Assembly (NCBI GenBank): GCA_945867815.1
Contig: CAMBIX010000003.1
Coordinates: forward strand, 62,001 to 126,000
From: an uncultured Veillonellaceae bacterium
GTDB lineage: Bacteria > Bacillota > Negativicutes > Veillonellales > Veillonellaceae
Direction: 5' to 3'
Length of the DNA: 64,000 nucleotides
Notes under the pieces: generated by a model
Seen by the model: the letters and a program-made list of their open reading frames with translations, nothing else
Database searches by the model: none
Told to the model about the DNA's origin: nothing
Program-made: the position numbers and the translations under genes
Part shown: positions 1 through 64,000 of the stretch, piece by piece
How positions within the stretch are numbered: position 1 is the stretch's first letter
How the letters are laid out: every line of letters begins with the position of its first letter

Positions 1-85
1 TTAAAAGAAGCTGTGCTGTAGCAAAACCAATACCTGACGTACCACCACTAATCAAGGCAACCTGTGTATCACTTCTATGAGGCAT
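1..85 (-). CDS. Short-chain dehydrogenase/reductase, N-terminal fragment (cut by window edge)
   Basis: Only the first 28 codons lie in the window. The ATG is at 83-85 on the minus strand, behind AAAGGAGG at 93-100. The peptide contains LISGGTSGIGFATA, the glycine-rich nucleotide-binding turn of the SDR (Rossmann) family, which binds NAD(P)H in oxidoreductases. The substrate cannot be guessed because the catalytic Ser-Tyr-Lys part lies outside the window. The TauE/SafE gene ends 110 bp upstream in the same direction, so read-through is possible. Confidence 0.75.
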   Translation of the reverse strand, partial: MPHRSDTQVALISGGTSGIGFATAQLLL

Positions 86-195
86 ATAAAATCCTCCTTT
101 TTATCATATACAAAGTATATACAAAGAAAGTACTTGCATTAATTACAAAGCAAATCACTCTATAGGAAAATAGAAACATCTAGTAAAAACAAAAT

Positions 196-969
196 CTATC
201 CTAAGGCACCAGATAGCGTATAATCATAAACTAGTTTTATTAGCATGCCAGCCGTCACCACAATAAGCAACAAGCGTACTAGGCGTGTACCGCCAGTTAG
301 AGCAAAACGAGAACCTAAAAAAGCACCAATAACCTGACCTACTGCCATGGACAAACCGTATAAAATATCAATTTGCCCCATTGTCAAAAACAGACCCAAG
401 GCTGTAATGTTGGTAATAAAATTTAATACCTTAGTATTGCCTGCCGCCTGCAAAAAATCAAAACCTAAGAGCAAAAAGGCAATGGTTAAAAACGTACCCG
501 TCCCTGGTCCAATGAAGCCATCATAAAGGCCAATACCAAAAGCCATAGTCACAAGTATAACTTGCTGTTTATAACCGCCCTTATGAAAGATATTCACCTC
601 GCCCCAATCACGTTTAAAAATGGTAAATAAAAGCACAGCGATTAAGAGAGCAATAACAATCGGCTTCACATAGGTAGGCGACAACCACATAACTAAAGCC
701 GCCCCTCCTAAAGAACCACAAAAGGCCAAAGGCACTAACCGACCGACTACGTCCCAAGATACAGCTCCATGCCTCGCATAATTAATCATAGCCGTAAAGG
801 CACCAAACACACTGCCTAGCTTATTAGAGCCTAGTGCTGTCGCTGGCAGTAAACCTGTTAATAATACGGCTGGCACCGAAATCAATCCGCCACCGCCAAC
901 AATAGAATCAACAAAACCAGCTAAAGTCCCAATAAAGGCTAAGATAAGAGCTATCTCATAGGCACTCAC
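196..969 (-). CDS. TSUP family (TauE/SafE, DUF81) membrane anion exporter/permease
   Basis: A 257-residue, strongly hydrophobic protein with about eight predicted membrane helices in two similar halves. The Gly-rich motif near residues 19-38 (VDSIVGGGGLISVP) and its counterpart near 150-168 (YDGFIGPGTGTFLT) are typical of the TauE/SafE (TSUP) family. That family moves small sulfur-containing or organic anions across the cytoplasmic membrane. Its start overlaps the stop of the TrpR-like gene by 4 bp, so the two are translationally coupled and probably share a transcript. The actual substrate is unknown. Confidence 0.85.
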   Translation of the reverse strand: MSAYEIALILAFIGTLAGFVDSIVGGGGLISVPAVLLTGLLPATALGSNKLGSVFGAFTAMINYARHGAVSWDVVGRLVPLAFCGSLGGAALVMWLSPTYVKPIVIALLIAVLLFTIFKRDWGEVNIFHKGGYKQQVILVTMAFGIGLYDGFIGPGTGTFLTIAFLLLGFDFLQAAGNTKVLNFITNITALGLFLTMGQIDILYGLSMAVGQVIGAFLGSRFALTGGTRLVRLLLIVVTAGMLIKLVYDYTLSGALG

Positions 970-1280
970 GGCGTTTCACCTGCATCCTTTTCTTTCAAAC
1001 GATTAAGGACAAGCACGTAACCATCCGCTCCATAGACTAGACTGCGTTTAACACGGCTAATCGTCGCCGTACTAGCCCCTGTTTGCTCAACAATCTCTTC
1101 ATAAGATTCACCGGCTTGTAACATTTCTGCCACTTCTAACCGTTGGGTTAAGGCTTTTAATTCACTAACTGTACAAATATCTTGAAAAAACTCATAACAT
1201 TCTTCCACCGTCTTTAACTGCAAGACCCCTTCAAACAAACGGTCTGTAGCCTGACTCCGTAATTTTTCATTAACACTCAT
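966..1280 (-). CDS. YerC/YecD-type TrpR-like DNA-binding regulator
   Basis: A helix-turn-helix protein of 104 residues if started at the ATG at 1280. That start has AAGGTG six bases upstream. An ATG six codons earlier (1298) lacks a ribosome binding site. The segment EEIVEQTGASTATISRVKRS near the C-terminus is the recognition helix region of the TrpR/YerC-YecD family (small dimeric repressors). It lies in an operon with the TauE/SafE transporter (4-bp overlap), so it may control that exporter. The effector is unknown. A TATAAT-like element lies upstream near 1347-1352. Confidence 0.8.
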   Translation of the reverse strand: MSVNEKLRSQATDRLFEGVLQLKTVEECYEFFQDICTVSELKALTQRLEVAEMLQAGESYEEIVEQTGASTATISRVKRSLVYGADGYVLVLNRLKEKDAGETP

Positions 1281-1368
1281 AGATAACACCTTATCCATTT
1301 ACTATCGACTATCATATGATTTATCTGCTTTCATGCTTTATTTCATTATAATATAGGCCTAATAAATA

Positions 1369-1403
1369 AAAAAGAGCGGATAAACAAATATCCACTCTTC
1401 CTA
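1369..1403 (-). terminator. Rho-independent terminator after metI
   Basis: On the minus strand AGAGTGGATA and TATCCGCTCT pair around a short loop and are followed by a run of T. It sits 31 bp beyond the metI stop and separates the methionine transporter operon from the TrpR-like gene. Confidence 0.8.
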
Positions 1404-1433
1404 TAGAGACTGTCTCACACTTCTCTTATCTAT

Positions 1434-2102
1434 TTACTTCTTATTCAATTTGCGAGACCACATATCCCCACCTACTTGGGCTATCTGTACCATAACCACT
1501 AAGATGACGATGGTAATAAGCATAATCGTCCCATCAAAACGTTGGTATCCATAGCGAATCGCAATATCACCTAGGCCGCCGCCACCAACGGCACCAGCCA
1601 TAGCCGAATAACCAATTAAGTTAATAATTAGAACCGTAATATTATCAATTATAGTCGGCATAGATTCTGGCAATAGCACCTTACAAATAATCTGATAAGG
1701 AGAAGCTCCCATAGCCCGTGCTGCTTCTACGACCCCACTATCTACTTCACGAATAGACGTTTCCACTAAGCGTGCCAGGAAAGGAATAGCCGCAATCGTC
1801 AAAGGCACGCAAGCCGCCGTTGTACCAATAGAGGTGCCTACAACCAACCGAGTAAAAGGTATAATAGCAACCATCAAAATGATAAACGGTATAGACCGTA
1901 AAATATTAACAATGACTCCTAATATATGGTTAACTGAATAATTTTCTAATATTTGGTTCTTACTCGTTACAACCAAAACGACACCTAATGGCACACCTAC
2001 AATGATAGCAATCACGGTAGATACAACAGTCATCTGTAAGGTTTCTAAGAACCCAGTCCACATTAAATCAGCCATCATCTCACTAAATAGTGGCATACCC
2101 AA
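1434..2102 (-). CDS. metI: Methionine ABC transporter permease MetI
   Basis: A 222-residue integral membrane subunit with five or so helices. The cytoplasmic loop around residues 130-150 (EAARAMGASPYQI) is the EAA motif that docks on the ATPase. It would form the D/L-methionine importer MetN2I2 in the cytoplasmic membrane. The start overlaps the end of metN by 20 bp, so translation is coupled. A terminator follows at 1369-1403. No substrate-binding lipoprotein (metQ) follows in the window, so MetQ must be encoded elsewhere. Confidence 0.92.
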   Translation of the reverse strand: MGMPLFSEMMADLMWTGFLETLQMTVVSTVIAIIVGVPLGVVLVVTSKNQILENYSVNHILGVIVNILRSIPFIILMVAIIPFTRLVVGTSIGTTAACVPLTIAAIPFLARLVETSIREVDSGVVEAARAMGASPYQIICKVLLPESMPTIIDNITVLIINLIGYSAMAGAVGGGGLGDIAIRYGYQRFDGTIMLITIVILVVMVQIAQVGGDMWSRKLNKK

Positions 2103-3123
2103 TCACCTCGCTCCGAATTTGTAACTCTTCTAAATAGGTTAAAGCCTTACGAACCTGTTCTTTTTCACCATCCAAGGCAATAATTAAATGACCAAAACTA
2201 GCCTCTTGAATGAAATCAACACCACCAAACAAGATAGTAACTTCAATACCAAACCGACGAATAACACCGGCAATGACAGGTTCTTTTGTAGAACCGCCCA
2301 TAAAGGCTAAGCGAACCACTGGTTTGGTGCCTTCATCCCAAGCATCATGTAAGTCCATATGTGCTTTTACTTCATCTGGTAAGTCATGACTAATCACAGA
2401 GCCAACAAACTCTCTCGTTGTCTGTTCTTTTGGATTGGTGAAAACATCAACAACTCGGCCCTGTTCAATAATTTTGCCACCTTCAATAACGGCTACATGA
2501 TCACAAATATCCTTTACGACCTGCATCTCATGCGTAATGATAACAATGGTTAAACCCATTTTTTTGTTAACATCTTTTAGCAAGTCTAAAATAGACTGCG
2601 TTGTCTGTGGATCTAGAGCAGATGTAGCTTCATCGCATAAAAGCACCTTAGGATTCGTTGCTAGGGCTCGGGCAATACCAACACGCTGCTTCTGCCCACC
2701 AGACAATTGTGATGGATAATTATCTAACCGATTAGATAACTTAACAATATCCAAAATAGGCAAAATCCGTTCTTTTATTTCTTTTTTACTATATCCTTGT
2801 AATTCCAAAGGAAAGGCTACGTTTTCATAGACCGTTCGAGATGACAACAAGTTAAAATGCTGAAATATCATACCTATATTTTTACATTCTTCCCGCAGCT
2901 CTTTATCTTTTAGCTTGGTAAGCTCCACCCCATTAACCGTCACCGTGCCAGATGTAGGGGCTTCCAACATATTAATACAGCGAATCAAGGTGGATTTACC
3001 TGCCCCAGACTGGCCTATAATGCCATAAATCTCGCCTTCTTTAACTGATAAACTAATATCTTTTAAGGCTTCTACGCGCGCGGCGCCGCCATACACCTTG
3101 CCAATGTGCGAAAGCTCTATCAT
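2083..3123 (-). CDS. metN: Methionine ABC transporter ATP-binding protein MetN
   Basis: A 346-residue ABC ATPase. Walker A (GQSGAGKST) is near residue 36, the signature LSGGQKQR near 141 and Walker B (LLCDEATSALD) near 162. The extra C-terminal domain (about 265-345) is the regulatory NIL/ACT-like domain of MetN, which senses intracellular methionine. The start is placed at the ATG at 3123, seven bases from GGAGGA at 3131-3136; the ATG at 3129 is too close to that site. It energises import through MetI and lies 24 bp downstream of the D-amino acid aminotransferase gene, probably in one transcript. Confidence 0.93.
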   Translation of the reverse strand: MIELSHIGKVYGGAARVEALKDISLSVKEGEIYGIIGQSGAGKSTLIRCINMLEAPTSGTVTVNGVELTKLKDKELREECKNIGMIFQHFNLLSSRTVYENVAFPLELQGYSKKEIKERILPILDIVKLSNRLDNYPSQLSGGQKQRVGIARALATNPKVLLCDEATSALDPQTTQSILDLLKDVNKKMGLTIVIITHEMQVVKDICDHVAVIEGGKIIEQGRVVDVFTNPKEQTTREFVGSVISHDLPDEVKAHMDLHDAWDEGTKPVVRLAFMGGSTKEPVIAGVIRRFGIEVTILFGGVDFIQEASFGHLIIALDGEKEQVRKALTYLEELQIRSEVIGYATI

Positions 3124-3147
3124 ATACATGTCCTCCGTATGATCGAC

Positions 3148-4008
3148 CTAAGCCAACCCTTCGTCTAATACTTTATTATAACCATCAGCTAAGCGTTGGC
3201 TAACTTTACCCGGCTTACCATCTCCTACTGGCTGTCTATCTAGTGTCGTCACCGGAATAACACCACCAATAGTGTCTGAGAAAAAGATTTCATCCGCATT
3301 CGCTAAGAATTCCTTATCAAATTCTTTTTCTAATACGGTAATACCTAAACTTGGTGCTACCTTCGTCACAACCATCTGCCGAGTAATCCCTTTTAAAATA
3401 AAATGATCAGCTGGATGTGTATAGATAATCCCGTCTTTTACAACAAACACATTAGAGGTACTACCTTCTGTGCAGATACCGTCACGAAGGTAAATCGCCG
3501 CATAGGCACCCTTCTTTTCCGCTTTTGTCTGAGCTAACACATTAGGTACTAAATTAAGCGTTTTGATATCCACGCGAGCCCACCGTTCATCAGGCAAAGT
3601 AATAGCCTTAACCCCATCAGCCAACCTATTGACTTCATCCATATCTACAGGGTGAATAGACATTAAGAACTGCGGTTCTAACTTAGAACGGTCATACGCA
3701 TGATGGCGAGGTGAGACACCACGAGTAATCTGTACATAAATATAACCTTCGGTAATGCCGCTTTGTTCTATAATAATTTCATGTAATTCTTGAAAATCAT
3801 CTGGTGGCATGCGTACAGGAATATCCATTTCACGCATGGACCGATACAAACGGTCTTGATGATAAGAAAAGGCAAAGCAACGCCCCTCATGCACACGGGT
3901 TACTTCATACACACCATCGCCAAAAGTATAGCCACGGTCATCGAGACTAACACATTTAGCACCTGGTTCAACAAACTCTCCATTAAAATAGGTTAATTCT
4001 TTCATCAT
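3148..4008 (-). CDS. dat: D-amino acid aminotransferase (class IV PLP aminotransferase)
   Basis: A 286-residue fold-type IV PLP enzyme. The N-terminal YFNGEFVEPG and GDGVYEVTRV, the RGVSPRHHAYD stretch near residue 110, and the Lys in RVDIKTLN near 147 (the PLP Schiff-base position) match D-alanine transaminase. It interconverts D-alanine and 2-oxoglutarate with pyruvate and D-glutamate, supplying D-amino acids for peptidoglycan. Branched-chain aminotransferases are the main alternative, but the sequence is closer to DAT. It leads the metN-metI operon. A GGGGGTG site precedes two adjacent ATGs, so the exact start is uncertain by one codon. Confidence 0.85.
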   Translation of the reverse strand: MMKELTYFNGEFVEPGAKCVSLDDRGYTFGDGVYEVTRVHEGRCFAFSYHQDRLYRSMREMDIPVRMPPDDFQELHEIIIEQSGITEGYIYVQITRGVSPRHHAYDRSKLEPQFLMSIHPVDMDEVNRLADGVKAITLPDERWARVDIKTLNLVPNVLAQTKAEKKGAYAAIYLRDGICTEGSTSNVFVVKDGIIYTHPADHFILKGITRQMVVTKVAPSLGITVLEKEFDKEFLANADEIFFSDTIGGVIPVTTLDRQPVGDGKPGKVSQRLADGYNKVLDEGLA

Positions 4009-4028
4009 TACACCCCCAAGAATACCTC

Positions 4029-4050
4029 GATATAATAGCTTTATTATATC
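4029..4050 (-). promoter_or_regulatory. Palindrome overlapping the likely dat-metNI promoter
   Basis: GATATAATA and TATTATATC form a 9-bp perfect inverted repeat with a 4-base spacer. Read on the minus strand the first arm contains TATAAT, a plausible -10 box for dat-metN-metI about 35 bp before the start. A protein bound here would block initiation. No convincing -35 box was found. Confidence 0.35.
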
Positions 4051-4152
4051 ACAATAATCCCTATCTGCTTAACGGGATTTAATTAATAGGACTCAAAATA
4101 GCCTTAACTCTAAAATATATAAATAATATTCACTAACTAAATCATATTATGC

Positions 4153-5259
4153 TCATCGCCCAATTAGAAGACACCGCAACCAAGTAGGACAAATTTGGAA
4201 TAATCGCGTGCAAAAATAAGACAGACAAATTGTACACACATATAAGGCTACAACTACTAAGGCTGTAAGTAGCATCTGCATCTTGGCCAACACCGTCGTC
4301 AATATAATGAGCATAAACGGATGAACTAAATACATGCCATAAGACGTATCCCCCATGCCCTTCCAAAAAGCACGCATAGCACTCGACAAAGGCGTAACCT
4401 GAAAGAAGAACAAGAAAAAGATAATTCCCATGGCTGTATAGACCATCCCCATAGGACTTAGCTGATGAACCGTATAAATAGCTTCTAACAAGGTGTAATG
4501 CCATTGTCCCATAACATAATAATAGCTACCTAACATAAGTCCCACAGAAATAAGGAAGCCCACCGTAACAAGCAGACGGTATTTCCATAACCAAGCCGTC
4601 ACCACTTGATAGCGTTCCGCTACAACAGCACCAAATAAAAAGACCCAAAAATAATGGAGTATCCAATAATTAAGCCGCTGAGCCAAGGCATATTGTGCTA
4701 GACTATTCGATAACACAATATGTCCCGCCAAATAAGACGACCAAAAGTTAATACCTGTTTGAATCAGCCATAAGCCAATCATCCAAGCCACTGGCGCTTT
4801 CAATATGGCTTTAACCGCCCAACGCCAAAGAGGCATTAAGAGATAAAACCAAATCAAAATAACCATAAAATACAAGTGGTAAAAACCATTACCAAAGAAT
4901 AAAGTCACCCCAAAATGGTGAGGCCAAAGACCGCTATAATTATGGGCGCCTATAGCACTATACAAAACATAGAAAAACGACCACACCACATAAGGTACGA
5001 AAACGACTTTTAAACGGTGTTTTATAAACTGCTTATAAGAAAAATCAGCTGTCACCGGCGTATGATAAAACAAGCCAAAAGCAGACAAAAAGAAAAAAGC
5101 AGGCACACAAAAACGCGATAATATTTCAAGCACGCTAATAAGCTGTACATTAGCTAAAGGATTACTAATAGCTATAGAACCTACATGAATGGCAATGACA
5201 CCTAACATACAAAGACCACGCATGTAAGTAATCTCTGGCAAAAAACGAGGCTTTTCCAT
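4153..5259 (-). CDS. Acyltransferase family 3 membrane protein (OafA/YrhL-like)
   Basis: A 368-residue protein with about ten membrane helices. The N-terminal ITYMRGLCMLGVIAIHVG carries the early-helix His of acyltransferase family 3, and the C-terminal YGMYLVHPFMLI is also typical. Members transfer acetyl or other acyl groups onto extracellular polysaccharide, lipid or peptidoglycan. The gene begins on the base directly after the DUF4127 stop codon, so the two are translated from one message and may act on the same surface molecule. The acyl donor and acceptor are unknown. Confidence 0.82.
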   Translation of the reverse strand: MEKPRFLPEITYMRGLCMLGVIAIHVGSIAISNPLANVQLISVLEILSRFCVPAFFFLSAFGLFYHTPVTADFSYKQFIKHRLKVVFVPYVVWSFFYVLYSAIGAHNYSGLWPHHFGVTLFFGNGFYHLYFMVILIWFYLLMPLWRWAVKAILKAPVAWMIGLWLIQTGINFWSSYLAGHIVLSNSLAQYALAQRLNYWILHYFWVFLFGAVVAERYQVVTAWLWKYRLLVTVGFLISVGLMLGSYYYVMGQWHYTLLEAIYTVHQLSPMGMVYTAMGIIFFLFFFQVTPLSSAMRAFWKGMGDTSYGMYLVHPFMLIILTTVLAKMQMLLTALVVVALYVCTICLSYFCTRLFQICPTWLRCLLIGR

Positions 5260-6960
5260 TTATTGTACCTGCCCTTGCTGCATAGCGGCTTGTGCTGCGG
5301 CAGCCGCTGCAGCAGCTGCTCTAGCCTGTGCTTCCGCTTCTTGACGAGCACGTTCAGCTGCTTCACGCTGCTGGCGAATCTCTTTTTGCAGCGGCGCTAC
5401 CGGCTGGTCATATACATCAATTTCTGTTTCAAATAAACGTCCCCATGGGAAGCGTGCTGATACGGTTCGCGGATTAATTTGCAAATATTTTTGAGCAAAA
5501 TCTTGTACTCGTTCATCCATATATTCTTGCAACTTATGGTTTAACGTTCCTGTATAGCGTACGTTATCATTACGAATAGAATCTTGCATGCGATAAATAT
5601 CCTTACGAATATTAGCCTGATAAGCCCAGTTATCTAAGTACTGCTGGGTTAGCATATTCTTATGTGCCTGCGCTGACATATCTTTACCCAAAATGCCTTG
5701 TGCAATAGCATAACCAACTGTATTACTAGCCGTATTCCATCCATTGTAAGCATCTAATTTATATAATAGGTTTCGCTTATATAAACCATACACAAGCGTA
5801 TTATCTGACCCATTCGAATAAGAAATATCAGCGAGACTAACCGATACACCTTCATTAATAGCGGTTTGAATTTTATCCAAGAAGGCATTGGTGCTGGCTG
5901 AAATCATAGGGAAGTTTTCAAAGGCTTCTGATTCCCCTGTCGTCGTTGTTAACGGTGTATTAACCGCCAACAAAATATATGGCTTACCTTCTGTAACTTC
6001 CGTACCACCTACAGCTGTAATATGTTCAGAAATCGTCTTACCTATAGTCTGATCTTCATAGTGAGGAATCGTTTCAGCCCCACCTCCCAAAGGATAAATG
6101 ACTTCAAAAGTAGGGTGTAAATTATTTTTAATCACATGATAGCGAGCCATAAGCAATAAACCTAGCTGGTCCGCGCCAGGGAAACTATCATACACCGTTG
6201 GCGGCAGCCCCTTACTATATTCCTTTAAGTAGCGGCTTTCTAAGGCTGACTGAGATAGTTGACTTGTATCATCATGACCAAGAGCAAAATATGAAAAGAC
6301 ACCCTGTCTTGTTTCGTCAATTAATTCTTTATTAACAACCATATTTTTCTGACGACGGTTAAACCAATCCTGTAAGTAAGACACAGGCACCGTAGCCATT
6401 AATGAAAACAACTTATTCTCCTCTTCCGCACTAATCTGCCCCGCATCCAACTTATCCTGCAAGGCCGCAATTTGGAAAATAGTCGGCCCATACGTATCAT
6501 AGTAAGTTGGTTCTACGCCGCCCCCACTTGCACGAGGTGACCGCATAACCGTACCAAAGCCATAAATAGGTACATTGGGATATTTCTGATGTAATTCCGC
6601 AATCCGTTTAACCCGTTGTGTTAAGGTGTCAACAGACAAATTATGTTTTCTCGAATCAACTAGGCCACCGTAAATCAAAGAATCCGTACTTAAGACCATA
6701 GCATCCGCTTGACTCGCATGCTGGTCAACCCAATTCCAAATTTGGTCCGCATCTCCATGAAAGGTCTGCCCTGATAAATACACTTGCGGCGGTGTTATAA
6801 CCGTGTATCCGGCCCCTTCCGCTGTATCGACTGTATATAATAAACTAACTGGACGGTCGTCTTGTGGCACATAAAGGATAGTGCTGGCCGACGCCGTTGA
6901 TATGCCCCCTAAGACAGCTAAGGCAACAAGAGCTGCACAAAAGGAAACGCCTTTCTTCAT
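5260..6960 (-). CDS. Secreted DUF4127 family protein
   Basis: A protein of about 566 residues starting at the ATG at 6960, which has GAGGAG nine bases upstream; an in-frame ATG at 6987 lacks such a site. A signal peptide (MKKGVSFCAALVALAVL to about residue 25) is followed by ILYVPQDDRPVS, the hallmark of DUF4127, a family of unknown function with this conserved DDRP motif. The last 50 residues are a charged then Ala/Gln-rich helix (poly-Ala near the end), likely a coiled coil or wall-facing tail. It is co-transcribed with a membrane acyltransferase. No biochemical function can be assigned. Confidence 0.8.
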   Translation of the reverse strand: MKKGVSFCAALVALAVLGGISTASASTILYVPQDDRPVSLLYTVDTAEGAGYTVITPPQVYLSGQTFHGDADQIWNWVDQHASQADAMVLSTDSLIYGGLVDSRKHNLSVDTLTQRVKRIAELHQKYPNVPIYGFGTVMRSPRASGGGVEPTYYDTYGPTIFQIAALQDKLDAGQISAEEENKLFSLMATVPVSYLQDWFNRRQKNMVVNKELIDETRQGVFSYFALGHDDTSQLSQSALESRYLKEYSKGLPPTVYDSFPGADQLGLLLMARYHVIKNNLHPTFEVIYPLGGGAETIPHYEDQTIGKTISEHITAVGGTEVTEGKPYILLAVNTPLTTTTGESEAFENFPMISASTNAFLDKIQTAINEGVSVSLADISYSNGSDNTLVYGLYKRNLLYKLDAYNGWNTASNTVGYAIAQGILGKDMSAQAHKNMLTQQYLDNWAYQANIRKDIYRMQDSIRNDNVRYTGTLNHKLQEYMDERVQDFAQKYLQINPRTVSARFPWGRLFETEIDVYDQPVAPLQKEIRQQREAAERARQEAEAQARAAAAAAAAAQAAMQQGQVQ

Positions 6961-7235
6961 CGTCTCACTCCTCAAACAAACATGCATTAATAATTAATTA
7001 TATAATGAATCAACTATAAATGCTATAATAAATCAATAATACACATTCTTTATCCGAGATACATTTTCGAATTATCTAGCATCAATATCTACCAAGCTCC
7101 TTCCAGCTTATACCTATTGCGTCTCACCTAACGCCTTATCTAGCGTTTTCTATAAAAGCACAGCATTTCACAACAACTATATTCACCCGCATTTACCAGT
7201 ATAAGAATATCTACTAAAGAAAAAGAGCTTTCTCT

Positions 7236-8141
7236 ATGACACCTATCAAAATAAAAGAAAATCTTCTTACCTATGCACAAAAAAACTTACACATTCCCGC
7301 TATTGGTATTGCCTCTTGGCCCCTACCTAATGACGCCATACAACACATTACCTCTAGTGAAGGCTGCCCTTTTACACCAGGCACGCTAGCCGAACGCCTG
7401 CAAGGGGGCACTCAATTAACCAATCCACAAACAGCCATTGTCTGCCTATTTCCCTACTACCTGCCAGAGCCTCAAGAAACCCAACCGAATCTAGCCCGTT
7501 ATGCTTGGACAAAAGACTACCATCTTGTTGTCCCCCACTACCTCGACCGCCTTGGTCAGCACCTACAAAAGTTTACTCCTTGTCACTATGAAATTCATTG
7601 CGATACCTCCCCATTAACCGACCGATACATCGCCTATCTAGCTGGACTCGGTTTCTTTGGTAAAAATCACTCTCTCATTCACCCTACGTGGGGCTCCTAT
7701 ACCAATATCGGCACCCTGCTTGTCACGACTAAGCTACCTGCTGACAAGCCCCTAGACCTATCTTGCGGTAACTGTCAGTCCTGTATTAAGGCCTGTCCAG
7801 GGCAAGCCTTATGTAATCCTGAACTAAACTATGCCCACTGTAAAAGCTATATAACACAAAAAAAAGGCGTTCTCGCCGATGACGAAATCGCTATTCTACG
7901 AAAAACTCCCTTAATCTGGGGCTGTGACGTTTGCCAAGAGATTTGTCCCTATAACAAACACGTACCGACCACACCCATTCCAGAATTCCAAGACAGCCTT
8001 TCCCAACTTACTACAAACGATTTAGAAGGTCTAACTAACCGCACCTTCAAAGAAAAATACGCTGACCGTGCCTTCACCTGGCGAGGAAAATCTGTCCTAC
8101 TACGCAATTTAGATATTATAAATAAAAAAGTACAAATGTAG
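7236..8141 (+). CDS. queG: Epoxyqueuosine reductase QueG, short form
   Basis: A 301-residue cobalamin-dependent iron-sulfur enzyme of the last step of queuosine synthesis, reducing epoxyqueuosine in the wobble position of tRNA(GUN). The N-terminal half has the substrate/cobalamin region (DRYIAYLAGLGFFGKNHSLI). The C-terminal half carries two 4Fe-4S motifs, CGNCQSCIKACP near residue 180 and CDVCQEICP near 229. Typical QueG proteins are about 380 residues with a C-terminal HEAT-like extension; that part is missing here. The ribosome binding site is weak (AAGAG). The stop lies inside the terminator stem. Confidence 0.88.
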   Translation: MTPIKIKENLLTYAQKNLHIPAIGIASWPLPNDAIQHITSSEGCPFTPGTLAERLQGGTQLTNPQTAIVCLFPYYLPEPQETQPNLARYAWTKDYHLVVPHYLDRLGQHLQKFTPCHYEIHCDTSPLTDRYIAYLAGLGFFGKNHSLIHPTWGSYTNIGTLLVTTKLPADKPLDLSCGNCQSCIKACPGQALCNPELNYAHCKSYITQKKGVLADDEIAILRKTPLIWGCDVCQEICPYNKHVPTTPIPEFQDSLSQLTTNDLEGLTNRTFKEKYADRAFTWRGKSVLLRNLDIINKKVQM

Positions 8142-8171
8142 GTAGTTAACGCTACCTACATTTGTACTTTT
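8126..8171. terminator. Bidirectional terminator between queG and pepD
   Basis: A 20-bp perfect inverted repeat with a 6-base loop, flanked by A and T runs on both sides, serves the convergent genes queG and pepD. The queG stop TAG (8139-8141) is part of the left arm. Confidence 0.93.
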
Positions 8172-8216
8172 CATAGGCTTACTATAATAATATCCAACGC
8201 ATTTAAAGTGAGCGCC

Positions 8217-9668
8217 TTATTTTAATTCCTTTAAGACAGTCAACAAAAAGGTATACATTCTATCTACCGAAGAAATGCTAACTCGTTCCTGTGGCGTATG
8301 TGGATGCTGAACAGTTGGCCCAAAACTAATCATCTGCGTATCTGGTAACTGTTCCTTTAACAAACCACATTCAAGACCCGCATGAACAGAATTAAGAATT
8401 GGTTCCTTTCCCGTTACCTTCTTATAAATAGCTAATACTTGTTTTTCCAAATCACTGCCAGGCTGATATTCCCAAGCTGGATAGCCATCACTTACGCGAG
8501 AAGAAATACCTAAGACTTCAGCTAAACCTGTCAATTTCGTAACTAAAAAGTCTAATGAACTCTTAGATGAACTCCGCGTAGAAATTAAAATAGAAATAAA
8601 ATTCTGTTTTTCCTGAACAATAGCTAAATTATTACTTGTTTCAACAATATTACCAGGCAAAGTCTGGCTCATGCTATAAACACCATTAGGTGCCAAAATC
8701 AAATAAGCTACCAAAGCTTCTACCGTATCATCCGCATAAACAAGGTCGGGTGCTTCCACTTCTTTTACAGATAAAGTTAAACCTGCATCTTGCGGTGTAA
8801 ATTCCTGCTGATACACTTGTGACAAATGAGCCAATAAATTTTTAATCGCATCAAAATCAACTTCTTTTACAGCAATAACCGTTTCTGCCTGACGAGGAAT
8901 AGCATTATGCTTAGTACCGCCACTAAAAGATGCAGTCTGGAAGGAATAAGATTTATGCATTTCATATAAAGTCCGAGCCAAAATCTGATTTGCATTGGCC
9001 CGCTGTTTAACGATTTCCATGCCAGAATGACCGCCTAACAAGCCTTCAACAGAAATATGAAAGGCCTTATTATAAGTATGATTGCGATTTTCGCGAAGTA
9101 AAGGAATACCAATTTCTACATGACAGCCACCAGCACAACCAATGGTAAATTCACCTTCATCTTCACTGTCTAGATTAAGCAAATACTTACCCGATAAATC
9201 ACTGCCCTTTACAGCTATCGCACCATTCATACCTGTTTCTTCATTAGTCGTAATTAGGCACTCCATAGGTCCATGCGGAATGGATGGATCATCCATAATC
9301 GCTAACATCATAGCGACAGCCATGCCATCATCAGCGCCTAGTGTCGTATCCTTAGCCTTAAGCCAATCCCCATCCACTACAAATTCAATAGGATCTTTAG
9401 TAAAATCATGTGTCGATTCAGGTGTCTTTTCACAAACCATATCCATATGGCCTTGTAAAATAACTGATGGCGCCGATTCATAACCCTTAGTTGCTGGCAC
9501 TTTAATAATGACATTATTTTCACTATCCTGCTTAGCTTCATACCCATGATCCTTAGCAAAGGCAACTAAATAGTCACTAATTGCTTTTTCATTGCCTGAC
9601 CCACGAGGAATTTGATCTATATCATAAAATTTATCAAAAACAGCTTGTGGTTGAATACTTGGTTTCAT
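8217..9668 (-). CDS. pepD: Aminoacyl-histidine dipeptidase PepD (M20 metallopeptidase)
   Basis: About 483 residues. It hydrolyses Xaa-His and related dipeptides in the cytosol. The zinc-site motifs of family M20C are visible: GHMDMV near 75, LGADDGMAVA near 115, TNEETGMNGA near 145 and SVHAGLECG near 430. An internal dimerisation domain lies in the middle (GGHSGMEI). The ATG at 9668 has GAGGTG six bases upstream and is preferred over an in-frame GTG at 9677. It is a single gene convergent with queG. Confidence 0.93.
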   Translation of the reverse strand: MKPSIQPQAVFDKFYDIDQIPRGSGNEKAISDYLVAFAKDHGYEAKQDSENNVIIKVPATKGYESAPSVILQGHMDMVCEKTPESTHDFTKDPIEFVVDGDWLKAKDTTLGADDGMAVAMMLAIMDDPSIPHGPMECLITTNEETGMNGAIAVKGSDLSGKYLLNLDSEDEGEFTIGCAGGCHVEIGIPLLRENRNHTYNKAFHISVEGLLGGHSGMEIVKQRANANQILARTLYEMHKSYSFQTASFSGGTKHNAIPRQAETVIAVKEVDFDAIKNLLAHLSQVYQQEFTPQDAGLTLSVKEVEAPDLVYADDTVEALVAYLILAPNGVYSMSQTLPGNIVETSNNLAIVQEKQNFISILISTRSSSKSSLDFLVTKLTGLAEVLGISSRVSDGYPAWEYQPGSDLEKQVLAIYKKVTGKEPILNSVHAGLECGLLKEQLPDTQMISFGPTVQHPHTPQERVSISSVDRMYTFLLTVLKELK

Positions 9669-9867
9669 AACTAACACCTCTAATTATACCTAGGCATCAT
9701 CATAAAATGATAGAATCTGCCATGCCAACTAACCAATGGCACAAAACAGCTTACCTCTTACACATTTTATAATAATGTGTAAAAACAAAATATGCATATA
9801 TACTATAGCACAATTAGCCACCTTTTGCAGATTAAGCATACTTTATAAGTTCTTAAAAACAAGCCTC

Positions 9868-9895
9868 TTGTCGCCCCTCTATTTAATGGTACAAT
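9868..9895 (+). promoter_or_regulatory. Sigma-A promoter of mscS
   Basis: TTGTCG at 9868-9873 and TACAAT at 9890-9895 are separated by 16 bp. Transcription would start near 9902, giving a leader of about 145 nt before mscS. Confidence 0.6.
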
Positions 9896-9900
9896 AGGGA

Positions 9901-10001
9901 GTGCTAGTACGCCTACTTAGCTGATAATGCTGTGAGTACTAACTATCATAATAAAATTAGCCAAAAGTACTCGTCATGCCATGTCCTAGCACGGCTATGA
10001 C
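9901..10001 (+). promoter_or_regulatory. Structured mscS leader with crossing stems
   Basis: Three arm pairs are visible. GTGCTAG (9901-9907) pairs with CTAGCAC (9986-9992). GAGTACT (9934-9940) pairs with AGTACTC (9966-9972). GTCATGCC (9973-9980) pairs with GGCTATGAC (9993-10001) with one bulge. The first and third pairs cross, so an RNA could form an H-type pseudoknot. I do not recognise a known riboswitch class. Confidence 0.4.
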
Positions 10002-10047
10002 ACCATGACTTTACATCGTATACGTCTCTAAAAACAAAGGAGGACTC

Positions 10048-10923
10048 ATGTTTTCTTGGATATATAACTTAGTTATAGCGGCTGACGTTCATGAAGATGT
10101 AGCCCACAGTCTCTTTACTATCGACCGCATCAAAGAATTCGCCATCGAAAATGCGTCTGGCATTCTTCTTGGCATCTTTATCTTTGTTATCGGTCGCTTT
10201 ATTGGTAAATTTGCCCGTGACATTGCCTCACGTATGATGAACCATGCTAACTATGATAAGGCCGCCAACTCCTTTATTTGTCAAATCATTTACTATTCCA
10301 TCATCATTATTGCAGGCGTCTCTGCCTTATCGGCTGCTGGTTTTCCTACCACATCTCTAATCACTGCCTTTGGTGCTGTTGGCTTAGCCGTTGGTCTAGC
10401 CCTACAAAACAACCTATCCAACCTGGCCTCCGGCCTATTAATCTTAATTTTCCGTCCCTTTCACGCTGGTGATTGGGTCTCTATTAACGATATAGCCGGC
10501 ACCGTTAGCCGCATCACCTTAATGAATACAGTTATTGTAACTAAGCAAAATTCCACTGTATTCATTCCTAATTCTATTATTACGTCTAATCGGTTAACTA
10601 ACAGCAGCTATACAGCCGAACAATACATTCAGTTTATCTTTGGCATTGCCTATGAAAATGACCACCACGAAGCCATTCGTCTCATCAAAGAAGTGATGAA
10701 AGAAGAACCTAGTGTCCTAAATCCTGACCACTTAGAAATTGGCATTAAAGAATTTGGCGACAATTCCGTTAACATCGTCGCGTATCCCCTTGTTCATATG
10801 TCAGAATATTGGCCAGTCTACTACCGAATCATGTCCGCCGTTAAAGATAAATTTGACGCTCACGGCATTAGTATTCCTTATCCGCAACGAGATATTCACA
10901 TGCACTACCCAAACAAGGAATAG
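10048..10923 (+). CDS. mscS: Small-conductance mechanosensitive ion channel (MscS family)
   Basis: A 291-residue membrane protein. Three helices lie in the first 130 residues; the third is the Gly/Ala-rich pore helix (GAVGLAVGLALQNNLSNLAS near 110-130). The MscS beta domain (RPFHAGDWVSI) and the alpha/beta vestibule domain follow. It opens on membrane tension to release osmolytes during osmotic downshock. The ATG has AAAGGAGG upstream. It is preceded by a promoter and a structured leader (9901-10001). Confidence 0.93.
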   Translation: MFSWIYNLVIAADVHEDVAHSLFTIDRIKEFAIENASGILLGIFIFVIGRFIGKFARDIASRMMNHANYDKAANSFICQIIYYSIIIIAGVSALSAAGFPTTSLITAFGAVGLAVGLALQNNLSNLASGLLILIFRPFHAGDWVSINDIAGTVSRITLMNTVIVTKQNSTVFIPNSIITSNRLTNSSYTAEQYIQFIFGIAYENDHHEAIRLIKEVMKEEPSVLNPDHLEIGIKEFGDNSVNIVAYPLVHMSEYWPVYYRIMSAVKDKFDAHGISIPYPQRDIHMHYPNKE

Positions 10924-11028
10924 CCGCTACCCAATACACAGCACGATAGTTGTTACTTACCTTATATCGTTGTAGAATTGATACGTAAAAACGAACATCC
11001 CTATACATAGAATTGAGGCGTTATTTCA

Positions 11029-12147
11029 TTGTTTAAACATACTCATGTATCTAAAAAATTCACCACTTATTTAGTCGCTTTCATTTGTGCTAGCAGCCTA
11101 GGTCTAGGCACTCTGTCAAACACCCAAGCTGCTTTAATCACAAGCGGGCAAGCGACTACCGTAACCGCTAATGCTGCCACACCAACAGCAAGCTCTATAC
11201 CAAGTGTAGAACCTACTGTCGCCCTGCCACCAGTTCCAAACTACGGTGGTGAAGCGGTCGTCTTAATTGATGGTGATACCGGCGAAGTACTAACATCACG
11301 TAACCCTAACAAATGGATGAATCCGGCCAGCACTACAAAAATGGTAACTCTCTTAACTGCTATTGATAAAAAAGGAACTCAATTCGATCAATTAGCCACC
11401 ATTACGCCTTACGCCGTCTCCATGGAACCCTCTATTGTTGGCCTTCGCGTTGGCGACCAAATCACCCTAGCTGGCGTAGCTGAAGCTATGATGGTCGCCA
11501 GTGGTAATGATGCAGCGGTTGTACTCGCTCAAAATGTAGATGGCTCCATTGCAGCCTTCTCCAAAGATATGAATGAAGAAGCTAAAAAAGCAGGCGCTGT
11601 CAACAGCGTTTTCCTAAATCCACATGGACTAACACAAGCAGGTCATCATACAACAGCCATGGATTTAGCTAAAATTGCTGTCTATGCTATGAAAAATCCC
11701 ATGTTCCACGACTTAGTCGGTGATGACTATTACTCCGTACCTTACCAAAACCGCCCTCACGATACCTTACGCACAACCAACCTCTTTATTAGATCTGGCT
11801 ACCCCGGTGCTAACGGCCTAAAAACCGGCTACACCCAGGCTGCTGGTGATTGCCTTATCGCGTCGGCCACCCGCAACGGACACACCTTTATTGCTGTCAT
11901 GTTAAATGACGATGACCGTTGGGTCGATGCACCACATCTCCTAGACTACGCTTTCGCTAGAGCCAGTATTCTCGACGCCGAAAAAGCCCGTCAAGAAGCC
12001 CAAGCTAAAGCCCTAAAAGTACAAGAAGAAGCTCTTTCCCCACACAAAAACACAAAAGTTAATCAGAAAAAAGCTAAGCAAAAGAAAAAGAATCATATAA
12101 GCAACGAAACCAAAACAACGACTATAAATAAAAACCAAACTGCCTAA
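11029..12147 (+). CDS. D-alanyl-D-alanine carboxypeptidase (peptidase S11)
   Basis: A 372-residue secreted penicillin-binding protein starting with TTG, eight bases after GAGGCG. A signal peptide ends near residue 35. The three active-site motifs are present: STTK near 102 (ASTTKMV), SGN near 165 (VASGND) and KTG near 265 (GLKTGYT). It trims terminal D-Ala from peptidoglycan pentapeptides. It lacks the PBP5 C-terminal beta domain and the usual amphipathic membrane anchor. Instead it ends in a Lys-rich low-complexity tail of about 35 residues that may bind wall polymers. It may be co-transcribed with mscS (105 bp upstream). Confidence 0.92.
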   Translation: MFKHTHVSKKFTTYLVAFICASSLGLGTLSNTQAALITSGQATTVTANAATPTASSIPSVEPTVALPPVPNYGGEAVVLIDGDTGEVLTSRNPNKWMNPASTTKMVTLLTAIDKKGTQFDQLATITPYAVSMEPSIVGLRVGDQITLAGVAEAMMVASGNDAAVVLAQNVDGSIAAFSKDMNEEAKKAGAVNSVFLNPHGLTQAGHHTTAMDLAKIAVYAMKNPMFHDLVGDDYYSVPYQNRPHDTLRTTNLFIRSGYPGANGLKTGYTQAAGDCLIASATRNGHTFIAVMLNDDDRWVDAPHLLDYAFARASILDAEKARQEAQAKALKVQEEALSPHKNTKVNQKKAKQKKKNHISNETKTTTINKNQTA

Positions 12148-12172
12148 AATAGGTTTATATCTCCTTACTATA

Positions 12173-12247
12173 AAAGCGACCAGTACTTCTTCTTTAGGAC
12201 TATTAAGTCTAAACTAAGAGAAATACTGGTCGCTTTATCATTTTTCA
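12173..12247 (+). terminator. Terminator after the D,D-carboxypeptidase gene
   Basis: AAAGCGACCAGTA (12173-12185) pairs with TACTGGTCGCTTT (12224-12236). A second inner hairpin (TTAGGACT/AGTCTAA) lies in the loop, and a T-rich tail follows. Confidence 0.88.
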
Positions 12248-12324
12248 CAATAAGGATTTTTTCAAGGGCGTCTTGCACAAATTGATTTAACTTAACAGAA
12301 TACGAAAAAGGCGGATACACTTCA

Positions 12325-12487
12325 AAGAATTTATATTGCTAATAATTCTCTCTACCATACTTCGTCTAAAATCTATGTCAAGAAGCACCTAATGTCTCTT
12401 ACGAGCGACTTACGAAGTATGGAGTCTCGGAAGACCATTAGGTGCTTCCGTCAGAATAAATAAGAGAGAATTACTAACTATATTCTT
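12325..12487. repeat. Nested and crossing inverted-repeat block (possible ncRNA or MITE)
   Basis: Outer arms of about 16 bp (12338-12353 and 12463-12478, two mismatches) enclose two perfect but crossing pairs. CCATACTTCGT (12355-12365) pairs with 12412-12422, and GAAGCACCTAATG (12382-12394) pairs with 12436-12448. No ORF or transposase is present. It lies downstream of metY and after the dacA-type terminator, so either a noncoding RNA, a metY 3' element or a small non-autonomous repeat is possible. Confidence 0.5.
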
Positions 12488-12522
12488 CTTATAAAAGTAT
12501 ATCCTCCTTTTCACTACATATA

Positions 12523-13794
12523 TTAAATTTGCGCCAACGCCTGATCAAGATCCGCAATTAAGTCTTCAACATTTTCAATACCTACAGACAAGCGAATCAT
12601 ATCTTCCGATACGCCAGCCGCCTTAAGTTCTTCCGCATTTAACTGTGCATGTGTCGTACTAGCAGGATGAATAACCAAGGATTTCGCATCCCCTACATTG
12701 GCTAAGTTAGAGAAAATTTCCAAGGCATCAATAAACTTAATACCTTCGGCTTTACCACCCTTAATACCAAATGTAAAGATACCTGTTACCCCCTTAGGGA
12801 AGTACTTATCAGCTAAGGCCTTATACTTGCTATCAGCTAATTCTGGATAATTAATCCACGCTACCTTTGGATGTTTGCTTAAGAAGTCAATAATCTTACG
12901 CGTATTTTCTACATGCCGTTCCATACGCAAGGATAAGGTTTCTACACCTTGTAAAATCAACCAAGCTGCTAACGGTGTTAACGTAGCCCCTGTATCACGC
13001 AATAACTGGGCCCGTACTTTTACCGTAAATGGAATTGGTAAATCCCCATATACCAAGCCATTGTAATGAACATCGCCTTCAACAAAGCCTGGGTAACGAC
13101 CGCTCTTCTTGTAATCAAATTTACCGCTTTCAATGATAACGCCGGCAATCGTTGTACCATGGCCGCCCAAGTACTTAGTAGCTGAATGAACAACAACGTC
13201 AGCCCCATGTTCTAATGGGCGGAACAAGTAAGGAGACGGGAAGGTATTATCAACAATTAAAATCAAACCATGCTTATGGGCAATCTCAGCTACAGCTTCT
13301 ACATCAATCAAATTGATATTCGGATTCCCTACGGATTCAATATAAATAGCTTTTGTCTTATCATCAATAGCTTCTTCAAACTCATTTAAATTGTCTGGAT
13401 TGACAAACTTCGTCGTGATACCAAAGCGAGGTAAGGTAGAACTAAACAAATTATACGTACCACCATAAACCGTAGATGAAGAAATAATGTTATCACCAGC
13501 GCCAGCCACATTTTCAATTGCATAAGCAATAGCAGCTGAACCAGAACCTACAGCTAGAGCGCCAGCCCCACCTTCAAGTGCTGCCACACGAGCTTCCAAA
13601 GCATCATCCGTTGGACTACCTAAGCGGGAATAAATACCACCCGCATCTTTTAGGGCAAATCGATTAGCTGCCTGTTCCGCATTCTTAAACACATAACTTG
13701 TTGTCTGATAAATCGGCAAAGCCCGAGAACCTGTTGGATCCAACTGAAAACCTGCATGTAATTGATTCGTTTCAAATTTATAATTCTTACTCAT
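12523..13794 (-). CDS. metY: O-acetylhomoserine sulfhydrylase (aminocarboxypropyltransferase)
   Basis: A 423-residue Cys/Met-metabolism PLP enzyme converting O-acetylhomoserine plus sulfide to homocysteine. Seen are [21 protein letters not shown] near 55-75, [19 protein letters not shown] near 180, and [12 protein letters not shown] near 205, whose Lys binds PLP. The length (about 420) and [11 protein letters not shown]-type core fit MetY rather than the shorter MetB/MetC. The start overlaps the metA stop by 4 bp and has GGAGAG upstream. The pair is under the Met T-box upstream of metA. Confidence 0.93.
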
Positions 13795-14735
13795 AAGTGT
13801 CTCTCCTCTTTTTTCTGCTTAATTTCTTCAATCCGATACGGCGTTTCTTGGTATACACAATAATTTAACCAATTAGTAAATAAAAGCATACCTGTTGACC
13901 GCCACCGCACGATAGGCGTCTGACTCGGATCATTATTAGGATAATAATTTTTAGGAACTGCTATAGATAGGCCTTGAGCTCTATCCCGTTCAAATTCCTT
14001 CTTTAACGTATCTCTATCATACTCTGCATGACCAAATACAAAGACGTGTTTATTATCTAAACTCCTTACTAGTGCCGCACCCACTTCTTCTGAACCAGCT
14101 AAGACTTCTAACTGGGGATGTGCCTGTATATCCTGTAAGCGATTTGTCGTATGCCGCGAATGCGGCATATAAAACACGTCATCCATACCTCGCAATAACA
14201 TGGGATGATGGTGAACCTGAACCTTATTTTCAAAAACCCCAAATAATTTTTCAGGTAGTACCTCTTTATCAATACCAAAATGATAATAAAGCCCTGCTTG
14301 TGCACCCCAACAAAGATACAAGGTGGAGTATACATGGGTCTGACTCCAATCCATGATTTCTGTTAATTCACTCCAATAATTAACCTCTTCAAAAGGCATC
14401 AACTCTACGGGAGCACCAGTAATAATCATACCATCAAAGCATTGGTCTTTGACATCCTGAAAGGTTCGGTAAAACGTATCCAAATATTGCTTCGATACAT
14501 GCTTTGCATCATGCGATGCCGTGTGTAATAAGGTCACCTCTAATTGAAGGGGTGTATTACTAAGGATTCGCAAAATCTGTGTTTCTGTGTCTTCCTTCGT
14601 TGGCATCAAATTAATCACAAGCATTCGCAATGGCCGAATATCCTGCGCTTCAGCCCGCAACGAATCCATAACAAAAATATTTTCCTCTGCCAATCGTTCG
14701 ATAGCCGGCAAATGTTTTACAACGGTAACTGGCAC
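13791..14735 (-). CDS. metA: Homoserine O-acetyltransferase, MetA type
   Basis: About 314 residues. It acylates homoserine as the first committed step of methionine synthesis. The catalytic Cys is in [15 protein letters not shown], and the His/Glu pair is in [10 protein letters not shown]. The specificity loop reads [15 protein letters not shown]; the Glu after Val is the residue known to select acetyl-CoA (Gly gives succinyl-CoA), which agrees with MetY next door. The GTG at 14735 is chosen because AGGAGGGG lies seven bases upstream (14743-14750). A longer frame would begin inside the T-box terminator. Confidence 0.93.
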
Positions 14736-14752
14736 CTCACATCCCCTCCTAT

Positions 14753-15044
14753 AAAAAAAATCCTTGCTCACTACTTGTGAACAAGGACGTTATTACGTGT
14801 TACCACCTTGATTCAAATACACCTCACGATGCATTCCTCAACCAGTACGTCTTCAAAAAGCAAAGATTATACTGTGGCATTATAACGGTTGCATCCGCCG
14901 AGACTCACACTTACGTATTCTACCTCGGACACTCCAAGACCATTTTCACTACTCTTCCTGACATCCCTTCGCACCTAACGGGACTCTCTGCTGTCGCTCC
15001 AAATAGCTACTTATCTCTTCACAGTGTATATTTGTGTATTTGTT
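14753..15044 (-). promoter_or_regulatory. T-box leader specific for methionine, upstream of metA-metY
   Basis: The minus strand carries the T-box sequence AAGGTGGTAACACG (14796-14809) and a terminator hairpin CCTTGTTCAC...GTGAGCAAGG followed by eight T. Upstream is a stem I region where the context GTGAAAATGGTC gives specifier ATG (14941-14943). Uncharged tRNA-Met would pair through the ATG and, via TGGT, its ACCA end, favouring the antiterminator and expression of metA-metY. The tRNA-Met in this window does end in discriminator A. Confidence 0.93.
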
Positions 15045-15050
15045 GTACAT

Positions 15051-15079
15051 ACTATATCAAATTCATAAGACTAAGTCAA
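15051..15079 (-). promoter_or_regulatory. Promoter of the metA T-box transcript
   Basis: On the minus strand TTGACT (15074-15079) and TATAGT (15051-15056) are separated by exactly 17 bp. Transcription should begin near 15044, at the 5' end of the T-box. Confidence 0.85.
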
Positions 15080-15107
15080 CATTATTTTTAAGTTTTTTAT
15101 TCCAGCC

Positions 15108-15250
15108 CACTAAAAACTATACATAGACTTCTAGGCTCTATGTTATAAAACACCTTGCCTGTATTCAAGGACTTACGTGCTTCTCGCAGGCGGCTACGCT
15201 AGTCAGGGGCCTAAGAGAACGCACAAGGTACTTCCGCCCCTGCACACTAT
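15108..15250. ncRNA. Candidate structured RNA with pseudoknot potential
   Basis: A GC-rich block between the atpC terminator and the metA promoter. Arms: ACCTTG (15152-15157) with CAAGGT (15224-15229); GTGCTTCTC (15177-15185) with GAGAACGCAC (15215-15224, one bulge). Between these, CAGGGGC (15204-15210) and GCAGGCGG (15186-15193) can each pair with CCGCCCCTGC (15234-15243), crossing the first two. On the minus strand it ends with hairpin ACATAGA/TCTATGT and TTTTT, like a terminator, so minus is the favoured strand. No family is recognised; a 6S-like or unknown RNA is possible. Confidence 0.4.
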
Positions 15251-15251
15251 A

Positions 15252-15296
15252 GTAAAAAGCAAAAGAACCCTTTCCCATAAGAAAAGAGTCCTTTTA
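15252..15296 (-). terminator. Terminator of the atp operon
   Basis: A 15-bp stem (15281-15295 with 15261-15275, including G-T pairs) is followed on the minus strand by a T-rich stretch. It starts 9 bp after the atpC stop. Confidence 0.8.
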
Positions 15297-15304
15297 CCTA
15301 TATT

Positions 15305-15721
15305 CTATTTACGCCGCGAAACAATATCTAGTCGCGTCAAAGCCCTACGCAAGGCCAACTTAGCTCGTGCATGATCGACCGTAGTTGACTTATCAGCTAA
15401 GCGTTCTTCAGCCCGTTTTTTAGCTCGTTCCGCCCGTTCCTTATCAATGGCCTCTGGTAATTCACAGTTAGGCGTCACAATAGTAACCCCGTCTGCATTT
15501 ACATCCATAAATCCACCAAAAACGGCAAACTCACTATCCCCCTTATCAGGAATAACCAGCTTCATTGGCCAAATCTCAAGAACAGCTAACAAGGGCGCAT
15601 GATTAGGCATAATACCTAAATCACCATCGCTAGCTCGCACAGCCAAAAAAGAAGCCTCCCCTTCAAAAGCTACATAATCTGGAGTAATAATCGTGACTTT
15701 CATCGTAGATTGATTCTTCAT
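15305..15721 (-). CDS. atpC: F1 ATP synthase epsilon subunit
   Basis: A 138-residue protein with the N-terminal beta-sandwich (VTIITPDYVAFEGEASFLAVRASDGDLGIMPNHAPLLA) and a C-terminal two-helix part rich in Arg/Ala (ERAERAKKRAEERL). It couples rotation to catalysis and inhibits ATP hydrolysis. It is the last gene of the operon, three bases after atpD. AAGGAGA lies eight bases before the ATG. The terminator follows at 15252-15296. Confidence 0.95.
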   Translation of the reverse strand: MKNQSTMKVTIITPDYVAFEGEASFLAVRASDGDLGIMPNHAPLLAVLEIWPMKLVIPDKGDSEFAVFGGFMDVNADGVTIVTPNCELPEAIDKERAERAKKRAEERLADKSTTVDHARAKLALRRALTRLDIVSRRK

Positions 15722-15724
15722 CGC

Positions 15725-17179
<1,455 letters not shown>

Positions 17180-18040
17180 CTATTGCAGAGCGTTTGCGCC
17201 CCCTACAATTTCAGAAATTTCATTTGTAATACTTGCCTGCCGCAATTTATTATATTCCAGATTTAGCTGACTAATCAGTTCCCCTGCATTATCCGTAGCC
17301 GATGTCATCGCCGTCATACGAGCACCTAATTCACTAGCTGCCGCTTGTAAAAGGCCTCCATAGACCGTCGTCTCTAAGTACATAGGCAAAAGCTTGCTCA
17401 TAATTTCACCCGCTTCTGGCGCAAACAAATAAGAACCTTGACTTTTTCCCTCAGCCTTAGGCGTTTCAACTGGCAAGAGCTGAGTCGACTGCACTGTTTG
17501 TGTTAACGAATTAACAAAGTGTGTATAAATAAGCACGACTCGGTCTACTTCCTTATCAGTAAATCGTCTTGTCGCTTCCTTAATAATATCTTGCGCATGG
17601 GCATACAGCGGATGATCCGAGAAATCTACATAAGATTGTGCTAGCGGATACTGATGCACTTTTAAATGATCACGAATCTTACGACCTACTGTAATAACCT
17701 CATATTGTCCATCCGCCCTATCAACTAAACCTTGAAAATACTTAAGCAAATTCCCTGTATAAGCACCAGCTAAGCCTTTATCATTACCTAAAATTAAGTA
17801 TAAAGTCTTCTTAACAGGCCTAACTTCAAGTAAAGAGGCATCTGTAATATCTCCAGGTGCTACACTAGAAGCTACATTAACTAACATCTGATGAAGCTTC
17901 TGTGTATACGGTTCGGTTCCTTGCGCCTTAGCCTGAGCTCGACGTAACCGAGCCGATGCTACCATCTTCATAGCCCGGGTAATCTGCTGGGTATTCGTTA
18001 CTGACTTAATTCGTTTTCGTAAGTCTTGTGAACTACTCAT
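17180..18040 (-). CDS. atpG: F1 ATP synthase gamma subunit
   Basis: A 286-residue central stalk subunit. The N-terminal helix DLRKRIKSVTNTQQITRAMKMV and the C-terminal helix with MTAMTSATDNAGELI and NKLRQASITNEISEIV are the conserved coiled coil that turns inside the alpha3beta3 ring. It starts three bases after the atpA stop, with GGAGG upstream. Confidence 0.95.
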   Translation of the reverse strand: MSSSQDLRKRIKSVTNTQQITRAMKMVASARLRRAQAKAQGTEPYTQKLHQMLVNVASSVAPGDITDASLLEVRPVKKTLYLILGNDKGLAGAYTGNLLKYFQGLVDRADGQYEVITVGRKIRDHLKVHQYPLAQSYVDFSDHPLYAHAQDIIKEATRRFTDKEVDRVVLIYTHFVNSLTQTVQSTQLLPVETPKAEGKSQGSYLFAPEAGEIMSKLLPMYLETTVYGGLLQAAASELGARMTAMTSATDNAGELISQLNLEYNKLRQASITNEISEIVGGANALQ

Positions 18041-18043
18041 AGG

Positions 18044-19579
18044 CTAAGCCTCCTCAGCAACTAACTGATGGGTAGCGCCAAATCCTTTCAAGCATTCTTT
18101 AATAGCTTCCACTAAATCAGCTTCTGTTTCCTTACTTAACTGTTTACTATCTGCAATGCGAGTCAAAATATCTGGATGCTGACCATGTACATACCGCAAA
18201 AGTTCATCTTGGAAAACCGTTACATCTTCTACTTGTAGACTAGCAAAATAACCATTAATACCCGCATACAAGCAGACAACCTGTTCTTCTACCTTTAAGG
18301 GTGCATACTGGGGTTGTTTTAACATTTCTGTTAACCGAGCCCCTCGATCTAGCTGTGCCTTAGTAGAGGCATCCAAATCAGATCCAAATTGAGCAAAAGC
18401 AGCCAGTTCTCGATACTGAGCCAAATTCAACCGCAACTGACCTGCAACCTGTTTCATAGCCTTAATCTGGGCACTACCACCAACACGCGAAACAGATAAG
18501 CCAACATCAACAGCTGGTCGCACACCAGAATAGAACATGTCTGTGTTTAAGAAAATCTGCCCATCCGTAATGGAAATAACATTCGTTGGAATATAGGCGG
18601 ATACGTCGCCAGCCTGCGTTTCAATAATAGGTAAAGCCGTGATCGACCCACCACCTAATTCATCAGATAACTTAGCTGCCCGTTCCAACAGGCGGGAATG
18701 TAAATAAAATACATCGCCTGGATAGGCTTCACGTCCTGGTGGACGACGAAGTAACAAACTCATAGCCCGATAAGCAGCGGCCTGCTTAGTCAAATCATCA
18801 TATACACAAAGTACATGCTTACCTTGGTACATGAAATGTTCACCCATAGCCACACCAGCATAGGGTGCTAAATATTGCATAGGAGCCCCTTCAGAAGCAC
18901 TGGCTGACAAAACAATCGTATAATCCATAGCGCCAGTTTCTTCTAATTTTTGTACCACGCGAGCTACGGTTGATTCTTTTTGCCCAATCGCTACATAGAT
19001 ACAAATAACATCTTGTCCCTTTTGATTTAAAATGGTATCAATAGCAATAGCTGTTTTACCTGTCCCACGGTCACCAATGATTAATTCTCGCTGACCACGA
19101 CCAATCGGCACCATCGCATCAATAGCTTTTAAACCAGTCTGTAAAGGTTCATGCACCGATTTACGGTCCGCAATCCCTGGTGCAGGAAATTCAACCGGCC
19201 GATAGGCTTCCGTTTGAATATCGCCTTTACCATCAATAGGCTGACCTAGGGAATTAACAACACGACCAATCAAAGCGTCACCTACTGGCACCTGCATAAT
19301 TCGGCCCGTCCGACGTACCTGGTCACCCTCTTTAATTAAAAAGTCATCACCTAACAATACGGCCCCTACATTATCTGTTTCTAAGTTTAAGGCCATACCA
19401 TATACGCCATGTGGTAATTCTAATAATTCACCAGCCATAGCCTTATCTAATCCGTAGATGTGAGCAATCCCGTCCCCTACTTCAAGAACCGTTCCTACAT
19501 CATCCACATTCAGCTCTACCTTATAGTCCTGAATCTGCTGTTTAATGATGGCAGTAATCTCTTCAGGCTTCATCTTCAT
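18044..19579 (-). CDS. atpA: F1 ATP synthase alpha subunit
   Basis: A 511-residue regulatory nucleotide-binding subunit. Walker A is GDRGTGKTA near 168 and the Arg-finger region is [11 protein letters not shown] near 372. It alternates with beta in the F1 head. It follows atpH by two bases; the ribosome binding site is modest (GTGAAG), so coupling to atpH translation is likely. Confidence 0.96.
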
Positions 19580-19581
19580 AA

Positions 19582-20148
19582 TTAGTTCTTCACCCCAATC
19601 TCAGACAATCCGGTATTGAACAAATAATCCTTTAAATCATCCAATCGCCGTGCCAGACTCGCGTCAATTCGCGTATCACCAGCTTGAATGACAATCCCAC
19701 CGATAATCTTAGGGTCTACCCTTACAATAAACTCATAAGTCTTACCTGTTATCGTCTGTAATTTCTGACGTAATTTATCTTGTAATGCGTCCAATAATGG
19801 TTGCGCTACAATAACCTTAGCTTGATAAATACCACGAGCTTCTTTAGAACGCCGACAATATTCCTTAATCGTCCCTTCTATATAACGAGCACGACCACGT
19901 TTTACCATTACGCAGAGAAAATATAAGGCTATTGGTTGAATCGCCTCTGTAAATAATTTCTCTAACACATCACATTTTTTATCTGCTTCTAATGACGGAT
20001 ACACTAGCAATGTAGAAAGCTCATTTGGCTCTTCTAAAACAGACTGTACATACAAAAGGTCGTTTTCAACGGCCTCTAAGAGTCCCTTTTCCTTAGCCAA
20101 TTCAAACAAGGCTGTTGCATATCTGTCTATAACAACGTTTACACTCAT
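19582..20148 (-). CDS. atpH: F1 ATP synthase delta subunit
   Basis: A 188-residue peripheral stalk protein. The N-terminal [14 protein letters not shown] helix and C-terminal [21 protein letters not shown] are family signatures. It links the b subunit to the top of F1. It sits four bases after atpF and two before atpA. Confidence 0.94.
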
Positions 20149-20152
20149 TGCC

Positions 20153-20647
20153 TCACAGCCCCACTATTTTCGTATCTAACTGTTCAATAGCCTGGTTAAC
20201 AAGCTTAGTATTCTCTTCCGTATTCATATCACGGGCGACTACCTTACCTGCCATAGCAATTGATAGGGATACCATATCCTGACGCAATTCACGCATAGCT
20301 TTTTCACGTTCTTGTAAAATATCCAGCCGTGCCTGTTCTTTTTCACGAGCTAATTGCGTGCGCAGTTCAGATAACTGAGCCTGCGTATTTGCATCCGCTT
20401 GTTTAACCGCCTTATCTATAATCGTCTGCGCTTCTCGACGAGCATTGGCTAATTGTGCTTCATATTCCTTACGAGAAGCCTCAGCGGCTTCTTTTGCTTT
20501 AGCTGCATTTTCCAGATCATTAGCAATTCGTTCTTGCCGCGCTTTCATAACATTTAAAATCGGCTTATAACAAAATTTAGCCAACACAGCGACTAAAATC
20601 AAGAAGTTCAGGATTTGTACCCACATCGTCCCATTTATTGTAATCAA
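20153..20647 (-). CDS. atpF: F0 ATP synthase subunit b
   Basis: A 164-residue protein with one N-terminal membrane helix (WVQILNFLILVAVLAKFCY) and then a long charged helix (about 35-140) that forms the dimeric peripheral stalk. The start is TTG at 20647, seven bases after GGAGGT; no ATG occurs before codon 8. Confidence 0.93.
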   Translation of the reverse strand: MITINGTMWVQILNFLILVAVLAKFCYKPILNVMKARQERIANDLENAAKAKEAAEASRKEYEAQLANARREAQTIIDKAVKQADANTQAQLSELRTQLAREKEQARLDILQEREKAMRELRQDMVSLSIAMAGKVVARDMNTEENTKLVNQAIEQLDTKIVGL

Positions 20648-20680
20648 CGATAGTACCTCCTTATGTGCTTACTCTAAGTC

Positions 20681-20959
<279 letters not shown>

Positions 20960-21655
20960 CTATTCTTCTCCAGAATCAATCGTTAACCCTAAATAGGACG
21001 TAACCAAAATCGTAAATACGAAGGCTTGAATCAAGCCAATCAAGATACTAAAAGCAATCCATACGCTTGGTGCTAAAACAGGTGCTAAATGATTAAGCAC
21101 GGCTAACATAATTTCACCAGCTAAGATGTTCCCGAACAAACGGAAAGCTAGTGTTAATGGTCTTGTTACCTGCTCCAGCAAATTAACAATAACGAATGGT
21201 GCATATGGTTTAAAGAACTCCTTAAAGAAGCCCATACCATTAGCATGAATACCAATAGCCCAAACTAAAATGGTACTAAAAATAGCCAAACCTGCTGTTG
21301 TATTCAAATCTGATGTTGGTGACATAATATGATGTATTGGTAATAAACCTAACATGTTCGCCACTAACAAAAAGATAAAATACGTAAACAAAAGGCCGCT
21401 TACAACTGGCCAATAACGCCCTAGTGTTGGCTTCATCTGTCCCTGCAGCCAATCAAGCATCATTTCCATAATGTTCTGCCAGCCATGAGGTACTAATGAC
21501 CGTTTACGTGTGGTAAGCCAAGCTAGGAAAATAACAATCGCCATGGTTATCCAAGTCATTATCAAGGTATCCATATTAAACTGCATACCTAGAAAACCAA
21601 CGACCCAATGATGACCAGCATCAATCTCTATAGCACTACTTGTTGATCCTCCCAT
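20960..21655 (-). CDS. atpB: F0 ATP synthase subunit a
   Basis: A 231-residue membrane protein with five to six helices. The helix TRPLTLAFRLFGNILAGEIM carries the essential Arg facing the c ring, and QAFVFTILVTSYLGLTID is the conserved last helix. The ATG at 21655 has AGGGGG seven bases upstream; an in-frame GTG at 21688 would overlap atpI and is less likely. Confidence 0.94.
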   Translation of the reverse strand: MGGSTSSAIEIDAGHHWVVGFLGMQFNMDTLIMTWITMAIVIFLAWLTTRKRSLVPHGWQNIMEMMLDWLQGQMKPTLGRYWPVVSGLLFTYFIFLLVANMLGLLPIHHIMSPTSDLNTTAGLAIFSTILVWAIGIHANGMGFFKEFFKPYAPFVIVNLLEQVTRPLTLAFRLFGNILAGEIMLAVLNHLAPVLAPSVWIAFSILIGLIQAFVFTILVTSYLGLTIDSGEE

Positions 21656-21669
21656 AGCCACACCCCCTT

Positions 21670-22083
21670 TCACTGTTTTAACTGCCACCGCTGTGGATGT
21701 CTGCTGCTATCAACGATATACTCCACATAAGGAAGTCCCCTGCTAAGTACAACCGCTAAAAGCATAGGAAATAAAGAAATATGTAACAACTTGCCGCCAA
21801 TGACAACAAGTGCAATTACCAAAAGTAAGCGAAAAACTAAAGCCTGGCGAACAGCCCATTTAATCTGTCCTGCAGCTAATTGAGCCTGCTTTTTTAACTG
21901 ACCGGTAAGGACAATCCAGTAAAGCATACTAATACCAAGGCCCCATAACCAAGAGGCAACAAGTGACAAAGAAAACCAAAAATAAATACAAAGACTACCG
22001 AGTAAGCCTAGTACAGCATGCCACCCTAAAAGATGCCATAAATAGGTCCGCGTCTCCCTTTGTTTATTTCTTAGTTCTATCAT
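21670..22083 (-). CDS. atpI: ATP synthase subunit I (AtpI-like)
   Basis: A 137-residue protein with about four membrane helices in pairs and a basic linker (GQLKKQAQLAAGQIK). Its place before atpB fits AtpI, which helps assemble the c ring and may transport magnesium. It overlaps atpZ by 20 bp and has no clear ribosome binding site, so it depends on coupling. The sequence is poorly conserved; assignment rests mainly on position and topology. Confidence 0.8.
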   Translation of the reverse strand: MIELRNKQRETRTYLWHLLGWHAVLGLLGSLCIYFWFSLSLVASWLWGLGISMLYWIVLTGQLKKQAQLAAGQIKWAVRQALVFRLLLVIALVVIGGKLLHISLFPMLLAVVLSRGLPYVEYIVDSSRHPQRWQLKQ

Positions 22084-22297
22084 TATCTTTTACCATTTGT
22101 TTATATACAGCATATAAACCAATAAAACCACCAACAAAACCACCTAAAATTGTAAACAAGGGTAAGGTCCCTACCCAAATATCCAATTCATGGCCCAAGA
22201 AAAGACAAGCCGCCACGCTAACAAGCAAGGTAATACCAGCTGATGACGCGGCTGATAAGGCCTGTAGAAAGGAAAGGTCCTGTTTCTGCTTATTCAT
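22064..22297 (-). CDS. atpZ: AtpZ/AtpI family protein, first gene of atp operon
   Basis: A 77-residue protein with two membrane helices separated by GHELDIWVGT and the Gly-rich GGFVGGFIGLYAVYK, typical of AtpZ. In other Firmicutes AtpZ-AtpI assists F0 assembly and cation uptake. GGAGG precedes the ATG by five bases. It opens the ten-gene operon. Confidence 0.85.
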   Translation of the reverse strand: MNKQKQDLSFLQALSAASSAGITLLVSVAACLFLGHELDIWVGTLPLFTILGGFVGGFIGLYAVYKQMVKDNDRTKK

Positions 22298-22562
22298 GGC
22301 CGCCTCCCTTACTATCGACTATATTAGTATTGTATCAATACCATTATAAAAAAATCAATAATAGAAAATAAATATCATTTATATGATATTTGCCAGCAAT
22401 TAATATGTTCAATATAAAGTGATTTATGCTATCTAATAAATAAATGTTGTTAAATTATAAGTACTTTACTTAGCAAATAAGCTAGCTATTTCTTATCTTT
22501 ATAAGTAATCACTTTCATTTTATTATTTTTAAAAACTTTCAAAAGGTGCTATTATCACGAAT
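22298..22562 (-). promoter_or_regulatory. AT-rich atp operon upstream region with a 9-bp inverted repeat
   Basis: The region between the wecB terminator and atpZ is very AT-rich and has no ORF. AAATATCAT and ATGATATTT (22370-22391, spacer 4) form a perfect inverted repeat. TATAAT-like boxes occur on the minus strand (for example near 22342), but no box pair with ideal spacing stands out. The best is TTGAAC followed 18 bp later by TATCAT, whose -10 falls in the inverted repeat. Confidence 0.4.
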
Positions 22563-22610
22563 AAGCAAAAAAGCCGTGTAACATATTTCTTATTATGTCA
22601 CACGACTCAT
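22563..22610 (-). terminator. Terminator after wecB
   Basis: On the minus strand GTCGTGTGACATA and TATGTTACACGGC form a 13-bp stem with a 7-base loop, followed by TTTTTT. It ends the wecA-like/wecB transcript before the atp promoter region. Confidence 0.9.
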
Positions 22611-22730
22611 CCTCTATCTTTTATATTTCTTCTTAGTCTTATCAAAAACAATTACAAATGGCAATGAAAACTTTGCTCTTCATTTATAACCACTTTTACC
22701 TATTTTAACTTTACAGTGTATACAATATAT

Positions 22731-23882
22731 TTATTTTTTAGCCCCAAAACGGTCTGGAATCACTTCCCCTTTAAGCATTTCATAACGCAAAGCTTCAATA
22801 ATTCGCCGCGATGCTTGTCCATCACCATAAGGGTTAACAGCATTAGACATTTTATGGTAAGCCGTCTGATCTGCTAGCAAGAGACGGGCTTCTTCATAGA
22901 CCTTATCCTGATCAGTTCCTACTAATACAACCGTACCAGCTGTTACTGCTTCTGGCCGTTCCGTCGTATTACGCAGAACCAATACAGGTTTGCCCAAAGC
23001 CGGTGCTTCTTCCTGTACCCCGCCAGAATCTGTTAAGAGTAAATAACTACGTGCCATTAAATTCGTAAATGGTTCATATTCCAAAGGTTCAATTAAGTGA
23101 ATACGATCAACATGACCTAATTCTTCTTTAACAATTTGACGTACCTTTGGATTCTTATGTACAGGGAAGACGATTTCAACATCATCAAATTCTTCTACTA
23201 ATTGACGAATAGCCCGATACACATGGCGCAACGGTTCCCCTAAATTTTCTCTGCGGTGGGTGGTCATCAAGATAATTCGATGGTTATCATAATCCAGCTG
23301 ATTTAATAAATCTTCCTCAAAGACATAATCAGGGCGAACAACTTTCTGTAAGGCATCGATAACAGTATTACCAGTTACATAAACAGCCTTAGGATTTACA
23401 TTTTCTTTCAACAAATTAGCTTCTGAACTATCTGTTGGTGCAAAATGATACGCAGCAATAGAGCCTGTTAACTTTCGATTCATCTCTTCAGGGAAAGGAG
23501 AATAGATATTCCCTGTCCGAAGGCCGGCTTCTACATGGCCAACAGGGATTTCTTGATAATAGGAAGCCAAGGCTCCTGCAAAGGTCGTTGTTGTATCACC
23601 ATGTACAAGCACCACATCAGGTTTCGCTTTTTCTAAAACATCCTTTAGTCCCATTAAGGCCCGAGTCGTTACATCATACAAGGTTTGTCCCTGGCTCATA
23701 ATGTTTAAGTCATAATCCGGCTTAATATGAAATAAGTGCAACACCTGATCCAACATTTCCCGATGCTGTGCCGTTACCGTTACTATCGGCTCCATATCAG
23801 GCGCTTCTTCTAACGCTTTTACTACAGGAGCCATTTTAATAGCTTCTGGTCTTGTCCCAAAGACAGTCATGACTTTCAACAT
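22731..23882 (-). CDS. wecB: UDP-N-acetylglucosamine 2-epimerase (non-hydrolysing)
   Basis: A 383-residue GT-B-like enzyme making UDP-ManNAc from UDP-GlcNAc for wall or surface polysaccharide. Seen are FGTRPEAIKMAPV at the N-terminus, VHGDTTTTFAGA near 95, GHVEAGLRTGN near 115, TTHRRENLG near 210 and SGGVQEEAPALGKPVL near 290. AGGAGG lies before the ATG. It follows the WecA/TagO-type gene by 25 bp and ends in the 22563-22610 terminator. Confidence 0.95.
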   Translation of the reverse strand: MLKVMTVFGTRPEAIKMAPVVKALEEAPDMEPIVTVTAQHREMLDQVLHLFHIKPDYDLNIMSQGQTLYDVTTRALMGLKDVLEKAKPDVVLVHGDTTTTFAGALASYYQEIPVGHVEAGLRTGNIYSPFPEEMNRKLTGSIAAYHFAPTDSSEANLLKENVNPKAVYVTGNTVIDALQKVVRPDYVFEEDLLNQLDYDNHRIILMTTHRRENLGEPLRHVYRAIRQLVEEFDDVEIVFPVHKNPKVRQIVKEELGHVDRIHLIEPLEYEPFTNLMARSYLLLTDSGGVQEEAPALGKPVLVLRNTTERPEAVTAGTVVLVGTDQDKVYEEARLLLADQTAYHKMSNAVNPYGDGQASRRIIEALRYEMLKGEVIPDRFGAKK

Positions 23883-23907
23883 AATATCCTCCTAGCAGAT
23901 ATAGCTC

Positions 23908-24966
23908 TTATTTTTGTTTACCTAAGATTTGCTTCTTATCAACCACTTGATCCTTAGCAATAACACCAATGCGCATAGCAATCCAAACAAATACGCACAA
24001 GACAGCAGCTACAACAATGGCACCAGCCAACCAACTATTTAACTTAACAACCACAACGGCAATACACCCCAAGAAGGCCGTCATCGCATACATAAGAAGG
24101 ACAGCGCTCTTTTGCGATAAGCCAATAGCCAACAAGCGATGATGCACATGGCCTTTATCTGGTTTAAATACAGGGCGGCCATTAATTTTACGGCGAACAA
24201 TCGCAAACAAAGTATCTAAAATTGGTAAGCCCAACACAATAACTGGGACAACCAAAGCCACTGTTGCCGCCGTTTTAACAGCCCCAATGACAGAAATCGA
24301 CGCCATAGTATAGCCTAGGAGCATACTTCCTGTATCACCCATAAAAATCTTTGCTGGATTAAAATTATACCGCAAAAAGCCACAAGCAGCGCCTGCCAAA
24401 GCCAAGGTAACACAAGCTAGTTCTACTAACCCCATCTGGGCTAAGACAACAAAAATAGCTACACAAGCAATGAGAGAAATTCCTGCCGCTAACCCATCCA
24501 ATCCATCAATTAGATTAACAATATTAGTAAAGCCAACAATCCAAAAGACAGTCAATGGAATCGCCAAATATTCTAAGTAGACCATATGCCCACCAGGCAG
24601 GCTAATATAATCAATGCGATCGCCAAAAACAACTAAAATAAGGGCAGCTACAATCTGTCCTACCAGCTTCGTTTTTGGTCCAATCTGACAAACATCATCC
24701 CAGATGCCAACAGCAACGAGAACTAAAGAGCCAATAAGAAGGCCTGCTAGCGAAGATAGGCTGTGAATATTAACAGCTACCGAAGAAATAATAAAACCAA
24801 TGAAGATAGCAACCCCGCCTAAGCGCGGAATGACTCCATGATGAATTCTCCGTGCATCCGGTCTATCTACTGCGCCAACCCTGACAGCCAGCTTACTTAC
24901 GAGCGGCGTTAGTGCGTATGTGACAAATAAGGCCACAACAAACGCAATAACATACTCCCACCGCAT
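23908..24966 (-). CDS. Undecaprenyl-phosphate N-acetylhexosamine-1-phosphate transferase (WecA/TagO/RgpG type)
   Basis: A 352-residue MraY-superfamily protein with about ten membrane helices. Diagnostic loops are RRIHHGVIPRLGGVAIF near 40, NLIDGLDGLAAG near 150, FMGDTGSMLLGY near 208 and GHVHHRLL near 270. It loads GlcNAc-1-P onto undecaprenyl phosphate, starting a surface glycan. With the 2-epimerase next door it points to a ManNAc-containing glycan or wall polymer. MraY itself is excluded by the HHRLL motif and lack of a mur cluster. Confidence 0.9.
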   Translation of the reverse strand: MRWEYVIAFVVALFVTYALTPLVSKLAVRVGAVDRPDARRIHHGVIPRLGGVAIFIGFIISSVAVNIHSLSSLAGLLIGSLVLVAVGIWDDVCQIGPKTKLVGQIVAALILVVFGDRIDYISLPGGHMVYLEYLAIPLTVFWIVGFTNIVNLIDGLDGLAAGISLIACVAIFVVLAQMGLVELACVTLALAGAACGFLRYNFNPAKIFMGDTGSMLLGYTMASISVIGAVKTAATVALVVPVIVLGLPILDTLFAIVRRKINGRPVFKPDKGHVHHRLLAIGLSQKSAVLLMYAMTAFLGCIAVVVVKLNSWLAGAIVVAAVLCVFVWIAMRIGVIAKDQVVDKKQILGKQK

Positions 24967-25002
24967 AGCAGCACCTCCTCGTGCCTACATTACTTATACC
25001 TA

Positions 25003-26361
25003 TTAATTCGTCAAACTCCGTACGGGAGCCGGAATACGTCCCCCTCTATGAATAAAGTCACTCGCCTCATAGGTCCCTACCGACATAACCGGCGCATACC
25101 CTAACAGGCCACCAAATTCAACCATATCACCGACTTTTTTACCTGGTACAGGCACCAATCGTACGGCTGTCGTCTTATTATTAATCATACCAATAGCCGC
25201 TTCATCAGCAATAATAGCTGATATCATTTCCGCTGTCGTATCCCCTGGAATGGCTATCATATCTAGCCCAACAGAACATACGCAGGTCATCGCTTCTAAT
25301 TTTTCTAAACTCAAGCTACCAGCCGTTGCCGCATCAATCATACCCTTATCTTCACTAACGGGAATAAAGGCACCACTGAGACCACCCACATGAGATGAAG
25401 CCATAAGGCCACCTTTTTTAACCGCATCATTTAGCAAAGCAAGTGCCGCCGTTGTACCATGAGCACCACAAGAAGAAATCCCCATCTCTTCCAAGACATG
25501 AGCTACTGAGTCTCCAATAGCAGCTGTCGGAGCCAAGGACAAATCAACAATACCAAACTGCTTACCTAGCCGTTTAGATGCTTCTTGTGCTACCAATTGG
25601 CCAACGCGGGTAATCTTAAAGGCAGTCCTTTTAATCGTTTCAGCTACCACGTCAAAAGGCTGACCCTTAACGGCTTCCAAGGCATGTTTAACTACGCCTG
25701 GACCGCTAACACCGACATTAATGGTTGTGTCCCCTTCGGTAACACCGTGAAAAGCACCGGCCATAAAAGGATTATCTTCTACAGGATTGCAAAAAATAAC
25801 TAATTTAGCACAGCCAAGTGCATCTTGATCTGCTGTCAGACGTGCCGTCTCTTTAACAACACGTCCCATTTCCTCTACAGCATCCATATTAACGCCTGCC
25901 TTAGTGGATCCAACCCCAACGGAACTACATACAATATCTGTTGTTGCCAAAGCTTCTGGCAAAGATTCAATCAATATATGATCAGACTTAGTATAACCCT
26001 TAGTTACCAAGGCCGAAAAGCCACCTACAAAATTAACGCCTACCGCTTTTGCTGCCTTATCTAAAGCCTCAGCTACAGGCACGTAAGTCTTTAAATCGCT
26101 GCCAGCTGCCACCAAAGATATAGGCGTAACAGAAATTCGCTTGTGTACAATCGGCACACCCAACTCACGTTCTAAATCCTGCCCTACGCTAACTAGGTGT
26201 TCTGCTTCCTTTGTAATACGATCATAAATGCGCTGACATAAAACCTTACCATCTGATGAAGCACATTCCAAAAGGCTAATACCCATGGTAATTGTACGCA
26301 CGTCCAGTTTATTATCACTAATCATGCGATTGGTTTCTAGTATATTTTCAATGCTTAACAT
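25003..26361 (-). CDS. UPF0210 / PFL family protein (DUF711)
   Basis: A 452-residue cytosolic protein of the UPF0210 family. The start [30 protein letters not shown] and Gly-rich segments such as [13 protein letters not shown] are characteristic. Its function is unknown; despite the PFL name it has no glycyl-radical motif. It lies nine bases after the ACT-domain UPF0237 gene, a pairing widespread in Firmicutes that suggests a joint role, perhaps amino acid sensing. Confidence 0.9.
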
Positions 26362-26370
26362 AGAAACCTC

Positions 26371-26649
26371 CTATCCGATACGGTGCATACTTAAAAAGAT
26401 ATCCGCATGCTGAGCTCGCACTTCCACGCCTAGCTTCTGTCCTTCTTGCGCCAGGGCTTCTTGCACCGTCGCTAAATTATTGCCGTCCTTCATTTCACAC
26501 ATCATAATCATATTAAACATACCATCTAAAATCGTCTGATTAATAGATTCAATGTTTACATTATGAGCAGCCAAGGTATTAGCTACGCCGGCAATAATGC
26601 CTACCCTATCAACGCCGACAACCGTTACTACTAACTTCATCGCTTTCAC
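26371..26649 (-). CDS. ACT domain protein, UPF0237 family
   Basis: A 92-residue ACT-domain protein (VTVVGVDRVGIIAGVANTLAAHNVNIESINQ), a fold that binds amino acids and regulates metabolism. It is paired with the UPF0210 protein downstream (9-bp gap). Its leader contains two mutually exclusive hairpins (26666-26688). The ligand is unknown. Confidence 0.9.
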   Translation of the reverse strand: MKAMKLVVTVVGVDRVGIIAGVANTLAAHNVNIESINQTILDGMFNMIMMCEMKDGNNLATVQEALAQEGQKLGVEVRAQHADIFLSMHRIG

Positions 26650-26757
26650 CCAATCTTTCCTTTACGCAGGTGCTTTGCCTGCAAGCACTCTCATCTCTTT
26701 TATAGCTTCATCTTTATAAATGAAATCAGAATTATTATAGCACATTTTTAAGGCTTT

Positions 26758-26794
26758 TACGAAAAAAGAGCCGGTCTAAGCCGACTCTTTTTCT
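26758..26794 (-). terminator. Terminator after pgm
   Basis: AAAGAGTCGGCTTAGACCGG and its partner form a compact GC-rich hairpin (AAAGAGyCGG/CCGrCTCTTT) followed by T on the minus strand, and A-flanked on the other side. It overlaps the pgm stop. Confidence 0.9.
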
Positions 26795-28452
26795 CACTTA
26801 TTCACTGCGTCTTTAATCAAAGCTGCTCCTGCATCTAATAAGGCTTGCAAATGGTCTTGGCTTACCTTACTTTCTCCATAGACTTTATACAAGTCTTCTG
26901 TACCTGACGGACGAGCCACTACCCAGCCCTTAGCTGTGTCAATCCGAAGACCGCCAATCAACAAATCTTCGTACCGTGCCGTATTACGTACATCTGTAAT
27001 CGCATCACCAGCTACCGTCTTAGCTACTACATCCATAGGCCGCAACTTCTTAATCTTTGCCTTTTCTTCCCGCGTGCAAGCCGTATCAATACGGCCATAG
27101 TATTTCTTACCATACTGAATAGCTAACCTATCATATTCTTCTTGCGGATTACGCCCTAAAACAGCGGTCATTTCCATGGCCGCCAAGGCCACAATGATGC
27201 CATCCTTATCTGTTGTCCATGTAGACCCATCTTTTTTCAAGAAAGACGCACCAGCACTTTCTTCTCCGGCTAACCCTACTTTTTGCTTATACAACAAGCG
27301 GGCAAAATATTTAAAACCAACTGGCACTTCATAAAGAGGAATGGCAAAATCCTTACCTGGCAGATTAAAATCATCACACATTTCATTAATCATCTGGGTA
27401 CCGACAACCGTCTTACCTACACCCTTTTGAATCCATTGCTTACGGCTGCTAAATAAATACATAGCCAAGGCTGCCAAAACATGGTTAGGTTCTACTAGAC
27501 CTTTTTGTGTAACAATACCAAATCGATCATAGTCTGGATCATTACCAACTGCCAAGGCATAATGACCCATATTCTTAGTCACTTCCGCCATAGCATAAGC
27601 TGACGAGCAATCCATACGCACCTTGCCATCATGATCATAACTCATGAAGCTGAAAGTCGGATCATAAGTATCATTAATAATAGTTAAAGGCAATCCATAG
27701 GTATCACGAATAGCCTGCCAATAAGCCATGCCACTGCCACCTAAGGCATTAACTAAGACTGGCTTATTCCACTTACGAATAGCTTCTATGTCAATAATTT
27801 GGGGCAATTCATCAACATATAATTTTTTATATTCATAGGGTTGACGCAAATTTAAAGGAATAACATCCAAGGCCATCCGCTTAATGCCCTGACCCTTATT
27901 AGCTAGATATTCATTGGCCTTCACTTCAATCCATTTAGTAATGGCTTCTTCAGCTGGCCCTCCATGCGTTGGATTATATTTAATACCTCCACAATCTGGT
28001 GGATTATGAGACGGCGTAATCACAATCCCATCTGCATGCCGTTCACCTTCACCACTTTCCAAGTTATAACGAAGGATAGCCCGAGATACACTCGGTGTAG
28101 GCACAAAATCTCCATTTGCATCAATAGCCATAGATACACCATTACCTGCTAAGACTTCCTGCACCGTCTTAAAGGCTGCCTGCGACAAAGCATGCGTATC
28201 TTGACCAACAAAACATACATCACTGGCACCAAATGTCTTACGTCCATCACAGATAGCTTGAGCAATAGCTGCTACATGAGCGTCTGTAAACGTCGAATCC
28301 AAAGATTTGCCTCGGTGGCCAGATGTGCCAAAGCTAACCCGTTGAGCTGCCTGACTAACATCTGGTATATTTTCATAATAGGCCTTAGTCAATGCATCCA
28401 CATCAATTAAATCCTGTGCTTGCACCTTGGTACCTGCTAATTCATGTGCCAT
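26794..28452 (-). CDS. pgm: Phosphoglucomutase (alpha-D-glucose specific)
   Basis: A 552-residue alpha-D-phosphohexomutase interconverting glucose-1-P and glucose-6-P. RVSFGTSGHRG is near 40, the phospho-Ser loop VITPSHNPPD near 146, the metal site GNDPDYDRFG near 307, the substrate loop GEESAGASF near 395 and the phosphate loop RPSGTEDLYKVY near 513. It is close to E. coli Pgm in length and order. AAGGAG lies upstream of the ATG. The yitT gene ends 98 bp upstream. Confidence 0.95.
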   Translation of the reverse strand: MAHELAGTKVQAQDLIDVDALTKAYYENIPDVSQAAQRVSFGTSGHRGKSLDSTFTDAHVAAIAQAICDGRKTFGASDVCFVGQDTHALSQAAFKTVQEVLAGNGVSMAIDANGDFVPTPSVSRAILRYNLESGEGERHADGIVITPSHNPPDCGGIKYNPTHGGPAEEAITKWIEVKANEYLANKGQGIKRMALDVIPLNLRQPYEYKKLYVDELPQIIDIEAIRKWNKPVLVNALGGSGMAYWQAIRDTYGLPLTIINDTYDPTFSFMSYDHDGKVRMDCSSAYAMAEVTKNMGHYALAVGNDPDYDRFGIVTQKGLVEPNHVLAALAMYLFSSRKQWIQKGVGKTVVGTQMINEMCDDFNLPGKDFAIPLYEVPVGFKYFARLLYKQKVGLAGEESAGASFLKKDGSTWTTDKDGIIVALAAMEMTAVLGRNPQEEYDRLAIQYGKKYYGRIDTACTREEKAKIKKLRPMDVVAKTVAGDAITDVRNTARYEDLLIGGLRIDTAKGWVVARPSGTEDLYKVYGESKVSQDHLQALLDAGAALIKDAVNK

Positions 28453-28550
28453 ACTAAACTCCTTCTCTATATTAATACATTCTTATAAAGCTCTATGTCC
28501 TTATCTTACAAATAGACCGTCTATGAATAAGTTGCTAAAGCTACATGTCC

Positions 28551-29525
28551 TTATTTACCTGCCATTTCAACTCTTGACGTCTTCTCGGCTTCTAAGGCAT
28601 GATAGGCAGCCTGATGAAGAGCCCTTTGTGCCATAGCTTCAGGCCCCTTAGGAAGCCCATAGGTAAAGCCAGCCCCAATAACTTCCGCTGCATCGGAAAT
28701 AAATAAAAAGGCTGTCGAATCGGCTTCATGAATAATCTGTTTTAATCGTGTTAATTGAGCCAAACTAACAACCGTAATAACCACATGCTTTTCCTGTTGT
28801 GTATAAGCTCCTTCTCCTTCAATGACAGTAGCGCCACGACCTAGGGTATGGATAATACCATTACAAATTTCATAGGTCTTATTCGACACAATAAAAACCG
28901 CCTTCCGCTGGTTAAAACCTGTAACAACGGCATTCGTAACAATAGTAGTCGCATATACACCTATTAAAGTAATAGCTGCGGACTCAATATTAATAACAAT
29001 GGCAGCCGCTATTAGTACTAAAGCATTAATAGCAAACAAAATAGTACCAATCTGCATACCATAATACTTACGGATAATAAAGGCAATGGGATCGAGGCCA
29101 CCTGTATTACCACCCACACGATATACGATACCAAGGCCAACCCCGCTAAGTACGCCGCCCATAATCGATCCAACTAAAGGATCTTGCGTCCAATGAAGAT
29201 TTTCTAGTCCAGAAGAAACATTAATGGCTAAGGATACAATAATCGTACCAAAAATGGTTACTACAACCTGCCAGCGTCCCAACCAGCGATAGGCTGCATA
29301 TAAAATAGGTATATTTAAAATTAAATTCCAGGTACCAACTTGAATGCCCGTCAAATAATACAAAATGATGGCTACCCCACTCATACCACTACTAACCAAC
29401 TTATGTGGCAGTATGAAACCATTAATCCCTACGCCAAACAACAAAGAGCCAATAATAATCATCAAAAATACATTAGCTGCCTGTTTCCACGTAACGCCCA
29501 TGTATTTTTCCCACGTTGCACCCAT
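28551..29525 (-). CDS. YitT family membrane protein with DUF2179 domain
   Basis: A 324-residue protein with six or so membrane helices (about 14-195) including HKLVSSGMSGVAIILYYLTG and RVGGNTGGLDPIAFIIRKYYG. A C-terminal DUF2179 domain (VVITVVSLAQLTRLKQIIHEAD) follows. Members are membrane proteins of uncertain function, possibly transporters. GGAGG precedes the ATG. It is divergent from ispE, so both promoters share the 105-bp gap. Confidence 0.88.
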   Translation of the reverse strand: MGATWEKYMGVTWKQAANVFLMIIIGSLLFGVGINGFILPHKLVSSGMSGVAIILYYLTGIQVGTWNLILNIPILYAAYRWLGRWQVVVTIFGTIIVSLAINVSSGLENLHWTQDPLVGSIMGGVLSGVGLGIVYRVGGNTGGLDPIAFIIRKYYGMQIGTILFAINALVLIAAAIVINIESAAITLIGVYATTIVTNAVVTGFNQRKAVFIVSNKTYEICNGIIHTLGRGATVIEGEGAYTQQEKHVVITVVSLAQLTRLKQIIHEADSTAFLFISDAAEVIGAGFTYGLPKGPEAMAQRALHQAAYHALEAEKTSRVEMAGK

Positions 29526-29539
29526 ACATCCTCCTGAAA

Positions 29540-29568
29540 TTGAATTTTTTTATAGCATAGCCTATAAT
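29540..29568 (+). promoter_or_regulatory. Promoter of ispE
   Basis: TTGAAT (29540-29545) and TATAAT (29563-29568) are separated by 17 bp, 62 bp before the ispE start. Confidence 0.75.
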
Positions 29569-29630
29569 TAATTATTACAAATCGATACTAACATTTACAC
29601 AAAAATATTTCAATTCTAAGCAGGAGATTT

Positions 29631-30518
29631 ATGGAACAGCTTACCTTTAGTAAAATCAATGTAGGACTCGCCATTACAGGCAAACGACCAGATGGTTATC
29701 ACAACATCGATACAATTTTTCAGTCCATTCGCCTAGGCGATTCTATTTATATTACCAAACACCACAGCGTAGTCTTTTCCGGCGATGCCCCTGAACTGCC
29801 TACCTATATACAAAAGCTCATACCTTATGATGAAAACAACCTAGCTATGAAAGCTGTTCGTGCCTTACAGTCTTACACAGGTTGCCAAACAGGTGCCGCC
29901 ATCCATCTATTAAAACGAGTACCTGCGGCTGCTGGCCTCGGCGGCGGCAGCAGTGATGCCGCTGGCATCCTACTCGCCTTAAACAAATTCTGGGACTTAC
30001 GTTTAAAAGGAAGCGAGCTCCAAGACCTAGCCAGCCAATTAGGCAGTGATGTGCCCTTCCTATTAAAAGGTGGTACGGCTCGTGGCAAGGGGCGTGGGGA
30101 TGAACTCACTAACTTACCAACAGGCAAGCCTCAATGGCTCTTAATTGTTAAACCTAAACTATCTGTATCCACAGCTAAAGCCTATGCGCGTTTTGCTGGT
30201 CAATCAGCCTACACCAATCAGACGATAGACACGGTTGAGTCTCATTTGAATAAAGGCCAGTTTAAAGAAGCCTTTGCTGCCTCCGGCAACACCTTTGAAG
30301 AATTACTTTTTCCCTTGTATCCAGAACTAGCCGCTTGCAAACAATTCTTTACAGATCGGGGCTTCATTACCCGCATGACAGGCAGCGGCCCCACTATGGT
30401 TGTCTATCTTGACAAGGCCTTAGATGCTATTGATTTACAAGAAGAAATAAAAAAAGCTGGTCACGAAGACTGGCTAAGCTTAATTACAAAAACACATGGA
30501 CAGGAGGATTTACCATGA
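29631..30518 (+). CDS. ispE: 4-diphosphocytidyl-2-C-methyl-D-erythritol kinase
   Basis: A 295-residue GHMP kinase of the MEP isoprenoid pathway, phosphorylating CDP-methylerythritol. KINVGLAITGKRPDGYHNID opens the protein, the ATP loop PAAAGLGGGSSDAAG lies near 100, and MTGSGPTMVVY near 252 is the third GHMP motif. A GGAGA ribosome binding site is present. The stop overlaps the GntR regulator start by 4 bp, so the two are coupled. Confidence 0.95.
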   Translation: MEQLTFSKINVGLAITGKRPDGYHNIDTIFQSIRLGDSIYITKHHSVVFSGDAPELPTYIQKLIPYDENNLAMKAVRALQSYTGCQTGAAIHLLKRVPAAAGLGGGSSDAAGILLALNKFWDLRLKGSELQDLASQLGSDVPFLLKGGTARGKGRGDELTNLPTGKPQWLLIVKPKLSVSTAKAYARFAGQSAYTNQTIDTVESHLNKGQFKEAFAASGNTFEELLFPLYPELAACKQFFTDRGFITRMTGSGPTMVVYLDKALDAIDLQEEIKKAGHEDWLSLITKTHGQEDLP

Positions 30519-31210
30519 GTACAGAAGCAAACCGTTTAACCCCTATTCGCTTAGATAACTACAAACCTCTACGAGAAGTTGTCTGCGAAACCTTACGGGA
30601 AGCTATCCGTGATGGCGTCCTAAAACCTGGTGAACGATTAATGGAAATTCCTCTAGCCGAAGAACTTGGCGTCAGCCGCACCCCTATCCGCGAAGCTATC
30701 CGCAAATTAGAACAAGAAGGCTTTGTCGTTATGGTTCCTCGTCGTGGTGCCTACGTAGCCGATATTTCCTTAAAAGACATAACTCAAGTCTTTGAAATCC
30801 GCTCGGCTCTAGAAGAACTAGCCGCCGGTCTTGCTGCGGAACGCATCACACCCGACGAAACAGAAAAACTAGAACGCCTGCTTGTAGAAATCGGCAACGA
30901 CATGGAACAACACAACATGGATAAAATTGTAGAAACTGACATTAACTTCCACGAAGTACTTTACAAGGCATCTCGCAATGACCGCTTAGTTGAAATTCTG
31001 AATAATCTACGAGAGCAAACATCGCGCTTTCGGGCTATGTCTATGAATCAGCCAGGCCGCCTTATAAAGACCTGGGAAGAGCACCGCCTCTTAGTCGAAG
31101 CCATCACCAGCGGTAATGCTAAAAAGGCCCGTGAAGTAGCCCGTCTGCATATGGAACACTCAGAACACACCTTACTAGCAGGTATGAATTTTGAAAACAC
31201 GCCTAAATAA
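30515..31210 (+). CDS. GntR family regulator, FadR/FCD subfamily
   Basis: A 231-residue regulator. The winged helix (VCETLREAIRDGVLKPGERL...SRTPIREAIRKLEQEG) fills residues 20-85 and an all-helical FCD effector domain residues 95-220, with metal-binding type Asp and His residues (INFHEVLYKAS, LHMEHSEHTL). Such proteins respond to organic acids. It is coupled to ispE by a 4-bp overlap, with GGAGG upstream. Its targets are unknown. Confidence 0.9.
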   Translation: MSTEANRLTPIRLDNYKPLREVVCETLREAIRDGVLKPGERLMEIPLAEELGVSRTPIREAIRKLEQEGFVVMVPRRGAYVADISLKDITQVFEIRSALEELAAGLAAERITPDETEKLERLLVEIGNDMEQHNMDKIVETDINFHEVLYKASRNDRLVEILNNLREQTSRFRAMSMNQPGRLIKTWEEHRLLVEAITSGNAKKAREVARLHMEHSEHTLLAGMNFENTPK

Positions 31211-31228
31211 GAAAAATAGATAAAGCAG

Positions 31229-31289
31229 ATAAGCCTATCTCCCTCGGAGCTGGTACTATCGCAAGACTCCTTGCGATAGATAGGCTTGT
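31229..31289 (+). repeat. Double hairpin containing CTATCGCAAG
   Basis: An outer stem (31231-31240 with 31278-31287) encloses a perfect 10-bp hairpin CTATCGCAAG/CTTGCGATAG (31256-31265, 31270-31279). It has no T run, so it is not a classic terminator. The same 10-mer recurs at 33017 and 33056. Confidence 0.6.
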
Positions 31290-31308
31290 CTTCAAATAGC
31301 AATTAGCT

Positions 31309-31356
31309 AAAAAGACCGTATGCGGTGTTTAACAGCTCCTGTACGGTCTTTTTCAG
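31309..31356. terminator. Bidirectional terminator between gntR-type gene and small membrane peptide
   Basis: AAAAAGACCGTA and TACGGTCTTTTT pair around a 19-base loop, with A and T runs on opposite sides. It can end the ispE operon (+) and the 39-residue ORF (-). Confidence 0.85.
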
Positions 31357-31428
31357 TTCATCTTTCATATAACCCAATTATACATAAATCTACACAACTA
31401 TTAGTAATAATAACTGTCCTTACTAACA

Positions 31429-31548
31429 CTATCGATAGGACCAATAGCAAGTACCAAAAAGAATAATAAGTACCATAATTAAAATAATCCACGCCTCTAC
31501 ACGACGATTCATTAAAAGTTCTAGTAACCCCTGCAAAAAGTTAAGCAT
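31429..31548 (-). CDS. Small single-span membrane peptide, 39 residues
   Basis: An ATG at 31548 with GGGAGA six bases upstream opens a 39-codon frame ending in TAG. The peptide is MLNFLQGLLELLMNRRVEAW followed by a hydrophobic helix (IILIMVLIILFG) and a short TCYWSYR tail. This gives an amphipathic N-terminus, a basic pair and one membrane span. It lies alone between the bidirectional terminator (31309-31356) and the secreted-protein promoter. The function is unknown; type I toxin, small regulator or stress peptide are possible. Confidence 0.55.
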   Translation of the reverse strand: MLNFLQGLLELLMNRRVEAWIILIMVLIILFGTCYWSYR

Positions 31549-31729
31549 ATACTATCTCCCTATGTACATTACAAATGTCAATCCCTAGTTATTTATGATT
31601 CTTATTATATCATTTCTACTGACTCTTATATATAGGCATTCAATCTTATCTCCTTTTGCGGTATAATGAGAGCATGAATCAACAATTATAGTCTCATGTT
31701 TTACATTCTATACAAAAAAGGAGTTTATT

Positions 31730-32959
31730 ATGAAACTATCGACCTCCCATTTACGCCAGGCTATACTGGCGACTATGAGCGCCGCCGCTTTTGGTCTTTT
31801 TATTTGTCAGCCAACGATGAGCTTTGCTGACACCCCAACAACAGGTACTATCGCCGTTATCGCCGAAACGCCAACAACTACTAGCAGCACATCTACAGAA
31901 ACAAGCGCAGTAAGCACGACACCATCTAATAATACTGCCACTAATTCTTATGCAGATACTATGAAAATTTTAGAAGCCTTACGGGCTAACACAGATGCAA
32001 CAGCCAATGCCTATGCCCAAGCCGCTGCGGTTGAACCACCAGCTTATGTACTTGAAGGCATTTATAACCTTCCACCTTCTGACTATGATGCCAACCAGGT
32101 TACCCCTTATGGAGCTCTTGCCTACCAAGCCAAAGTTTACGAAGCGGAATACAACCCGCAGCCACCAGTCGAAGCGGCTCAAATCGAACCAGCTAACAGC
32201 AAGCCAACTATCGTACCAGATCAGTCAACAAGCAACTTCGGCTCCACTACCATTCCTAAGGCACCAGCTGGCGTTACCGAACCTGCCAACTTATTGCAAG
32301 CTAATGCGGCAACAACTTCGACTAGCACAAGCACGACTGCAACCAGCCAGCAAAACGTATCCGATGCAGTAACTACAACCGCAACACCCGTTGCAAGTTC
32401 ACAAGCATTAACAACGCCAGTTACACTTGTTAATCCGACAATTAATACAAGCAGCTGGCAGCGTACTAGTTTCTCCGTTGGTGACCAAACCTTCTCCATG
32501 AAGATATTGCCTAACAACTCGAGTTTCTCCGTACAAAGCAGCAACGAACAAATTGGTCGCAGCAACCGCAACCAAGTAACCTTATATATGAACGGTGTCG
32601 TTCAAGGTGAAAATTACACAGCTGCTGTTACCTTCACAGCGCCGCCAACCAATCCAACACAGTTCCAATTAACATCGGACGCTAACATCCAAAAACTAGT
32701 GCCAAATAGCTTTAACACCACTATCAATAATGCAATCACAGGTAATACAAGCTATACGTATACTAAATTCGGCAATCAATGGATTGGCGGCAAGAGCGGT
32801 TCCATCACAACGGGCAATACATCTGGCGTCTATACACAAGCTGTTACCGTTATTAATAATTTTGACGTAACGACTACTGTGGCTGCCACGGCTACACAAG
32901 CTAGTGAAGCCCGTAATATTGCGTATGCCTTAATTGAATCTATTCAGAAGGCAAACTAA
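31730..32959 (+). CDS. Secreted Thr/Ala-rich protein of unknown function
   Basis: A 409-residue protein not recognised as a known family. A signal peptide (about residues 1-34, cleavage after SFA) is followed by a low-complexity Thr/Ser/Ala/Pro region with short blocks (to about 240). A more ordered C-terminal part follows (about 240-409; SWQRTSFSVGDQTFSMKILP, Asn/Thr-rich, beta-type). It lacks an LPXTG motif. A TATAAT box lies near 31662 and AAAGGAG precedes the ATG. It is flanked on both sides by CTATCGCAAG hairpins. Possibly an envelope protein. Confidence 0.75.
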   Translation: MKLSTSHLRQAILATMSAAAFGLFICQPTMSFADTPTTGTIAVIAETPTTTSSTSTETSAVSTTPSNNTATNSYADTMKILEALRANTDATANAYAQAAAVEPPAYVLEGIYNLPPSDYDANQVTPYGALAYQAKVYEAEYNPQPPVEAAQIEPANSKPTIVPDQSTSNFGSTTIPKAPAGVTEPANLLQANAATTSTSTSTTATSQQNVSDAVTTTATPVASSQALTTPVTLVNPTINTSSWQRTSFSVGDQTFSMKILPNNSSFSVQSSNEQIGRSNRNQVTLYMNGVVQGENYTAAVTFTAPPTNPTQFQLTSDANIQKLVPNSFNTTINNAITGNTSYTYTKFGNQWIGGKSGSITTGNTSGVYTQAVTVINNFDVTTTVAATATQASEARNIAYALIESIQKAN

Positions 32960-33010
32960 GATGTAAAAACTATTTTATATATAATAATTTTTGCATCACT
33001 AACTAACATA

Positions 33011-33084
33011 GAACCTTCTTGCGATAGACTAATATAGCCACTAGACCTATATAAATCTATCGCAAGGAGGTTTTCTTTTCTTTA
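33011..33084 (+). terminator. Terminator after the secreted protein, containing CTATCGCAAG arms
   Basis: AACCTTCTTGCGATAGA and TCTATCGCAAGGAGGTT pair with one mismatch around a 28-base loop, followed by a T-rich tail (TTTCTTTTCTTT). Confidence 0.8.
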
Positions 33085-33159
33085 TCTATAAGAATGTGCA
33101 GCCTACTCCCAAAAGCTTGACTTAACTATTCACCAATCAAGAATATCCTCATATACAAC

Positions 33160-33200
33160 AAAACCGCCCCTAACCATTAACGGTTAAGGGCGGTTTTATT
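33160..33200. terminator. Bidirectional terminator after the AEC transporter gene
   Basis: AAAACCGCCC and GGGCGGTTTT with inner TAACC/GGTTA form a strong hairpin with A/T flanks. It serves the minus-strand AEC gene and backs up the plus-strand terminator at 33011. Confidence 0.9.
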
Positions 33201-33285
33201 ATATAATCCAGCTATTCCCTAAGACTTCTTTTTTTATTCTAATGAATCCGTCTACTATCTATAAGAGGCAAATACGGACACACTC

Positions 33286-34242
33286 TTAATAAACGGTCAA
33301 TAGCCACATAATAATCGGCACGACAATAACGAACAAGGTCGACGTGGATACCACAATATCTGTCGCAAATTTAACATCACAATGATATTGGTCAGCCAAA
33401 ATAGGTAAAACAGCAAAGGCTGGTGTAGCTGCTTGAATAACTAAGGTATGACTGAATAGTCTAACAAGGTCAATACCAAAGCCTGAACCGACCCATATAA
33501 TCCCCACCATTAAGGCTGGAGCTACGATAAAACGTCCGATTAAGACAATAATATTATCACGACCAAAACTCATATTCCTAAGTCCAAATTTACGAAGCAT
33601 AATACCAATATAGAACAAGGCCAACGGCGTAACCAAAGCACCTAAGCCATGCAAGGTCTGCAAAATAAATGTAGGTAACGCATGGTCAGCATCCGGCCAC
33701 CAAATCATAAAAGGAATAGCTACAATGAAGCCCCATAACGGTGCAGGGATAATATGCTGCCAATTGAGCTTCATATGCCGTTCCCCCTTATCTACTGCTT
33801 GCGTTGATAAGGTTGGATCGCCAATGGAAAAAGTCCATAAGGTAAATGTCCATAAGATGACCGTATTAACTAAATAATATACAATCAAATAAGGTAAGGA
33901 AATAGCGCCAAATAAAGCTACATTTAGAGGCAAGCCAATAAAAGCCGTATTAGTAATATTAAAACCGGCCATCATAACGATACGCCGTTCTTTACTTACA
34001 TGAAGAGCCTTTACTACCAACCAAGAAATAAAATACCCAATAAAGATTGATAAAATAACATATACGATACCCGGTGCTAGTGTAATCATATCATCAATTT
34101 TGAACTTAGAAATCATATCACTGAAAATAGCACACGGTAAGGCTACTTTCAAAATGATATTTGATAAGGCCTTAGCAAATTTATCATCAAACCAATTGAT
34201 ACCCTGCATATAATAGCCAATAGCCATTAAAATAATGAGCAC
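33286..34242 (-). CDS. AEC (auxin efflux carrier) family transporter, N-terminus broken by a TGA
   Basis: The open frame encodes 318 residues with about ten membrane helices (for example LKVALPCAIFSDMI, GFNITNTAFIGLPLNVALFG, VIQAATPAFAVLPILADQY). Families of this type export or import organic acids. The natural start appears to be the ATG at 34278, which has GAGGCG six bases upstream, but codon 5 there is TGA (34264-34266). The frame then continues without change into the ORF, whose first usable codon is GTG at 34242. The gene may be a recent nonsense mutant, be rescued by reinitiation, or contain a base error. Confidence 0.8.
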   Translation of the reverse strand: MLIILMAIGYYMQGINWFDDKFAKALSNIILKVALPCAIFSDMISKFKIDDMITLAPGIVYVILSIFIGYFISWLVVKALHVSKERRIVMMAGFNITNTAFIGLPLNVALFGAISLPYLIVYYLVNTVILWTFTLWTFSIGDPTLSTQAVDKGERHMKLNWQHIIPAPLWGFIVAIPFMIWWPDADHALPTFILQTLHGLGALVTPLALFYIGIMLRKFGLRNMSFGRDNIIVLIGRFIVAPALMVGIIWVGSGFGIDLVRLFSHTLVIQAATPAFAVLPILADQYHCDVKFATDIVVSTSTLFVIVVPIIMWLLTVY

Positions 34243-34466
34243 TAGTATACTCTGAATGGATGTTCAAAACACACTCATACCAATCGCCTCTTTCTTAAAG
34301 ACGTAACTAATAACAATTATCATCACTAACTGCTTATACTGTATATATTAGCTAAATATAGAAACAAATCCTTTTTTATTTATCACTAATTTATTATTTT
34401 TATAAAAGCGTATGAATATGCCTAGACATTCACAAATTACAGCAGGCCCTTTCTTCCTCTATAATC

Positions 34467-34502
34467 AAAAGGGGCCCTCGCACAAGCAAGAACCCCTTCG
34501 AC
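34467..34502 (-). terminator. Terminator after the amino acid permease
   Basis: On the minus strand GAAGGGG pairs with CCCCTTTT around a loop with a secondary TTGC/GC pairing, followed by T. Confidence 0.7.
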
Positions 34503-34548
34503 TTATACATTTTCAATTTTTTATTCATGAAACAAGAGGGTTAATCAA

Positions 34549-35913
34549 TTACCGATTTTTCTTTTTTAATTTAAACATGCCATACATAAACAAAACCCAA
34601 ATTGGCATAGCATACACAGACATCCGCATAGAATCCATAGTATACATAACACAAACAATACCTAATAAGAATAAAAGGCAAAGATAATCTAACCACGGAT
34701 ATAAAAAAGACCTAAATTGCAACTGCTTGTCTGTCCCCGCCTTAATATAGTGCTTTCTAAACTTAATATGAGTAATAATAATGATGCCCCAACTGATAAT
34801 AAGGCCGCCCACAACAAGTCCTAGAAGCTGCATAAAGACTTCCCCACTCTTAGGATAAGCATAAGTCAAGAGTACAATGGCCAAGGCCACAACCGAGGAG
34901 AACACAATACCCACCATAGGAATCCCCCGTACGGTAATAGACGCAAATATATTAGGTGCATTGCCATTCTTAGCTAAGCCATACAGCATTCTAGAATTGC
35001 TATACAGCACACTATTAAAAACAGATAGAGCCGCAATTAATACAACAAAATTAAGAATATTAGCGGCTGCTGGAATCCCTATATCATTAAAGATTTCAAC
35101 AAAAGGACTGCCTTTCATACCAACCATATCCCAAGGCGCTAATGTCATAAGCACCAACATAGTACCAATATAGAAAATCAAAATACGAATCAAAATTTCA
35201 TTAATAGCCTTAGGAATCGTCTTTTGTGGATTTTCCGTCTCTCCGGCAGCAATTCCAATCAATTCAACACCACCAAAGGAAAAAAGGACTACCGCTAAGG
35301 ACATAAGAAAACCTACTGACCCATTAGGAAAGAAACCGCCATTATCCCAAAGATTGTGAAAGTTCTGTGGAAAACTCCCCATGTCTGTAAAGATAATCCA
35401 AAAACCAAATAAAATCATAACAACAATAGCTGCGACTTTTATGAAAGACGACCAAAATTCAACTTCCCCAAAAGCCTTAACATGAACTAGATTAATAGTT
35501 GCAATTACCAAGATACAGACTAAGGTAGTCACCCAATGGGGCAAAGCGGGAAACCAAAAATTCATATATACAGCAATGGCCGCTAGCTCAGCCATACCAG
35601 CCATCATATATAAAATCCAATAATTCCACCCCGACAAATAACCAGCAAAATGACCCCAGTACTTATTAGCAAAATGACTAAATGACCCAGATACGGGTTC
35701 ATGCACACTCATTTCACCAAGCATCCGCATCACACAAAAAATAAAAATACCTGCCAACAAGTACGACAAAATAATACCCGGTCCTACCAATTTTATAGTA
35801 GGTGCCGACCCATAGAAAAGGCCTGTCCCAATAGATGTACCTAAGGCTATCATCTGCATATGCCGATTTTTAAGGCTTCGCCTCATATGATGTGATTGTC
35901 TTTCTTCACTCAT
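34549..35913 (-). CDS. Amino acid permease, APC superfamily (AAT family)
   Basis: About 454 residues with twelve membrane helices. The N-terminal MRRSLKNRHMQMIALGTSIGTGLFYGSA and the YLSGWNYWILYMMAGMAELAA region are signatures of the AAT family (AroP, PheP, CycA, AnsP). It is a proton-coupled amino acid importer; the substrate cannot be fixed by eye. The ATG at 35913 has AAGGA nine bases upstream and is preferred over the ATG at 35931. It is a single gene, divergent from the YhcH-type gene. Confidence 0.9.
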   Translation of the reverse strand: MSEERQSHHMRRSLKNRHMQMIALGTSIGTGLFYGSAPTIKLVGPGIILSYLLAGIFIFCVMRMLGEMSVHEPVSGSFSHFANKYWGHFAGYLSGWNYWILYMMAGMAELAAIAVYMNFWFPALPHWVTTLVCILVIATINLVHVKAFGEVEFWSSFIKVAAIVVMILFGFWIIFTDMGSFPQNFHNLWDNGGFFPNGSVGFLMSLAVVLFSFGGVELIGIAAGETENPQKTIPKAINEILIRILIFYIGTMLVLMTLAPWDMVGMKGSPFVEIFNDIGIPAAANILNFVVLIAALSVFNSVLYSNSRMLYGLAKNGNAPNIFASITVRGIPMVGIVFSSVVALAIVLLTYAYPKSGEVFMQLLGLVVGGLIISWGIIIITHIKFRKHYIKAGTDKQLQFRSFLYPWLDYLCLLFLLGIVCVMYTMDSMRMSVYAMPIWVLFMYGMFKLKKKNR

Positions 35914-36030
35914 TCTTCTCAATCCTTCCATCCTACATCAATCACACTTATAATACTCTGAGTATATCACACTCACCTTTACCTTGTCCCCTTATCATGC
36001 TATAGTGAAAGCAAAAAAGGAGGCACTTCT

Positions 36031-36504
36031 ATGATTTTTTCTACAACAGACATCGATTTTCACACCCTAGGCTATCCAAAGGTCTTCGTGAAAGCCTTAA
36101 CTTTTCTAACCACTCACGATTTCACCACTATGGAACCAGGTCGTTTAACCATTCAAGGCACTATGATGTACGCCAACTTAGACGTCGTCCACACAAAAGC
36201 CTATAAAAACAGTAAGCCAGAACAACACCAAGACTATATTGATGTTCAATATATTGTTCGTGGCCGTGAAGACATGGGCTTTTACACAGATAGACACATT
36301 TATGCGCCTATCGAATCTCATCCTGATAAGGATTGCTGGTTCTACGCCAATGACCTACCGGATGAAGGTATCGTCCACGCCGTACCTGGCTCTTATGCCA
36401 TCTTCTTCCCCTCTGATATCCACCGGCCTCTGCTGGCCCCTAACGACCAACCAGAACCGGTCCTAAAAGTTGTCGTTAAGATTCATAAATCATTATTAAG
36501 ATAA
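36031..36504 (+). CDS. YhcH/YjgK/YiaL family (DUF386) cupin-like protein
   Basis: A 157-residue protein. EQHQDYIDVQYIVRGREDMGFY, the ligand-type His/Glu residues and the C-terminal FFPSDIHRPLLA...VLKVVVKIHKSLL are DUF386 signatures. Homologues (YhcH/NanQ, EbgC) act on sugars such as sialic acid anomers or in beta-galactosidase complexes. There are no sugar genes beside it here, so the substrate is open. AAAGGAGG lies upstream, and a TATAGT box near 36001. Confidence 0.88.
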   Translation: MIFSTTDIDFHTLGYPKVFVKALTFLTTHDFTTMEPGRLTIQGTMMYANLDVVHTKAYKNSKPEQHQDYIDVQYIVRGREDMGFYTDRHIYAPIESHPDKDCWFYANDLPDEGIVHAVPGSYAIFFPSDIHRPLLAPNDQPEPVLKVVVKIHKSLLR

Positions 36505-36621
36505 AATCAATAGAGACTCAAACTTATACTTATCCTAACCAACATACCATCTCGCAAAAGACGTATATTCTCCTTTCCACTAACTATTTATACCTACGCG
36601 TAATCAAAATCCACAAATAAC

Positions 36622-36670
36622 CAAAAGAGCTATCTCCTAATAATAAAGATTAGGAGATAGCTCTTTTTAC
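36622..36670. terminator. Bidirectional terminator between the YhcH-type gene and hydE
   Basis: AAAAGAGCTATCTCCTAAT pairs with ATTAGGAGATAGCTCTTTT around a short AT loop. It is a near-perfect 19-bp stem. Confidence 0.93.
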
Positions 36671-36734
36671 CTGTGAAATTATAACTACCAAAGCGTATCA
36701 CTTTTAGCTTATATGTAGCAAGCAAAACAAAGGC

Positions 36735-37859
36735 TTACACATGATGCATGCGCTTAAAATAATGCTTAGAATCGCCATTGGCTTTCCAACCCACACGGTC
36801 ACCAATAGACATAACACGCCGTGTTAAACAATCCTTACACTTGTCTGCATTATCGTCTACACAAGGCTTATTATCATATAATAAATACTTAGCGCGATGC
36901 TTAGGTATGGTAATAATAGGCATAAGAATATTAGCCCCTGCCACAAGTCCCTTTTCACGGCCTAAGGGATCTAGCGCCTGTAATGCCGTCGTCGCTGCTA
37001 TATTCACATCTTTTAGATATAAACGAGTAAGAGCAATCATCTTAAGTCCTAGCTGCAAACGTTCTAACTTTTTTTTCTCTGTATCTAGCCCCGCCTGCAA
37101 AGCTTCTTGTCCTAAAGGCGTATCATGATGAACAACATAAGGCCCCATACCAATCATATCGATATCCATATCTTTATAAAAGAGAATATCATCGACCAAA
37201 TCCTGTAAGGTCTGTCCTGGCAGCCCAATCATAACCCCAGTACCAACCTGCAAGCCGGCCTTACGAATGGCCTTTAAACAATTAACTCTCGTCTGGTAAG
37301 AATGCAGGTCATCCTTAGGATGAATCGTTTCATAGAGCTTTTGATTCGACGTTTCTATGCGCAATAAATAGCGTGATGCTCCAGCCTCTTTCATGCGTTT
37401 ATAAGCTTCTTCGGTTTGCTCCCCAACGCACATAGTAATACCTAAAGAACCATCCCCAATTTGCTTAATCTTTTGAATCAACTCAATCATGTAATCGACA
37501 AATTCATCATCTGTACGTTCACCAGATTGCAAAGTAATCGAGCCATACTCATGATCATAGGCCCAACGAGCCATCTCTAAGATTTCCTCTTCCGTCATAT
37601 CAAAGCGTTCAGCCTTATCATTTTCACGGCGAATACCACAATACTTACAGTTCTTAATACAACGATTAGAAAACTCAATAAGTCCCCGATAATAAGCAAC
37701 ATTATCAACATAGGCCGTCTTTACTTCATAAGCCTTCTTATAAATCTTAGCCAATACCTCTTCATCAGTAACCTGCATCAATACAGATAATTCTTCTGGC
37801 GTAACAACATCATTGCCAACTAAATCTTTTTGTAAAATTTTTGCTACTGCTTTATCCAT
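36735..37859 (-). CDS. hydE: [FeFe]-hydrogenase maturase HydE (radical SAM)
   Basis: A 374-residue radical SAM enzyme. The cluster motif CIKNCKYCGIRREN near 68-80 is the HydE form of CX3CX2C. A second C-terminal motif CVDDNADKCKDC (CX7CX2C) matches the auxiliary cluster seen in some HydE. It builds the dithiolate-bearing organometallic precursor of the H-cluster with HydF and HydG, neither of which is in the window. It is preceded, 40 bp upstream, by an unknown protein gene in the same direction. Confidence 0.92.
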   Translation of the reverse strand: MDKAVAKILQKDLVGNDVVTPEELSVLMQVTDEEVLAKIYKKAYEVKTAYVDNVAYYRGLIEFSNRCIKNCKYCGIRRENDKAERFDMTEEEILEMARWAYDHEYGSITLQSGERTDDEFVDYMIELIQKIKQIGDGSLGITMCVGEQTEEAYKRMKEAGASRYLLRIETSNQKLYETIHPKDDLHSYQTRVNCLKAIRKAGLQVGTGVMIGLPGQTLQDLVDDILFYKDMDIDMIGMGPYVVHHDTPLGQEALQAGLDTEKKKLERLQLGLKMIALTRLYLKDVNIAATTALQALDPLGREKGLVAGANILMPIITIPKHRAKYLLYDNKPCVDDNADKCKDCLTRRVMSIGDRVGWKANGDSKHYFKRMHHV

Positions 37860-37899
37860 TATACGTACCTGTATAAGAAAAAAACGTTCTCTTAAGCCA

Positions 37900-38547
37900 T
37901 TAAGACAAAGGTCTTGGTTTGTGAGGGCGCGTGGCTTCCTTAATATCTTTTTCTGTTAAAGAATCAATCAAATCCGGATTCCACACCATAATTGGTAGAC
38001 CCACTACATGGGCCGCCTTCATTTCATGGCATAAGGATACACATTCTGTTAAATAATCAGAACCTTCACTTACTAAATCACAAATTAAGACAACATGACG
38101 CCCTTTAACAGGTGCCCCATTATAGGCTAAAGCCTGTCCATCAAAATAGATTGTTCCCGTCTGCAAACGGCCATCGCGGTAGTCTTCAATTCGTTCTAAC
38201 ATCAGATGTTCCAATAAGGTCCGTCCTGGTGTAACAGCTGGATGCTTGGTTGCTAATCCTTCTGCCTGTACGTGAACGAAAACCGTCTTACACCGCTTAT
38301 CGGTGCGCCAGTTCATTAAAGCTTGTTCAACCGTTCCATAAAACAAATAAATCTGCCAAGGATCTACAGAGCCCGTCTGGAAGATATCTATAATATCTCC
38401 ATCTTTAGCGCTGTTTAAATCACCTAACAACTCTTCTGCCACATCAGCCATAACTTCTTCATAATCTGATTGTGCCTTTAAATTCTTGATAGAATCATCC
38501 ATTTCTAATTTTACATCATCTGTCATTGGTTTTTTCTTTTCTGCCAT
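37900..38547 (-). CDS. Unknown cytosolic protein upstream of hydE
   Basis: A 215-residue acidic protein with no signal or membrane helix and no family I recognise. The N-terminal 35 residues are charged and helical. The segment GRHVVLICDLVSEGSDYLTE followed by AAHVVGLPIMV resembles the PRPP-loop region of type I phosphoribosyltransferases, but the second acidic residue of that loop is missing, so catalytic activity is doubtful. The ATG at 38547 has AAGGAG eight bases upstream. Co-transcription with hydE (40-bp gap) hints at a link to hydrogenase maturation. Confidence 0.7.
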   Translation of the reverse strand: MAEKKKPMTDDVKLEMDDSIKNLKAQSDYEEVMADVAEELLGDLNSAKDGDIIDIFQTGSVDPWQIYLFYGTVEQALMNWRTDKRCKTVFVHVQAEGLATKHPAVTPGRTLLEHLMLERIEDYRDGRLQTGTIYFDGQALAYNGAPVKGRHVVLICDLVSEGSDYLTECVSLCHEMKAAHVVGLPIMVWNPDLIDSLTEKDIKEATRPHKPRPLS

Positions 38548-38638
38548 TGACTGCACTCCTTGCTTCTATAGGGATTAGTTTGTATATGTAGTATATCATA
38601 TATTGGCCTATAAAAGGCAAAAGTAAATAAGGTAATAG

Positions 38639-38693
38639 TTGTCAACCAAAACTTACTCGGATATAATTGAGTCAATTACTTCCGAGTAAGTTT
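38639..38693 (+). promoter_or_regulatory. Promoter with a 45-bp palindromic operator
   Basis: TTGTCA (38639-38644) and TATAAT (38662-38667) are 17 bp apart. Over the spacer, -10 and start site lies a palindrome: AAACTTACTCGGA (38649-38661) with TCCGAGTAAGTTT (38681-38693), and inside it TAATTGA G TCAATTA (38664-38678). Because transcription should begin within it, the palindrome acts as DNA (operator) rather than as an RNA hairpin. Confidence 0.75.
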
Positions 38694-38715
38694 CATTATA
38701 TATAAGGAGGTTCTC

Positions 38716-40110
38716 ATGCCTTTTATCGGTCGTACGGAAGAATTAAAAAAACTCAATAAGCAATACAAAGAACCTGGTGCTACAGCTACTCTTATTTACG
38801 GTCGCCGCCGAGTCGGGAAAAGTGAATTAATTAAACATTTTCTACAAGTCTCTGCTATTCAAGGCCTATATTATGAATGCAAACAAACAACACAAGAAAA
38901 CAATGTATCCACCCTCTCTAATCTATACGCAGAACAAGTTAATCTTCCGCCTTTTGCTTTTTCTTCTATAGAAGACTTATTAGATTACCTATTTCGTACC
39001 CATACAGACAAACCATATGTATTAGTTTTAGACGAATACCCTTACCTACGTCAAGTCACGCCTGGCCTCGACAGCATTCTGCAAACCCTCCTCGACACTT
39101 ATAAGCACACATCTCAACTAAAACTTATTATTTGTGGCTCTTTCGTTGACACAATGAAATCACTTCTTCTGACTCATAATCCACTTTACGGCCGCTTTTC
39201 CTTATCTATTCACTTAAAAGCTATGGATTATTATGAATCTGCTCAGTTTTATCCTTCTTTTACTAATGAAGATAAAATACGTCTTTACAGTGTTTTTGGA
39301 GGTATCCCCTATTATAATCAACTAATTAATCCTGCTCTATCTGTAAAAGACAACATTATTGAACTTCTCGCCTCCCCCAATGCCCGTTTAGAAAGCGAAG
39401 TACAACTGTATCTACAAGGGGAGTTGTCTAAATTCACAAATGCCAATGAAGTCTTCGAAACCTTAGCCAAAGGCATATCTAAATATAAAGATATTCTAGA
39501 CCAATCCCATGTATCCAGCAACCCAGCCCTTGCCGATGTATTAAAACGCCTTCTATTGATGGAAATGATTCATAAAGAAACGCCTATTAACGATTCAAAA
39601 AACAAACGTCGCACAGCTTATTATATTAGTGATAACATGTCGCTCTTTTATTATCGCTACATTTTCCGTTATGCGTCTCCTCTCCGTATTATGAATTCGG
39701 ATGCCTTTTACACCCGTTATATCGAAAAAGACTTTGAAGAAACTTACGTACCAAAACGCTTTGAACATATTTGTCGTCAATTTTTAATCCGTCAAAATCG
39801 TCAAGGTCTACTAAATCCTATAATCGATGCTATTGGTACCTATTCCTATGATTTACCAACTGAACATCGCAACGACGAGTTCGATGTCGTTACCCATGAT
39901 AATAAGGGTTACATCAACTATGAAGTAAACTTCCGCAACAAGCCTATATCACAAACCATTATTGAAAAAGAACGCAGCCAAATGCAAACAGCTAATTTAC
40001 CCTTTTATTCTTACGGTTTTTTCTCACGCAGTGGCTACACCACCAACGCTCTTACATATATAAAAAATACCCAAGGAAGGGCTTATACACTAGATGATTT
40101 ATACCAATAG
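38716..40110 (+). CDS. Archaeal-type AAA ATPase with C-terminal DUF234 domain
   Basis: A 464-residue protein. Walker A is YGRRRVGKSELIKHF near 29-43, Walker B VLVLDEYPYLR near 98, and a sensor-like KLIICGS near 136. A winged-helix middle (about 250-300) and a C-terminal DUF234 region follow, with NDEFDVV...NYEVNF near 385-405. This resembles the PD-(D/E)XK core of the family, but the usual Lys of E-x-K reads Asn, so nuclease activity may be lost. The family is common in archaea and scattered in Firmicutes; its role is unknown, with links to defence or toxin-like genes. AAGGAGG precedes the ATG. Confidence 0.85.
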   Translation: MPFIGRTEELKKLNKQYKEPGATATLIYGRRRVGKSELIKHFLQVSAIQGLYYECKQTTQENNVSTLSNLYAEQVNLPPFAFSSIEDLLDYLFRTHTDKPYVLVLDEYPYLRQVTPGLDSILQTLLDTYKHTSQLKLIICGSFVDTMKSLLLTHNPLYGRFSLSIHLKAMDYYESAQFYPSFTNEDKIRLYSVFGGIPYYNQLINPALSVKDNIIELLASPNARLESEVQLYLQGELSKFTNANEVFETLAKGISKYKDILDQSHVSSNPALADVLKRLLLMEMIHKETPINDSKNKRRTAYYISDNMSLFYYRYIFRYASPLRIMNSDAFYTRYIEKDFEETYVPKRFEHICRQFLIRQNRQGLLNPIIDAIGTYSYDLPTEHRNDEFDVVTHDNKGYINYEVNFRNKPISQTIIEKERSQMQTANLPFYSYGFFSRSGYTTNALTYIKNTQGRAYTLDDLYQ

Positions 40111-40235
40111 CTTCCATCCCCCTATGTTTACATTCGCCTGTGCCAAAGGTATAATTAAAATCTAATAAAGAACTTTGTAGATAAAAAAAATTATATAGAA
40201 CCACGTCTACCTATATTCCAACACCTAAAATAAGC

Positions 40236-40304
40236 ATGCCATCGAATTTACCCAAATTCAAACTCGGCATTACGCTTGATTTCCTAAATACTATTTTATA
40301 TTTA
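40236..40304 (+). promoter_or_regulatory. Nitroreductase promoter with upstream palindrome
   Basis: TTGATT (40276-40281) and TATTTA (40299-40304) are 17 bp apart. Directly upstream is a compound inverted repeat: ATGCC (40236-40240) with GGCAT (40266-40270), and inside it GAATTT-ACCC-AAATTC (40244-40259). Its place just before the -35 box suits an activator or redox regulator. Confidence 0.5.
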
Positions 40305-40329
40305 CCTTTACTTATATAGGAGGCCTAAC

Positions 40330-40923
40330 ATGAACACCTTAGATACTATACTTACTCGCCGCAGCACCCGTAACTATTTACCAAAACTTGTTGAAAAAGA
40401 CAAATTAGATAAAATCCTACTAGCTGGTCAATTTGCCCCTTGTGGCAGTAATACGCAAACTAACCATTTTTTTGTCGTGCAAAAGGCAGATATTCTGCAA
40501 AAACTCATCTCCTTAGTAGAATCTCGCTTTGCTACTATGGAAGTAACTGAAGGCATGTACAGCAGCATTAAAAATTCTATTGAACGCTCTAAAAAAGGCG
40601 GTTACATATTTACTTACAATGCCTCTACCCTTATTATTGTAGCCAATAAAAAAGACTACGGTAACAACATGGCCGACTGTGCTACAGCTGTAGAAAATAT
40701 GATGATTACAGCCAACGCCCTAGACTTAGGTTCCTGCTGGATTAACCAGTTGCGTTGGTTAAATGAAGACCCGATTATCCTAGACTACTTGCACACCCTA
40801 GGACTTACTGATGATGAACGTGTCTATGCCTCCCTCATCGTTGGTTATCCAGCAACTAAAGACGGCCTACCTATCCGCACCATGCCTGCACGTAAGGGAA
40901 ATGAGATTACATACTTGTTGTAA
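40330..40923 (+). CDS. Nitroreductase family flavoprotein
   Basis: A 197-residue FMN enzyme. LTRRSTRNYLP at the start and CGSNTQTNHFFVV (about 37-50) bind FMN phosphate. The later MADCATAVENMMITANALDLGSCWI and LIVGYPA form the dimer and flavin face. It reduces nitro groups or quinones with NAD(P)H; the physiological substrate is unknown. AGGAGG precedes the ATG. It is monocistronic, ended by the 40985-41034 terminator. Confidence 0.92.
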   Translation: MNTLDTILTRRSTRNYLPKLVEKDKLDKILLAGQFAPCGSNTQTNHFFVVQKADILQKLISLVESRFATMEVTEGMYSSIKNSIERSKKGGYIFTYNASTLIIVANKKDYGNNMADCATAVENMMITANALDLGSCWINQLRWLNEDPIILDYLHTLGLTDDERVYASLIVGYPATKDGLPIRTMPARKGNEITYLL

Positions 40924-40984
40924 AATCAAATAACTAATTAGACAAATAATTTCTACTCTTACTAATATAAATTTCAGCAAAAAA

Positions 40985-41034
40985 CAAAAGGCTTCAACTA
41001 GAGTAAGTACCTAGGTTGAAGCCTTTCATTTTTT
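40985..41034. terminator. Bidirectional terminator between the nitroreductase gene and cobT
   Basis: AAAGGCTTCAACTAG and CTAGGTTGAAGCCTTT pair around a short loop; A-rich and T-rich flanks allow both directions. Confidence 0.92.
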
Positions 41035-42074
41035 TACACATCTGTATCTGAAAGAGCCTCTATAAGTTCACCCATGCGAGCCTCCTGCCACATGGCATCT
41101 ACAAAAGAACGGAGTAAGACAACTTCAAAAACAGCACCTGTCCCTTCACCTAGAGCCAAATCTAAACGCAAAAGCACATCGTGCTCTTCTATATAACCAA
41201 GTGCCAGCGCCGCTTTCATACCTGGTTCTCTCGACCAATGCGATGGAAAGGCCATATGAGCTACCCTCTCATCCATCTGCACAGCCGCCGCAAAAGCAAC
41301 AGCTGTAATAAATCCATCAATAACAAAAGGCAAACGGCTATCGGCACAAGCCCGCATAGCTCCATACAGGGCTGCTAAATCAAAGCCCCCAACACATATA
41401 AGAGCCTCTTCTACATTCTGAATGCCTTTACCATACATCTCATGAGCATAACGCAAAGCCTCTATCTTACGGGCAATAACCTCTGGACTCCGCTTATTCG
41501 CACCATAGCCTACAATATCTTCTGCTTTTGCGTCTGTAATAAAAGACAAGACAGCCGATGATGTTGTTGTATTCCCAATACCCATTTCACCAAAGGAAAG
41601 TAAATTATAGCCATCAGCCTTAGCCTGTTGTACGCATGCACGGCCTGCTGCTACCGCTTTTTCAAATTCATCTCTTGTCATGGCTGGTTCTTCCAAAAAA
41701 TTAGCTGTCCCGCGAGCTACCTTATAATCAAGGCCAACTGCTTTCTTACTATCTATCCCAACGTCAACTACCTGATAAGGGATAGCATTAGTCTGACAAA
41801 AGCGAGAAATAGTTGCTTTCCCTTCCACCATTAACTGGGCTTGCCAATAGGAAATATTGGATGGATAAGACACGACGCCCGTCTTCGCCACTCCATTACT
41901 AGCAGCAAAAATATAATGCTTAGCTTTTATTTCTTGATGTAGTTGATTCCAAGCTTTGTACAACTTGATAAGCTGTTCTTCCATCTTACCCAAAGCCCCT
42001 TGAGGAATCACCATCGTATCAATAGTTTCTTGTGCCTTCTCTACTACTGCTTTATCATACGTAAAATAACTCAT
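41034..42074 (-). CDS. cobT: Nicotinate-nucleotide:dimethylbenzimidazole phosphoribosyltransferase
   Basis: A 346-residue enzyme making alpha-ribazole phosphate for the lower ligand of cobalamin. ASNGVAKTGVVSYP near 58, SFGEMGIGNTTTSSA near 163 and the catalytic-Glu loop LGEGTGAVFE near 316 are CobT signatures. No other cobalamin genes or B12 riboswitch are next to it. A ferredoxin-type protein gene lies 115 bp upstream in the same direction. Confidence 0.93.
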   Translation of the reverse strand: MSYFTYDKAVVEKAQETIDTMVIPQGALGKMEEQLIKLYKAWNQLHQEIKAKHYIFAASNGVAKTGVVSYPSNISYWQAQLMVEGKATISRFCQTNAIPYQVVDVGIDSKKAVGLDYKVARGTANFLEEPAMTRDEFEKAVAAGRACVQQAKADGYNLLSFGEMGIGNTTTSSAVLSFITDAKAEDIVGYGANKRSPEVIARKIEALRYAHEMYGKGIQNVEEALICVGGFDLAALYGAMRACADSRLPFVIDGFITAVAFAAAVQMDERVAHMAFPSHWSREPGMKAALALGYIEEHDVLLRLDLALGEGTGAVFEVVLLRSFVDAMWQEARMGELIEALSDTDV

Positions 42075-42188
42075 ACCTAATGTCCCTTACCTAATAACGA
42101 CTCATTTCTTTTATAAACCTCTATGGCTCTATCTATATATGTGTGTTCACAAAACCAACTATAGCCATGAGCCACTTATATCTCTAAA

Positions 42189-42389
42189 CTACAACGTATT
42201 CTCTTCTTCACTGACAACTCTAACCTGTACAGCCCCTACAGGACAAATGGTATAGCAATCACCACAACCAATGCAGCCTCGCCCAATAACATACTGCTGC
42301 CCTTGCCGTCTAATGCAAGAAACAGGGCAATCAGCGGCACACGCTCCACAACAAACACAAGTGGGTTTTATTTGAAAACTTTTATCCAT
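42189..42389 (-). CDS. 2[4Fe-4S] ferredoxin
   Basis: A 66-residue bacterial-type ferredoxin with two CX2CX2CX3CP motifs (CVCCGACAADCP and CIGCGDCYTICP), each binding a [4Fe-4S] cluster for low-potential electron transfer. The ATG at 42389 is six bases from GAGGAG; the ATG at 42395 directly abuts that site and is unlikely. The acidic tail (SEEENTL) is typical. Confidence 0.9.
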   Translation of the reverse strand: MDKSFQIKPTCVCCGACAADCPVSCIRRQGQQYVIGRGCIGCGDCYTICPVGAVQVRVVSEEENTL

Positions 42390-42795
42390 TCTCATCTCCT
42401 CTATACTTCCTATATAGCCCTCCGATTATACAAGCCAACGCTGCTTTCTTCTTCAACTGACATCAATCATCTGATTAACCTATTCGCTTCTAAAAATATC
42501 TTTAACTACATTAATCTAAAACCTTATGCGCCAAGTTATCATCCTGACACACGATAAGATTAGGCTTTAACTTTCTGCCTTATCACCTATAAGTATAAAC
42601 AAAGAGAGATAATCTAAATAGATTATCTCTCTCTTTTATAAAATATAGCCCAAACTACGACTATTCGTTACCTTCAGCTCGCATCAGCTACTAAATATAT
42701 ATCCAGCTAAACAAAGCTAGGGAAGATAAGTACATTGAACTCTTGTATAAACTAACTACGCAAGTCTCTTATCTATACCTCTCCGCACAACTACC
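42390..42795. other. Intergenic region between ferredoxin and ileS
   Basis: About 400 bp without a convincing ORF. It holds the ileS terminator hairpin (42598-42640). The rest is AT-rich, and I see no other conserved signal. Confidence 0.5.
42598..42640 (-). terminator. Terminator downstream of ileS
   Basis: AGAGAGATAATCT and AGATTATCTCTCT form a perfect 13-bp stem with a 4-base loop, T-rich beyond. It lies about 155 bp after the ileS stop, leaving a long 3' untranslated stretch. Confidence 0.8.
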
Positions 42796-45645
42796 TTATT
42801 TAAGCACTGACGCACAACGAGCACATAAAGTTGGATGCTCTGCATCTTGACCCACTGTATCTCTATGAATCCAGCAACGTTCACATTTTTCAAGCTGACT
42901 AGCCTTAACAACAATAGCTAAATGGCCTTCTTCTGTAGCTTTAGCTTCTGCTGGCGCCTTATCTTTACCTTCTACAAGATTAGCTTCACTAACGATTAAG
43001 AAATTAGCTAATGCATCGCTCATAGCTACCAAGGTCTTATAGGCTTCGCCATCAGCATATACGGTAATCGCTGCATCCAAGGAATGCCCAATTACCTTAG
43101 CACGGCGCGCTTCTTCCAAGGCTTTTGTCATTTCACTACGAAGAGATAATAGGCGTGTCCATTTTTCAGATAAAGCCGCATCCAAATATTCTATATGAGA
43201 CTTAGGCCAATCTTCTAACAAGACACTAATACCCATACCATCTTCTTTCGGCATATATTTCCATACTTCTTCTGCTGTGAAAGATAAAACAGGCGCTACC
43301 ATACGCACTAGAGTACTAACAATTTCATACATAGCTGTCTGTGCACTACGACGAGCTGGCGCATCCGCTTTTTCTGCATACATAGTATCCTTTAATACGT
43401 CTAAATAGAAAGCACTTAGATCAACGGTGCAGAAATTATGAATGGCATGATAAAGCACATGGAATTCATAGTGTTCATAGGCATCCGTTACTTTTTCACG
43501 CACTTCTTCTAAACGCATCAAAGCCCAACGGTCAATTTCAGATAATTGTTCGTAAGGAACCTTATCCGTATTTGGATTAAAGTCATCTAAATTCCCCAAC
43601 AAAAAACGGAATGTATTACGAATTTTACGATACACTTCTGACATCTGTTTCGTAATTTCTTTAGATAAACGAACGTCACCTTGATAATCTGCTGAAGATA
43701 CCCAAAGGCGCATAACATCAGCACCATACACATCAATAATGTCAGATGGTGCTACCGTATTGCCTACAGACTTGGACATTTTGCGGCCTTCACCATCCAC
43801 AACAAAGCCGTGCGTCAATACCGAATTATATGGTGCTTTACCTGTCGTTGCTACCGAGGTCAATAAGGAAGAATTAAACCAACCGCGATGCTGGTCAGAC
43901 CCTTCTAGATACATAGCGCATGGTACATCTAAATCATTGTTCTGTAACACACCAGCCCAAGAGGAACCACTATCAAACCAGACGTCCATAATATCTGTTT
44001 CCTTCCGGAAGTGATCATGGCCACAATGAGGGCATTTAAAGCCATCTGGCAATAATTCTTCTGCTGTATGAGCCCACCAAGCGTCAGACCCTTCCTTAGC
44101 AAACCAATCTTGCACGGAATGAATTGTCTCATCATTACATACATAGTCGCCGCAGCTTTCACAATAGAAAACAGGGATTGGCACGCCCCACGCACGCTGA
44201 CGGGAAATACACCAGTCACCACGATCAGCCACCATATTATAAATACGGTCATGACCCCATTTAGGAATCCACTGCACTTGGTTATCAATAACGTCTAAAG
44301 CTTCTTTACGATAGCCATCTACAGAGGAGAACCACTGTTCCGTTGCGCGGTAAATAACTGGGTTCTTACAACGCCAGCAGTGGGCATATTGATGGCGTAA
44401 AGTTCCCTTATGAAGCAAGTTACCATTATGCGCCACAATCTTAAGAACCGGTACTTCCGCATCATGAATCTCAAGACCGGCTAAGTTTTCTTCTGTATCA
44501 CCGTAACGGTTATTATCTACTGATGATACATAGCAACCTGTTGGATCTACAAAGGATAAAATTTCTTCCTGGTCTTTAGGCAATTTTCCTGCCTTCTTGT
44601 ATTTCATGAATACATTAAAGTCATCTTCCCCATGTGCTGGTGCGGTATGTACGCAGCCAGTACCAGCTTCCAAGGTAACATGATCACCTAATAAAACCGT
44701 TACATCCCGATTAACAAACGGATGATGGAATTGAGCCAGTTCTAATTGATCACCTGGGAAGGAATTAAGCACTGTATAGTCTTCAATACCACAATCTTTT
44801 AAGGCACTTTCAACCAAGTCCGATGCCATCAAGTAATATTCATCGCCGACCTGCACCCAAGAATACATCAAATCAGGATTAACAGAGATATCCTGGCTGG
44901 CTGGCAAAGTCCAAGGCGTCGTCGTCCAAATAACAGCAAAAGCTTTCTTTGGATCAACTTCCTTAGGCATAGTCTGATTTGGCTGACTAACAAAGGCATA
45001 TTTTACATAAATCGAGAAAGATTTCTTTTCCTTATATTCGATTTCTGCTTCGGCTAAAGCAGTTTCACAATGCGTACACCAATAAACGGTTTTTAAGCCT
45101 TTATAAATGTGACCCCGTTTAGCCATTTCCCCAAAGATGCCGATTTCTTTTACTTCAAATTCCTTGCGAAGAGTTAAATACGGACGATCCCATTCACCAA
45201 GAACACCAAAGCGAATAAAGTCTTTTTTCTGTTCTTCTACGCACTGCAAGGCATATTCCTTACATTTAGCCCGTAAATCTAATGGCGCCATTTCATGCCG
45301 GTTAAGCCCCGTATTCTTAATAACTGCATGTTCAATAGGAAGACCATGTGTATCCCAGCCAGGAATATAACGCGTATAATAGCCCTGCATGGTCTTATAT
45401 TTCATAATCATGTCTTTTAAGGTCTTATTCAAGGCATGGCCAATGTGAAGCTTACCATTTGCATAAGGAGGACCATCATGCAAAATAAAGTGCTTACCAT
45501 TTTTACGTTTATCCAAGCGTTTGCCATATACGTCATTATCCTGCCAGAATTTTAGAATTTCTGGTTCCCTTTTTGGCAAATTACCACGCATAGGAAACTC
45601 CGTAGCTGGCAAGTGTAATGTTTTACCATAATCCATGTCACTCAT
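42796..45645 (-). CDS. ileS: Isoleucyl-tRNA synthetase
   Basis: A 949-residue class I synthetase. The HIGH motif is in PPYANGKLHIGHALNK near 59, the editing domain spans about 200-400 (VIWTTTPWTLPAS), and the KMSKS loop GRKMSKSVGN lies near 604. The C-terminal zinc motif CERCWIHRDTVG...CARC is present, marking the bacterial-type enzyme. AAGGAG lies upstream. It is governed by an Ile-specific T-box (45905-46139) placed an unusual 260 nt ahead. Confidence 0.96.
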   Translation of the reverse strand: MSDMDYGKTLHLPATEFPMRGNLPKREPEILKFWQDNDVYGKRLDKRKNGKHFILHDGPPYANGKLHIGHALNKTLKDMIMKYKTMQGYYTRYIPGWDTHGLPIEHAVIKNTGLNRHEMAPLDLRAKCKEYALQCVEEQKKDFIRFGVLGEWDRPYLTLRKEFEVKEIGIFGEMAKRGHIYKGLKTVYWCTHCETALAEAEIEYKEKKSFSIYVKYAFVSQPNQTMPKEVDPKKAFAVIWTTTPWTLPASQDISVNPDLMYSWVQVGDEYYLMASDLVESALKDCGIEDYTVLNSFPGDQLELAQFHHPFVNRDVTVLLGDHVTLEAGTGCVHTAPAHGEDDFNVFMKYKKAGKLPKDQEEILSFVDPTGCYVSSVDNNRYGDTEENLAGLEIHDAEVPVLKIVAHNGNLLHKGTLRHQYAHCWRCKNPVIYRATEQWFSSVDGYRKEALDVIDNQVQWIPKWGHDRIYNMVADRGDWCISRQRAWGVPIPVFYCESCGDYVCNDETIHSVQDWFAKEGSDAWWAHTAEELLPDGFKCPHCGHDHFRKETDIMDVWFDSGSSWAGVLQNNDLDVPCAMYLEGSDQHRGWFNSSLLTSVATTGKAPYNSVLTHGFVVDGEGRKMSKSVGNTVAPSDIIDVYGADVMRLWVSSADYQGDVRLSKEITKQMSEVYRKIRNTFRFLLGNLDDFNPNTDKVPYEQLSEIDRWALMRLEEVREKVTDAYEHYEFHVLYHAIHNFCTVDLSAFYLDVLKDTMYAEKADAPARRSAQTAMYEIVSTLVRMVAPVLSFTAEEVWKYMPKEDGMGISVLLEDWPKSHIEYLDAALSEKWTRLLSLRSEMTKALEEARRAKVIGHSLDAAITVYADGEAYKTLVAMSDALANFLIVSEANLVEGKDKAPAEAKATEEGHLAIVVKASQLEKCERCWIHRDTVGQDAEHPTLCARCASVLK

Positions 45646-45904
45646 GTTACTCTCTCCTTATTTAAAACACATAATTTAACTAATTCATTCATAAATAGTA
45701 AAAGCATTTTTATATGCAAGGTGCAAGGTACACGTTGAAGTATCTCTGTCTATATTCGCCTTATAAATGACATTCTATAGGCAAGGTATATACTTAATTA
45801 TCTCCGTTTCCATCCACCTTATAAATAAAAAACTATTTCAGTGGCTTCATTAAAGAATCTCACTATTCTCACATAAGAATAATCGCTATAGACTCATACG
45901 TAAG
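45646..45904 (-). repeat. Long spacer between T-box and ileS with a 58-bp direct repeat
   Basis: Two copies of a 48-bp unit starting GCAAGGTA and ending CCTTATAAAT (45723-45770 and 45781-45828) are about 70 percent alike by eye, with a period of 58 bp. No ORF of note is present. The segment would be part of the ileS leader after antitermination. Confidence 0.55.
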
Positions 45905-46139
45905 AAATACAAAAAAGCATCCGCCCCCGAAGGGACGAATGCTATAATCCGTGGTACCACCCTACTGATAAAATAGACAAACAGCCATACTTTATCACTC
46001 AAGCCGATATGGAGGCGAGTCCTTGCTATACTCCAAAGTGATCCGCTATACCTTCCTTTACGAGGCTTACACCATTTCCCCGCTCGCTATAAAGTACCCG
46101 CTATAGCCGTCTTTTTCCTTGCATGCATATATATGAATA
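45905..46139 (-). promoter_or_regulatory. T-box leader specific for isoleucine, upstream of ileS
   Basis: The minus strand has AGGGTGGTACCACGG (T-box, near 45949-45963) followed by the terminator GCATTCGTCCC...GGGGGCGGATGC and TTTTTT. The upstream stem I context GCGGATCACTTTGG gives specifier ATC (46040-46042). Uncharged tRNA-Ile allows read-through into ileS. Confidence 0.94.
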
Positions 46140-46145
46140 TCTTTG

Positions 46146-46174
46146 ATTATATGAAAGGAAGGCATCTGTGTCAA
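46146..46174 (-). promoter_or_regulatory. Consensus promoter of the ileS T-box transcript
   Basis: TTGACA (46169-46174) and TATAAT (46146-46151) on the minus strand with exactly 17 bp between: a full sigma-A consensus, starting 23 bp after the niaR stop. Confidence 0.93.
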
Positions 46175-46196
46175 GGGGTTATATTCTAGCCAAAGC

Positions 46197-46709
46197 CTAC
46201 GATACTAGCAGTCCCTTATCACGCAATGTCCCTTCTATTTGCTCCATAACCTGCAAAGACGGGGCCTCTACCAGATGAGTATGAAGACCATGAGACAATG
46301 AACTTAAGAGCTGATTTTGACTTTCTTTAAACCGCTTTACAAAAAGCCTGCAATCCTCCATGGATTGAATATATAGAGACGCTTCTATATTCCCATATAT
46401 ATCATGCTCAACACCAATGGTATGTACAATACCGCCTAAAGATAAAATCGTCGTTAACTCTTCTTCGACTTGTTCTCTACCATGCTTACATAAAAAGACC
46501 TTCTTAATACTCCCATCATGAGGTGAAATCATCTTATAACCCCGTGGCGTCGAAGCTATAGGATACCCACTTTGCCTAAGAGCAGCTATATCTCCCACAA
46601 TAATTGGCCTTGTAACGCCATACATTTCTGCCAGTTTACCACCTGATAAAGGACTATCAGATTTAGCCAATAACTGCATCATAGCAACACGTCGTTCTTT
46701 ATTCTTCAT
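46197..46709 (-). CDS. niaR: Niacin-responsive repressor NiaR
   Basis: About 170 residues: an N-terminal winged helix (RRVAMMQLLAKSDSPLSGGKLAEMYGVTRPIIVGDIAALR) and a C-terminal 3H domain with three conserved His (ILSLGGIVHTIGVEHDIYG, LSHGLHTHLVEAP) that bind metal and niacin. The ATG at 46709 has GAGGTG eight bases upstream; an earlier ATG at 46730 lacks one. It lies 31 bp after the MFS transporter gene it probably regulates. Confidence 0.9.
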   Translation of the reverse strand: MKNKERRVAMMQLLAKSDSPLSGGKLAEMYGVTRPIIVGDIAALRQSGYPIASTPRGYKMISPHDGSIKKVFLCKHGREQVEEELTTILSLGGIVHTIGVEHDIYGNIEASLYIQSMEDCRLFVKRFKESQNQLLSSLSHGLHTHLVEAPSLQVMEQIEGTLRDKGLLVS

Positions 46710-46740
46710 TGTAAGGACACCTCTTATCATTTTTTATTTT

Positions 46741-48228
46741 CTAATCCAATCTTTTTCCCTTTGTTTCTGTGCCTAAGAAAAGCACAGCAGCAGCAGCCAT
46801 AAGGAAAACAAAAGCAAATAATAAAAAGATTTGACTAACCATCCATGCCTGGCTTAATAAAAAACCAACTAATAAAGGCGCCGCCATACCTCCCAAGCGA
46901 CCGAGTCCAGCCGCCCAACCAGATCCAAGGCCTCGTATATAGGTAGGATATAGTTCTGGCGTATACGCATAAATAACGCCCCAAGCACCTAGATTAAAGA
47001 AGGACATCAATGTCCCCCATAGAAGCAAACTGCTTAAACTATCAGCTCCGCCAAAGAACCACGCCGCAAGACCGCTAGCTAAAAGGAAGATAACAAAGGT
47101 ATATTTACGTCCCCAATGCTCTACTAAATAAGCTGCCGCTCCATAACCAGGCAACTGAGCCAAGGTCATGACTAGTACATAAGCGGCCGACTTAGTCATA
47201 GAAAAACCATGCTGATAGACAAGCTGTGGCAACCACATAAATATACCATAATAGCTAAACATCAGTCCAAACCAAGTTATCCACAGCATAAGGGTTGACT
47301 GTCTAAACGCCTTTGTCCATAATCCCATAACTGATATCTTCTGTTTTACCTCTGTTCTTCCTTTATTGACTAGCTCCCTTTCTTTTCCATTTCTTACATC
47401 ATCTTTAATTCTGCTTTGTCCTATAGGATTAACAGCTTCTATAGCTACACTATTACCCTCATCCATGCGACCGTTCTTATCCCCTTTAGTAGCCTCATAC
47501 TCATCCCTAACGACTAGCTTTTCCATCTCTCTTAGTAAGGCTTTCTTATTTAACCCTCTCCCCACTGACTCTTCAATGGAACAAATAATAGCCTGTGCTT
47601 CATCTATTTTACCCTTGCTTAGTAAAAAACGCACTGACTCCGGCAAATGCATACGAATCAGCCCTACATAAATAGCAGGCAAAGCACCTATAAGAAAAGC
47701 AACACGCCAACCAAAATCCAAAGCGATACCATAGGTAAGCCCTGCTGCTAACAACCAGCCAACGGCCCAAAAACTTTCTAAGATCACAACAAATCGACCT
47801 CTTACGCGCGTCGGTATATATTCTGTTACTAAGGTAGCAGCCACCGGTAGTTCACCGCCAAGCCCTAAACCAACTAAAAAGCGAAAACACACCAACCAAG
47901 TATAACTAGGTGCCAAGGCACACAAGGCACTAGCTAAACTATATAAGATAACCACAGCCGCAAAGACTCGCTTACGTCCCCAATGGTCAGCCAACGCACC
48001 GGCTAAAATAGCCCCTATAGCCATACCTATTAGGCCAATACTTCCCAACAAACCAATGGCACCTGCACTCAATTGCCACTCTTGTGCTAACTTAGGCATC
48101 AAAAAGGCTATCAGCCCCGTATCCATCGAATCAAAGGCCCAACCTAAACCAGCTGCCAGCAAGAGCTTATAATGAAATCGTCCAACCGGCATAGTCTCTA
48201 ATTCTGCTAGTATATCTTTTCCTTGCAT
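46741..48228 (-). CDS. niaP: MFS transporter, probable niacin permease NiaP
   Basis: A 495-residue major facilitator with twelve helices. GLGWAFDSMDTGLIAFLMPKLAQEW and the loop GALADHWGRKRVF are sugar/metabolite-type MFS motifs found in NiaP. The central cytosolic loop (about 230-300) is enlarged and highly charged (KGDKNGRMDEGNS...KERELVNKGRTEVK), some 50 residues longer than usual. The link to niacin comes from the adjoining niaR and the palindromic operator upstream. Aromatic acid transporters are the main alternative. Confidence 0.85.
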   Translation of the reverse strand: MQGKDILAELETMPVGRFHYKLLLAAGLGWAFDSMDTGLIAFLMPKLAQEWQLSAGAIGLLGSIGLIGMAIGAILAGALADHWGRKRVFAAVVILYSLASALCALAPSYTWLVCFRFLVGLGLGGELPVAATLVTEYIPTRVRGRFVVILESFWAVGWLLAAGLTYGIALDFGWRVAFLIGALPAIYVGLIRMHLPESVRFLLSKGKIDEAQAIICSIEESVGRGLNKKALLREMEKLVVRDEYEATKGDKNGRMDEGNSVAIEAVNPIGQSRIKDDVRNGKERELVNKGRTEVKQKISVMGLWTKAFRQSTLMLWITWFGLMFSYYGIFMWLPQLVYQHGFSMTKSAAYVLVMTLAQLPGYGAAAYLVEHWGRKYTFVIFLLASGLAAWFFGGADSLSSLLLWGTLMSFFNLGAWGVIYAYTPELYPTYIRGLGSGWAAGLGRLGGMAAPLLVGFLLSQAWMVSQIFLLFAFVFLMAAAAVLFLGTETKGKRLD

Positions 48229-48281
48229 GTGTAAACCCTCTTCCTATAATTAGCTAACCTTCCAAATAAAACTTTACATAC

Positions 48282-48295
48282 TTTACACGTGTAAA
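48282..48295 (-). promoter_or_regulatory. Probable NiaR operator upstream of niaP-niaR
   Basis: TTTACACGTGTAAA is a 14-bp perfect palindrome about 54 bp before the niaP start, beside an AT-rich TATATAA stretch suitable for a -10 box. A palindrome here, ahead of a transporter and its own NiaR, fits autoregulation by niacin. Confidence 0.6.
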
Positions 48296-48342
48296 TTTTA
48301 TATAATAATAGCACCTTCTATAAGCTATGGCAAGCTAAATAC

Positions 48343-48388
48343 AAAAAAGAGTAGTTTAAGCAAATTAACTTAAACTACTCTTTTCCTT
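48343..48388 (-). terminator. Terminator after tuf
   Basis: AAAAGAGTAGTTTAAG and CTTAAACTACTCTTTT form a 16-bp perfect stem with an 8-base loop and a T tail on the minus strand. Confidence 0.92.
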
Positions 48389-48422
48389 GTATTATACTAT
48401 TTTTTACGTATACCTACGTATC

Positions 48423-49610
48423 TTAAGCGTCAATCTTACTTACAACGCCGGCACCAACCGTATGTCCACCTTCACGAATAGCGAAGCGTAAACCTTCTTC
48501 AATAGCGATTGGTGTAATCAATTCAATAGACATAGTTACGTTATCGCCAGGCATGCACATTTCAGTACCTTCTGGTAATGTGATAACGCCAGTTACGTCA
48601 GTTGTACGGAAGTAGAACTGTGGACGATAGTTAGAAAAGAATGGTGTATGACGGCCACCTTCTTCTTTCGTCAATACGTATACTTCAGCTTCAAATTTAG
48701 TATGTGGATGAATCGTACCAGGTTTAGCCAATACTTGCCCACGTTCGATATCTTTACGGTCGATACCACGAAGCAAAGCACCAACGTTATCGCCTGCTAC
48801 AGCCGAATCCAAAGTCTTACGGAACATTTCAAGACCAGTAATAACTGTGCTTGTTGGTTTTTCCTGTAAGCCTACGATTTCAACTGTATCGCCAACTTTT
48901 ACTTCACCACGTTCTACACGACCTGTAGCAACAGTACCACGACCAGTAATTGTGAATACGTCTTCCACTGGCATTAAGAATGGACGATCCGTATCACGAG
49001 TTGGTGTTGGGATGTATTCATCAACAGCATCCATCAATTCCATAATCTTTTCAACATATTTTGCATCGCCTTCCAAAGCTTTCAAAGCGGAACCTACGAT
49101 GATAGGTACTTCGTCACCAGGGAAGTCATAGGAGGAAAGAAGTTCACGAACTTCCATTTCAACCAATTCGATCAATTCTTCATCGTCAACCATATCAGCC
49201 TTGTTCAAGAATACAACGATAGCTGGTACACCAACCTGACGAGCTAACAAGATGTGTTCACGAGTCTGAGGCATAGGACCATCAGCTGCGGATACAACCA
49301 AGATAGCACCATCCATCTGAGCAGCACCAGTGATCATGTTTTTAACATAGTCAGCATGGCCTGGGCAGTCAACGTGTGCATAGTGACGTTTATCTGTTTC
49401 ATATTCAACGTGTGCTGTGTTGATTGTGATACCACGTTCACGTTCTTCTGGTGCCTTATCAATCATGCTGTAATCTTCGAATTGAGCCAAACCTTTGTCA
49501 GCCAATACTTTAGTGATTGCAGCTGTTAAGGTTGTTTTACCATGGTCAACGTGACCAATTGTACCAATGTTAACATGTGGTTTTGTACGTTCAAATTTTT
49601 CTTTAGCCAT
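48423..49610 (-). CDS. tuf: Translation elongation factor Tu
   Basis: A 395-residue GTPase carrying aminoacyl-tRNA to the ribosome. GHVDHGKTT near 19, the [14 protein letters not shown] switch I near 58, DCPGH near 81, NKAD near 136 and domains 2-3 ending VGAGVVSKI are all present. AAAGGAGG lies before the ATG, and a TATAAT box at 49661-49666. It stands apart from fusA and rpsL, directly downstream of a five-tRNA array but behind a small terminator. Confidence 0.97.
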
Positions 49611-49712
49611 TAGTAATAGCCTCCTTTAATAAAGAGAACCAATTCTAGTTCATTACCCCTATTATAATATATTTATGCTAAGAATGAAAAGAATTGTCTC
49701 AAAATTTTATTT

Positions 49713-49745
49713 TTTGTAAAAAAAAAGACCTCCTACGAGGTATAT
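49713..49745 (-). terminator. Short terminator between the tRNA array and tuf
   Basis: ACCTC-GTAG-GAGGT is a 5-bp stem with 4-base loop followed by nine T on the minus strand. The stem is short, so some read-through into tuf is likely. Confidence 0.6.
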
Positions 49746-49822
49746 TGGTGGCGGTACACGGATTTGAACCGCGGACACATCGGGTATGAACCGATTGCTC
49801 TAGCCAACTGAGCTATACCGCC
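49746..49822 (-). tRNA. tRNA-Met (CAT), elongator
   Basis: A cloverleaf with 7-bp acceptor GGCGGTA/TACCGCC, D loop AGCTCAGTTGGCTAGAGC, anticodon loop TTCATAC, T loop GTTCAAATCC, discriminator A and encoded CCA. The normal acceptor pair marks it as elongator-type; tRNA-Ile(CAT) with lysidine is the alternative. Confidence 0.92.
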
Positions 49823-49828
49823 ATATAT

Positions 49829-49904
49829 TGGAGCTAGTGACCGGGATTGAACCGGTGACCTTATCCTTACCAAGGATACGCTCTGCCGACTGAGCTACAC
49901 CAGC
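49829..49904 (-). tRNA. tRNA-Thr (GGT)
   Basis: Acceptor GCTGGTG/CACTAGC, anticodon loop TTGGTAA, T arm GGTTCAATCC, discriminator T and encoded CCA. Confidence 0.95.
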
Positions 49905-49929
49905 AAGGATTATCCATCATATAAAAAAA

Positions 49930-50005
<76 letters not shown>

Positions 50006-50009
50006 ATAT

Positions 50010-50094
<85 letters not shown>

Positions 50095-50104
50095 ACAAAA
50101 AAAT

Positions 50105-50180
50105 TGGAGCTGGCGATAGGAATTGAACCCACAACCTGCTGATTACAAGTCAGCTGCTCTACCATTTGAGCTACGCCAGC
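50105..50180 (-). tRNA. tRNA-Thr (TGT)
   Basis: Acceptor GCTGGCG/CGCCAGC, anticodon loop CTTGTAA, T arm GGTTCAATTCC, discriminator T and encoded CCA. It is the first gene of the array after the tandem promoters. Confidence 0.95.
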
Positions 50181-50195
50181 ATCTGCAACGAAGAT

Positions 50196-50225
50196 ATTTT
50201 ATCAAAAACGCCAAGCCCTTGTCAA
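50196..50225 (-). promoter_or_regulatory. Proximal promoter of the tRNA array
   Basis: TTGACA (50220-50225) and TAAAAT (50196-50201) on the minus strand, spacer 18 bp, ending 15 bp before tRNA-Thr(TGT). Confidence 0.75.
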
Positions 50226-50259
50226 GGTCTTTCTTATAACATCTCGTTGTTACTTGCTT

Positions 50260-50288
50260 ATAATATCATAAGAGGCAGACCATGACAA
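50260..50288 (-). promoter_or_regulatory. Distal promoter of the tRNA array
   Basis: TTGTCA (50283-50288) and TATTAT (50260-50265) on the minus strand with a 17-bp spacer give a second promoter in tandem with that at 50196-50225. Confidence 0.6.
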
Positions 50289-50301
50289 GTACTTTTTTTA
50301 A

Positions 50302-52284
50302 TTATTTTTCAGATTTTTTTACAGGCGTATCCCGAAGTTCCACCCCACTAATGAAACCATCACTTTTACCTATTGTAAAAGCTAAATATTGAGGCTCTTT
50401 ATTAGGTGCCGCATATTCCATGATTTCTGACTTTCCATCATCCACTATACGCGTTGGTTCACCATAAAGATACAATAACAAATACTTAGAATCGCCCATA
50501 GTTACACCTCGCGGTGTAACAGCCGTACTCCGTGTAAGCATAACTCGTCGAATCTGATGACTATCATCATAACCAATAACCACATTGTTATAACCTATAA
50601 AGTCAAAGCCATCAAACTTTCCTTTTTCCGTCCAAGACTGATTCGGATTACCTGTAAAAGTCTTGCCCAAACGATAGCCACATAACTTAAAATCATCCGC
50701 TGTCAAGATGCCTGGTATATAAGCATGTAAGGACACATCTGGCACCATAAAACGAGACCATACCTGAGCATCAATCGTGTTAATGGTTACAATTTTATTC
50801 CGGTAAATAGTAAACACTAAGAATCCATTATCTTTCTTAGATAATTTTTGCCCAATTTTCGTATCATTATACAACCGCTGGGCTTCTGCTAATTCCTGTG
50901 GCGTATAAGTACTATATAAGAACAATAAAGAACCATTGTCATTATTTTGCCACATCGCTTGTGGCGCCCCATAAACAAAGAGCATTTCACCACGTTCGCT
51001 GCCTACATGAATGCCCCGATTGGTTGACTGCCCAATGATATACTGCAAAAGAGCTTCTTTACGTGCTTTTTCGGCTTCTGCAGCCGCTTTTTTAGCCGCC
51101 TGCGCATCGCCAAAAGAGGTCTCTTTTCCTCTAGCTGTTGCCTTTCCCTCTAACTTTTGGGTATTCTTTACTTTTTCTATCCCTATTTTATTGGCAGCAG
51201 CTGTCTTTTTGGTCACTGCTGGAGTAGACGGAGTTAATGCTTTTTTAACGTCTAAGGACGCATTCATTTTATCAGCTAAAGCTAACAATTCTGCATCTGC
51301 CGTCTTCACTGCCGTAGATACAGTGGCCTCTTTTTCAGCAGGAATGTCTTTTTCTTCTATTTCCGTATTGGTATCTGTTGTATCACTATCTGCGTCCAAA
51401 CCAGCTCTAGCGGCTATAATGGCTGCTTTTTGCTTGGCAAGTTCACTAGGCGTTACATCTTCTTCATCAGCCTGTGCCTCTAACTTATCAGTAAGGTCTT
51501 GAATATCTTTCAAGACATCTCTTGTATCTTGAAAGCCATCCAAAATAGACTGAGATTCAGCCCGCAAAGTCTGATCCTGCTTAATCGCATCTAAACCTAC
51601 GTGAATATTGGTAACAGCATTGGCCTTAAAACTATAAATAAGCCCCTGCTCATCAATCGCCGGCACGGCTCCCTTAACTGGCCCTACGTAAATAGTATAG
51701 CTCCCCGCCTTAGTCAATACTTGCTTAAAAGGATATCCTGATAAACGCTTTAACACATCATCTCGCCCTTGGGTCTCAACAGCTGCGACACTTTGTCCAT
51801 CTAGGCTCAAATCCGCCATCGTTAATGGCTGTAGATGGCTTGCTGTAAATGTTGTACCTACAGCTTTCAATTCGGCTTCTTTTTTGTTTTCTTCCTTTAC
51901 TGCATTCCACCGTGTTGATAAACGAGCCACCAAGAGGCGCGTTTCGTACCAACTTGGCATATGAGCCAAGCGCGTCATAGGACTTAAGGTCCGTCCCATC
52001 GATTCTTTTGCATAGTCCATACTATCTACCATAGGCTGACTTTTCTTAGCTATATCTATAGCAGAATCCTTACGTACAACCTGCACAGGCTGATTTTCTT
52101 TTATTTGTTCAGCCACTGCAGATACCGATTTCTGCCAAGCAGCCACCTTGGACTCATCCGGCTCTGTCATCACCACATTCTCTCCCTGATTCATCGTCTG
52201 TGCCGATACAGGATAGACCGTCCATAAGCCATAGGTTAGCAAAGCCGCTATCGTTAATTTAACACTCCATTTGGTCATTTTCAT
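50302..52284 (-). CDS. Large exported protein of unknown function with two SmpA/CAP-associated-like repeats
   Basis: A 660-residue protein with a signal peptide (residues 1-29, ending VSAQT). Residues 200-400 are charged, helical and Lys/Ala/Glu-rich, likely coiled coil. The C-terminal 240 residues hold two similar units, each around a YG-P motif (RGEMLFVYGAPQAMW and SKYLLLYLYGEPTRI). This pattern recalls SmpA or CAP-associated folds, but I do not identify a family. Its ATG overlaps the hypB stop by 4 bp, so it is translated from the folD-hypA-hypB message, an odd partnership. Confidence 0.8.
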   Translation of the reverse strand: MKMTKWSVKLTIAALLTYGLWTVYPVSAQTMNQGENVVMTEPDESKVAAWQKSVSAVAEQIKENQPVQVVRKDSAIDIAKKSQPMVDSMDYAKESMGRTLSPMTRLAHMPSWYETRLLVARLSTRWNAVKEENKKEAELKAVGTTFTASHLQPLTMADLSLDGQSVAAVETQGRDDVLKRLSGYPFKQVLTKAGSYTIYVGPVKGAVPAIDEQGLIYSFKANAVTNIHVGLDAIKQDQTLRAESQSILDGFQDTRDVLKDIQDLTDKLEAQADEEDVTPSELAKQKAAIIAARAGLDADSDTTDTNTEIEEKDIPAEKEATVSTAVKTADAELLALADKMNASLDVKKALTPSTPAVTKKTAAANKIGIEKVKNTQKLEGKATARGKETSFGDAQAAKKAAAEAEKARKEALLQYIIGQSTNRGIHVGSERGEMLFVYGAPQAMWQNNDNGSLLFLYSTYTPQELAEAQRLYNDTKIGQKLSKKDNGFLVFTIYRNKIVTINTIDAQVWSRFMVPDVSLHAYIPGILTADDFKLCGYRLGKTFTGNPNQSWTEKGKFDGFDFIGYNNVVIGYDDSHQIRRVMLTRSTAVTPRGVTMGDSKYLLLYLYGEPTRIVDDGKSEIMEYAAPNKEPQYLAFTIGKSDGFISGVELRDTPVKKSEK

Positions 52285-52943
52285 GCGTTTTCTTTTACCT
52301 TTTCAATTTCTTTTGTTAGCCATGACAGCCACGTATCAATGCCTTCTCGGCTCGTACAGCTAACTTCAAATACATTAGCTGTTGGATTCAAATTATGAAT
52401 ATCTTCTAAGGCTTTTTCCTTATTAAATGGTACATAAGGCAATAAATCAATTTTATTTAACACAATGCCTTTCGATTCTTTAAAGATTAAAGGGTATTTT
52501 ATAGGTTTATCTTCCCCTTCTGTGACCGATAAAACGGTAATCTTCATGGCTTCACCAATATTAAATTCGGCTGGGCATACCAAATTGCCTACATTTTCAA
52601 CAATAATGACATCCAAGGAATCCATAGGTAATTCCCCTAGGGCATCTTGAATCATTTGGGCATCTAAATGGCAACCGCCCACCGTATTAATCTGAAGTAC
52701 TGGTACACCTGTCGCATGAATACGTTCCGCATCTCGTGTTGTATATAAATCGCCTTCAATAACAGCTACAGAAAACTTTTTAGACAATTCTTTTAAGGTC
52801 GTTTCCAACAAGGTAGTCTTACCTGCTCCTGGCGACCCCATCAAGTTACATACAAAAATACCCTTTGTCTTAAATTCTTTTTTTAACGAATCAGAAATGG
52901 CATCATTCTTAGCCATTACATCTGTCATAACTTTAACTTCCAT
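52281..52943 (-). CDS. hypB: Hydrogenase nickel incorporation GTPase HypB
   Basis: A 220-residue SIMIBI GTPase delivering nickel to [NiFe]-hydrogenase (or urease). The P-loop MGSPGAGKTTLLE lies near 35, the metal-binding Cys-His in NTVGGCHLDAQM near 88, VENVGNLVCPAEF near 113 and NKIDLLPY near 160. It lacks a His-rich N-terminus. It follows hypA by 39 bp and overlaps the next gene by 4 bp. Confidence 0.95.
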   Translation of the reverse strand: MEVKVMTDVMAKNDAISDSLKKEFKTKGIFVCNLMGSPGAGKTTLLETTLKELSKKFSVAVIEGDLYTTRDAERIHATGVPVLQINTVGGCHLDAQMIQDALGELPMDSLDVIIVENVGNLVCPAEFNIGEAMKITVLSVTEGEDKPIKYPLIFKESKGIVLNKIDLLPYVPFNKEKALEDIHNLNPTANVFEVSCTSREGIDTWLSWLTKEIEKVKENA

Positions 52944-52982
52944 CGTTTGTATGACTCCTTATGCTTATCCTAATCAATATGC

Positions 52983-53324
52983 TTAATCCATATCTATCGT
53001 TGCTACCTTAAGCTCTCGGCCGCTAATGGTCTGTATGAAATGACTACCGCACTTAGGGCAGACAAATTTATAATCTTCCACACCAAACTCTTGGTCGCAA
53101 TCAAGACAGCGTCCCTTTATGGGAATAGTCTCAATTTCTAACTTAGCCCCTTGTGCCAGTGTCCCCTTGGTCACAATATCAAAACAAAACAAAAGCGAAT
53201 CCGGCTCAACTCCAGACATAAGGCCTAATTGTAATTGAACGGCATGAATAACATGGCCTCCATTAGCTTCCATAGTCTGAATGGCAATATCAACAATGCT
53301 CTGTGCTATCGACATTTCGTGCAT
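52983..53324 (-). CDS. hypA: Hydrogenase nickel metallochaperone HypA
   Basis: About 113 residues. In the family MHE at the N-terminus binds nickel and the sequence MHEMSIAQSIVDIAIQ fits, so the ATG at 53324 is preferred over one at 53336. The ribosome binding site (GGGGGTG) is then rather far. Two CXXC pairs (CLDC, CPKC) bind zinc. It overlaps the end of the FolD-like gene by 35 bp or more. Confidence 0.93.
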   Translation of the reverse strand: MHEMSIAQSIVDIAIQTMEANGGHVIHAVQLQLGLMSGVEPDSLLFCFDIVTKGTLAQGAKLEIETIPIKGRCLDCDQEFGVEDYKFVCPKCGSHFIQTISGRELKVATIDMD

Positions 53325-54150
53325 GATACGCGTCATACACCCCCTCTAACATCATCGTCGTTGTAACAGTACCTACGCCACCTGGCACGGGGGTAAGAGC
53401 CCACGCTACTTGCGCTACGGATTCATAATCCACATCGCCTACAGTCTTACCGTCCAATTCATTAATACCCACATCAATAACTACAGCACCAGGCTTAATC
53501 ATGGTGCCATCAATTAAATGTGCCTTGCCTACAGCCGCAATAACGACATCAGCGTCAAGTAAAAGCTCTTTCATATTCGTCGTATGGGAATGGCAAATCG
53601 TTACCGTTGCATTACGAGCCAACGCCATAAGCGCTACCGGCCGCCCAACGACAGGGCTCCGCCCAACGACTACTACATGCTTACCATCTAGGGGAATTTT
53701 GTAATAATCTAATATAGCTAAACAAGCCCGTGGCGTACAAGGGGCAAACCCACCCTTACCACTGCTAACAAGACCTACATTTGTCGTTGTTAACCCATCT
53801 AGGTCCTTGTCAGGGCGTAAGCAGGCAATAGCAGCCGCCTCGTCAATTTGTTTAGGCATAGGCATTAGGGGTAAAACACCATAAATACTATCATCTTGAT
53901 TCATAGTTTCTATGGCCTCTTCCACCTCTTTTTGCGTCGCCGTCTCTGGCAACTGTACCTTTACGACACCTAAGCCTGCCTGCTTCGCCTTCTTTTCCAT
54001 AAAAGACAAATACATTTGAGCCGATCGGTCATTACCAACCAGCAATATGCCCATCTGTATATTCAAGCCTTGGTTCTTCATTGTATCCAACCAAGCTGTT
54101 AACTTTTTTTGATGTGCCTCAACTACGGGCTTACCGTCCAATCGAATCAT
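53290..54150 (-). CDS. folD: FolD-like methylenetetrahydrofolate dehydrogenase, cyclohydrolase residues missing
   Basis: A 286-residue protein of the FolD family: folate domain, then an NAD(P) Rossmann domain with VVVGRSPVVGRPVALMA near 165 and a C-terminal TPVPGGVGTVTT. Aligned gap-free with E. coli FolD, Tyr47 is kept. The catalytic Lys position reads Met51 (YLSFM where YVASK is expected) and the catalytic Gln reads Leu95 (GVLPLMPMP where GILVQLPLP is expected). Asp in DKDLDG is kept. These changes should remove cyclohydrolase but may spare dehydrogenase activity. It heads the hypA-hypB operon, with which it overlaps. Confidence 0.9.
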   Translation of the reverse strand: MIRLDGKPVVEAHQKKLTAWLDTMKNQGLNIQMGILLVGNDRSAQMYLSFMEKKAKQAGLGVVKVQLPETATQKEVEEAIETMNQDDSIYGVLPLMPMPKQIDEAAAIACLRPDKDLDGLTTTNVGLVSSGKGGFAPCTPRACLAILDYYKIPLDGKHVVVVGRSPVVGRPVALMALARNATVTICHSHTTNMKELLLDADVVIAAVGKAHLIDGTMIKPGAVVIDVGINELDGKTVGDVDYESVAQVAWALTPVPGGVGTVTTTMMLEGVYDAYHARNVDSTEHC

Positions 54151-54207
54151 AGGCGCCTCTTTCTTTTTTCTTATCCGTTTCTATTACAAAGTAACACTTA
54201 CTTATAC

Positions 54208-54235
54208 ATTATAGCAGTACTTTTCTTCTATGCAA
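54208..54235 (-). promoter_or_regulatory. Promoter of the folD-hypA-hypB operon
   Basis: TTGCAT (54230-54235) and TATAAT (54208-54213) on the minus strand, 16 bp apart, about 50 bp before the folD-like start. Confidence 0.75.
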
Positions 54236-54297
54236 AAGGCATTTATGACTAAGTTTTATCAAAGATATTGTTATACCCTAGCCCCTAACCCATTTCA

Positions 54298-54345
54298 TAA
54301 AAAATACGTTCCTAGCGCCGATGACTAAGAACGTATTTTCACGAT
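54298..54345 (-). terminator. Terminator after the heavy-metal ATPase gene
   Basis: AAAATACGTTC pairs with GAACGTATTTT around a loop with a secondary TTAG/CTAG-type pairing, followed by T on the minus strand. Confidence 0.85.
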
Positions 54346-54367
54346 ATCTGACCAAAAAGCCATGGCT

Positions 54368-56470
54368 TTATATTTTTTTATAAAAAATCCGAATGGCATT
54401 AGCTACACATAATATGGTTACACCCGTATCTCCAAAAACAGCTAACCACATATTAGCAAAACCAGCCAAGCCCATAATCATAATGATTACTTTAACAGCA
54501 ATAGCAAAAATAACATTTTGCCAAGCAATCTTCATCGTTGCTCGGGCAATACGGAAAGACTGGGCGACAGAAGCTATGCTCGACCGCATATAAACGACAT
54601 CAGCGGCTTCAATAGCCGCATCGGCACCACTTCCCATGGCTCCGCCTACATCGGCCCCAGCCAAAACGGGTGCATCATTAATCCCATCGCCAACAAACAT
54701 AACCGGCCCAAATTCACGGCGAATTGCTGCCATTTCTCCCACCTTATCCGTCGGCAAAAGTTCAGCCCGCACCGTATTAATACCAGCCTTATCCGCCATA
54801 TAGTTAGCATTAGCCCAGGCATCACCTGTAAGCATAACCGTTTCTAACCCTTGCTTGCGGAGGGCTTTTACACCAGCTATCGTATCCTCTTTTAAAGCAT
54901 CAGCAATAATGATTTGGCCTGCATACCTATTATCCACCGCCACAATGACTTCGCTGCCATAAGCTGGTTCTTCTTGTGGATAGCCAACCACTTGTAAATA
55001 CTGCATCAGTTTACGGTTACCTACGGCTACATCATGCCCATCAACTTGGCCAGTCAAGCCCCGCCCTGATAATTCTTGCAAGGCCTTTACTCCAGAAATA
55101 AATAAGCCCTTTTGCGTTGCATAACTAACAATGCTTTGTGCAATAGGATGACTGGACTGAACCTCAAGAGCTGCCGCATATTTTATCAACATCAGCTCAT
55201 CAAAAGGAGGCACATACTGTATCGTCTGCACCGCAAAATTGCCTGTTGTTACTGTTCCCGTCTTATCTAAAGCCAAAGCCTTAATAGCCTTCATCGCTTC
55301 TATAGACAAACCGCCTTTAAACAATATGCCCTGCTTAGAACCAGCACCAATGCCCGCAAAGAAGGACAAAGGCACACTAATAACAATAGCACAAGGACAA
55401 CTAACAACTAGAAAGGTTAAGGCCGTATAGATCCAATACCACCAATCATGAGTTGGGAAAACAAGAGACGGCACTACCGCAACAAAAGCAGCTAAACCTA
55501 CCACAATAGGCGTATAAATGCGGGCAAAGCGTGTAATAAAGCGATCCATAGTCGGTTTATTAGCCGCCGCCTGTTCAACTGCATCCAATATACGGCTAAC
55601 CATCGAATCTTCTAAGGCCTTTTCTACCTTAATAACCAGCCGACCAGCTTCATTAACGCAACCAGATATAACTTGACTCCCCTTCTCTACAGCTACTGGT
55701 ACCGGTTCCCCTGTAACTGGTGCTGTATCAATACGAGACTGACCTTCTACAACAACGCCATCTAAAGGAATTCGGTCACCAACACGCACCTCAACTAAGG
55801 CACCAACTTTTACATCTTCTGGTGCCATTAAACTCACTTGTCCATTACTAAAACACCGCACCTGATCTGGTCGCATATCAATGGCTTCCATAACCGCCTG
55901 TCGGCTCCGTTTCGTTGCCCGTTCTTCAAAGGCTTCCCCCACCTGATAAAAAAGCATAACGCCGACAGCTTCTGGTAATTCTCCAATAGCAGCTGCCCCT
56001 AATGTTGCTACAGCCATCAAAAAATTTTCATCAAAAATCTGCCCACGTAGACAATTTCTAAAAGCTGACCAGAGAACCTGCCAACCTAAAAAGATATAGG
56101 CAAAAAGTAAAAGCCATAAAGCTAGCCAAGAACTACTAATAACTGAAGTAAATTCTACGAGCCCTAAAGCAACGGCCCCTACACCAATACTAACCAGCTG
56201 ATATATATTACCTAAAGCGTTTTCCTTCTCTTCGTGTTTACTAGGACGTTTATAGAGACGAACCGTTACGCCCTTTTCAACGGCATCGCAAATAGTCTGC
56301 AAGCGTTCTCTTAATATATCCGAATCGGCAATAGTAGAATCAATCGTTAACTGTTGTGTAGCCAAGGAATAATTAGCCCCTCGCGTTCCCTTCATTTGCC
56401 GAATAAGGTGCTCAATTTTAGCCGAGCAATTTGGACAAGTCAAATCTTTTAATTCATATATACGCTCCAT
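54368..56470 (-). CDS. Heavy-metal translocating P1B-type ATPase (Zn/Cd class)
   Basis: A 700-residue pump. An N-terminal HMA domain carries CPNC (DLTCPNCSAKIEHL). Eight membrane helices include the CPC metal site (VSCPCAIVI near 378). The phosphorylated Asp is in LDKTGT near 418, with SSHPIA near 455 and MVGDGIND-type VGDGINDAPVLAGA near 610. The CPC site with one HMA domain suits Zn2+/Cd2+/Pb2+ (CadA/ZntA class) rather than copper. It is monocistronic, with an ArsR/SmtB-type operator at its promoter. Confidence 0.93.
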   Translation of the reverse strand: MERIYELKDLTCPNCSAKIEHLIRQMKGTRGANYSLATQQLTIDSTIADSDILRERLQTICDAVEKGVTVRLYKRPSKHEEKENALGNIYQLVSIGVGAVALGLVEFTSVISSSWLALWLLLFAYIFLGWQVLWSAFRNCLRGQIFDENFLMAVATLGAAAIGELPEAVGVMLFYQVGEAFEERATKRSRQAVMEAIDMRPDQVRCFSNGQVSLMAPEDVKVGALVEVRVGDRIPLDGVVVEGQSRIDTAPVTGEPVPVAVEKGSQVISGCVNEAGRLVIKVEKALEDSMVSRILDAVEQAAANKPTMDRFITRFARIYTPIVVGLAAFVAVVPSLVFPTHDWWYWIYTALTFLVVSCPCAIVISVPLSFFAGIGAGSKQGILFKGGLSIEAMKAIKALALDKTGTVTTGNFAVQTIQYVPPFDELMLIKYAAALEVQSSHPIAQSIVSYATQKGLFISGVKALQELSGRGLTGQVDGHDVAVGNRKLMQYLQVVGYPQEEPAYGSEVIVAVDNRYAGQIIIADALKEDTIAGVKALRKQGLETVMLTGDAWANANYMADKAGINTVRAELLPTDKVGEMAAIRREFGPVMFVGDGINDAPVLAGADVGGAMGSGADAAIEAADVVYMRSSIASVAQSFRIARATMKIAWQNVIFAIAVKVIIMIMGLAGFANMWLAVFGDTGVTILCVANAIRIFYKKI

Positions 56471-56597
56471 GCTATCCCTTCTCTCCTATCATTTTGTCAT
56501 TCTTATAAATTTACTTAATCGTCTAAAAGAATCTTATAAAAGCACGCCTTCTTCTAATTATTTCTAATTGATTCTTATTGAAATTCATTTTAGGATT

Positions 56598-56617
56598 ATA
56601 TGAACATGTATTCATAT
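56598..56617 (-). promoter_or_regulatory. ArsR/SmtB-type operator of the metal ATPase gene
   Basis: ATATGAACATGTATTCATAT is an imperfect palindrome of the 12-2-12 type bound by SmtB/ArsR metal sensors (core ATGAACA...TATTCAT). It lies directly downstream of the -10 box, over the expected start site, so binding would block transcription until metal is sensed. Confidence 0.75.
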
Positions 56618-56621
56618 TTAT

Positions 56622-56650
56622 ATAATAATAAGTGAGCTTATATCTGTCAA
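56622..56650 (-). promoter_or_regulatory. Promoter of the metal ATPase gene
   Basis: TTGACA (56645-56650) and TATTAT (56622-56627) on the minus strand with a 17-bp spacer; transcription start near 56615, inside the operator. Confidence 0.85.
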
Positions 56651-56945
56651 TAATTCTCACCTATTCTCTTTTACTAGCTTATCTAAAGCCTAATCGCTTC
56701 CATTTTAATTTCTCGAAAGAATTTGAACTTGACAAAACAAACGGCTTGTACGAGAGAATCTCTTCAAAAGTCATCAAGAACAAATGTAAAAACTAAACTC
56801 TGGATTGTATATATCCTTTATAAAGACAAAAAACGCCTAAGCCCTTAGAAAATAGCCCTTAGAAAATGAGCTAACACTCGTTTCCCTTAAAAGGCTATAG
56901 ACATTTTTCACTATATGAACTTATTACTTGTACCTACAACTATAC
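56651..56945. repeat. Intergenic region with a 14-bp perfect tandem duplication
   Basis: Between the PBP gene and the metal ATPase promoter lies DNA without a credible ORF. AGCCCTTAGAAAAT occurs twice in tandem (56840-56853, 56854-56867). A T run (minus strand, near 56827-56833) follows a weak CTAAG/CTTAG element, possibly a poor terminator for the PBP gene. Confidence 0.5.
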
Positions 56946-58904
56946 TTACTGGGCAAATTCTACTTGGATAGCCGTACCTGTTGGCACAAAACTACCACTA
57001 GACACATTTTGTGACACTGCATAACCGTCCCCTTCGGGAACAAAGGATAAACCAGCCTGACCTAACCAATTCTTTACTTGCCCAAGACTCCAACCATTGA
57101 AGTCAGGTATCATTACATCACCGCTATCATTTTTAGATACAGATGGCAAAACCCTAGCCGGCTTTGTCTTACCATCTTCCTTATCGGCTACAGTTGGGGA
57201 AATCTGATAATAACGTACCAACTGTGACATAATATTTTTAAAGACTGGAGCTGCAATTTGTCCACCATAGAAGGTTCCTTCTGGATCATCAATAACAATT
57301 AGCGCCACAAACTTTGGATTCGGCAAGGGTCCAAAACCAATAAAGGACGCAATATAACGACCTGCAGAATAACCGCCATTTTCTGTATTTAGCTTCTGCG
57401 CTGTCCCTGTTTTACCAGCAAACTGATATCCTTCTACATGTGCTTTATTCCCACCGCCTTCAGATACTTCTTTTTCTAAGATGCTAACAATTTCCTTGTC
57501 TACTTCTGGTGAAATTGGCTCGCCTGCTTTTACTTCCTCAGTCTTCTTATAAACTGTACCGTCCGGATTATCTATTTCTTTAATAATATGTGGCCGCATC
57601 ATAACGCCACCATTAGCCAAAGCGCCAAAGGCCTGAACCATCTGTAGAGGTGTAACAGCAATCCCCTGTCCAATAGACATAGTCGCCGTATCAATATCAC
57701 TCATATCATTTAGATTAAAGAGGATACCTGCACCTTCTCCTGGCAAATCAATACCCGTCTTCTGGCCAAAGCCAAAGGCCTTAATATATTTCAAAAGAAT
57801 TTCTGGCCCCGTCGACAAACCAATATGAGCCATCCCTGTATTAATAGAATATTTTAAAATATCTAAAAGCTTAACATCGCCATAACCTTGGTCATTCCAG
57901 TTCTGAATGGCATGTCCATTAGCTACCACAGCCCCCGTATCATGAAAGACCTTATCCAAGGACCACTTACCAGACGCTAGAGCTGCCGATGCAATAATCG
58001 GCTTAAAGGTTGACCCCGGTTCATAAATATTGGTGACAGCCCGGTTTTTAAAGTCAGCCTCTGTCCCCTTCGAATAATCATTCGGATTATAAGTCGGCCG
58101 ATTAGCCATAGCTAAAATTTCACCTGTTTTCGGATCCATAATAATAATGCTGGCTCCACTCGCATGAGTTTCCTTCATGGCTTGGTCTAAAGCCCGTTCG
58201 GCTATAAATTGCACTGTCGTATCAATGGTTAAGGTAGCGGTCCGTTCCTTGTCTGGCAGAAATTGAGACATAACCGATCCAAAGATAGCGTTCCCCTTAA
58301 GGTCCGTCGCCACTAACTCTTTCGTTGTATCGCCCCGAATTTCATCATCTAGTTCTTTTTCAAGACCATCCAGGCCCTTATCATCCGTACCAACAAAGCC
58401 TAATACTTGAGCTAGCAAGGACCCATTCGGATAAAAACGACGACTTTCTTCTACAAAATTAAGGCCTTCAATCTTATTCTTCTTAATCACCGCTTCTACG
58501 GCTTTAGATTTATCTGGATCCATCATGCGGTCAATCCATACAAAGCCCGTATCTTCCTGTAATTTGGCAATAATCTTATCCTTAGGCAGATTAACATAAG
58601 GGGCTATCTCATCAGCTATTTTAGCTGGCGGTTGATTCAACATATAAGGATCCGCATAAAGAGACTGTACCAATACACTCATAGCCAACGGCCGATGATT
58701 GCGGTCATAAATAGTACCTCGCGGCGATTGTAAAGTGCGGTCACTTTCTACCTGACTTAGATTGCGCGTCTCCATGGCATGGTAATTAATAATTTGTCGG
58801 AAAAATAGCGTTAAAACCAAAATTCCCGCCATAACTAGAAATAGCCCTTTAGGCCATTTCATCATTCTATTCAGTTCATTTCGTGTTTGACGTAATGATT
58901 TCAC
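56946..58904 (-). CDS. Class B penicillin-binding protein with C-terminal PASTA domain (FtsI/SpoVD type)
   Basis: A 652-residue transpeptidase. One N-terminal membrane helix (LFLVMAGILVLTLFF near 20-35), a PBP dimerisation domain, then the transpeptidase with STFK near 303 (PGSTFKPI), SIN near 358 (YSINTGMA) and KTG near 498 (AGKTGTAQ). A single PASTA domain closes it (IPDFNGWSLGQVKNWLGQAG). It cross-links septal or spore-type peptidoglycan. The GTG at 58904 has AAGGA upstream and lies just after the cca stop. Confidence 0.92.
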   Translation of the reverse strand: MKSLRQTRNELNRMMKWPKGLFLVMAGILVLTLFFRQIINYHAMETRNLSQVESDRTLQSPRGTIYDRNHRPLAMSVLVQSLYADPYMLNQPPAKIADEIAPYVNLPKDKIIAKLQEDTGFVWIDRMMDPDKSKAVEAVIKKNKIEGLNFVEESRRFYPNGSLLAQVLGFVGTDDKGLDGLEKELDDEIRGDTTKELVATDLKGNAIFGSVMSQFLPDKERTATLTIDTTVQFIAERALDQAMKETHASGASIIIMDPKTGEILAMANRPTYNPNDYSKGTEADFKNRAVTNIYEPGSTFKPIIASAALASGKWSLDKVFHDTGAVVANGHAIQNWNDQGYGDVKLLDILKYSINTGMAHIGLSTGPEILLKYIKAFGFGQKTGIDLPGEGAGILFNLNDMSDIDTATMSIGQGIAVTPLQMVQAFGALANGGVMMRPHIIKEIDNPDGTVYKKTEEVKAGEPISPEVDKEIVSILEKEVSEGGGNKAHVEGYQFAGKTGTAQKLNTENGGYSAGRYIASFIGFGPLPNPKFVALIVIDDPEGTFYGGQIAAPVFKNIMSQLVRYYQISPTVADKEDGKTKPARVLPSVSKNDSGDVMIPDFNGWSLGQVKNWLGQAGLSFVPEGDGYAVSQNVSSGSFVPTGTAIQVEFAQ

Positions 58905-58905
58905 G

Positions 58906-60381
58906 CTAGTCTTCCTTTACCTGTGCTATATTTTTCTTTTTCTCCAGCCGTTCCCTATGTTTCTTAGCAGCCGCCATAAGGGCCTCACTTGTATTCTCTA
59001 ATTGTCCATTTTGCACGCGAAGCAATAAATTCTGTAATATACGCCCCGTATCCTTGCCACATACTTGAGGCAATTCCTTTGGATACGCCAAGTCTCTCGT
59101 ATGAATGGGCACAGACCGAGCCAAAGCCTGTAAGTACTGTCCCATCCCCTGCATAGCTGCTACTGATCGCTCATCACCATAACCAGTACCTAAGGCATCA
59201 GCGGCACATATATAAGCTTGCTGCTTAAAGGCTTCTGCCAAATCTTCACTGCGGCGAAAAAGACCTGACCGTGCTTCCTTACGCACCCACTTTAAGGCGT
59301 TAGCTTTAGGTTCCCTTAAAAAATAAACAAAATGCATATGGTTGCGAACTAACCAACTAACCCTATCAGCAAAGGCTTTAGGATAACGCAGCCGCTTTAC
59401 TATCTCTGCTGCTATATCGGCACCCACTTCATCGTGACCATAATCTGTAATATGTCCCTTATGAAAGCCGCGGACATCTGGCATCCCCTTACCTACATCA
59501 TGCAGTAAAGCCGCCCATCGTAATAATAAATCTGCCGGCGTATTATCAACTACAGCCAAGGTATGATACCAACCATCAAAACGATGAAAGGCTGCATGCT
59601 GGGGCAAATTTACTAAATGCGATAATTCGGGCAGAATAGGCACTTCTATAGCCTGCCCATTCTCTGTTATTCTACAAGAACAAGCCGCTAGTCCTGACTG
59701 AACCAAAACGTCTAGCCCCTTAGGTGCACTCGGTGCTAGCAATAATTTATCTAATTCCTCACGAACCCGTTCCAAAGATAAGCCGCTAACCCGATAAAAG
59801 GCTTCTGGCATAGCTTTTAGTAAGCTCTTATCTGGCATAAAATCTAGCTGACCGACAAAACGGCAAGCCCGAAAGAGACGCAGCGCATCTTCTTGAAAGC
59901 GGCGTGCAGGAGCCCCCACGGTCCGCAAGCGACGCTTTTTAATATCCCGCTGACCTTCTACATAGTCATAAATCTGTCCATTTATATCCATAGCCATGGC
60001 ATTAATGGTGAAATCTCGCCGCTCTACATCTTCTTCCAAACTATCTGCATAGGTAACCTTGGCTGGTCGATGACTATCGGCACCGTAGACTTCAGACCGA
60101 AAGGTGGCCACTTCATAATGTCCTTCTGGTACAGCAACTACAACAATACCAAAGGTCTTCCCCACCAGATTGGTAGTCTTATAACCAGCTTTTTCCATAA
60201 TCTCTATGACCTCTTCTGGTCTGGCACTGGTTACAATATCAAAATCATGAGGCTCTTTATGAAGCAACAAATCTCTAACAGCGCCACCGACAAGATAGGC
60301 TTCTTTGCCTGCCGCTTCTAAAGTCTCCAAAATACGGCGACCGCCCTTAGCCAATAGCGTGCGATTAAATATCTGGCTCAT
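58906..60381 (-). CDS. cca: CCA tRNA nucleotidyltransferase (HD-domain type)
   Basis: About 491 residues. The nucleotidyltransferase head has GGAVRDLLLHKEPHDFDIVT, the RRDFTINAMAMD motif is near 130, and an HD region (RWAALLHDVGKG near 285, GHDEVGADIAAEI) follows. It adds or repairs the tRNA CCA end; all five tRNAs here already encode CCA, so repair is the likely role. The ATG at 60381 has AAGGAG seven bases upstream and is preferred to a TTG at 60405. Confidence 0.93.
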   Translation of the reverse strand: MSQIFNRTLLAKGGRRILETLEAAGKEAYLVGGAVRDLLLHKEPHDFDIVTSARPEEVIEIMEKAGYKTTNLVGKTFGIVVVAVPEGHYEVATFRSEVYGADSHRPAKVTYADSLEEDVERRDFTINAMAMDINGQIYDYVEGQRDIKKRRLRTVGAPARRFQEDALRLFRACRFVGQLDFMPDKSLLKAMPEAFYRVSGLSLERVREELDKLLLAPSAPKGLDVLVQSGLAACSCRITENGQAIEVPILPELSHLVNLPQHAAFHRFDGWYHTLAVVDNTPADLLLRWAALLHDVGKGMPDVRGFHKGHITDYGHDEVGADIAAEIVKRLRYPKAFADRVSWLVRNHMHFVYFLREPKANALKWVRKEARSGLFRRSEDLAEAFKQQAYICAADALGTGYGDERSVAAMQGMGQYLQALARSVPIHTRDLAYPKELPQVCGKDTGRILQNLLLRVQNGQLENTSEALMAAAKKHRERLEKKKNIAQVKED

Positions 60382-60444
60382 AAGCGGTCTCCTTCCTAAA
60401 ATCAATAATAAATAGACATACTACGTCATTATAGCATATTTATC

Positions 60445-61317
60445 CTATAAATTGCGTACATGTTCTGCAATAGCCTTACCTGTTACTGTCGTAGCTAACC
60501 CGCCATCACTAGTTTCCCGTAAAGCTGCCGGCAAGGAACGTCCTATGCGATTCATAGCTTCAATAACTTCATCTGCTGGTATCTGACTCTTAATTCCTGC
60601 TAAGGCCATTTCTGCCGCTGTTATAGCATGAACTGAGTAAAAGCCATTACGCTTAACACAAGGCACTTCTACAAGGCCAGCTACTGGGTCACATACAAGG
60701 CCTAATAAATTTTTAAAGCAAAGCGCTACCGCTTGGGCAATCTGCCGTTCATTGCCGCCTAAAAGACCAACAACCGCCCCAGCTGTCATGGCCGCTGCTG
60801 TACCAACTTCTGCCTGACAACCGCCAACCGCACCAGCTACACAAGCTCGTTCCGTAACAACCGCCCCGATACCAGCCGCAATCAAGAAAGCCTTACGCAA
60901 GGCATCGCGACTTAATTCTCGTTCTTCTGCCAAGGCTAGCAAGGTCCCTGGTAAAATCCCACAGGAGCCAGCTGTTGGACAAGCCACAATACGGGACATC
61001 TTGGCATTAGCTTCATTAACAGCAATAGAATAAGTCATTGCCTTATAAGCTAGCTTACCAAGTAAGAGTGGCACATGGGCTTCCAGCTGCTTAGCCTGCT
61101 TGCCTGACATACCACTAGGTGTATGACTATCAATAGCTAACCCTTCCTTAACCGATTCTTCAAATACATCTAAGCGTCGGTCAATTTCAGCCAAAACGTC
61201 CTCTTCTGTTCGTTCAAACTGATTCATTTCATTACGCAGCACCACTTGATCAAATGTTAATTTTTCTTCTTGGCACAATCTAAGAATGTCTTCTATTGTT
61301 TCGTATGAATAATCCAT
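60445..61317 (-). CDS. sdaAA: L-serine dehydratase, iron-sulfur-dependent, alpha subunit
   Basis: About 290 residues. It deaminates serine to pyruvate with SdaAB, using a [4Fe-4S] cluster held by Cys in PTAGSCGILPG, VAGAVGGCQAEVG and VEVPCVKRNGF. The ATG at 61317 (MDYSYETIEDIL) is nine bases from GGAGGCG; the longer frame starting at 61347 is not supported. It lies 89 bp after sdaAB, in the same operon. Confidence 0.93.
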   Translation of the reverse strand: MDYSYETIEDILRLCQEEKLTFDQVVLRNEMNQFERTEEDVLAEIDRRLDVFEESVKEGLAIDSHTPSGMSGKQAKQLEAHVPLLLGKLAYKAMTYSIAVNEANAKMSRIVACPTAGSCGILPGTLLALAEERELSRDALRKAFLIAAGIGAVVTERACVAGAVGGCQAEVGTAAAMTAGAVVGLLGGNERQIAQAVALCFKNLLGLVCDPVAGLVEVPCVKRNGFYSVHAITAAEMALAGIKSQIPADEVIEAMNRIGRSLPAALRETSDGGLATTVTGKAIAEHVRNL

Positions 61318-61406
61318 ATCTATACACGCCTCCATTTCAGCATGCAAAACCTATCCTCTATTCACAATATTCCTATATTACGCTATAGCAAATTGAACCA
61401 TCCCTA

Positions 61407-62069
61407 TTAAACGGGTTCAAAATACATGACGCGTTTAACGCCCGGCACAGCTTCAATCTTCTGTAAGGTTGCTTGGTCAATAGGTCCATCTGTAGACACC
61501 ATCATAACCGCATCGGAATGGCGCCGTTTGCGGAACACCCGCATAGAAGAAATATTGATATTTTCTTCTCCCAAAAGGCCACTAACACCGGCAACAACGC
61601 CAGGCTGATCATTATGAAGAGACATAATAGCGTAATCCTCACCAGTTACTTCAACTGGGAAGCCATCAATTTCCGTAATCATAATGAGTCCACCCCCAAG
61701 CGACCGGCCCACAATTGTCTTATGTGAGTCATCCCCATTATATAAATCAAACTTAACTACGTTGGGATGCCCCATATCTTCTGAGGACTCTAAGAAAAAT
61801 ATATCCATTTTCTTCTTATTGGCTTCAGCAAATGAATCTTTAAGACGCGCATCATCTGCATCAAAGCCTAACAAGCCACCTACCAAGGCCTTATCTGTAC
61901 CATGCCCCTTATAGGTCTTAGCAAAAGATCCATACAAGGTCATAACCGCCTTAGTAATAGGTTCTCCAAAAATAGCCCGCGCCATTTTGCCTAGTCTGGC
62001 AGCGCCTGCCGTATGTGAACTAGACGGTCCAATCATAACGGGACCAATTACATCAAAGATACTAATCAT
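61407..62069 (-). CDS. sdaAB: L-serine dehydratase, iron-sulfur-dependent, beta subunit
   Basis: About 220 residues. The SDH beta domain (ISIFDVIGPVMIGPSSSHTAGAARLG) is followed by an ACT domain (DQPGVVAGVSGLLGEENINISSMRVFR) that may sense serine. The ATG at 62069 has AAGGGAG seven bases upstream. The hcp terminator ends only about 22 bp before the start, so its promoter must lie within that hairpin or in hcp. Confidence 0.93.
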   Translation of the reverse strand: MISIFDVIGPVMIGPSSSHTAGAARLGKMARAIFGEPITKAVMTLYGSFAKTYKGHGTDKALVGGLLGFDADDARLKDSFAEANKKKMDIFFLESSEDMGHPNVVKFDLYNGDDSHKTIVGRSLGGGLIMITEIDGFPVEVTGEDYAIMSLHNDQPGVVAGVSGLLGEENINISSMRVFRKRRHSDAVMMVSTDGPIDQATLQKIEAVPGVKRVMYFEPV

Positions 62070-62091
62070 AGCTAGTCTCCCTTTCTGCAAT

Positions 62092-62153
62092 AAAAAAAGC
62101 TGATGCCACTATGTTATATCTTTATTATAACACGGCAGCTATCAGCTTTTTTC
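62092..62153 (-). terminator. Terminator of hcp with an extended -10 promoter in its loop
   Basis: AAAAAAGCTGAT (62093-62104) pairs with ATCAGCTTTTTT (62141-62152), with inner GCC/GGC and GTTATA/TATAAC pairings. The loop contains TGTTATAAT (an extended -10, TATAAT at 62124-62129 on the minus strand), a candidate promoter for sdaAB-sdaAA. Confidence 0.8.
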
Positions 62154-62246
62154 AAGGTATTTTTATGAGTAAGAGTTTACATTTGAGTGTTTGAGAGAGA
62201 GTATACGCTGTCTTATAGCGTATGTAAATCGAGTATGTATCTTAGA

Positions 62247-63812
62247 TTAACCCAAGATAGCTTTTAAGTCTTCTTCTGGTGTTGTAATTGGATGTAACTG
62301 GAATTTATCAACCAAAATATTCAATACATTAGAAGAGAAGAACTTAGGCAAAGATGGTCCAATATAGATATTCTTAATACCTAAAGCTAACAAGGTCAAC
62401 AAGATGCAAACAGCCTTCTGTTCATACCAGGACAATACCAAAGTCAATGGTAAGTCATTAACACCACATTCAAAAGCACCAGCCAAAGCAATGGCTACCT
62501 GAATAGCGGAGTAAGCATCATTACACTGACCCATATCCATGATACGAGGCAAACCACCAATTTCGCCAATATTAAGGTCGTTAAAACGATATTTACCACA
62601 AGCAAGTGTTAATACAACCGTATCTTTTGGTGTCTGTTTAACAAATTCTGTATAGTAATTACGGCCTACTTTTGCACCATCACAACCGCCAACTAAGAAG
62701 AAATGTTTAATAGCGCCTTGTTTTACTGCATCGATAACTTTATCAGCTACACCAAGTACTGTGCCACGGCCAAAACCAGTTGTTACTTCATGACCACCGT
62801 TAATACCAGTGAATTCCTGTGCTTCTTTATAGCCACCTAATTCAATAGCCTTATTAATAACAGCTGTGAAATCTTTTGTGCCGTCTTCTTTTGTTGGTAC
62901 ATGTGCTACATCATCAAAACCAACCATATCCGTTGTGAATACATTGCCCTTGTAGCTAGCCTTTGGTGGCATCAAGCAGTTTGTTGTGAATAAGAAAGCA
63001 CCTGGTACATTATCAAATTCTTTCTGCTGGTTCTGCCAAGCTGTACCAAAATTACCCTTTAAGTGTTTATATTTCTTCAATTCAGGGTAAGCATGACAAG
63101 GAAGCATTTCACCATGCGTATAAATATCTACGCCTTTGCCTTCAGTCTGTTCTAACAACATCTTCAAATCATGAAGGTCATGACCAGTCACGACGATGAA
63201 CGGACCAGGTTGTACTGTCAAAGAAACAGTTGTTGGTTCTGGTGTGCCATACGTTTCTGTATTAGCCTTATCCAAGATAGCCATACATTTTAAGTTAATC
63301 TGGCCAAATTCCATTAACAAATCTAACCATTCTTCAGCGCTATGATCTTTAGCGAATTCAACAAGGCCTTTTACAAACCAAGCGTCCACTTCTGGGTCGT
63401 TATAACCAAGAACGGTTGCATGCCATGCATAAGCAGCCATGCCACGCATACCTAATAATAAAGTAGAACGTAAAGAAATGATATCTTCATCGCCTACCCA
63501 CAAAGCCGTCCAATCGAAATCAACAGCACTAGGATCAATGCTCTGACGAACTTTTTCTACTTGATCAACCATATCCTGAACACGTACTTGGCTGAAGTTA
63601 ACGTTTGTTACACACATGAACAAACCTTTTTTCAACAAACGAATAGCTTCTGGTGTAACACCCTTAGCGTTGCAAGCACGAGCTAAACCAACTAAAGCCG
63701 CTGTCAATTCATCCTGTTTGTTAGCAACGTTAGCTTCTTTACCACAAACACCTTTTACTGTACATCCTTTTGGATTTGCTGTTTGTTCGCATTGGAAACA
63801 AAACATACTCAT
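62247..63812 (-). CDS. hcp: Hydroxylamine reductase / hybrid-cluster protein, class I
   Basis: A 521-residue protein with an N-terminal CX2CX8CX5C cluster motif (CFQCEQTANPKGC...C), the class I pattern of strict anaerobes, binding a [4Fe-4S] cluster. C-terminal ligands of the hybrid [4Fe-2O-2S] cluster are seen in TTNCLMPP, GCDG, LACGKYRFN and GQCNDAYSA. It reduces hydroxylamine or nitric oxide in nitrosative stress. AGGAGG lies five bases from the ATG at 63812. There is no hcr reductase beside it. Confidence 0.95.
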   Translation of the reverse strand: MSMFCFQCEQTANPKGCTVKGVCGKEANVANKQDELTAALVGLARACNAKGVTPEAIRLLKKGLFMCVTNVNFSQVRVQDMVDQVEKVRQSIDPSAVDFDWTALWVGDEDIISLRSTLLLGMRGMAAYAWHATVLGYNDPEVDAWFVKGLVEFAKDHSAEEWLDLLMEFGQINLKCMAILDKANTETYGTPEPTTVSLTVQPGPFIVVTGHDLHDLKMLLEQTEGKGVDIYTHGEMLPCHAYPELKKYKHLKGNFGTAWQNQQKEFDNVPGAFLFTTNCLMPPKASYKGNVFTTDMVGFDDVAHVPTKEDGTKDFTAVINKAIELGGYKEAQEFTGINGGHEVTTGFGRGTVLGVADKVIDAVKQGAIKHFFLVGGCDGAKVGRNYYTEFVKQTPKDTVVLTLACGKYRFNDLNIGEIGGLPRIMDMGQCNDAYSAIQVAIALAGAFECGVNDLPLTLVLSWYEQKAVCILLTLLALGIKNIYIGPSLPKFFSSNVLNILVDKFQLHPITTPEEDLKAILG

Positions 63813-64000
63813 AAGTTCCTCCTAACCGGGACATCCCGATACACATACACTAGGCCTCACATGGCCGCTACTTAAATAAAAAGTAAGATGCAATACATTT
63901 TTCTTAACTTATGAGCCTAGTATAGTGAATTCAAAAAATAAAATTCGTAGCCTTAGCAACAACAGAAAGATTTTTTTCGTTTATACTCTAATTATGAGAA
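63813..64000 (-). promoter_or_regulatory. hcp upstream region with two small inverted repeats
   Basis: CGGGA-CA-TCCCG (63827-63838) lies directly before the hcp ribosome binding site. Further up, GGCC-6-GGCC occurs near 63854-63872. No clear -35/-10 pair was found, nor a clear HcpR or FNR site by eye. Confidence 0.4.

Follow-up and report, generated by a model that had tools for sequence, protein, structure and literature searches.

Organization of the folD-hypA-hypB locus

The window, i.e., the whole 64,000-nucleotide stretch of DNA that was analyzed, carries a folD gene followed on the same strand by hypA, hypB, and a long ORF (Table 1). The folD frame starts with ATG, is open at its full length, and encodes 286 residues; both Pfam domains scored above the gathering threshold (PF02882, 200.7 bits; PF00763, 91 bits). 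HypA and HypB likewise exceeded their cut-offs (TIGR00100, 108.4 versus 88.1; TIGR00073, 265.3 versus 121.2). An MHE N terminus is typical of HypA, and the hypA ORF as listed (52983-53336) probably starts too early, with the MHE-type N terminus at 53324 as the true start. The original prediction that folD leads a hypA-hypB operon with overlapping frames is borne out by the shared strand and the 35-bp overlap of folD and hypA.

Table 1. Features of the folD-hypA-hypB locus (window coordinates)
Feature	Position	Strand	Basis
folD, methylene-THF dehydrogenase without the cyclohydrolase Lys (Met51) and Gln (Leu95)	53290..54150	(-)	ORF, Pfam, alignment
Met51 codon (= catalytic Lys54 of E. coli FolD)	53998..54000	(-)	codon arithmetic and alignment
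Leu95 codon (= Gln98 of E. coli FolD)	53866..53868	(-)	codon arithmetic and alignment
hypA, nickel metallochaperone; start at MHEMS, 35 bp inside folD (longer ORF begins at 53336)	52983..53324	(-)	TIGR00100 over cut-off, match from residue 5
hypB, nickel-incorporation GTPase	52281..52943	(-)	TIGR00073 over cut-off
660-aa ORF, family unassigned, signal-peptide-like N terminus, probable fourth operon gene	50302..52284	(-)	ORF; relatives downstream of hypB

FolD of the window lacks the cyclohydrolase Lys and Gln

When the protein was aligned with E. coli FolD (1b0a) by phmmer (E 1.5e-55), Tyr50, Lys54, and Gln98 of the E. coli enzyme fell on Tyr47, Met51, and Leu95 of the window FolD, confirming the substitutions and the retention of Tyr47, DKDLDG, and GRSPVVGRP that had been read from the sequence initially; PVPGGVG is retained as well. 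The alignment had been described as gap-free, which is true between the key sites; overall it contains two single-residue gaps, both outside the Tyr/Lys/Gln region. Arg234 and Cys58 are also absent, being replaced by Glu231 and Ala55, respectively. The best match to the NCBIfam bifunctional FolD models scored 274.7 bits, below the cut-off of 392, and none of the 25 models listed passed.

Alignment with FolD homologues showed that Met occupies the catalytic-Lys site in Veillonella atypica and in all 12 genomes sampled from the window's family code; hence Met51 is neither a sequencing error nor a chance occurrence. V. atypica is the nearest named relative found, in a scan of named genomes that recovered three relatives, and its FolD is 62% identical with the same Met and Leu. 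The AlphaFold model of the window FolD, built with 64 sequences, had a mean pLDDT of 95.9 and a pTM of 0.92, and Foldseek returned 3l07 as the best match (TM 0.94), with solved FolDs at about 0.93; superposition on 1b0a gave a TM of 0.93 and an rmsd of 1.3 Å at 36% identity. One might suspect gene decay, or an error of assembly or sequencing, when two catalytic residues deviate from the canonical set, but this explanation can be virtually discounted given the full-length open frame, the confident model with its similarity to solved FolDs, and the same residue classes in all 12 family-code genomes and V. atypica, a conservation that already contradicts it.

We then considered whether the enzyme is still bifunctional, with another residue (e.g., window Lys54 or Lys56) supplying the cyclohydrolase function. 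Lys53, Lys54, and Lys56 lie near Met51, with Lys54 one helical turn away, and E. coli position 57 has been described in the active site of Pseudomonas aeruginosa FolD (PMC3338484). However, window Lys54 is not conserved in the family, and a Lys at the position of E. coli 59 is mostly confined to the window's family code, where the position of E. coli 57 is mostly Thr or Val. Among 228 homologues with a readable Lys site, no compensating Lys was conserved and no alignment column gained a Lys, or any basic residue, across the Lys-less clade. Tyr47, Asp116/Asp118, and the NADP motif are invariant or nearly so. As Gln98 and Arg234 are absent too and FchA is present (see below), retained bifunctionality appears highly unlikely.

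Lys-less FolDs are accompanied by FchA

A search for a second canonical folD identified the window FolD as the sole FolD of the source genome (1.97 Mb, 99.7% complete), which encodes exactly one FchA (PF04961, 215.9 bits) and one formate-THF ligase (Fhs). The fchA gene lies directly downstream of fhs, on a contig other than that of folD. No hut-like genes were present among the ORFs of the 3.5-kb fhs-fchA locus, and a histidine-degradation context for FchA was rejected because fchA directly follows fhs. A gene of about 390-400 aa found downstream of folD in some families was also set aside, as it encodes an amidohydrolase-like protein with a HutI score far below the cut-off.

To survey this pairing, 120 Negativicutes genomes (the class of the window) and 109 Clostridia genomes (the class of a Lachnospiraceae genome) were searched for both proteins. 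The final table comprised 220 genomes in which the Lys site could be read, FchA being counted at 120 bits or more; among them are V. atypica and a Clostridiales genome that was reached through its locus. L131, a duplicate of L006, was removed beforehand. FchA was present in 92/93 genomes with only Lys-less FolD versus 18/123 with only Lys-containing FolD, and in all 4 genomes with both types. The same pattern was seen in Clostridia (Lys-less only, 35 with FchA and 1 without; Lys only, 2 with and 63 without) and in Negativicutes (57 and 0; 16 and 42). With relatedness ignored, Fisher's test of Lys loss versus FchA gave a P value of 4e-41, which overstates the evidence since the trees contain only 2-4 independent Lys changes, too few for an independent-pairs test to inform. 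Lys and Gln were mostly lost jointly, both being absent in 97 sequences and kept in 127. Together with the single FolD and FchA of the source genome, the 92/93 co-occurrence strongly supports the early proposal that a separate cyclohydrolase such as FchA is required.

The rule is one-directional, i.e., a Lys-less FolD implies FchA, but FchA does not imply a Lys-less FolD, as 18 Lys-only genomes also carry FchA. The only Lys-less-only genome without FchA was G155 (locus L194), a 1.2-Mb Clostridia genome in which neither FchA, at E values up to 10, nor Fhs was found; this genome may be incomplete or reduced. Since the hydration step can also proceed spontaneously (PMC5688156), such an exception could survive. 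Weaker FTCD_C matches of 80-120 bits occurred in 9 of the 42 FchA-negative Lys-only Negativicutes. FTCD_C (PF04961) proteins in this range, encoded in G001, G004, G009, G013, G017, G018, G027, G032, and G045 together with a canonical FolD, perhaps represent a different subfamily with another role.

In a FolD tree built with the trait columns masked, Lys-less FolDs fell mainly into one clade (SH-aLRT 96) with Clostridia-type and Negativicutes-type branches. The four Lys-less groups on the FolD tree were FchA positive in 43/44, 52/52, 3/3, and 1/1 cases. Inside this mostly Lys-less clade, two FchA-positive loci (L068 and L069, from G069 and G074) kept the Lys with Gln98 changed to Glu and have fchA after folD; this lineage could represent either an intermediate state or a reversal. 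Separate lineages (L165/L166/L168 and L087) that fall elsewhere than the main Lys-less clade have Lys54 changed to Gln with Gln98 kept, and all are FchA positive.

Gene neighborhoods provide a partly separate line of evidence from co-occurrence. Lys-less folD stands beside fchA and/or fhs in 25/37 Clostridia loci and 30/62 Negativicutes loci. In the former it adjoins fchA in 21/37 and fhs in 10/37; in the latter, fhs lies just upstream in 23/62 and fchA upstream in 7/62, three of these 7 with fhs downstream. Among 129 Lys-containing folD genes, folD is followed by fhs in 59, and only 2 stand beside fchA, namely, the Gln-to-Glu pair L068 and L069.

A predicted dehydrogenase-only FolD and its precedents

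Altogether, these results make it very probable that the window FolD is a dehydrogenase-only enzyme, that FchA performs the cyclohydrolase step, and that the hypA-hypB linkage is inherited and unneeded for the mechanism. FolD would act as an NAD(P)-dependent 5,10-methylene-THF dehydrogenase that has lost the cyclohydrolase step, and FchA would interconvert 10-formyl-THF and 5,10-methenyl-THF, so that Fhs, FchA, and FolD would together form a route from formate to methylene-THF, or the reverse; both the loss of cyclohydrolase activity and the flux direction are what we infer. The dehydrogenase-only assignment made at the outset is strongly supported by the single FolD and FchA, the co-occurrence above, and published E. 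coli mutants. FolD K54N has no detectable cyclohydrolase activity and about 19% of the dehydrogenase activity, and Q98H retains about 1% and 8%, respectively (PMC5688156). For the cyclohydrolase reaction, the Lys has been described as the general acid-base, with the Gln positioning it (PMC3338484; PMC3368264), although a simulation study left the role of the Lys unsettled (PMC9173628); in P. aeruginosa FolD, Arg234 forms a salt bridge with Asp121 (PMC3338484). Because both E. coli mutants lose part of the dehydrogenase rate, natural Lys-less FolDs presumably adapted other residues, for which the clade-specific residue changes are candidates.

The E. coli FolD (1b0a) and the human MTHFD1 DC domain (1a4i) share the fold and the Tyr, Asp, and NADP motifs with the window FolD, which differs in lacking equivalents of Lys54, Gln98, Arg234, and Cys58. 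The direct precedent is Clostridium perfringens, whose FolD, according to Aluri et al., reportedly is dehydrogenase-only though annotated as bifunctional, with FchA said to perform the cyclohydrolase step and Fhs present. The source genome resembles this reported arrangement in all three components; unlike C. perfringens, it belongs to a different class, its folD lies apart from fhs-fchA, and folD precedes hypA-hypB. That study (Aluri et al. 2016, Microbiology 162:145-155) is cited in PMC7219735. Separate FchA and FolD of the same pathway are also found in the Wood-Ljungdahl fchA-folD clusters of acetogens, e.g., Sporomusa sphaeroides (PMC12456013) and Acetobacterium woodii (PMC10472528), but the genes are dispersed in the source genome; the comparison covers FchA and FolD. 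Yeast MTD1 (1edz), a monofunctional NAD-dependent methylene-THF dehydrogenase, is comparable in the predicted activity, though very distant (phmmer E 2e-10), and a monofunctional enzyme of Peptostreptococcus productus is cited in PMC6443876.

The FolD/FchA split is therefore widespread, as about a hundred related anaerobes share it; it is also largely known and no new kind of enzyme. The main inference of the original prediction is right, with modest novelty, and the window FolD is mostly expected. In the literature searched, no paper was found that states the association of the Lys/Gln signature with FchA as a rule, although a search cannot prove absence. Databases label Lys-less FolDs as bifunctional, which is probably wrong for this clade. 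The survey suggests that more than 40% of the genomes sampled from Clostridia and Negativicutes encode a FolD lacking the cyclohydrolase residues, and that FchA then becomes indispensable; metabolic models would change, with fchA predicted to be necessary wherever the sole FolD lacks the Lys. As E. coli FolD K54 mutants are carolacton insensitive (PMC5688156), the Lys-less clade is predicted to be insensitive too.

Probably inherited linkage of folD to hypA-hypB

Across the Negativicutes surveyed, 20 loci of six family codes had the order folD-hypA-hypB: those of V. atypica, of all 12 genomes sampled from the window's family code, and of seven genomes belonging to f5, f9, f10, f26, and f27. 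Three of these have the order fhs-folD-hypA-hypB, and one of the three (L059) has a hydrogenase maturation protease gene between folD and hypA. Outside these lineages, hypA is not adjacent to most Lys-less FolDs. Inherited clustering is suggested because other families show fhs-folD-hypA-hypB; most simply, the window order would be a remnant of this kind of cluster, fhs now being beside fchA, a direction of change that we infer. The suggested connection of one-carbon metabolism with the maturation of nickel enzymes is supported as conserved gene order; as far as the sequences go, the connection between C1-folate and nickel is one of gene order alone. HypA-HypB has ordinary likely clients, since a [NiFe] hydrogenase large-subunit gene lies elsewhere in the source genome and Veillonella commonly carries putative Ni-CODH genes (PMC11338639).

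The conserved order, the hydrogenase gene, and the intervening protease gene of L059 could also indicate that FolD has been repurposed, acting on another substrate or being linked to the maturation of nickel enzymes. We give this very little credence: the remaining fold and site, including the (nearly) invariant Tyr47, Asp116/Asp118, and NADP motif, are FolD-like, and fhs or fchA is the neighbor in other lineages of the clade, so the notion of a repurposed folate enzyme found no support. Because it is the sole FolD while Fhs and FchA are kept, the window FolD most likely supplies the dehydrogenase step. A broader proposal joins several of these strands. The widespread Clostridia/Negativicutes clade (without Lys54 and Gln98, and usually without Arg234) would be FchA dependent and carolacton insensitive, and in Veillonellaceae-like bacteria hypA-hypB would be coexpressed with folD because the flux through C1-folate is run jointly with nickel enzymes (hydrogenase or Ni-CODH); as a whole, this seems rather unlikely.

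The 660-aa ORF overlaps the hypB stop by 4 bp and had no match in Pfam or NCBIfam. Relatives ranging from weak to clear follow hypB in other genomes that share the window's family code, as well as in V. atypica, so this ORF may belong to the operon as a conserved fourth gene. Just downstream of the operon, at 49746-50180 on the (-) strand, lies a cluster of five tRNA genes, two for Met, two for Thr, and one for Tyr.
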